Below the pieces are notes generated by a model. That model did no database searches, was not told the origin of the DNA, and was given only the letters and a program-made list of their open reading frames with translations. From the IMG/VR virus record IMGVR_UViG_3300033153_016011, positions 1-25,457 of that record: a stretch of 25,457 bases of DNA, one strand, 5' to 3'. Below are positions 1 to 25,457 of the stretch, piece by piece. The position numbers were made by a program, and so were the translations under genes. The stretch is from a virus. Within the stretch, counting starts at the first letter, position 1, and every line of letters starts with the position of its first letter.

Positions 1-144
1 ATGGACGGGGCTTTTTTTTTGTATTTATTATATCTAAACAGTTTGGGTGTGAACTGGCACCCTTTTGGTAAGAGAATGTCAATAACGGCAGATTTGGATA
101 AGATGGAACTGCCGATGTTAGATAAAACAACTTATTTAAAATAA
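1..144 (+). CDS. Possible 47-aa peptide, uncertain
   Basis: An open frame runs from the ATG at the first base to TAA at 142-144 and would encode 47 residues, with a hydrophobic start (MDGAFFLYLLYLNSLG) and a charged C-terminus. The first 20 bases contain CGGGGC followed by a run of nine T, which looks like the 3' half of a rho-independent terminator from a gene left of the window, so the coding start may be an accident. An internal ATG at 76 would give only 22 residues and has a weak ribosome site (GGTAAGAG). No family is recognised. It may equally be non-coding leader for the genes that follow. Confidence 0.3.
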   Translation: MDGAFFLYLLYLNSLGVNWHPFGKRMSITADLDKMELPMLDKTTYLK

Positions 145-190
145 ATTTAACTTTTTGTAGAGTTGAACCATAGATAAGTGTGTAATGATT

Positions 191-265
191 AGGCTACCAC
201 ATAAACTTGATAATAGACTGGAGCTCGCTGATAGACGTGGTAGCCTGGCGGGCTCCGGTTTTTTT
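191..265 (+). terminator. Interlocking double-stem leader ending in a terminator
   Basis: Two inverted repeats overlap here. AGGCTACCAC (191-200) is perfectly complementary to GTGGTAGCCT (237-246). GGAGCTCGC (220-228) pairs with GCGGGCTCC (248-256) over 9 bp with one G-U pair and is followed by GG and a run of seven T. The second stem is a classic rho-independent terminator. The 3' arm of the first stem lies in the terminator loop and the 5' arm of the terminator lies in the loop of the first stem, so the two either form a pseudoknot-like fold or compete. The gene at 281 starts 16 nt after the T-run, which suits an attenuator or RNA switch; that role is inferred. Confidence 0.7.
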
Positions 266-280
266 ATAGGGGGTATTACA

Positions 281-736
281 ATGGAACAGGAAAGAGATTA
301 TCCAAAGGCCTTGGATTCATCTAAGGTGGGAACCTACAGTGGTTCGTGCAAGTCTGGAGGCGGTTGCTTCTATGATGAGGTATTGGAGTACAGAGTATGG
401 TGCTACAGGAAAAGTGGAGGAGACGATTTCTACTATGCTTTCGATACATATGAGAAAGCTTTGTGGCAACAGGAGGCTTTGAAGAAAAGGGGCAAGGATG
501 TTGTGCCGGAAGATGTAATAGTGGCACTTGTGCTTCAAAAGAAATACATAGCATGGGATAAAAAGGGTGTTTATATTAGTGAGGAACCTAGAATAACTGA
601 GTGGCCTGATTTCTTTCTTGAAAAGGAAAGAAGACATCCTGATGAGAATGCTTTGAATAAAGCTCTGGAGGAACAAACGAGACTTTATAACAAAGAACAA
701 AAGAGACTTTATGTTAAAGATTTGCTAAAAGCATAA
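281..736 (+). CDS. Hypothetical protein, 151 aa
   Basis: The start chosen is the ATG at 281, because AGGGGG lies 7-8 nt upstream; an earlier in-frame ATG at 185 would have to translate through the terminator stem. The protein is soluble and charged. It contains a compact segment (YRVWCYRKSGGDDFYYAF, then DTYEKALWQQEAL) that resembles short uncharacterised proteins with a Tyr/Phe-rich beta hairpin followed by a helix. The C-terminal third is a highly charged Lys/Glu helix. No signal peptide or membrane segment is seen. It is the first complete gene after the structured leader and is followed by its own terminator at 776-801, so it may be a single-gene transcript. Function unknown; I do not recognise the family with confidence. 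Confidence 0.75.
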   Translation: MEQERDYPKALDSSKVGTYSGSCKSGGGCFYDEVLEYRVWCYRKSGGDDFYYAFDTYEKALWQQEALKKRGKDVVPEDVIVALVLQKKYIAWDKKGVYISEEPRITEWPDFFLEKERRHPDENALNKALEEQTRLYNKEQKRLYVKDLLKA

Positions 737-775
737 GAAAGTTATTTACAAAGAATGAGAAGTATGATAATATAA

Positions 776-801
776 GGGGGAGTTTCAAACTCTCCCTTTT
801 T
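776..801 (+). terminator. Rho-independent terminator
   Basis: GGGGGAGTT (776-784) pairs with AACTCTCCC (788-796) around a three-base loop, giving a 9-bp stem with one G-U pair, followed by five T. It lies 40 nt after the stop at 736 and 20 nt before the next gene, so it separates two small accessory genes on the same strand. Confidence 0.85.
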
Positions 802-820
802 ATGAAATGGGAGTATTACA

Positions 821-1372
821 ATGAAAAAGACAGAGGTTGCAAAGAGACTATTAAAAGGTGGAAAGTATGTGAAAACCCATGGGGAGGAATATTATACTCT
901 TGATGGTGTGAAAGATGGTGAATATAAAGGATGGTGGAATAATGGACAGCTGAGGAGACATGCTTTTTACAAGAATGGTAAGCTTGATGGTGAGTATAAA
1001 AGATATGGAGAGGATGGAACATTACTTGTCCATTCTTTTTACAAGAATGATATGAAAAAAGGTGAATATAAAGAATGGTATGAAAATGGACAGATGAAAG
1101 AACATTGTTTTTACGATGTTATTAGACCGTACGGCGAGTATAAATCATGGTATGAAAATGGACAGATGAAAGAGCACGCTTTTTACAAGAAAAATGGCAA
1201 ACTACATGGTGAGTATAAAGAATGGTATGAAAATGGACAGTTGGAGTCGCATGGTTTTTACAAGAAAGATAAACTTGATGGAGAATACAAAGAATGGGAC
1301 GCAGAAGGGAAGCTTGTGAAACATCGGATTTACAAGAATGATGATATGATAAAAGAGTTGTTAGCGAGTTAA
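821..1372 (+). CDS. MORN/YwqK-like repeat protein
   Basis: The 183-residue protein is mostly six tandem repeats of about 23-24 residues with the pattern GEYKxWYENGQxxxHxFYKxxKLD (starting near residues 33, 57, 80, 103, 127 and 150). This is the signature of the MORN-variant repeats found in YwqK-family antitoxin-like proteins and related phage or bacterial repeat proteins. Such repeats build an elongated beta sheet used for protein binding; the partner here is unknown. The second, third and fourth internal repeats are close at DNA level too, with GAATGGTATGAAAATGGACAG-like segments, which suggests recent internal duplication. The ribosome site is GGGAG 8 nt before the ATG. No cognate toxin gene is visible next to it, so calling it an antitoxin would be an overreach. 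Confidence 0.8.
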   Translation: MKKTEVAKRLLKGGKYVKTHGEEYYTLDGVKDGEYKGWWNNGQLRRHAFYKNGKLDGEYKRYGEDGTLLVHSFYKNDMKKGEYKEWYENGQMKEHCFYDVIRPYGEYKSWYENGQMKEHAFYKKNGKLHGEYKEWYENGQLESHGFYKKDKLDGEYKEWDAEGKLVKHRIYKNDDMIKELLAS

Positions 1373-1386
1373 GAAGGGGAATTACA

Positions 1387-1734
1387 ATGACACTGAAGGA
1401 CCTAATAGATGTGGTTGACAGTGAGGAAAATAATGAGGAAGAGGAAAAAGTAATGTGCTCTCAATGCGGGGTGAATGAGGCCAACGGCGGAGGTATGTGG
1501 CCGGACCTTTGTAATGAGTGTTATGATAAAAAACAGGAGGAATATGTCCGCGAGCAAAGAAAGAAATGGTGGAAGGAAACCATATTAGGATTGATAATAG
1601 CCTTTGTAATAATGTTTTTGATTTATAGTTTTACTAAAAAAGATAACTATGTCGGATACACTGAGAAAGATATGATATATGGTTATCCAGAAGAAACCGT
1701 AAGTGGCGGTGGAGGCTCTTTGCATGACTTCTAA
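1387..1734 (+). CDS. Zinc-ribbon protein with one membrane segment
   Basis: The ATG at 1387 has GGGG 7 nt upstream, within the GGGAATTACA leader type shared with the two preceding genes. The 115-residue protein has an acidic N-terminus (about residues 1-22), then two CxxC pairs (CSQC near residue 24 and CNEC near residue 42) that should bind one zinc ion. A basic stretch follows, then a single hydrophobic segment (ILGLIIAFVIMFLIYSF, about residues 67-83), and a short tail with GGGG. The order suggests a membrane-anchored zinc ribbon facing the cytoplasm. The function is unknown. It overlaps the next zinc-ribbon gene by 11 nt, so the two are probably translated together. Confidence 0.75.
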   Translation: MTLKDLIDVVDSEENNEEEEKVMCSQCGVNEANGGGMWPDLCNECYDKKQEEYVREQRKKWWKETILGLIIAFVIMFLIYSFTKKDNYVGYTEKDMIYGYPEETVSGGGGSLHDF

Positions 1735-1882
1735 GATGACAGTTAAATGTGCCTGGTGTAGTAAGATTATTGGAGAAAAAGCAGGTAAAAAAATATCTCA
1801 CCATATCTGTGATAAATGTATGAAGGTATTAGTAAAGGAATATAAAACGGACGTTGCTAAAAAACTATTGTGTAAAGGTTAA
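1724..1882 (+). CDS. Small zinc-ribbon protein, 52 aa
   Basis: The ATG at 1724 is preceded by GGAGG with a 9-nt gap and lies inside the end of the previous gene. The 52-residue product has CAWC (residues 9-12) and CDKC (residues 29-32), with a HH dipeptide just before the second pair, followed by a basic helix. This is a treble-clef or zinc-ribbon knuckle of the kind common among tiny phage proteins, often thought to bind nucleic acid or a host protein; no specific role can be assigned. Its last four bases overlap the end of the convergent minus-strand gene at 1879-2085. Confidence 0.75.
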   Translation: MTSKMTVKCAWCSKIIGEKAGKKISHHICDKCMKVLVKEYKTDVAKKLLCKG

Positions 1883-2085
1883 GTTGCCGACCCCCGCGAC
1901 TTCCTTAAACTGTCTATAACATCTTCAATATAGTCCGTTTCATAAAGTCTAATAAAGTAATCATACTCTTTATCAACTATGTTGGTAATAACTTTTGTAA
2001 TAGGGGTGTGTAAAATGACTGACATTATTTTGAGTTTTTGTGATGTTTCTAAAGGAATGTTAAGCCCTTCTTGAAAGGGATACAT
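1879..2085 (-). CDS. Ribbon-helix-helix-like regulator, 68 aa
   Basis: The start at 2085 is favoured over the in-frame ATG at 2097, because GGAGG sits 5 nt before 2085 and would itself be coding if 2097 were used. The 68-residue protein has a short N-terminal strand (LNIPLE), a helix (TSQKLKIMSVIL), a turn with Pro, and a second helix (ITKVITNIVDKEYDYF). This order and size fit the ribbon-helix-helix (Arc/CopG-like) fold, whose dimers bind DNA through the strand. The match is by pattern only. It is the last gene of the leftward accessory cluster and converges on the zinc-ribbon gene, so it is a candidate regulator of the 2647-2856 control region. Confidence 0.65.
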   Translation of the reverse strand: MYPFQEGLNIPLETSQKLKIMSVILHTPITKVITNIVDKEYDYFIRLYETDYIEDVIDSLRKSRGSAT

Positions 2086-2104
2086 AATACCCTCCATTAA
2101 ATAA

Positions 2105-2133
2105 CCCCGGCTTATTAGGTCGGGGCTTTTTTT
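2105..2133 (+). terminator. Rho-independent terminator for rightward transcripts
   Basis: CCCCGGCTT (2105-2113) folds back on AGGTCGGGG (2117-2125), including G-U pairs, and is followed by C and seven T. On the plus strand it would stop transcripts of the 281-1882 genes, but only after they have run through the whole convergent gene at 1879-2085. Read on the minus strand the same hairpin is followed only by a mixed A/T stretch and would terminate poorly. Confidence 0.75.
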
Positions 2134-2135
2134 GT

Positions 2136-2300
2136 TTAGTCCTCTCCATTCTGTTCATTAAATGCAATGAAGTCTATTACATCATCTACATCGTCAAGGA
2201 TTTCATCCTCACGTTCACTCCCTTCTGGGTGTTCTTCTAACCACTTAAGAATGGAGAGTTCATCTGGAAACTGGTTTTTGTAATGACTGTAAGGTTCCAT
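2136..2300 (-). CDS. Small acidic protein, 54 aa
   Basis: An open frame on the minus strand runs from ATG at 2300 to TAA at 2136-2138 and gives 54 residues. It is preceded by AGGGGGACACAACA, nearly the same ribosome site and spacer as the upstream gene starting at 2646. The product is very acidic, especially residues 22-54 (EEHPEGSEREDEILDDVDD), and has no membrane segment. It overlaps the 3' end of the 128-aa gene by 41 nt, which suggests translational coupling. Acidic proteins of this size in phages are sometimes DNA mimics or inhibitors, but nothing here proves that. Confidence 0.65.
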   Translation of the reverse strand: MEPYSHYKNQFPDELSILKWLEEHPEGSEREDEILDDVDDVIDFIAFNEQNGED

Positions 2301-2646
2301 TGTTGTGTCCCCCTGGTGTGATAGAAGTTAGAATGTAAAGACCTGTGTTGATATAACTGTTAAGGACTGACATTTTACTCTTGCCGAAGTAAAGTTTAGT
2401 TTCGTGATGTGTTAGACCGAGAAAGAAGCGAATACGTCGGACAACAGTAAGTAAGGTTTCGTAATGTGGTATCAAAGTGCTGCGGCGTGATTTATAGAGA
2501 AGATCATAGATGGTAGTAGCAAGTTCAAACATAAGAGAAGCTTTAGACTTGTTGTATAACCGCAACACTTCATCATCACTCAACCTGTTGATGTGCTTGA
2601 GACTTTCAAGATGCAGTAGCAGGTTGTGTCTATCTTGATACTTCAT
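2260..2646 (-). CDS. Hypothetical protein, possible helix-turn-helix, 128 aa
   Basis: Starts at 2646 with AGGGGG separated by 5-6 nt from the ATG. The protein is basic and helical. A segment near residues 73-98 (RFFLGLTHHETKLYFGKSKM) could be a helix-turn-helix, because LxLTxxExxxxxGKSKMSV is reminiscent of one, but this is weak. The last 17 residues are low in structure and overlap the 54-aa gene. It is the first gene after the promoter-like element at 2685-2742, so it heads the leftward accessory operon. Function unknown. Confidence 0.65.
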   Translation of the reverse strand: MKYQDRHNLLLHLESLKHINRLSDDEVLRLYNKSKASLMFELATTIYDLLYKSRRSTLIPHYETLLTVVRRIRFFLGLTHHETKLYFGKSKMSVLNSYINTGLYILTSITPGGHNNGTLQSLQKPVSR

Positions 2647-2684
2647 GGTGTCCCCCTTTCTTATAAATTTACATATATATAAAT

Positions 2685-2742
2685 ATATCGCATAATATAA
2701 TAAAGTAAAGAAAATACATAAAATGCGACTGGCATGAAAGAT
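2685..2742 (-). promoter_or_regulatory. Repeated promoter-like element, copy 1 (leftward)
   Basis: Read leftward, this 58-nt stretch matches the plus-strand stretch at 18864-18921 at 51 of 58 positions, with no gaps. The last 20 nt of the element, including ATTATATTATGCGATAT, are identical. A plausible sigma-70-type reading is TTTACT, 16 nt, TATATT, ending just downstream of the element, with the ATG at 2646 about 30 nt further on. The -35 is weak, so an activator or a phage-specific factor may be needed. Confidence 0.65.
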
Positions 2743-2798
2743 GAAGTTTTTTTTAAGCTTTTGTGTTTTATCACCAAGATAAATGTATGGAACTAGTC

Positions 2799-2812
2799 TT
2801 TCTGGACAGAAA
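2799..2812. promoter_or_regulatory. Small dyad, possible operator
   Basis: TTTCTG and CAGAAA form a perfect inverted repeat around a two-base centre. It lies 45 nt before the first late gene in the divergent control region. Short dyads of this size occur by chance in AT-rich DNA, so only its location makes it worth listing. The ribbon-helix-helix-like protein at 1879-2085 is a possible ligand. Confidence 0.25.
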
Positions 2813-2856
2813 TGAAATAGAGGTTATGAGATTTATTTATTTAATGAGGAGGGTTA

Positions 2857-3042
2857 ATGAACAGATTGAAGATAAAGAGAAAGATAAAACAGGATATGAA
2901 GAAGATAGAAGAGATAATGAACAGGATGGCTGACGACCTGAAAGAATGGAAGAAAGAGGCTGTTGAATTTAACCCCGTCTTTCATATTAACAATCTTAAG
3001 TATAGGAGCCAGGATGGAACCATATATCATTACGATAAATAG
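2857..3042 (+). CDS. Small basic helical protein, 61 aa
   Basis: Very strong ribosome site (GAGGAGGG, 4-5 nt before the ATG). The 61-residue product is strongly basic at its start (RLKIKRKIKQDMKK), then forms a predicted amphipathic helix, and ends in a less charged tail. It has no membrane segment or cysteine motif. It is the first gene of the long rightward run and overlaps the next gene by 29 nt. A nucleic-acid-binding role would suit its charge but is not demonstrated; I do not recognise the family. Confidence 0.7.
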   Translation: MNRLKIKRKIKQDMKKIEEIMNRMADDLKEWKKEAVEFNPVFHINNLKYRSQDGTIYHYDK

Positions 3043-3208
3043 AAAGATAAAAGTTAAAGTCATTGGCCATTATTGGCCGCAGGATGTGCCTGGTTATTTA
3101 GCATTAATAAAGCCAGATGAGAGTATAAGACTGTTGAGAATGGATTTCATTAATACTTTGGACATTCCAAAGTTACAGAAGGTTGAAGATGTTACCAAAG
3201 GGAGTTGA
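3014..3208 (+). CDS. Hypothetical protein, 64 aa
   Basis: The ATG at 3014 is preferred to an upstream in-frame ATG at 2963, because AGGAG lies 5-6 nt before it and the overlap with the previous gene is then short. The protein is mainly beta by appearance (YIITINRKIKVKVIGHYW, then a PGYLALI segment) and could be a small barrel, but no family is recognised. It overlaps the next gene by 20 nt, so it belongs to the same translationally coupled string. Confidence 0.6.
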   Translation: MEPYIITINRKIKVKVIGHYWPQDVPGYLALIKPDESIRLLRMDFINTLDIPKLQKVEDVTKGS

Positions 3209-3668
3209 ACAGTATTACACAGAAAATATGGATGAACTGGCTGATTGGTATTACAGGATGTGTCAGTATCCTTTTGGCTTGCCTGATGACTTGAGAAGCT
3301 TTGATCGATTTTATGAGTTAATGACACACCAGACAACAAGGATAGCAAAAGCACCTTACGGAATTTACTTTATTACCAACCTCTTTGTTGAACCGGGTGT
3401 TGTTACAGGACATTGTTTTTTTTGGGATAAACATATATTAGGAAGGTCAAAGGATTTAAGAGGTGTTACTGAACACGCCTGTGAGCAGTATAAACTAATC
3501 CGTGTAGAAACCTTTATTCCTGTTGAAAACAAGACAGCTCATATCTTGCTTGAAAAAGCTGGTTACAAGTGTGAAGGAACTATGAGAAAAAGAATATTAT
3601 ACAATGGTAAGTTACGCGACATTGCTATATGGGCTTTTTATTATGAAAATATTATTGGAAACCATTAA
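3189..3668 (+). CDS. GNAT-family N-acetyltransferase
   Basis: ATG at 3189 with GAAGG 6 nt upstream; a TTG two codons earlier is a less likely start. The C-terminal half carries the GNAT signature: a strand (RVETFIPVEN), then KTAHILLEKAGYKCEGTMRK, where the N-K-x-A-x-x-L-x-E-K-x-G-Y pattern is the conserved segment at the end of the acetyl-CoA fold, followed by a strand with IAIWAFY. The usual acetyl-CoA loop (R/Q-x-x-G-x-G/A) is replaced or degenerate around residues 91-98 (GRSKDLRG). The substrate is unknown. Stand-alone GNAT genes near phage terminase modules are known and may modify host or virion proteins; that use is inference. Confidence 0.8.
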   Translation: MLPKGVEQYYTENMDELADWYYRMCQYPFGLPDDLRSFDRFYELMTHQTTRIAKAPYGIYFITNLFVEPGVVTGHCFFWDKHILGRSKDLRGVTEHACEQYKLIRVETFIPVENKTAHILLEKAGYKCEGTMRKRILYNGKLRDIAIWAFYYENIIGNH

Positions 3669-3975
3669 AACTATTATAACAGATCTAAATATATCAAAGC
3701 AGATAGATGAAGAACTAAGAAGGCAAAAACCGCCTGTTAGAGGTTATGATATTTATAGCCTTGAAGAGATGATATTGAAGTTATTTGAACTTATAGCAAG
3801 TGAAGTTATTTATAACATTGATTTATGGAGACAGGAAATACAATACGGAACCACCAATCTACCTAATCTTAAAAAATTAGTACAAGATAACTTAACAAAG
3901 CAGAATATAAGGGTAAGGTATGGCAGGCACAGGGGTGTAATAATAAATCAAAAAGAAAAAAAGGAGGGCAAATGA
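3643..3975 (+). CDS. Hypothetical helical protein, 110 aa
   Basis: The ATG at 3643 lies inside the end of the GNAT gene. A longer start at 3604 would overlap that gene by 65 nt and gives no better ribosome site. The protein is predicted all-helical (ISKQIDEELRRQKPP, SLEEMILKLFELIASEVI) with a basic tail (VRYGRHRGVIINQKEKKEGK) that could contact nucleic acid. No family is recognised. It ends in an ATGA overlap with a 25-residue membrane peptide. Confidence 0.65.
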   Translation: MKILLETIKTIITDLNISKQIDEELRRQKPPVRGYDIYSLEEMILKLFELIASEVIYNIDLWRQEIQYGTTNLPNLKKLVQDNLTKQNIRVRYGRHRGVIINQKEKKEGK

Positions 3976-4049
3976 TAAGCCCGGGAATGGTAATATTAAT
4001 AGCAACAGGCTTTTTTATTATGGGATATCTTTGGAAAAAACTAATATAA
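3972..4049 (+). CDS. Tiny membrane peptide, 25 aa
   Basis: The start overlaps the preceding stop as ATGA and has an excellent ribosome site (AAGGAGG, 5 nt before the ATG). The 25-residue product is one hydrophobic helix (MVILIATGFFIMGYLW) followed by KKLI, a positive-inside anchor. The combination of a strong ribosome site, coupling and a clean membrane segment makes chance unlikely despite the length. With the next two genes it forms a row of three very small membrane proteins upstream of the terminase; a holin-like or lysis-tuning role is possible but unproven. Confidence 0.6.
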   Translation: MISPGMVILIATGFFIMGYLWKKLI

Positions 4050-4059
4050 GGAGATAAAA

Positions 4060-4236
4060 ATGTTGGTAAAGATTTTAATGACGGTTAGTTCATTGATGGG
4101 CATAGGTCTTATATGGTTCAGTATCAAGAATACATTATTAAAGAAAATATACAACGCCATAAAAGACATTCTTGCTGATGGAAAGATTACAAAAGATGAA
4201 GTAGTAGATAAGATCAAAGAACTCTTGGGAGTGTGA
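4060..4236 (+). CDS. Small N-anchored protein, 58 aa
   Basis: AAGGAG lies 5-6 nt before the ATG. Residues 4-24 are hydrophobic (LMTVSSLMGIGLIWF) and form one membrane helix. The rest is a soluble helical pair with DGKITKDEVVDKI, which resembles half of an EF-hand-like helix-loop-helix often seen in small phage membrane proteins. Too little of the calcium loop (D-x-D-x-D-G) is present to claim metal binding. It sits between two other small membrane proteins. Its role is unknown. Confidence 0.65.
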   Translation: MLVKILMTVSSLMGIGLIWFSIKNTLLKKIYNAIKDILADGKITKDEVVDKIKELLGV

Positions 4237-4237
4237 T

Positions 4238-4441
4238 ATGTATATTCTTGTTGCTTTGGGTTTCACTGCGCTTGGATTAATAGCTGCTTTTTTGGGTTTT
4301 CATTATGCCAACCAGATGAACAAAAATAAGCATGATGAAAAGATGGAAGAGTTGTTGAGGATGATGGAAAAGGTCAAGCCCCAAACTTTAGAAATATTAG
4401 ATGTTTATAATAAACACTTGGACGAACAGGCTGAACTTTGA
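4238..4441 (+). CDS. Small membrane protein with cytoplasmic helix, 67 aa
   Basis: Starts one base after the previous stop, with GGGAG 6 nt upstream. Residues 2-24 are a hydrophobic helix (YILVALGFTALGLIAAFLGFH), followed by a charged coil (KHDEKMEELLRMMEKV). The single-span, N-terminal anchor with a coiled tail fits a holin-associated or membrane-scaffold protein. No lysin is visible in this window, so a lysis function cannot be supported from context. Confidence 0.7.
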   Translation: MYILVALGFTALGLIAAFLGFHYANQMNKNKHDEKMEELLRMMEKVKPQTLEILDVYNKHLDEQAEL

Positions 4442-4626
4442 AAAGACAAATAGTCCTCAACTATGAAGGAATAAAGGGCAGTGTGAACTTTAATAAGAAA
4501 GACAAGCGCTGGTATGGTCATCTGTTGAATGTGGATGGCAAACATTTCTATGATGGAGAAACTCTGAAAGAAATACGCGAAGCATTTTTCAAGTCTGTAC
4601 AAGGATATAAAAATGGGTCAAGTTGA
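4438..4626 (+). CDS. HicB-like single-domain protein, 62 aa
   Basis: Probable TTG start overlapping the upstream stop (TTGA); there is no better ATG in frame. The sequence follows the HicB antitoxin N-domain pattern: Y-x-G-x-x-G-S-V-x-F near residues 9-18, W-Y-G-H-L-L near 25-30, a FYDGET turn, then a helix (LKEIREAFFKSVQGY). HicB normally pairs with the HicA mRNA-cleaving toxin and carries a C-terminal DNA-binding domain; both are absent here. It is more likely a stand-alone fold adopted by the phage. It overlaps the putative small terminase by 14 nt. A second copy of the same fold lies at 24959-25156. Confidence 0.6.
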   Translation: MKRQIVLNYEGIKGSVNFNKKDKRWYGHLLNVDGKHFYDGETLKEIREAFFKSVQGYKNGSS

Positions 4627-5179
4627 AATATGGACAAATAAGTCATTACGACTTCAAGAAGAAGACCCGGCTTTTAAGGTCAAGTTACTGAAGTTATTGG
4701 GAAAATACTATGAGAATCGCACGGATCTCAAAATAAAGGCCATCCCACAGGATGTGATTGATTTATTTTGTAAAGAGTTTCCTGAAGAAAAAATAGTAAA
4801 GGACTACCTGGAAGAAAAAAGGGGAAGCAGAGCCTTGCTCACTACAGCTATTAGAAATATGGTTAAGGCTCTACCAATACCTGATCTTTTGGATGCTGCA
4901 GGTATGACAGATACATTTTTATTTAATAAGCTGAAGGAAAACATAGAAGGTGACAACAGGAAGGTATCCAATGACGCGCTCACTCTTGCTTTCAAACTGA
5001 AGAGATACCTTGTAGATGGTAGAAGCAACGCAAACGCAATCCCCCGCAACACACAAATAAATATGAAAGAACCTACCTTTTATATCAGCGGTGCTAAGAA
5101 CAAAAAGGAAGCTATGAAAGATTTGCTTGAAAGTTATGACAAGTTGAAAGAACTGTCAGAGCATATTGATGAAGAATAA
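4613..5179 (+). CDS. Putative small terminase subunit
   Basis: The 188-residue protein immediately precedes, and overlaps by 11 nt, the large terminase gene, the standard place for the DNA-recognition subunit. It is mostly helical, with a central part (residues about 78-135) that contains AAGMTDTFLFNKLKENIE and ALTLAFKLKRYL, compatible with the helical core of small terminases. No convincing helix-turn-helix is visible at the N-terminus. The ribosome site is AAGGA about 6-8 nt before the ATG. Assignment rests mainly on context; small terminases diverge fast. Confidence 0.65.
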   Translation: MGQVEIWTNKSLRLQEEDPAFKVKLLKLLGKYYENRTDLKIKAIPQDVIDLFCKEFPEEKIVKDYLEEKRGSRALLTTAIRNMVKALPIPDLLDAAGMTDTFLFNKLKENIEGDNRKVSNDALTLAFKLKRYLVDGRSNANAIPRNTQINMKEPTFYISGAKNKKEAMKDLLESYDKLKELSEHIDEE

Positions 5180-6623
5180 TATAACTTATAAAACCATTAA
5201 TGAACAATACAAGGCAGTAGAGCGCTTATTGTGTCAGAATGACCTTATACACCTGGCTGAAAAATACATAGTTCCCAGATTAGAAAGAAATATGTTGAAC
5301 CCGGAACTGCACGGCCGGGTGGCAAGAATGATAAGAAATAATAGAGAATGTTTGATACTATTACCGCGAGGCTTTGGTAAGACAACATTCTTCACTGAGA
5401 TACAAACTGTTCAGGATATAATGAACAATCCTAACGGTCATTTTGCTATAGTAACTCACTCTTTTAGAAAAGCCACAGAAATACTTGATCATATCAAACA
5501 ATATTTAAAGTTGCCGGCTCTGGCAAAACTGTTTCCTGAAATATTATGGGGACCTAAAATACCCAACGATGTTGAATGGAGAAGAGATGCTATAAGAGTA
5601 AAACAAACCATTGACGGCGTAGGTAATACTGTAGAAGTATTTGGTATTGAACAGGATGTTACAGGTTCTCACTATAATAAGATAACTTTTGATGATATAG
5701 TTCAAAGAAGTAATAGTAACACCCCTGATGCTATTGATAAAGTAAAACGAGCTTTTGCCACTTATTCGCCTATTATCAAAGCACACAATAGTAAAAGAGT
5801 AATAGTAGGAACACGATATAAACTTGATGATTTATATGGTGATCTGATAAAACAGAAGGTTCCATACATTTTAGAACAAGTTGAAACCGATGGAGTTTTT
5901 TTAGATGAAAATATAATAAATGCGGAACAACTTGAAATAAAGAAAAAAGAAATAGTAAATATGTATGGTATATCGTTTTTTTATTCGCAGTATTATAACA
6001 AAACAATAGCCGAAGAAGATGTTAAATTTAAGCCTGAGTGGGTGACTTTCTATGATGATAATGTGGAGATAAGGCCATCCACGGTATTTATTCTTTGTGA
6101 TCCTGCCATTGGAAGAAGTAAAAGAAGCGATGAGTGTGTTGTAATAACTATTGCACAAACTAAAGATGGAAAAATATATGTGTTATCATCTGAAGGTAGA
6201 AAAGAGGATGTAAAAGAAACAGCATATCGTATTTATTATGAATGGAAATACTGGAGTAAAAAAGCTCCTGTAAAGGTAGGTATAGAAACAGGTGGTTATC
6301 AAGCCGCTTTGTTACAGAGAACAGAAGAGTTACAACATGAAAAAGGTATTTATTTTGACATAGTGGAATTAAAACCTAAAGGAAGGGCAAAAGAAGGCAG
6401 GATTACCAACCTGGTGCCTTATTTCAAAAATAAAAATATAAAGTTGAATAAAGGATGTAAGAAGTTATATGAGCAGCTTATTTATTATGGTGCCACAACC
6501 CACGATGATCATGTGGATATATTGGCCTACCTAACTGATCTGTTGGAAGAGACAGGTGGTTTTGACATTCTCAACATCTTTGAGGAAGATGATATAGAAG
6601 AAAGTTATAAAAGTGCGTATTAA
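5169..6623 (+). CDS. terL: Terminase large subunit
   Basis: The 484-residue motor cuts and pumps genomic DNA into the procapsid. The N-terminal ATPase has Walker A PRGFGKT at about residues 66-72, a coupling strand HFAIVTHS near 92, and Walker B ITFDDI at about 172-177. The C-terminal RNase H-like nuclease has the expected acids: D in LCDPAIG (about 311), E in GIETGGYQ (about 373) and the DD of HDDHVDIL (about 446-447). All catalytic residues seem intact, and the length is normal for the family. ATG at 5169 is chosen over the preceding TTG. It docks on the portal encoded two genes later. Confidence 0.95.
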   Translation: MKNNITYKTINEQYKAVERLLCQNDLIHLAEKYIVPRLERNMLNPELHGRVARMIRNNRECLILLPRGFGKTTFFTEIQTVQDIMNNPNGHFAIVTHSFRKATEILDHIKQYLKLPALAKLFPEILWGPKIPNDVEWRRDAIRVKQTIDGVGNTVEVFGIEQDVTGSHYNKITFDDIVQRSNSNTPDAIDKVKRAFATYSPIIKAHNSKRVIVGTRYKLDDLYGDLIKQKVPYILEQVETDGVFLDENIINAEQLEIKKKEIVNMYGISFFYSQYYNKTIAEEDVKFKPEWVTFYDDNVEIRPSTVFILCDPAIGRSKRSDECVVITIAQTKDGKIYVLSSEGRKEDVKETAYRIYYEWKYWSKKAPVKVGIETGGYQAALLQRTEELQHEKGIYFDIVELKPKGRAKEGRITNLVPYFKNKNIKLNKGCKKLYEQLIYYGATTHDDHVDILAYLTDLLEETGGFDILNIFEEDDIEESYKSAY

Positions 6624-6649
6624 AACAAAGATAATAAGGAGTAAGACTT

Positions 6650-6946
6650 ATGGGTGCATATAACAAAGATAATATAGAACTTCCCGATTTTGTGCTTGAA
6701 GATAAAATAAAACAAATCATATTAGCTAATGATCCAAACTATAAATTAGAACGTGATAAATACAGTCCCATTAAGATGGGTGAAACTCCAAACCCTCAAA
6801 GGGATATTGCAAGATTGGGTCATATACTTTTAGAGATAGTACAAGATAATAACTATTTTATGAGGTTTATTAACAAAGAACTCGAAGTACTTTATGCACA
6901 GGTTGAAGAACTTTATACACAAGTTGAAGAACTCAAGAAAAAATAA
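6650..6946 (+). CDS. Small coiled-coil protein, 98 aa
   Basis: AGGAG lies 9 nt before the ATG. The N-terminal 60 residues are mixed (LPDFVLEDKIKQIILANDPN). The C-terminus is a near-perfect heptad coil in which the motif YAQVEELYTQVEELKKK repeats QVEELxx twice. It sits between terminase and portal, where small unassigned head genes are common. It may be an oligomeric head or packaging accessory factor; no family is recognised. Confidence 0.65.
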   Translation: MGAYNKDNIELPDFVLEDKIKQIILANDPNYKLERDKYSPIKMGETPNPQRDIARLGHILLEIVQDNNYFMRFINKELEVLYAQVEELYTQVEELKKK

Positions 6947-6980
6947 TCAAGTTTGGAATAGCTGAGAATGGTGAAATAAT

Positions 6981-8987
6981 ATGACAGATGAAAAAATATT
7001 AAAGAAGTTAACTGACTATTATGAGGAAGCATTACCATCAAGTAAGGTGCGCAGAAAGAAATGGAAAAAGTTGGATCAATATTGGAAAAATAAGCAAAAA
7101 TCACCTAACTACAAATATTTTAATACCCACGTAAAAGCCAACTACTGCAGGGTAGTTACAGATGTTAAAATGCCTGTTTTAGTTGGAAACAAACCTACCA
7201 TTACCTACATATCAAGAAGTAAAAGTGGAGATCAAGAAAAGAATGCTGAAATATTAAGCAAGATAGTAGGACGTTATGTATGGGATAAATGTTCTGTACA
7301 AACAGAATTAAAAGAGACCCTGTATGACAGTATGATATGCGATATTGGATATATGAAAACTTATTTTGATGCGGATATAAATGCCCCTTATGGAGAAACA
7401 GTAATAAAAAGTGTAGATCCATTTAAGTTAGTAACTGACCCATATATTACAGATATAGATGAAGCAAGATATGTTGGATATGTAGATAAACAGCCCATAT
7501 CGGTTCTTAATAAAAGATTTCCTGGATTGGAAAAGAAAATAACCAAAGGTGAAGATCAAGACACCACGGATCTCATTTATGAAGAAAGAAAGTTTGACCA
7601 GGATAATATAGAAAAGTCAGCGGAACTGGATAGAGCGGAAATAAAAGAATGGTGGATTGCTGGGTCAGAGTGGACTGATGAGGAGGCCGCACAGATAGTT
7701 AAAAGTTATATTAATAAACATAAAAAGAAAAATCTTGATAGATTACTGGCTGAAATAGAACTTACACCAACACAGATAGAACAATACAATGTAGATGAAA
7801 CCGAGTTATTTGAGTATATGACTGATGTTCTTGTTGAGAGAGTTAAACATGGTGGTATTTATGCTACAGTCATTAATGATGAGATTATAGCTGAACTTAA
7901 ACCTAATCCATATAAGCATGGAAAATCCCCATATGTGAGCTTTATATCCAATATGGTGCCTCACAGTCTTTATGGCAGGGGAGATCTGGAAGATGTTATT
8001 TCACTTCAGGACACCCTGAATGAAGCTTTGAGTCAAATACATGATAGTGCAATAAAAACATCTTCACCAACCTGGAGAGCTGATCCCCTTATTGGAAAAG
8101 AAAATATAAGAAAAGTAGAAAATCAAATGAACAAACCGGGTACAGTAGTTTTAGTAAAGCCTGGTATGTTGGAACCTAATGTTCCTCCTCAAATACCTGC
8201 CTATGCTGTAAGAAGAATACCTGAAACAGTATCAATGATAGAAAGAGTTAGTGGTGCAACTGATGTTCTACAGGGTAGAGGTGATATAAGACAAAGAACG
8301 GCGCTCGGTGTTCAGGTCTTAACACAGGCTGGAACAAGTCGTATTTCTACTTCTATTTCTTTTCTGGAACAAAGTTTGAAAAAACTGGCATATAAAGCTG
8401 GTAGTATTGTTCAACAGTTCTGGACTGATGAAAGAACTATTGCTATTGCTGGAGATGTAAACTATAAAAGTGAAGTAATAACTGTATCACCTGGTGATAT
8501 AGAAGGAGAATTTGAAGTAAGCGTTGATAGTGGCGCCACATTACCACAGGATAAAATGAGTAAAATAGAAATGGTAATGAATGTTTATAAAATGGGTATT
8601 ATACAGGATAGTTTATTACACTTACAAAATCCAGTCCTAATAAAGAAAAAAGCCGCTGAATATGTGTTGAATTTGATTGAACTTCCACATAGAGACGAAC
8701 TTATGAAACAAAAGCCGGAGGTCCCAGGAACGCCTCCGGGCATGGGGTTTCCTAATGCTGGAGCTGGCCCTTCGGGTCAGTCACCAGCTACTATGCCTCA
8801 ACAGGGATTGGTTCGAGGGGCACAACAAGGAATGTCTCAACAGCCTATCCCTCAAGGGGCACCACAAGGAATGCCTCAAGGACAGAATCTACCGCCTGAA
8901 GCTGCGGCTATTATGGATGCTATGGAACAGGCTGGTATTACACCAGAAGAGGTGTCTGGATTAATACAGGCGGCAAGAGGACTATAA
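6981..8987 (+). CDS. Portal protein
   Basis: The 668-residue protein follows the terminase and precedes scaffold and capsid genes. Features typical of the podovirus portal families are a basic N-terminus (KVRRKKWKKLDQYWKN), the segment KANYCRVVTDVKMPVLVGNKP, and the wing and clip region with VDPFKLVTDPY. The crown-side helix region contains SLYGRGDLEDVISLQDTLNEALSQ, a strongly portal-like stretch. The last 80 residues are rich in Pro, Gly, Gln and Met, with PQGxPQGM-type repeats, and end in a small helical unit (EEVSGLIQAARGL). The dodecameric ring is the DNA gateway and docking site for TerL and the adaptor. Confidence 0.9.
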   Translation: MTDEKILKKLTDYYEEALPSSKVRRKKWKKLDQYWKNKQKSPNYKYFNTHVKANYCRVVTDVKMPVLVGNKPTITYISRSKSGDQEKNAEILSKIVGRYVWDKCSVQTELKETLYDSMICDIGYMKTYFDADINAPYGETVIKSVDPFKLVTDPYITDIDEARYVGYVDKQPISVLNKRFPGLEKKITKGEDQDTTDLIYEERKFDQDNIEKSAELDRAEIKEWWIAGSEWTDEEAAQIVKSYINKHKKKNLDRLLAEIELTPTQIEQYNVDETELFEYMTDVLVERVKHGGIYATVINDEIIAELKPNPYKHGKSPYVSFISNMVPHSLYGRGDLEDVISLQDTLNEALSQIHDSAIKTSSPTWRADPLIGKENIRKVENQMNKPGTVVLVKPGMLEPNVPPQIPAYAVRRIPETVSMIERVSGATDVLQGRGDIRQRTALGVQVLTQAGTSRISTSISFLEQSLKKLAYKAGSIVQQFWTDERTIAIAGDVNYKSEVITVSPGDIEGEFEVSVDSGATLPQDKMSKIEMVMNVYKMGIIQDSLLHLQNPVLIKKKAAEYVLNLIELPHRDELMKQKPEVPGTPPGMGFPNAGAGPSGQSPATMPQQGLVRGAQQGMSQQPIPQGAPQGMPQGQNLPPEAAAIMDAMEQAGITPEEVSGLIQAARGL

Positions 8988-8988
8988 A

Positions 8989-9168
8989 GTGGTAGAAAAG
9001 CGTGGAAATAAGTGGTGTGTTATTCACGGTCACGTCAAAAAATCAGGAAGTAAAACAGATAAGCCAAAAGGCACTATTATAAAGTGTTTTAATAATAAAT
9101 CTCAAGCTATAGCAATGCGCCGCGCCATCATATTAAGTGAAGTGAAACAAAAACTTAGAGGAGAATGA
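8989..9168 (+). CDS. Small basic protein next to the portal, 59 aa
   Basis: A 59-residue frame begins with GTG at 8989, one base after the portal stop, with AGAGG 9 nt upstream, and ends two bases before the next ATG. The product has W-C-V-I-H-G near residue 9, a charged loop, then IIKCFNNKSQAIAMRRAIIL. This resembles the small portal- or protease-adjacent proteins of tailed phages that share a K-W-C-V start and a C-x-N/S-K-x-x-A-x-x-x-x-R-A helix. Their role is unknown. The perfect packing between neighbours supports it as real. Confidence 0.7.
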   Translation: MVEKRGNKWCVIHGHVKKSGSKTDKPKGTIIKCFNNKSQAIAMRRAIILSEVKQKLRGE

Positions 9169-9169
9169 T

Positions 9170-9469
9170 ATGAGCAAAGTTTTGAAAGGTCCTTTTGAAA
9201 AGACTGTTGTGCCGACCTGGTTCGTATCCTATCAGCAAAATAAAGGTAAAACTGAAGATGAGGCAGGACAGGATTGGTTAAAAAACTATAAGAACTATGT
9301 TGTAGATGAAAAAACGCCAACAGATCTATTGATTCAATATTATAATGAGTATCAAAGTCAGTTTAACACGGAAGACAAAGGCAAAGTAAGAGAAAAAATC
9401 AAAGAAGCTTTAAATACTCCATATAAAAATAGAGTCAAACGTTGGGAAGAAGGCAAACCAGTATTTTAA
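9170..9469 (+). CDS. Hypothetical head-region protein, 99 aa
   Basis: AGAGGAG lies 6 nt before the ATG. The soluble, charged protein has a Trp-rich first half (VPTWFVSYQQN, then DWLKNYKNYV) and a helical, Lys/Glu-rich second half. Its place between the portal-adjacent gene and the scaffold fits a head-completion or procapsid accessory protein, but no family is recognised. Confidence 0.65.
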   Translation: MSKVLKGPFEKTVVPTWFVSYQQNKGKTEDEAGQDWLKNYKNYVVDEKTPTDLLIQYYNEYQSQFNTEDKGKVREKIKEALNTPYKNRVKRWEEGKPVF

Positions 9470-9506
9470 TGACCTATGCCTGAAAAGGTAAGTCAAGGAG
9501 ATATAA

Positions 9507-10406
9507 ATGGAAGAAATACAAAGTGACAACCTCCCAGATGAGGAGATAGTGTCAGAAGAAGAAGAAACCGTTGTGGATGATAATGTCAACGATGACCTAT
9601 TACCAGACGCAGTGGAAAAAGAAGAAGAAACAGAAGCAAAGAAGGAAACTCCAGAAAAAGAAGAGCCTTTCCTGGTAGATCATGATGGAAAGCAAGTTCC
9701 TTTTAATGAACTTCCTCTGGAAGTGCAGAAACAGGTGTGGCAAAACCACATTCAAAAGACAGAGTGGCAAAAACATTTAACTCAAAAAAATCAGAGCATA
9801 GCTGAACTGGAAAAAGAGTTAAAAAGTAAAGTGAGTGAGGCTGAAAAAGTTTTTGGGCGAAATTCCGAAGATAGAAAGAACTATGATGCCTATAGAAGTT
9901 GGCTTATAGCTCATCCGGATGTAGCACAAGATTTAATGACCAAAATGCAGCAAGATCCCACTTATGCTCCTCTTCCTCAACAAACTGTAAATCCGGAGTT
10001 AGAAGAAATTAGAAGGAAGACTGAAGAGATTGAAAGTAAACTACAGGTTAGGGAACAGGATGCAATCCTTGAAAATGTCGTAAGTCAATACAAAGATTAT
10101 GGCATAACCGCTGAAGAAGTAGATAAGTATATGCTTAACTATAAAGATGGCGGACTTGATTTTGCCGATATGAGTGATCTATTTGCAAAAGCCTACCTGT
10201 GGGAAACAAAAATGCCTACTCTTATTAAAAATGCCCAACAAACGGGTACACAAAATGTAATAAGAAAAAAGAGCGCTTCAGTAGATAAAGCTTCCACACC
10301 AGCATCAAGAGAGGCGGTTTCCAGGAGAAAACGAACCGGAGACCTTCATACAGATCTCATGAGACATGCCAGAGAACTGATACAAGAAGGTGAATGGGAT
10401 TTGTAA
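9507..10406 (+). CDS. Probable scaffolding protein
   Basis: AAGGAG lies 6 nt before the ATG. The 299-residue protein has an extremely acidic first 55 residues (EEEETVVDDNVNDD and similar), then a long coiled coil (about 85-115, SIAELEKELKSKVSEAEKVF) and a second helix near 160-190. The C-terminus is basic (ASREAVSRRKR, then a helix). The acidic N-terminus, coiled coil, basic C-terminus and position just before the capsid gene are the hallmark of tailed-phage scaffolds, whose basic tail binds the capsid subunit. Sequence identity is not required for the family, so this is partly contextual. Confidence 0.8.
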   Translation: MEEIQSDNLPDEEIVSEEEETVVDDNVNDDLLPDAVEKEEETEAKKETPEKEEPFLVDHDGKQVPFNELPLEVQKQVWQNHIQKTEWQKHLTQKNQSIAELEKELKSKVSEAEKVFGRNSEDRKNYDAYRSWLIAHPDVAQDLMTKMQQDPTYAPLPQQTVNPELEEIRRKTEEIESKLQVREQDAILENVVSQYKDYGITAEEVDKYMLNYKDGGLDFADMSDLFAKAYLWETKMPTLIKNAQQTGTQNVIRKKSASVDKASTPASREAVSRRKRTGDLHTDLMRHARELIQEGEWDL

Positions 10407-10441
10407 AAAGTTCCTGAATCTATAAATAAGGGGAACTTAAT

Positions 10442-11386
10442 ATGGCTTTACCTTTCGCAACACTTAGTGCTCTAACCAAAGAAACAATCCTCCCTGACTT
10501 GGTAGATAATATTTTTAAGTCAAACGTTGTGTTTGATAAACTTTTAAGAAATGCCAAGGTGGTAGGTGGTGCTCCAAGGATTAGAGTTCCGATTGAAAGT
10601 GATAAGACAGATAACTATGGTGCTGTTGCTAAAACTGCTACATTAACCAATACACCTTCTGAAATAGCAACTAACGCTTATGTAGTTCCAAAGAACTACT
10701 ATGCCAGCATTGGTGTTTATGGTGCTGACTTGGCACAAAATCAAAGTCCTGCTCAGGTTATATCTCTGCTTGAAGCTTCTGCTAAAAACGCCAGGAAAAC
10801 TCTTGCTGATGATCTAGCTACTGATATGTTTGGTACACAGTCTTCAGCTGAAGTCTTGGGTTTTAGAGATTGTATTAAAGCTACAGGTAGTGCTTTTGAG
10901 GGGATTGATCCTTCTGATTTATCTACCTGGGAAAGTAATGGTGGAAATGGTGTTAAAGATATAGCCTCCGCTGCTATTACTGTGGGAACTATAAGAGATG
11001 AGATTGTTAATGCCACCGATGGCGCTGACGGTCCTGATCTTATTATCACCACAACGTCTTTGTATTCTGACTTTGCAGGCGTATTAGAAAGCAAAGAAAG
11101 ATTGGTAGATCATAAAGGTACCACACAACTGGGCTTTACAAACTTTACCTACATGGGTATTCCTGTGGTAGCTGACAGTCACTGTCCATCTACGTGGATA
11201 TTTATACTTAACCTTTCTCATATATATTTTGCTGTTCTTAAAGGTCAAAGCTTTAAGGCACAGCCATACAGATATGCTGAGACAAAAGACATCTATTTCA
11301 CCTACATCTTCTGGAGGGGTGCTCTTGCTGTTGATAAGCGCAGTGCACAAGCAGGTATAAAAGATGTGACAGGCATTACCAGTTAA
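10442..11386 (+). CDS. Major capsid protein (HK97-like fold)
   Basis: AGGGG lies 6-7 nt before the ATG. The 314-residue product is in the normal size range. The N-terminal helix (ETILPDLVDNIFKSNVVFDKLL) leads to RIRVPIESD and the ITTTSLYSDFAGVL, SKERLVDHKG and GIPVVADSHCP segments typical of the P22/HK97-like coat families. It ends with AVDKRSAQAGIKDVTG. The shell is assembled on the scaffold encoded immediately upstream. A strong hairpin without a T-run follows the stop (11395-11416), as is often seen after highly expressed capsid genes. Confidence 0.9.
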   Translation: MALPFATLSALTKETILPDLVDNIFKSNVVFDKLLRNAKVVGGAPRIRVPIESDKTDNYGAVAKTATLTNTPSEIATNAYVVPKNYYASIGVYGADLAQNQSPAQVISLLEASAKNARKTLADDLATDMFGTQSSAEVLGFRDCIKATGSAFEGIDPSDLSTWESNGGNGVKDIASAAITVGTIRDEIVNATDGADGPDLIITTTSLYSDFAGVLESKERLVDHKGTTQLGFTNFTYMGIPVVADSHCPSTWIFILNLSHIYFAVLKGQSFKAQPYRYAETKDIYFTYIFWRGALAVDKRSAQAGIKDVTGITS

Positions 11387-11394
11387 AAACATTA

Positions 11395-11416
11395 ATGGGC
11401 CGGGAAACCGGCCCAT
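11395..11416 (+). terminator. Strong stem-loop after the capsid gene
   Basis: ATGGGCCGG and CCGGCCCAT form a perfect 9-bp stem closed by a GAAA tetraloop (GNRA type). It is followed by A-rich sequence rather than T, so it is more likely an mRNA 3'-end stabiliser or partial attenuator than a full terminator. That would raise capsid expression relative to the downstream gene at 11433. Confidence 0.7.
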
Positions 11417-11432
11417 AAAATAAAGGAAACCC

Positions 11433-12314
11433 ATGAAAGAAAGGCTTGTAAATGACGTAATGGGTTATTTAAAGCCCGCAATGGCCAACAGGCAAGAACA
11501 GACAAGAAAAGAAAAACAATATTCTATAGACAATGAAACATATGCTCTGGAACATAGTTTAAGTAGTTGTGAAAAAAAAGATGGAGCAGCTTTATTAATA
11601 GCTGGTGGACCATCATATAAAAAAAACATTGATATAATAAGGAAGTTAAACTCAAAAGTTATTACTTTTGCCGCTAGTAGGGTCTATAATGAGTTGATAG
11701 ATAATCTTGTCATTCCTGATTATGTTGTTCATTTAGACAGTCATAGTCACGAGAGATGGTTTAATAAACCCATAAATAAAACAAAGTTGATAGCACCTAT
11801 ACAAACCTCTCCTGAACTGAGAGATTATTGGCCTTATGAAATATATTATTTTAGAGGTGAGATTGACTTTGTAAAAAAGTCTCATAATAGAAAAAGAGTA
11901 ATAGGAAAAGACCTTCCCATAATAGAATGTGGAGGTCACGTTGGCGGAGCTATGATAAGTCTGGCGGCCGCTTACTTCAAACTTAATCCAATATGTTTGA
12001 TAGGATATGATTATGCTACAGACCCTGAAGGAAGTTTTTATATTAATGATAAAGCACCTGAAGGTGATTACAAGGATTTTGTCTCCTGTCGTGGTAGAAA
12101 AGTTAAAACAAATCCGAAATACTTTGCACATATGATATTTGCCTTTGGATTAGCCGTTAAAAATAAAAATACTAAATGGTATAGTGCCAGTAATGGCATA
12201 TTTGGAATACTACCTGACTATGAAAAAAATCTGTGGGGTTATTACAAAGATATAGAATATATTACACTGGAGAAGTTTTATGACCTTTTTAAGGATGCAA
12301 AAGGAAGTATTTAG
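11433..12314 (+). CDS. DUF115/MptE-like (MAF family) protein
   Basis: AAAGGA lies 5-6 nt before the ATG. The 293-residue protein carries LLIAGGPS at residues 54-61, VVHLDSH at 98-104 and IECGGHVGGAMISLAAAYF at 164-182, then ICLIGYDYAT at 187-196. This is the Rossmann-like core of the DUF115 (6-hydroxymethylpterin pyrophosphokinase MptE-like) and flagellin-associated MAF glycosyltransferase-type group. Those proteins transfer a phosphate or sugar-type group; the substrate here is unknown. It sits between the capsid and the adaptor, where one would expect only structural genes. It may modify a virion or surface glycan, but it could have another role. Confidence 0.75.
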   Translation: MKERLVNDVMGYLKPAMANRQEQTRKEKQYSIDNETYALEHSLSSCEKKDGAALLIAGGPSYKKNIDIIRKLNSKVITFAASRVYNELIDNLVIPDYVVHLDSHSHERWFNKPINKTKLIAPIQTSPELRDYWPYEIYYFRGEIDFVKKSHNRKRVIGKDLPIIECGGHVGGAMISLAAAYFKLNPICLIGYDYATDPEGSFYINDKAPEGDYKDFVSCRGRKVKTNPKYFAHMIFAFGLAVKNKNTKWYSASNGIFGILPDYEKNLWGYYKDIEYITLEKFYDLFKDAKGSI

Positions 12315-12915
12315 CCTTCTAAGAGATTCATTGGGTTATGAAGATGCTAATAAACTTCTATTAATAAAAGAGTGGCTTAATGAAGGAGAAAAACAGATTG
12401 CGGCTAAAACTGACTATAAAATAACGACCAATAGTAGTACTACAACAGTGGCAGGCACACAGGAATATACCTTACCATCCGGAGTTAATGATGTTTTTGA
12501 GGTTACTTATGATGGGGAACCTTTAGAACAGATTAATCAGTTCAAAACTATAGAGAAAACAACAACTACAGGAACACCTGCATATTACTATATTACAGCC
12601 AACAAAGTAGGATTATGGCCGGTTCCTTCAGAAGCAAAAACATTGAAAATATGGTATTCGGCGCTTGGTGGTGATATGAGCGATGATGAAGATACATCTA
12701 TTTTGCCTGAAGAATGGCATATGTGTATTGTTTATTATGCAGCTCTTCATTATGCGGTAGATAGAGATGACAGTAAAAAAAATGATTTTGCTACTTTGTA
12801 TAAAATGGCTTTAGATGATGCTATTGTTCAATCTGTTCAAAAAGAATACAGTGAAGAATGGCCTCAGATTGGTAATAAAGAAGGACTTGAATATCATTAT
12901 AGGAATAAATATTAA
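12280..12915 (+). CDS. Head-tail adaptor protein
   Basis: ATG at 12280 with GGAG 7 nt upstream, overlapping the previous gene by 35 nt. The 211-residue protein begins with a helical bundle (EVFSLLRDSLGYEDANKLLLIKEW, then a second helix) and has an inserted beta hairpin (TVAGTQEYTLPSGVNDVFEVTYDG). It ends in YYAALHYAVDRDDSKKNDFATLY. This is the pattern of the ring adaptors of short-tailed phages (gp11/gp4-type) that bind under the portal and receive the nozzle. The assignment combines pattern and position. Confidence 0.75.
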   Translation: MTFLRMQKEVFSLLRDSLGYEDANKLLLIKEWLNEGEKQIAAKTDYKITTNSSTTTVAGTQEYTLPSGVNDVFEVTYDGEPLEQINQFKTIEKTTTTGTPAYYYITANKVGLWPVPSEAKTLKIWYSALGGDMSDDEDTSILPEEWHMCIVYYAALHYAVDRDDSKKNDFATLYKMALDDAIVQSVQKEYSEEWPQIGNKEGLEYHYRNKY

Positions 12916-12916
12916 G

Positions 12917-14488
12917 ATGCTTAGAAACTCTCATATGCTAAAAATCACTGATTTCAGTGGTGGAATAAATGTCAATGATCCAGAAGATGAAATACAGGAT
13001 AACCAGGCCTGGTTTGGTTTAACTGATTATGATGCTACAAGAAATGTGTATTGGGAGGATGGTAAACTTAAGAAAAGAGCTGGAACTACCAATCTTAATA
13101 AAAGTGAAATAAGTGGCGCTGATGAAATAGTAAATGGTTTGAGGGTTTATAGAGAGTCAGCACCCACTAAAACCACTATAGTCGCAGCTAACGTAGGAAC
13201 GGACGCAGTACGCGTATATTATTTAGATGGAAGCAATATATTTCAAGAAATAACAAATGGAACAGGTTGGGGAGGTTTCACTGTAAATAGTGATGTATAT
13301 TTCGCCGTATGGAAGGGCAATGTCTATCTAACCAACGGAGACACTGTAATACAAAAAATAACTTACAGTGGTGGCTGGGATATGAATGATATAAGTGGCA
13401 ACACTAACCACCCTCAATATATAGTTCAACATAAGGATAGATTATGGGTAGCAGGCGGAAATATGAATGAGGGCCAGGTGGAATGTAGTGCTTATGAATA
13501 TGATAATAGCTGGTCCGGTGCTGATGGAGAAATATTTAACTTTGGTTACAAAGATGGTGATCCAATAACAGGACTTGTATCATATTTTGATAATCTAATA
13601 GTATTTAAACATAATAGTATATGGTTTCTTTCAGGTGATAATGCACAAAACTGGTTTGAAAAGAAAAATCAAAAAAGTGTAGGCTGTGTAGCACCTAAAA
13701 GTATAGTTAGTACTCCCTACGGTATTTTATTCTACGGCTCTGATAATCAGATTTATTTATTCAATATGGAGAGTTTAATACCTGTTAGTTATAATATACA
13801 ACCTGTTTTAGATTTGGTTCCAACATCCATGAGAGATAAGGCGGCTGGAATATATTATGATCACTATTATAGACTGGCAACAGCAAAAAGTGGAAGTGGT
13901 TATAATGATATAGAACTATTATTAGATACTTATCAACTTTCTCAACAAAAAACAACCTGGTGGTTCAACGATGGTAGAAATATAAATGCTTATATTAAAT
14001 ATGACGGGCAGGGTGATAATAATACCCTGTATTACTGTGATAGTAATGCTGGTTATATGAGAGCTATTGATAGTGGTATAACTGATTATAGTAATAGTAT
14101 TACGATGGAGTATCAAACCAAGTATTTTAACTTTGGTTCTGTTCACCTTCAAAAATCATACGACAGATTTTTGGTAAATGTAACTGAAGGTGTAGGAGAC
14201 TATAATATATCATTTATTAAAAATGTGGATGATGAATATATCAAAGAATATACTATTAGTTCTGGTAGTGGAAGTGGTGTTTATGCCGACACCGGTGGAG
14301 CATTATGGGACGACGCCGTATGGCAGGGTGAATCTATCACACGATATACCTGGCCTGATAAAAGTTGGTTAGTACCTGATGAACTTGATGGTAATAGTTT
14401 AAGTATTAAAATAAAACATGATACAGATAGTGAGGATGTCGCAATAAATAGTATGACTATATTTTATGCTACAAAGAGAATACAATGA
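12917..14488 (+). CDS. Tail nozzle (tubular B-like) protein
   Basis: ATG at 12917 follows the adaptor stop by one base; an upstream frame to 12815 would overlap most of the adaptor tail and is rejected. The 524-residue protein starts with DFSGGINVNDPED, a hallmark of beta-propeller nozzle proteins. It is rich in blades (VYFAVWKGNVYLTNG, DNLIVFKHNSIWFLSG, YGILFYGSDNQIYLF) with W and N-G repeats. The position after the adaptor and before fibre genes fits. The repeats suggest a propeller of about six blades forming the tail tube end. Confidence 0.75.
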   Translation: MLRNSHMLKITDFSGGINVNDPEDEIQDNQAWFGLTDYDATRNVYWEDGKLKKRAGTTNLNKSEISGADEIVNGLRVYRESAPTKTTIVAANVGTDAVRVYYLDGSNIFQEITNGTGWGGFTVNSDVYFAVWKGNVYLTNGDTVIQKITYSGGWDMNDISGNTNHPQYIVQHKDRLWVAGGNMNEGQVECSAYEYDNSWSGADGEIFNFGYKDGDPITGLVSYFDNLIVFKHNSIWFLSGDNAQNWFEKKNQKSVGCVAPKSIVSTPYGILFYGSDNQIYLFNMESLIPVSYNIQPVLDLVPTSMRDKAAGIYYDHYYRLATAKSGSGYNDIELLLDTYQLSQQKTTWWFNDGRNINAYIKYDGQGDNNTLYYCDSNAGYMRAIDSGITDYSNSITMEYQTKYFNFGSVHLQKSYDRFLVNVTEGVGDYNISFIKNVDDEYIKEYTISSGSGSGVYADTGGALWDDAVWQGESITRYTWPDKSWLVPDELDGNSLSIKIKHDTDSEDVAINSMTIFYATKRIQ

Positions 14489-15336
14489 GCGTTTTCACAT
14501 TAAAATATACATTTCAGGTTGGTGATGTTATTTCATCCGACAAAATGAATACCAACTTTAGTGATATTGCCACAAAAGTTAACGGAAATCTTGATGGAAA
14601 TAATATATCCAGAAGTGCAGATTTAACAGTAGCCAACGTGACTGTTCCTACTATTTCAACTCCTGATTTAAGTGGTGGAAGTCACAACATAGTCTATAAG
14701 TTGCCGGATCATGATGGAAGTCATAGTTTTTATTTGAAAGACAGTTCAGGAAATACTTTATTGACTGTTAGCAGTGATGGAAATGTAAGCTATGGAACGA
14801 AATACATAAATAAGTTTTTAGCTGTTGGATCAATATTGATGTATAATGGAACTGGATGGGAAGATAATAGCACAATAAAGGGTTGGTATAAATGTGATGG
14901 TAATAATGGAACTGTAAATCTTCTAAATAAGTTTATTAGATGTGAAGCCACAAGCGGAAATACTGGTGGAAGCAATGATATAAAACTAATACAACATACT
15001 CACACTAACAGTTGTGGTAATGATGATACAGCCCATTCACACACTATAGGCATAGGTGGCTGGACCGGATATACAAATCCAAACCATACACATACTATTT
15101 ATTTAGGTGTAACGGCTGGTAGTGAGTTCACATTAAAATATGCTAAAGATGAAAGCCCCAGTGGACTATACACAAACTCTATTATATACAGTCACTATCA
15201 TACTTATAGTGGAACATTACCTAATACATCAACGAGGCATACTCATACATCTTCTATTTCAAATACAGGTCAGTCTGCCACTAATAGAAATATGCCGCCA
15301 TATTATAGTTTAATATTCATACAGAGGATTTCTTAA
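14485..15336 (+). CDS. Tail-collar-domain fibre protein, paralog A
   Basis: The start overlaps the previous stop as ATGA. The 283-residue protein has an N-terminal unit (QVGDVISSDKMNTNFSDIA) and a repeat-rich middle. It then has the phage collar motif GWYKCDGNNGTVNLLNKFIR (about 132-151), five HxH motifs (HTH, HSH, HTH, HYH, HTH) and the end motif PPYYSLIFIQ. In T4 gp37-type fibres HxH motifs bind iron along the trimer axis, and by analogy these would do so. It is the first of three adjacent paralogs and likely forms part of the receptor-contact apparatus. The last codons carry the AGAGG ribosome site for paralog B. Confidence 0.8.
   Translation: MSVFTLKYTFQVGDVISSDKMNTNFSDIATKVNGNLDGNNISRSADLTVANVTVPTISTPDLSGGSHNIVYKLPDHDGSHSFYLKDSSGNTLLTVSSDGNVSYGTKYINKFLAVGSILMYNGTGWEDNSTIKGWYKCDGNNGTVNLLNKFIRCEATSGNTGGSNDIKLIQHTHTNSCGNDDTAHSHTIGIGGWTGYTNPNHTHTIYLGVTAGSEFTLKYAKDESPSGLYTNSIIYSHYHTYSGTLPNTSTRHTHTSSISNTGQSATNRNMPPYYSLIFIQRIS
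14938..14969 (+). repeat. 32-nt identical patch shared with paralog C
   Basis: This 32-nt stretch encoding R-C-E-A-T-S-G-N-T-G is identical to 16628-16659 in paralog C but not in paralog B. The two genes are far less alike elsewhere, so it marks a local gene-conversion or template-switch tract inside the collar region. Confidence 0.8.
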
Positions 15337-16193
15337 TGGGTACTTTATCATATTCATATACTCTACAAACTGGAAAAAAACCAAAACCAGGTCCCGTAAA
15401 TGATAACTTTCAAAAAGTTGTAGATTTATTAAATAGAAACCTGGATGAAAATAATATAAAATCAACTACTAATCTTACTATTAATAGTTTAACCGCTGAT
15501 ACAAAAATAACTTCTACTTTAATAGAAAGCACTGGTGATATTATTATTACCTCAACCGGAAGTGATTTTGATGTTTATGATAGTTCAGCAACAAAAGTAT
15601 TTAATATTGATAATGATAATGGTATTACAATAACAGGAGACTATGAAGCTCTTGCTGTAGGAACAATAATACCCTTTAGTGGAACTTTCACAAATAATAC
15701 TACTATTCCGGGCTGGTATAAGTGTGATGGAAATAATGGAACTGTCAATCTTGTAAATAAGTTCATTAAAGGGGTGAGTGATACAGAAGGAACAGGATCC
15801 CACACAGGTGGAACTGACGATGCTACTTTAATAGAACATACACATGATTCAAGCACATTAGTGTCGGGTGGTGTAAGTCATACACATTCATTATCCGCTA
15901 ATACTGCTGCTCTCACTAAACAGGGTACATACACACATAAAGTATATGGAAATACAAGTAATGACAGTGGGGCCTGGACTGGATTATATGGTAATTACAG
16001 TGATGTTACACATGTAGGAATAACAACAACTGATACTTCTGACAATCATAGACACTGGATGACATCTTTAAGTATAGGAAGCAGTTCTACTCATACACAT
16101 ACTGTAACAATAAATAATGCCGGAACTGGAGATGGAACTGGTGATAATATACCGGCTTATTATAGTTTAGTCTTTATACAGAGGATTTCTTAA
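15336..16193 (+). CDS. Tail-collar-domain fibre protein, paralog B
   Basis: The start overlaps the previous stop by one base (TAATG). The 285-residue protein has the same architecture as its neighbours: a N-terminal unit (QTGKKPKPGPVNDNFQKV), a serine/threonine-rich repeat stalk, GWYKCDGNNGTVNLVNKFIK, several HxH motifs (HTH, HTH, HRH, HTH) and the end PAYYSLVFIQRIS. It differs most in the histidine-rich tip between about residues 165 and 260, where receptor specificity would be expected. It lacks the shared 32-nt conversion patch. Confidence 0.8.
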   Translation: MGTLSYSYTLQTGKKPKPGPVNDNFQKVVDLLNRNLDENNIKSTTNLTINSLTADTKITSTLIESTGDIIITSTGSDFDVYDSSATKVFNIDNDNGITITGDYEALAVGTIIPFSGTFTNNTTIPGWYKCDGNNGTVNLVNKFIKGVSDTEGTGSHTGGTDDATLIEHTHDSSTLVSGGVSHTHSLSANTAALTKQGTYTHKVYGNTSNDSGAWTGLYGNYSDVTHVGITTTDTSDNHRHWMTSLSIGSSSTHTHTVTINNAGTGDGTGDNIPAYYSLVFIQRIS

Positions 16194-17023
16194 TGGCTAA
16201 TATTTCTATAACAAACACTTTTGTACCAGGAACAAGCATAAGTGCCAATGAACTGAATGAAAACTTTGATGACATAAAAAATGTTGTTAATAATAATATA
16301 GAAGATAATAATATACTTGATACCAGTAATATAACTATAGATACTTTAACAGCCTCAACTAAAATAACCTGTCTAAGTTTATCTGTTCCTAAAAATACTT
16401 TGGGTGATGCTGCCGGTACATATAAGATTTCTATTACTGATGATAATGATACAGAGCTATTTTCTGTAGACAGTTCCGGCAATATAGATGACAAATATAA
16501 GTCTGATTTATTACCTTCCGGAACAGTAGCAATGTTTAAGGGTTCCTGGATAGATAACTCAACCATTCCAGGTTGGTACAAATGTGATGGTAATAATGGG
16601 ACACCTAATCTGGTAGATAAGTTCGTAAGATGTGAAGCCACAAGCGGAAATACTGGTGGGTATACTGATAGAATATTACCAGAGCATACACATACAGCAA
16701 GCTGCGGAAATGATACTGGACATACTCATTCTATACAACTTCAGTGGGATGTACAGAGTATAGACCATGGTCATACACTTTATTTCAGTATTTCTCCATC
16801 AGGTAGTGGAACAACCTGTGCTTATGGAATATTAAATAATCAAATTCTGTATACACCATCACAGGCAATAAATGACTCCCACACACATAGTTTTTCATAT
16901 ACATCAATGTCCAAAGTCGGTGAGCATGCTCACACTATCACTGTTAATAATACAGGTTCAGCAGGTTCATCAAATGATAATCTACCGGCTTATTATGAAC
17001 TATTATTTATAATGAAAGTTTAA
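16193..17023 (+). CDS. Tail-collar-domain fibre protein, paralog C
   Basis: The start overlaps the previous stop by one base, as for paralog B. The 276-residue protein has the N-terminal unit VPGTSISANELNENFDDI, then GWYKCDGNNGTPNLVDKFVR, where the Pro restores the canonical collar consensus. It has five HxH motifs (HTH, HTH, HGH, HTH, HAH). The end motif is divergent (PAYYELLFIMKV) and there is no following ribosome-site remnant. The three genes sit head to tail without gaps, as expected from tandem duplication; they probably share assembly sites and could build a mixed fibre complex. Confidence 0.8.
   Translation: MANISITNTFVPGTSISANELNENFDDIKNVVNNNIEDNNILDTSNITIDTLTASTKITCLSLSVPKNTLGDAAGTYKISITDDNDTELFSVDSSGNIDDKYKSDLLPSGTVAMFKGSWIDNSTIPGWYKCDGNNGTPNLVDKFVRCEATSGNTGGYTDRILPEHTHTASCGNDTGHTHSIQLQWDVQSIDHGHTLYFSISPSGSGTTCAYGILNNQILYTPSQAINDSHTHSFSYTSMSKVGEHAHTITVNNTGSAGSSNDNLPAYYELLFIMKV
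16628..16659 (+). repeat. 32-nt identical patch shared with paralog A
   Basis: Second copy of the stretch at 14938-14969, with no mismatch over 32 nt, in the homologous place just after the collar motif. Confidence 0.8.
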
Positions 17024-17035
17024 GGAGAAATAAAA

Positions 17036-17917
17036 ATGGGTGCTAATCCAAAAATGAAGAACATATCATCCCCACAATGGGATACTGGTTATTATAAACC
17101 AACAGAATCGGCAGATGCCTGGAAACAATGGCTTACTCCAAACTGGCAGACACCACAGGCTGATCGGGTAGGTGTTAACTGGGATCCAACACAGGCATAT
17201 CAAAACTTTCAACGATATGGTGGCGCCCAAAATACATTTACGGGGGCAGAACAAAGTGCGGCAAGAGCTCTTACAAATATGATAAATATGCCATATAGCC
17301 AGGCACAAAAGAATGTAATGTTACAGGGAGCAATGGCTCCAGTATATGAACAAGCAAGAAAACTAAAAGAACAGGCCGCAAATGAAATGTATGCCCGCGG
17401 ATTAGGACAAAGCTCAGTTTTAGGTAGAGCAAATAGAGAGATTGATAGAAGTACTATAGATGCGATGACACAGCTTGCGGGTAATATAGAAGAGCAGGCA
17501 GCCAATAGACAACTAAGTGCGGCTCAAGCGGCCGCTCAAGCAAGTGCGGCCATGCAGGGCCTTGGGTTAGATAGAACTCAAGTAGCTAATAAAGTTGAGC
17601 AAATGAGAGTTGATGTTGAAAAACTGAATGCACAACTTGAAGCAAACAGGCAAGCTCTTAATGCTCAACTTGGTGTAAGAGCAAGGGAACTTGAGTTAGA
17701 GGCTGCTAATCTATCACAACGACAGTTTGCAAATGAGACCGAAAGAGAAATAGCTGAAATGAAGATTATGAACCAGTTTAATATAGACAAAGCCACATTA
17801 GATTTGGCTATAGAAACCACAAGACTAGAAAATGAGCAGAAAAATAAAGATAGAACAGCAAATTTCTGGGCTAATATCATCGGTGGCGGATTTGATTTCT
17901 TGGGTAGTATTTTTTAA
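17036..17917 (+). CDS. Probable internal virion (ejection) protein, small
   Basis: AAGGAG lies 7 nt before the ATG. The 293-residue protein has a Trp/Pro-rich N-terminus (QWDTGYYKPTES, WLTPNWQTPQ). A long Ala/Gln/Glu-rich coiled coil follows (about 80-270, with AAQAAAQASAAMQGLG). It ends in an amphipathic hydrophobic segment (FWANIIGGGFDFLGSIF). Alpha-helical, Ala-rich proteins with a membrane-active end, placed between fibre genes and a very large protein, match the core/ejection proteins of short-tailed phages. No direct homology is claimed. Confidence 0.6.
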   Translation: MGANPKMKNISSPQWDTGYYKPTESADAWKQWLTPNWQTPQADRVGVNWDPTQAYQNFQRYGGAQNTFTGAEQSAARALTNMINMPYSQAQKNVMLQGAMAPVYEQARKLKEQAANEMYARGLGQSSVLGRANREIDRSTIDAMTQLAGNIEEQAANRQLSAAQAAAQASAAMQGLGLDRTQVANKVEQMRVDVEKLNAQLEANRQALNAQLGVRARELELEAANLSQRQFANETEREIAEMKIMNQFNIDKATLDLAIETTRLENEQKNKDRTANFWANIIGGGFDFLGSIF

Positions 17918-17940
17918 CAAAATATATAAGAGGTAATGTT

Positions 17941-18864
17941 ATGAGTACCGTATGGAATGCCTTAGGAGCAGGCATAGCGCGTGGCCTTGAAGCATGGCGC
18001 GCAAACAAAAGAGAAAAAGAAGAAAAAGAAAAGTGGAACATAGAAAATAAACGCAAGCAAGAAGAGCATACTTTATCTATGGAATCACTGAAGGAACAAC
18101 TCAATGCCCTCCGAAATGAAAATAAAAGATTGAGAGAATACTACGCAAAACCTGAAACAATAACAAGACCTATTATGGGTGCTGCGGGTATTGGTGCTCT
18201 TCCATCTTCCTACAGTTCAACAACTCCTGGCGGTGTGGGTTATCAACTCGAACAACTTAGTGTACAACAGGCCAAACAAAACCTTGAACCTGAAAAGCCG
18301 GATTTATATGAAACCGTAAATATAGACAACTTTGATATATTAAAATATAAGTCCGATGGAACGCTAAAAACTCAAGATGAAATAATGAATGAATATAATC
18401 AAAGAGTTAGACAAAGTAACCTGGCAAGGTTAAACGAATTAAAAGTTAGTCGGTCAGGTGGTAAAGAAAAAGAAGAGGCATTAACATTATTTAATCCTGA
18501 TAACTCAGTCAATATAGGAGCTGTTTTGAATATAATGCGTCAAATGTCTGATGCAAATATCCTTATGAGCACCCCTGAAGGATTATGGCAACTTGCAACT
18601 AATATAGCAGGAATAGATAATAGAAGCGATGAGGCTTCAATAAAAGCTATTCATGATGCTCTTGTCACTCAAATGGGTATATCAGAGCAACTATCCGAAG
18701 AAGAAGCAAAACAAAAACAGGCCGATGAGGAAGCAAAACAAGCAAAAGAAAAGGAAGCTGAACTACAAGGGAAAGCAAAAAAGAAAGAAAAACAGGGAGA
18801 AATAAGTATTAAAGCCGCAAAGAAATATGGTGGACAACTAATGAATATATCCCCAGGTGGATAA
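17941..18864 (+). CDS. Probable internal virion (ejection) protein, helical
   Basis: GAGG lies 7-8 nt before the ATG. The 307-residue protein is highly charged and helical: a basic N-terminal coil (about residues 17-65, RANKREKEEKEKWN and following), a middle with PITGAAGIG-like Gly-rich loops, and a C-terminal Lys/Glu/Ala coil (about 257-290). Long coiled coils next to the giant gene suggest a partner in the ejection core. The stop lies exactly at the left edge of the 58-nt repeated element, which marks the boundary of an inserted cassette. Confidence 0.6.
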   Translation: MSTVWNALGAGIARGLEAWRANKREKEEKEKWNIENKRKQEEHTLSMESLKEQLNALRNENKRLREYYAKPETITRPIMGAAGIGALPSSYSSTTPGGVGYQLEQLSVQQAKQNLEPEKPDLYETVNIDNFDILKYKSDGTLKTQDEIMNEYNQRVRQSNLARLNELKVSRSGGKEKEEALTLFNPDNSVNIGAVLNIMRQMSDANILMSTPEGLWQLATNIAGIDNRSDEASIKAIHDALVTQMGISEQLSEEEAKQKQADEEAKQAKEKEAELQGKAKKKEKQGEISIKAAKKYGGQLMNISPGG

Positions 18865-18921
18865 TCTTTCGTGGCAGTCTGATTTTATGATTTTTCTTTA
18901 TTTTATTATATTATGCGATAT
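18864..18921 (+). promoter_or_regulatory. Repeated promoter-like element, copy 2 (rightward)
   Basis: Matches the leftward element at 2685-2742 in 51 of 58 positions, without gaps, in the opposite orientation; the final 20 nt are identical. A possible reading is TTTATT, 16 nt, TATTAT, placing the start about 70-80 nt before the gene at 19016. It lies directly after the stop of the upstream structural gene. Confidence 0.65.
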
Positions 18922-19015
18922 TATTAAAATAAAAGAATACTTATTTTTTAATCTTTTTGCTCTTTGATAGTAAGATAGGACATAGATAGTTTCAAAACCT
19001 TGAGGAGGTAGCAAA

Positions 19016-19645
19016 ATGAGAAAGATGACAAAGATTTTGGGACTGGTAATACTGATTGTGTTTATGTTCAGTATTGCTATGGCTGGAGAATGGTCAAACT
19101 GGCTGATTGATATTTCAACCACTCTCGCTTTTAGCATAGAAGGACAGCGTCTGGTTGTTATGAATATCTTAACAGATATGAAACAAATAGACGATGTAAG
19201 TGTTTATCGCAACAATGGTTATACCATTGAAAAAGATTATTATTATCTTGACGATCACATATTAGAAGTATTAATATGTCCTCACGAATCTTATCCTTTT
19301 ACTGAATATGGAATATATCACATTGCCCGGGTAATGAAGCAAAGTGATAAACTATATCTTGATGAGCACAATAATATTTATAACATCTTGAATGCGTTTC
19401 GCCACGAGTATGATGGGGAAATAGCCTGGAAAATAAATCATAACAGCCATTACAAGTTAATATCCAGCATAGAAGAAATACCCACACCAAAGAACAAAGA
19501 TGATTTTTTGGTTGTATCTATGATAAACAAACCCTACGATAGTGAACTTGTAATGATATTTGACTATACCGAGGCTGTTGATGGTTGGTGTCTCACTAAT
19601 ATTGACATATTACAGCCTGTAGAACCAGAAGTCCAATATAAATAA
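19016..19645 (+). CDS. Secreted protein with signal peptide (moron-like)
   Basis: GAGGAGG lies 7 nt before the ATG. The 209-residue protein starts with a textbook signal peptide: basic MRKMTK, hydrophobic core ILGLVILIVFMFSIAM, and cleavage predicted after A23 in AMA-GE. The mature part is acidic and Tyr-rich and has three cysteines; no domain is recognised. It is flanked by a promoter-like element and a pair of hairpins and interrupts a run of structural genes, so it looks like a moron. Phage morons often alter the host surface (superinfection exclusion or virulence). This one is a candidate for that, but nothing specific can be said. Confidence 0.75.
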   Translation: MRKMTKILGLVILIVFMFSIAMAGEWSNWLIDISTTLAFSIEGQRLVVMNILTDMKQIDDVSVYRNNGYTIEKDYYYLDDHILEVLICPHESYPFTEYGIYHIARVMKQSDKLYLDEHNNIYNILNAFRHEYDGEIAWKINHNSHYKLISSIEEIPTPKNKDDFLVVSMINKPYDSELVMIFDYTEAVDGWCLTNIDILQPVEPEVQYK

Positions 19646-19646
19646 G

Positions 19647-19674
19647 CGCGCTTATCTTTCTCAAGGTAAGTGCG
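19647..19674 (+). terminator. Stem-loop after the secreted-protein gene
   Basis: CGCGCTTATC (19647-19656) pairs with GGTAAGTGCG (19665-19674), ten pairs including two G-U, around an eight-base loop. There is no T-run. It begins one base after the stop, so it may act with the hairpins further on. Confidence 0.55.
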
Positions 19675-19684
19675 GCCGCATAAA

Positions 19685-19740
19685 GGTGGGGGTCTGACTT
19701 GCAAAAAAGGTGTCCCCCTTTTAGCAACAATGCCCCCACC
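19685..19740 (+). terminator. Nested hairpins with T-run, terminator-like
   Basis: GGTGGGGG (19685-19692) is complementary to CCCCCACC (19733-19740). Within its loop AAAAGG (19705-19710) pairs with CCTTTT (19717-19722). The inner CCCCC can alternatively pair with the GGGGG arm, so two exclusive folds are possible. A short T-run (TTTT) follows the inner hairpin. This probably ends the moron transcript before the large injection gene. Confidence 0.5.
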
Positions 19741-19786
19741 GATTTATTAGAAACCCTCCATTAAACAAGTTCCTACTGGATAAAAA

Positions 19787-22700
19787 ATGAAAACATATCA
19801 ACTTCCGCAGGTATCCCTGCCAAAATATGACATACCATATCTAAAGAAAACAAAACAAACTTTAGATGAAAAAATAGCTGAAAGTGAAAACCTTGCTAAA
19901 ACTATAGGGATAACTCTGCCTGGATCCAGGCCTGAAGAAAGAGATAAAATGTCTCTGTTTGATTTTCTTGAAATAGCGAGATTTCCTATTACAGCTATGT
20001 TATATGAAACAGCAAGACAATATAAAGAAGACAAACTGGAATGGAATGATATAGATGATATAGTTAAAGCTGGTATTCACGGTTGGAAAAACAGGAAATA
20101 CACAAGAGATATAATCAATCTATTGTGGCCTGATGCTCCTGAATGGGTAAAAGCAGTTGGAGGAGCCGCGGGTGATATTATTAGTGACCCTGCCACCTGG
20201 ATAACTTTTGGAATGGGTGGAGGTCTTAAGGGTGGAGCACAGGCGGCCCGAGAAGGAACAAAATACATAAGTGGAGTAACTAAATACGCAGGCTGGTTAT
20301 CCAAGTATCCGGCAAAATATAAAACTTTTGTTTCAAATATGATAAAAAAATGGGGAGGTAAAACTCTTTCTGAAGCCATACAGAATGCGGCTATAGCTAC
20401 CACAAGAACAGCAGGCAAGGCCGGTTTATATGCGAGAATACCTTTCACCAAGGCTGAAAAGTTATTAGTCAAGGGTGCTCCTTCAGAACTAATAGCTAAA
20501 GGATTGGGAAAGTTTGGAGTAAGTCCTCAAATAACAAAAGCGGTTAAATATTTACCAAGTACTATTAAAAAAGTTCCAGTAGTAGGTGGTATATACAAAG
20601 CCTTCAGTCCTTATGGAAAAATAGGTCCATATAGAAAAGCTATAGATATAGATAAAATGAGGCGGGGCTTTCAAACAGCAGACATAAAAATAGTAACTGA
20701 ACAGTTTAAGGACGTTATTAATGATATAGACAATGTTATAAAAGCTCCACCTAAACAGATAAATAATCTACTAAAAGGAATAAAGCACAAAGGAACAAAG
20801 CAGGATAAAATAATAACTTTTATTAGAGATACTTTAGAAAAATACGGCACAGAAGACGCCTACAAAAAACTTCCTAAAAAGCTTCAACCAGTTGCTCAAA
20901 AAGTGAGAACTATGTATAAGACACAGTTTGATGAACTGGTAAAACGAGGCATCCTCAAAAAAGAACAATACATTCCAAACTACTTTCCGAGATACTTTGA
21001 AAAAGCAGACACTGGTGAGCTGCGCTATTTTAATATAAAAGGCAAGCTTGATCCTAACTTTACAAAGTTAAGAACTTTCAAAACAGCCAAAGAGGCGGAG
21101 GCACACGGTTTCAAACTATTAGGTGCAAAAGACAGTATGTCCGTCTATTTTGATCAAGCTATCAGGGCACAAAACTTCCACGATTATTTAAAACAGATAA
21201 CAGCTTTTTATGGTACTCCTCTTAAAAAAGGAGCAAAATATGCCAAAGAAGATTTTATAAAGCTTAATAAGCCTGGTTTTGAAAGAATATTGGTTCCTAA
21301 AGAAATAGGTGAGATAGTTAACCAGGTAGGACTAATACTTGAAAAACCAGATCTATTTATAAAGGCAGCGAGATGGATAAATAAAGGTCAAAATGTATGG
21401 AAGAAACAGGCCACTGTTTGGTGGGGTGGTTTCCATGTTAGAAACTATGTCTCAAATGGTTGGACTTATATTTTTGCCGATGGTCTTGGTCCTAAACAAA
21501 TAAAGAATTATGAAAATGCCCGCAGAATAGTAAGAAATCCTAATAGTCTCAAAAAACTAACTCTAACTCTGCAGGGAAAAAAATATACAAAAACTCTGAA
21601 GGACTGGAACAGTTTTTTCACAAGGTCTACAGCTCATAGTGGAGGTTTTGGAGCAAGTGAGTTAAGAGAAATAGCTTCAGTCAGAAAGGGTATTGGAGAA
21701 ATAGGAAAAACATTCAAAGAAAAAGTTGTTCATCCGGCTGAAAAAGGACTGGCAAGAGCTGGTATTCCATTAGGTAGACAGACAGGTGTTCAGATTGAGA
21801 ACTCATTTAGAATCGCGAGTATGATGAATGGTGTAGACAAGGGACTTAACCTCACTGAAGCCGCTTTGAGGTCAAATAGACTTTATATTGATTATGCCTC
21901 CTTGACGCCTGCTGAAAGGGTTGTCACAAAGTTTATACCATTTTATTGTGTGCCGGAAACAGCAGAAATACTAACAAAAGTAGGATGGAAGAAATATACT
22001 GACCTGAAAATAGGCGAAGATGTTCTAACATACAATGTAGATAAAAATGGAACAGAATGGCAGCCGGTAGAAGACATAGCGGTTTTTAATTTTGATGATG
22101 AACTCGTTCACATTAAAAATAAAACTAATGTGGATTTTCTCTGTACAGAAGATCACAGATGGCCGGTTGAAACAACCAAACATAAAGTAAAAGGAAAGTT
22201 GTATGATGGTGAGAGAAAAATAATTAGAACTTATAAACTCAACACTACGCATAGTCTAAAACTTTCTGCTCTTCCTCTGAAAGATCGCGATAGTATAATA
22301 ACTCCGCGGGATGCCGCCATTATTGGTTGGATTGTTACAGATGGAACGATCAAACATGTCGGGAAAGACAAAAAATCTATTTGGGCAACTATCTATCAAT
22401 CCCCCAAAAAGTATGCTGATGAAATAAGAGAACTAATAAAAGATTATGGTGCTAAAGAATTAGTCCATCCAACGACTGGAGTAATAAGTTTTCCTTTGAA
22501 AGCCTCTTATACAAACACGATAAAATACTGGTTAGAAGACATAAGTAGATTACCTGAACTGGTATCACAGCTTTCTAATGAAGCATTAGAAGCAATGTAT
22601 GATGCCATGATAAAAGCAGAAGGAACTACATTTAGAAAAAATAATAAAACAACGGCTGTTATGTTTTCCCAACTAAGAGGGCCAGTATTGGACGCCTTCC

Positions 22701-23626
22701 AAATAATATGTCAGCTCCTTGGAAAGTCATTCTATACCAAAAATAATAATGGATATGTCAATAGAAAATATAATAATGTTTTTGTAACTAATTTAGATAT
22801 TTTTAAAGAACACTACAAAGGAAAAATATGGTGTCCTAAAACAGCTAACTCTACATGGATAATGAGACAAAATGGAAGACCAATAATAACGGGCAATACT
22901 TGGCTTAAAGAAAATATGGTTAACCAGGTTATCTTCATGATGGCCGATCCTGGTAAATATAGTATGTATACCTCAAAAGCTTTAAGAGCTATTAGCTGGG
23001 AAAATCAGGACCTGAAGAAGTATATGCCTGAATGGATGAAAGAAAATCAATATGTAATGTCTCCATTCGGACTTAATATAGGTGGTACACCAATGGTGGC
23101 CAATCCTAACCTACCATTTCAGGATCCATATAAGTATTTACAGCCAACTCGACCACTTAGAGGACTAACCGAGGCGGCCATTCAAAGTATGTCTCCGTTT
23201 ATTAAGCTACCTTTTGAACTTGCCGGTGGAACAAGTTTATTTACAGGAAGACCCATAGCCTACAGTAAATATGATACCAGTGAAATACCTCCTGCGATGT
23301 CTCCTTTTGTCAGGGCTATACCAGAAAGAATAAGAAAAAAGCTTGGCATAGTACTTAATAAAAATGGCATATATGAAGCAAACGCAAAAGTAGTATATGC
23401 TCTGTATAATCTATTACCTCTATTAAGAGCTGGTGAAAATATAAGAGGTTTTACAAAACCTCCTGAAGAAGATTATAAAGTGTTGGCTAAAAAGTTTGGA
23501 GCAATGAGTAGAGGTGCCGGTATCAAGTTAAAACCTTTTGATCCTGAATATTATAAAAAAAGAGCTAAAAATAAATATTATCAAGAACTTAAAGCTAAAA
23601 TAAATAAATATGTGGGAAGTAGATAA
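19787..23626 (+). CDS. Large injection-type virion protein with intein
   Basis: The 1279-residue precursor has a 962-residue extein after removal of the 317-residue intein (residues 721-1037). The N-terminal region has a KVxVGGAAGDIISDP-like segment (near 120-135), then Gly-rich helices and basic stretches, and WWGGFHVRNYVSNGW near 545. The C-terminal part has DYASLTPAERVVTKFIPFY joined after splicing to TWLKENM, a motif type common in giant phage injection or polyvalent proteins. Its size, place after two coiled-coil proteins and before the fibre, and helical make-up fit the large ejected core protein. The start at 19787 has a weak ribosome site, so the exact N-terminus is less certain. Exact biochemical role not known. 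Confidence 0.7.
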   Translation: MKTYQLPQVSLPKYDIPYLKKTKQTLDEKIAESENLAKTIGITLPGSRPEERDKMSLFDFLEIARFPITAMLYETARQYKEDKLEWNDIDDIVKAGIHGWKNRKYTRDIINLLWPDAPEWVKAVGGAAGDIISDPATWITFGMGGGLKGGAQAAREGTKYISGVTKYAGWLSKYPAKYKTFVSNMIKKWGGKTLSEAIQNAAIATTRTAGKAGLYARIPFTKAEKLLVKGAPSELIAKGLGKFGVSPQITKAVKYLPSTIKKVPVVGGIYKAFSPYGKIGPYRKAIDIDKMRRGFQTADIKIVTEQFKDVINDIDNVIKAPPKQINNLLKGIKHKGTKQDKIITFIRDTLEKYGTEDAYKKLPKKLQPVAQKVRTMYKTQFDELVKRGILKKEQYIPNYFPRYFEKADTGELRYFNIKGKLDPNFTKLRTFKTAKEAEAHGFKLLGAKDSMSVYFDQAIRAQNFHDYLKQITAFYGTPLKKGAKYAKEDFIKLNKPGFERILVPKEIGEIVNQVGLILEKPDLFIKAARWINKGQNVWKKQATVWWGGFHVRNYVSNGWTYIFADGLGPKQIKNYENARRIVRNPNSLKKLTLTLQGKKYTKTLKDWNSFFTRSTAHSGGFGASELREIASVRKGIGEIGKTFKEKVVHPAEKGLARAGIPLGRQTGVQIENSFRIASMMNGVDKGLNLTEAALRSNRLYIDYASLTPAERVVTKFIPFYCVPETAEILTKVGWKKYTDLKIGEDVLTYNVDKNGTEWQPVEDIAVFNFDDELVHIKNKTNVDFLCTEDHRWPVETTKHKVKGKLYDGERKIIRTYKLNTTHSLKLSALPLKDRDSIITPRDAAIIGWIVTDGTIKHVGKDKKSIWATIYQSPKKYADEIRELIKDYGAKELVHPTTGVISFPLKASYTNTIKYWLEDISRLPELVSQLSNEALEAMYDAMIKAEGTTFRKNNKTTAVMFSQLRGPVLDAFQIICQLLGKSFYTKNNNGYVNRKYNNVFVTNLDIFKEHYKGKIWCPKTANSTWIMRQNGRPIITGNTWLKENMVNQVIFMMADPGKYSMYTSKALRAISWENQDLKKYMPEWMKENQYVMSPFGLNIGGTPMVANPNLPFQDPYKYLQPTRPLRGLTEAAIQSMSPFIKLPFELAGGTSLFTGRPIAYSKYDTSEIPPAMSPFVRAIPERIRKKLGIVLNKNGIYEANAKVVYALYNLLPLLRAGENIRGFTKPPEEDYKVLAKKFGAMSRGAGIKLKPFDPEYYKKRAKNKYYQELKAKINKYVGSR
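21947..22897 (+). mobile_element. Intein with LAGLIDADG homing endonuclease
   Basis: An in-frame 317-residue element. It begins at Cys (CVPETAEILTKVGWKKYTDL, block A) and has the T-x-x-H motif in CTEDHRW (intein residues 67-70). The endonuclease has two LAGLIDADG-type helices, IIGWIVTDG (about 125-133, D132) and MYDAMIKAEG (about 217-226, E225). It ends KIWCPKTANSTW, RQNGRPIITGN and then Thr (+1). The terminal Asn is preceded by Gly where most inteins have His, a variant seen in several phage inteins. Protein splicing should join FIPFY to TWLKENM. The endonuclease would cut intein-less copies of the same phage gene during coinfection. Confidence 0.92.
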
Positions 23627-24771
23627 TGGAACAGGGTAGAAAACCTACAGAGTATTATACTGATGATAATGGAACTCATCCCATATTCAGTGATTATGAT
23701 ACTATAAATGCAACAGATATTAATGTCTCAGGAACTTTAAATGCGGCAGATATTAATGTCTCAGGAACTTTAAATGCTACAAGTATTAATGACACCGACG
23801 GTGATACACGCATAACGGTAGAAGAGACCGCTGATGAAGATAGGGTACATGTTTATACTGTTGGCACTAAACGGATGACGATTGATGAGAATGGCAACGT
23901 AGTTGTTAATAATGATATAAATATACAAGGCACAACAACTTTAGGAAATACTATTCTTGGAGTTGGTAAAAAAATAAGTGATGCTGATGGTGATACTTAT
24001 ATTGTTCTTGAGGAAACTACTGACCAAGATAGGGTATATGTTTATACTGTTAGCACTAAACGGCTGACGATAGATGAAAACGGTAAAGCTGTTTTTAGTA
24101 ATGTACCTGAAAACGCTTTAGACATAGCTCCCGATACAGATGTTTATATAAGAATTGGTAAGGCTTGGATTGGTTATTATGGCAGTACTGGTGAAATGGG
24201 ATTGGGTCATATAGATCATAGAAGTGTGGCATCGGCAGGATTTAAACAAAGCAGTATTGGTAATACTTATATTAATGCTATCGATGGGAAGACTATTTAT
24301 TTTCGTACTGGTAATGTTGACAGGATACTAATGGGGCCTACTAAATTTAGACCCGCTACTGATAGCGCTATGATTTTAGGCGATTCAACTCATTGTTGGT
24401 CGACTGTGTATAGGGATGCAGAGGCCGGGTGTTCTGACAAGCGATTAAAGAAAAATATAGCAGCGTCTGATCTGGGTTTGGATTTCATTCTAGCCTTAAA
24501 ACCTATTAGATTTAATTCGATTAAATGTGCCGAAAAAGTAAAAGATGTGCATTACGGATTAGCAGCACAGGATATTAAAGAAGCGGCAGATAAACTTGGA
24601 AAAGAATTTCATGGGTATTTGCATGATGAAGAGTCAGATAATTGGTTTTGGAGTCCTCAAGAGTTTATAGCACCAATAATAAAAGCCATCCAAGAACTTA
24701 ACAATAAGATTAGTCAACTGGAGATACAAAATGGTACTAGACAGCAAAGACCAAAAAGAACTGTTGCTTAA
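23626..24771 (+). CDS. Tail fibre with S74 self-cleaving chaperone
   Basis: The start overlaps the previous stop (TAATG). The 381-residue protein has two 11-residue ADINVSGTLN repeats at the N-terminus and a pair of longer repeats (RVHVYTVGTKRMTIDENG and RVYVYTVSTKRLTIDENG). These are typical stalk repeats. A C-terminal intramolecular chaperone of the endosialidase type (peptidase S74) begins near residue 270. Its motif SDKRLKKNI provides S270 and K275, the catalytic dyad position in endosialidases; cleavage would fall between C269 and S270. The C-terminus has the usual helical bundle (IIKAIQELNNKISQLE). The trimer should be folded and then released from the chaperone. Confidence 0.88.
   Translation: MEQGRKPTEYYTDDNGTHPIFSDYDTINATDINVSGTLNAADINVSGTLNATSINDTDGDTRITVEETADEDRVHVYTVGTKRMTIDENGNVVVNNDINIQGTTTLGNTILGVGKKISDADGDTYIVLEETTDQDRVYVYTVSTKRLTIDENGKAVFSNVPENALDIAPDTDVYIRIGKAWIGYYGSTGEMGLGHIDHRSVASAGFKQSSIGNTYINAIDGKTIYFRTGNVDRILMGPTKFRPATDSAMILGDSTHCWSTVYRDAEAGCSDKRLKKNIAASDLGLDFILALKPIRFNSIKCAEKVKDVHYGLAAQDIKEAADKLGKEFHGYLHDEESDNWFWSPQEFIAPIIKAIQELNNKISQLEIQNGTRQQRPKRTVA
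23714..23777 (+). repeat. 33-bp tandem repeat within the fibre gene
   Basis: The 31-nt core at 23714-23744 is repeated exactly at 23747-23777 with a 33-nt period, giving the N-terminal ADINVSGTLN units. Perfect DNA identity points to recent expansion or slippage. It is coding sequence, not a CRISPR. Confidence 0.85.
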
Positions 24772-24934
24772 TATTATTAAAAACGTGCAAATAGGCGGCA
24801 ATCTTGAGCAGGCACAGCAGACTATCACAGTTATACAAGGCCTGTTCAAGTCGGTTCAAGAAGCAAAAGTACAGGAGAAAATACAAATGAAACAAGACAA
24901 ACAACGTCTACTGGCAGAAGAAAATGTAAAATAA
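24731..24934 (+). CDS. Small helical protein, 67 aa
   Basis: ATG at 24731, inside the end of the fibre gene, with GGAG 8 nt upstream. The 67-residue product is helical (NIIKNVQIGGNLEQAQQTITVIQGLF) with a charged coil tail (EAKVQEKIQMKQDKQRLLAEE). It is probably translationally coupled to the fibre. Function unknown; it could be a fibre assembly helper. Confidence 0.6.
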   Translation: MVLDSKDQKELLLNIIKNVQIGGNLEQAQQTITVIQGLFKSVQEAKVQEKIQMKQDKQRLLAEENVK

Positions 24935-24958
24935 TATCTATAATTAAAGTACAAAACA

Positions 24959-25156
24959 ATGGCTGTCAATAAAACTCTTTTCTATAAACAATACTATGGA
25001 ACTATAGAATATTACGCCCCTGAAGATTGTTATGAAGGATACATACTTGATACAGAACCTTATTACATAAACTACTTTAGTAATACATTAGAAGGTCTTG
25101 AAAAAGAATTTAGAAAGGCAGTAGAGGAGTATATTAAAAATGGAAGACAAATATAG
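24959..25156 (+). CDS. HicB-like single-domain protein, 65 aa
   Basis: The sequence matches the HicB N-domain layout: Y-Y-G-T-I-E-Y, then E-D-C-Y-E-G-Y-I-L, a turn, and LEGLEKEFRKAVEEYI as the C-terminal helix. There is no HicA toxin gene next to it and no DNA-binding domain. The ribosome site before 24959 is poor, so the start is less secure. It is the second such domain in the window, with the first at 4438-4626. Overlap with the next gene is 17 nt. Confidence 0.6.
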   Translation: MAVNKTLFYKQYYGTIEYYAPEDCYEGYILDTEPYYINYFSNTLEGLEKEFRKAVEEYIKNGRQI

Positions 25157-25457
25157 AACTGTAGCAACATGTAATGCTATGCGTAATGGATTGAATGACA
25201 CAGTAGAAAAACTATGTAGTAAGATAGATAAGTTTGTAGATATACAGATAGAACAGAGTAAAGAGGTATATTCCATATGTAATAAAGTTAAAAGACTGGA
25301 TCAAAGACAGGACAAAGTAGAACTTAAAATAGAAGATATAGAGAATGATACTATAAGACAGAGTATGTGGTTAAAAGTATTTCCTACGGCTGTTGGTGTT
25401 GTTGGTTTTATATCGGCTATTATTGTTGTTATTTTTAGACTAATAGGTAAAATATGA
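25140..25457 (+). CDS. XhlA-like coiled-coil/membrane protein
   Basis: The 105-residue protein has a long helical coil (about residues 14-73, with LDQRQDKVELKIEDIEND) and ends in one membrane segment (VFPTAVGVVGFISAIIVVIF, about 80-99) plus a basic tail. This layout is that of XhlA/haemolysin-type and similar holin-associated proteins, which help membrane permeabilisation at lysis. GAGGAG lies about 11 nt before the ATG. No lysin gene is seen nearby, but one may follow outside the window. Confidence 0.7.
   Translation: MEDKYRTVATCNAMRNGLNDTVEKLCSKIDKFVDIQIEQSKEVYSICNKVKRLDQRQDKVELKIEDIENDTIRQSMWLKVFPTAVGVVGFISAIIVVIFRLIGKI

Follow-up and report, generated by a model that had tools for sequence, protein, structure and literature searches.

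A probably mobile LAGLIDADG intein with a mixed class 1/class 3 signature in a polyvalent-like giant phage protein

Introduction

A viral contig from IMG/VR (record IMGVR_UViG_3300033153_016011, positions 1 to 25,457; this whole 25,457-nt stretch is referred to here as the window) encodes on its plus strand a giant precursor protein of 1279 residues (19787..23626), whose reading frame contains an insert with the appearance of an intein. A sequence-only reading had taken this insert for a complete intein with an endonuclease, perhaps recently arrived in the gene of what looked like an ejected virion protein. The locus raises the questions of what the insert is, whether its site is a habitual target of such elements, by which nucleophile it would splice, and what kind of protein it interrupts. 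We find an element of a known kind, the novelty of which lies in its host class, its clustered insertion points and its mixed class 1/class 3 signature.

Results

The insert is a complete intein with a LAGLIDADG endonuclease

The insert occupies 21947..22897 on the plus strand (951 nt, precursor residues 721-1037) and is in frame. Its N-side flank ends with ...TKFIPFY (FIPFY, 21932..21946) and its C-side flank starts with TWLKENM (22898..22918), and excision of its 317 residues from the precursor leaves a 962-residue extein in which the two motifs are contiguous. The boundaries proposed by the sequence-only reading proved exact to the base, and the residues that it had named all lie where it placed them: Cys1, the class 1 nucleophile of block A (21947..21949); T67 and H70 of block B (T67-x-x-H70-x-W72, 22145..22162); the catalytic D132 of the first LAGLIDADG motif (GWIVTDG, G127-W-I-V-T-D132-G, 22325..22345); the catalytic E225 of the second (AMIKAEG, residues 220-226, with A224-E225-G, 22604..22624); and the terminal Gly-Asn of block G (I314-T315-G316-N317, then Thr+1, 22886..22900), where a penultimate Gly replaces His. 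Block F reads W295-C296-P297 (22829..22837). The insert has in this way the residues expected of an intein, namely a nucleophile at position 1 (or a WCT triplet, see below), TxxH, a terminal Asn and a Cys, Ser or Thr at +1, as well as the two motifs with catalytic acids expected of a LAGLIDADG homing endonuclease.

In a tblastn search of phage records, the insert aligned over residues 1-317 with inteins (best E 1e-22), and at least 80% of it was covered in 81 of 125 records; the matched inteins sit in DNA polymerases, TerL, portal proteins and NrdA. The LAGLIDADG inteins of the tailed-phage proteins KIL1 DNA polymerase, Hail2Pitt portal, GordTnk2 TerL and Pinkcreek gp135, alignable over 1-317, share with the window's intein Cys1, TxxH, a W at B:12, a C at F:4, a TGN end and both LAGLIDADG motifs, but are only 24-28% identical to it and occupy other host genes and sites. 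An AlphaFold model built from the alignment of six same-site inteins (pLDDT 85.2, pTM 0.86) had TliVMA (E 1.3e-13), PI-PfuI and PI-SceI as its best Foldseek matches, which groups it among complete inteins that contain a LAGLIDADG endonuclease; I-DmoI and I-SceI were also matched. These full-length matches and the fold, a Hint splicing domain interrupted by a LAGLIDADG endonuclease, bear out the complete intein with an endonuclease. The HMM comparison that had been suggested as a check gave a weak result: Pfam LAGLIDADG_3 (PF14528) matched barely above its cut-off (22.6 against 22.5 bits), whereas no Pfam Hint or intein model matched at E<=1 and no NCBIfam model matched. The Hint assignment comes from the fold and not from Pfam sequence models, and fold and family comparison outweigh the missing Pfam match.

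The unmatched Hint models, like the missing penultimate His, might instead betray a decayed intein, or a fusion with a free-standing endonuclease, in which splicing has been lost. We consider this most improbable, since the nucleophiles, TxxH, the terminal Asn and Thr+1 are all kept and are conserved across alleles, TGN ends are normal in the lineage, and neither a stop nor a frameshift, both named beforehand as arguments against an intein, is present. The insert is a real, complete intein and is probably mobile.

The insertion site is contiguous and highly conserved in intein-less homologues

No relative emerged when viral contigs were scanned with a single sequence, whether precursor or intein, and none was recovered with a two-row alignment; relatives were recovered by motif-based DNA patterns instead. 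The pattern T..E.(6-7)[IM]PFY[ST]W matched 36 viral contigs in one search and at least 120 in another, and nearly all matches inspected lay in long ORFs with FDY..LT..E upstream. In total, 103 distinct site sequences were compared, and [I/M]PFY[T/S]W was contiguous in about 100 distinct intein-less alleles. A distant host relative in phage ctEqG8 carries an uninterrupted MPFYTY, and through it BLAST led to Shocker gp37, DS1 and Casserole gp27, with the motifs PFYSW, PFYSW and LYYTW, respectively. The homologue L027 is full-length and without an intein (34% identical over 976 aa), and is syntenic, with neighbours related to window genes both upstream and downstream of the host gene. An intein-less homologue with a contiguous motif had been anticipated, and ctEqG8, Shocker, DS1, Casserole, L027 and more than 100 contigs provide it, the insert being absent at the same point.

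The motif formed by FIPFY and TWLKENM, previously only judged to look conserved, is highly conserved across the family: the T, E, PFY and W of the site motif are invariant in 34 aligned members, which were collected through the site motif itself, but the motif also occurs in the proteins of Shocker, DS1 and Casserole, which came from BLAST. Within the host's C-terminal module no motif is more conserved than the one at the insertion site. For annotation this means that the host family is easily missed, part of a conserved module being masked by the intein.

Related inteins recur within three residues of one spot

A site pattern ending in Cys picked out six contigs whose inteins share the window's exact insertion point. 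Scanning with the alignment of inteins recovered 80 loci in viral sequences and 28 in genomes. These counts are not readable as occupancy rates, as intein and pattern searches favour conserved motifs. After reading of the flanks (a slash marks the insertion point), 12 distinct inteins, the window's included, were placed at PFY/[ST] or the equivalent YFY/T. Three others (L189, L190 and L203) lie two codons downstream of the usual site, as in IPFYSW/S or IPFYSW/C; seven, plus L210, lie at the matching PYW/TY or PFW/TY site of more distant proteins; and that of L213 (5989-6888) lies three residues past the equivalent point, after PFWMYE. In profile comparisons from which the inteins were withheld, the hosts of L189-L191 belonged clearly to the host family (E 4e-15), and the PYW site aligned to the PFY site weakly (E 0.002). 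The motif is an insertion hotspot with three positions, no more than three residues from one spot, which related inteins have entered again and again in phages that are mostly distantly related. This bears out the proposal that the lineage targets this family of giant late-gene proteins. Most of these inteins also belong to one clade.

In the intein tree, 19 of the 22 host-family inteins fell into one group (94/94), together with L207 and L213. L205 and L208/L215 were placed outside it, which points either to more than one entry into the site or to errors in the deep branches. L189 groups with L191 (99/93), so that inteins at site +2 are nested among those at site 0 and the insertion point has shifted. 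In most pairs compared, intein identity exceeds host identity, such as 71% against 46% for L189 and L191, and 45% against 27% for the window and L188; this is as expected for homing between phages, and slower evolution of the inteins may also produce it. Every host-family allele retains the acidic residues of its two LAGLIDADG motifs, and this conservation suggests that homing either continues or stopped only recently. L208 (1859-2758), L215 (6001-6903) and L210 (264-1178) carry Ser1 inteins with WCT at the PYW/TY or PFW/TY site, those of L208 and L215 forming a separate long branch of the tree; and L268 (2034-2951), on a probable phage contig binned in a Phycisphaerae MAG, has a same-family intein, 41% identical to the window's, at the host motif YFY/TY.

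The mycobacteriophage inteins of Kelley et al. (2016; PMC5050341) resemble the window's in being phage-borne, ending in Gly-Asn and interrupting conserved motifs; they include an RDF intein with a penultimate Gly, and TerL1-a and TerL1-b one residue apart, like the closely spaced sites here. They differ in that no polyvalent-like virion-type host is listed and in that the window's intein combines Cys1 with WCT.

The window's intein had been regarded as possibly a recent invader, and we reject this idea. Its composition matches that of its flanks (GC 34.3% against 36.7% and 35.5%; GC3 25.2% against 26.1% and 24.3%), and the closest intein found is merely 45-48% identical to it.

Cys1 co-occurs with a complete class 3 triplet

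The sequence-only reading overlooked that the intein, besides the Cys1 of class 1, bears the full WCT triplet, with W72 at B:12, C296 at F:4, the class 3 branch-point position, and T315 at G:5, the positions published for class 3 (PMC5050341, PMC3196547). The class 3 inteins MP-Bethlehem DnaB, MP-Catera Gp206 and MchDnaB1 share these three residues, and the window's intein differs from them by having Cys1. With both signatures in one intein, the first nucleophile is uncertain. The combination is common among its relatives: of the 23 host-family alleles, 17 have WCT, L213 included, and 16 of these have it with Cys1 or Ser1; WCT with Cys1 or Ser1 was also found in 24 of the 33 other inteins of metagenomic origin and in 6 of the 7 checked from isolate phages. 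L213, from the same clade, has Glu1 with the full triplet, which makes it a putative class 3 intein surrounded by relatives with Cys1. Mixed motifs of this kind were reportedly noted by Tori and Perler in 2011, in Catera Gp206 and a Nocardioides TOPRIM intein.

It is conceivable, though we think it the less likely course, that the window's intein follows the class 3 route, in which the N-terminal splice bond is attacked by C296, while Cys1 is not needed or only assists. The complete triplet at class 3 positions and the Glu1 of L213 argue for this route; the presence of Cys1 argues against it, as the usual definition of class 3 includes a missing N-terminal nucleophile, and so does the frequency of WCT beside Cys1 or Ser1, since WCT alone may then not give the class. 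WCT has been stated to be confined to class 3 inteins (PMC7664689), a statement that the sequences with Cys1 or Ser1 and WCT contradict unless Cys1 is unused. We tentatively raise the idea that the clade's inteins carry two usable initiators, Cys1 and the C296 of WCT, and would be living forms of the proposed phage progenitor of class 3. If so, loss of Cys1, as in L213, would leave a working class 3 intein, and the natural series Cys1+WCT, Ser1+WCT and Glu1+WCT offers a direct test of that proposed origin.

A mobile intein is strongly favoured over a splicing switch

Very probably, the insert belongs to a phage lineage of mobile, site-specific inteins and resides in a polyvalent-like host gene, and from its anatomy we infer the following course. 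The 1279-residue precursor would be translated whole; the Hint domain (insert residues 1-about 115 and about 283-317) would excise itself, with either Cys1 or C296 as the step 1 nucleophile, and ligate its flanks, FIPFY and TWLKENM, into the 962-residue virion-type protein. Once released, the endonuclease would cut intein-less alleles of the same gene at the IPFY/TW codons in co-infecting phages, and repair of the cut allele would copy the intein in.

Alternatively, splicing might be slow or conditional and the intein act as a switch on the assembly or delivery of the protein, an idea that draws on the position of the insert inside the host module's best-conserved motif, where it would probably leave the unspliced protein inactive. 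However, parasitic inteins usually sit in active centres (PMC5050341, PMC10643990), and most host relatives have no intein, so regulation is not required. Nor is the penultimate Gly a sign of slowness, because a phage intein with a native Gly at this position spliced worse after its change to His (PMC5050341). We therefore regard a switch as improbable.

The host is a polyvalent-like protein of a late structural cluster

The window also encodes a P22/SU10-like portal, TerL, SU10-like major capsid and adaptor proteins, fibre genes and a Peptidase_S74 protein, which puts the host gene in a late structural cluster. No family of Pfam or NCBIfam was named for the host protein; Pfam LPD38 (PF18857) did not match it, and gave 15 bits against a cut-off of 27 for the family member L083. 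The model of the homologue L027 was good in its C-terminal half only; it retrieved nothing significant from the PDB with Foldseek, and among viral models (BFVD) mainly proteins described as 'large polyvalent protein associated domain' (E to 4e-15), ART-PolyVal and Zeta toxin fusions among them. The profile of the host family matched a 'Tail protein' in the PDB, chain 9k3a_A (E 1.5e-5, PF..W motif aligned); this match was not relied on, as no paper on the entry was found.

Homology to the module surrounding LPD38 was evident in profile alignments. The host family and three LPD38 proteins from bacterial genomes have in common, whole or in part, an FHxRN-EN..R-DY-PF module (hhalign E 1.4e-6, 8.4e-7 and 6e-4). 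LPD38 phage polyvalent proteins (Iyer et al., 2017; PMC5512222) resemble the host in a related FHxRN, EN..R, DY...PF module and in late-gene context; the host differs in falling below the Pfam LPD38 cut-off and in that no effector domain was recognised in its 962-residue extein. Phage polyvalent proteins have been argued to be packaged and injected (PMC5512222, where inteins are unmentioned). The extein is polyvalent-like and probably injected; of the earlier guess of an ejected protein, the relatedness to LPD38-linked polyvalent proteins holds, and injection, like packaging, is our inference, given the sub-threshold LPD38 score and the lack of a solved-structure fold match. A literature text search combining inteins with ejection or internal virion proteins, from whose coverage most subscription journals are absent, returned no report of such a host. 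Giant polyvalent or injected-type virion proteins would be a new host class for inteins, beyond the usual replication and packaging enzymes.

Three other features of the window were observed. Six MORN_2 repeats lie near its start (821-1372), with a weak match to an LIC20035-type adhesin; an MptE-like (PF01973) protein (11433-12314) is oddly placed between the major capsid and SU10-type adaptor genes; and three consecutive genes at 14485-17023 all match one family of tail fibres (phrog_8469) and probably arose by tandem duplication.
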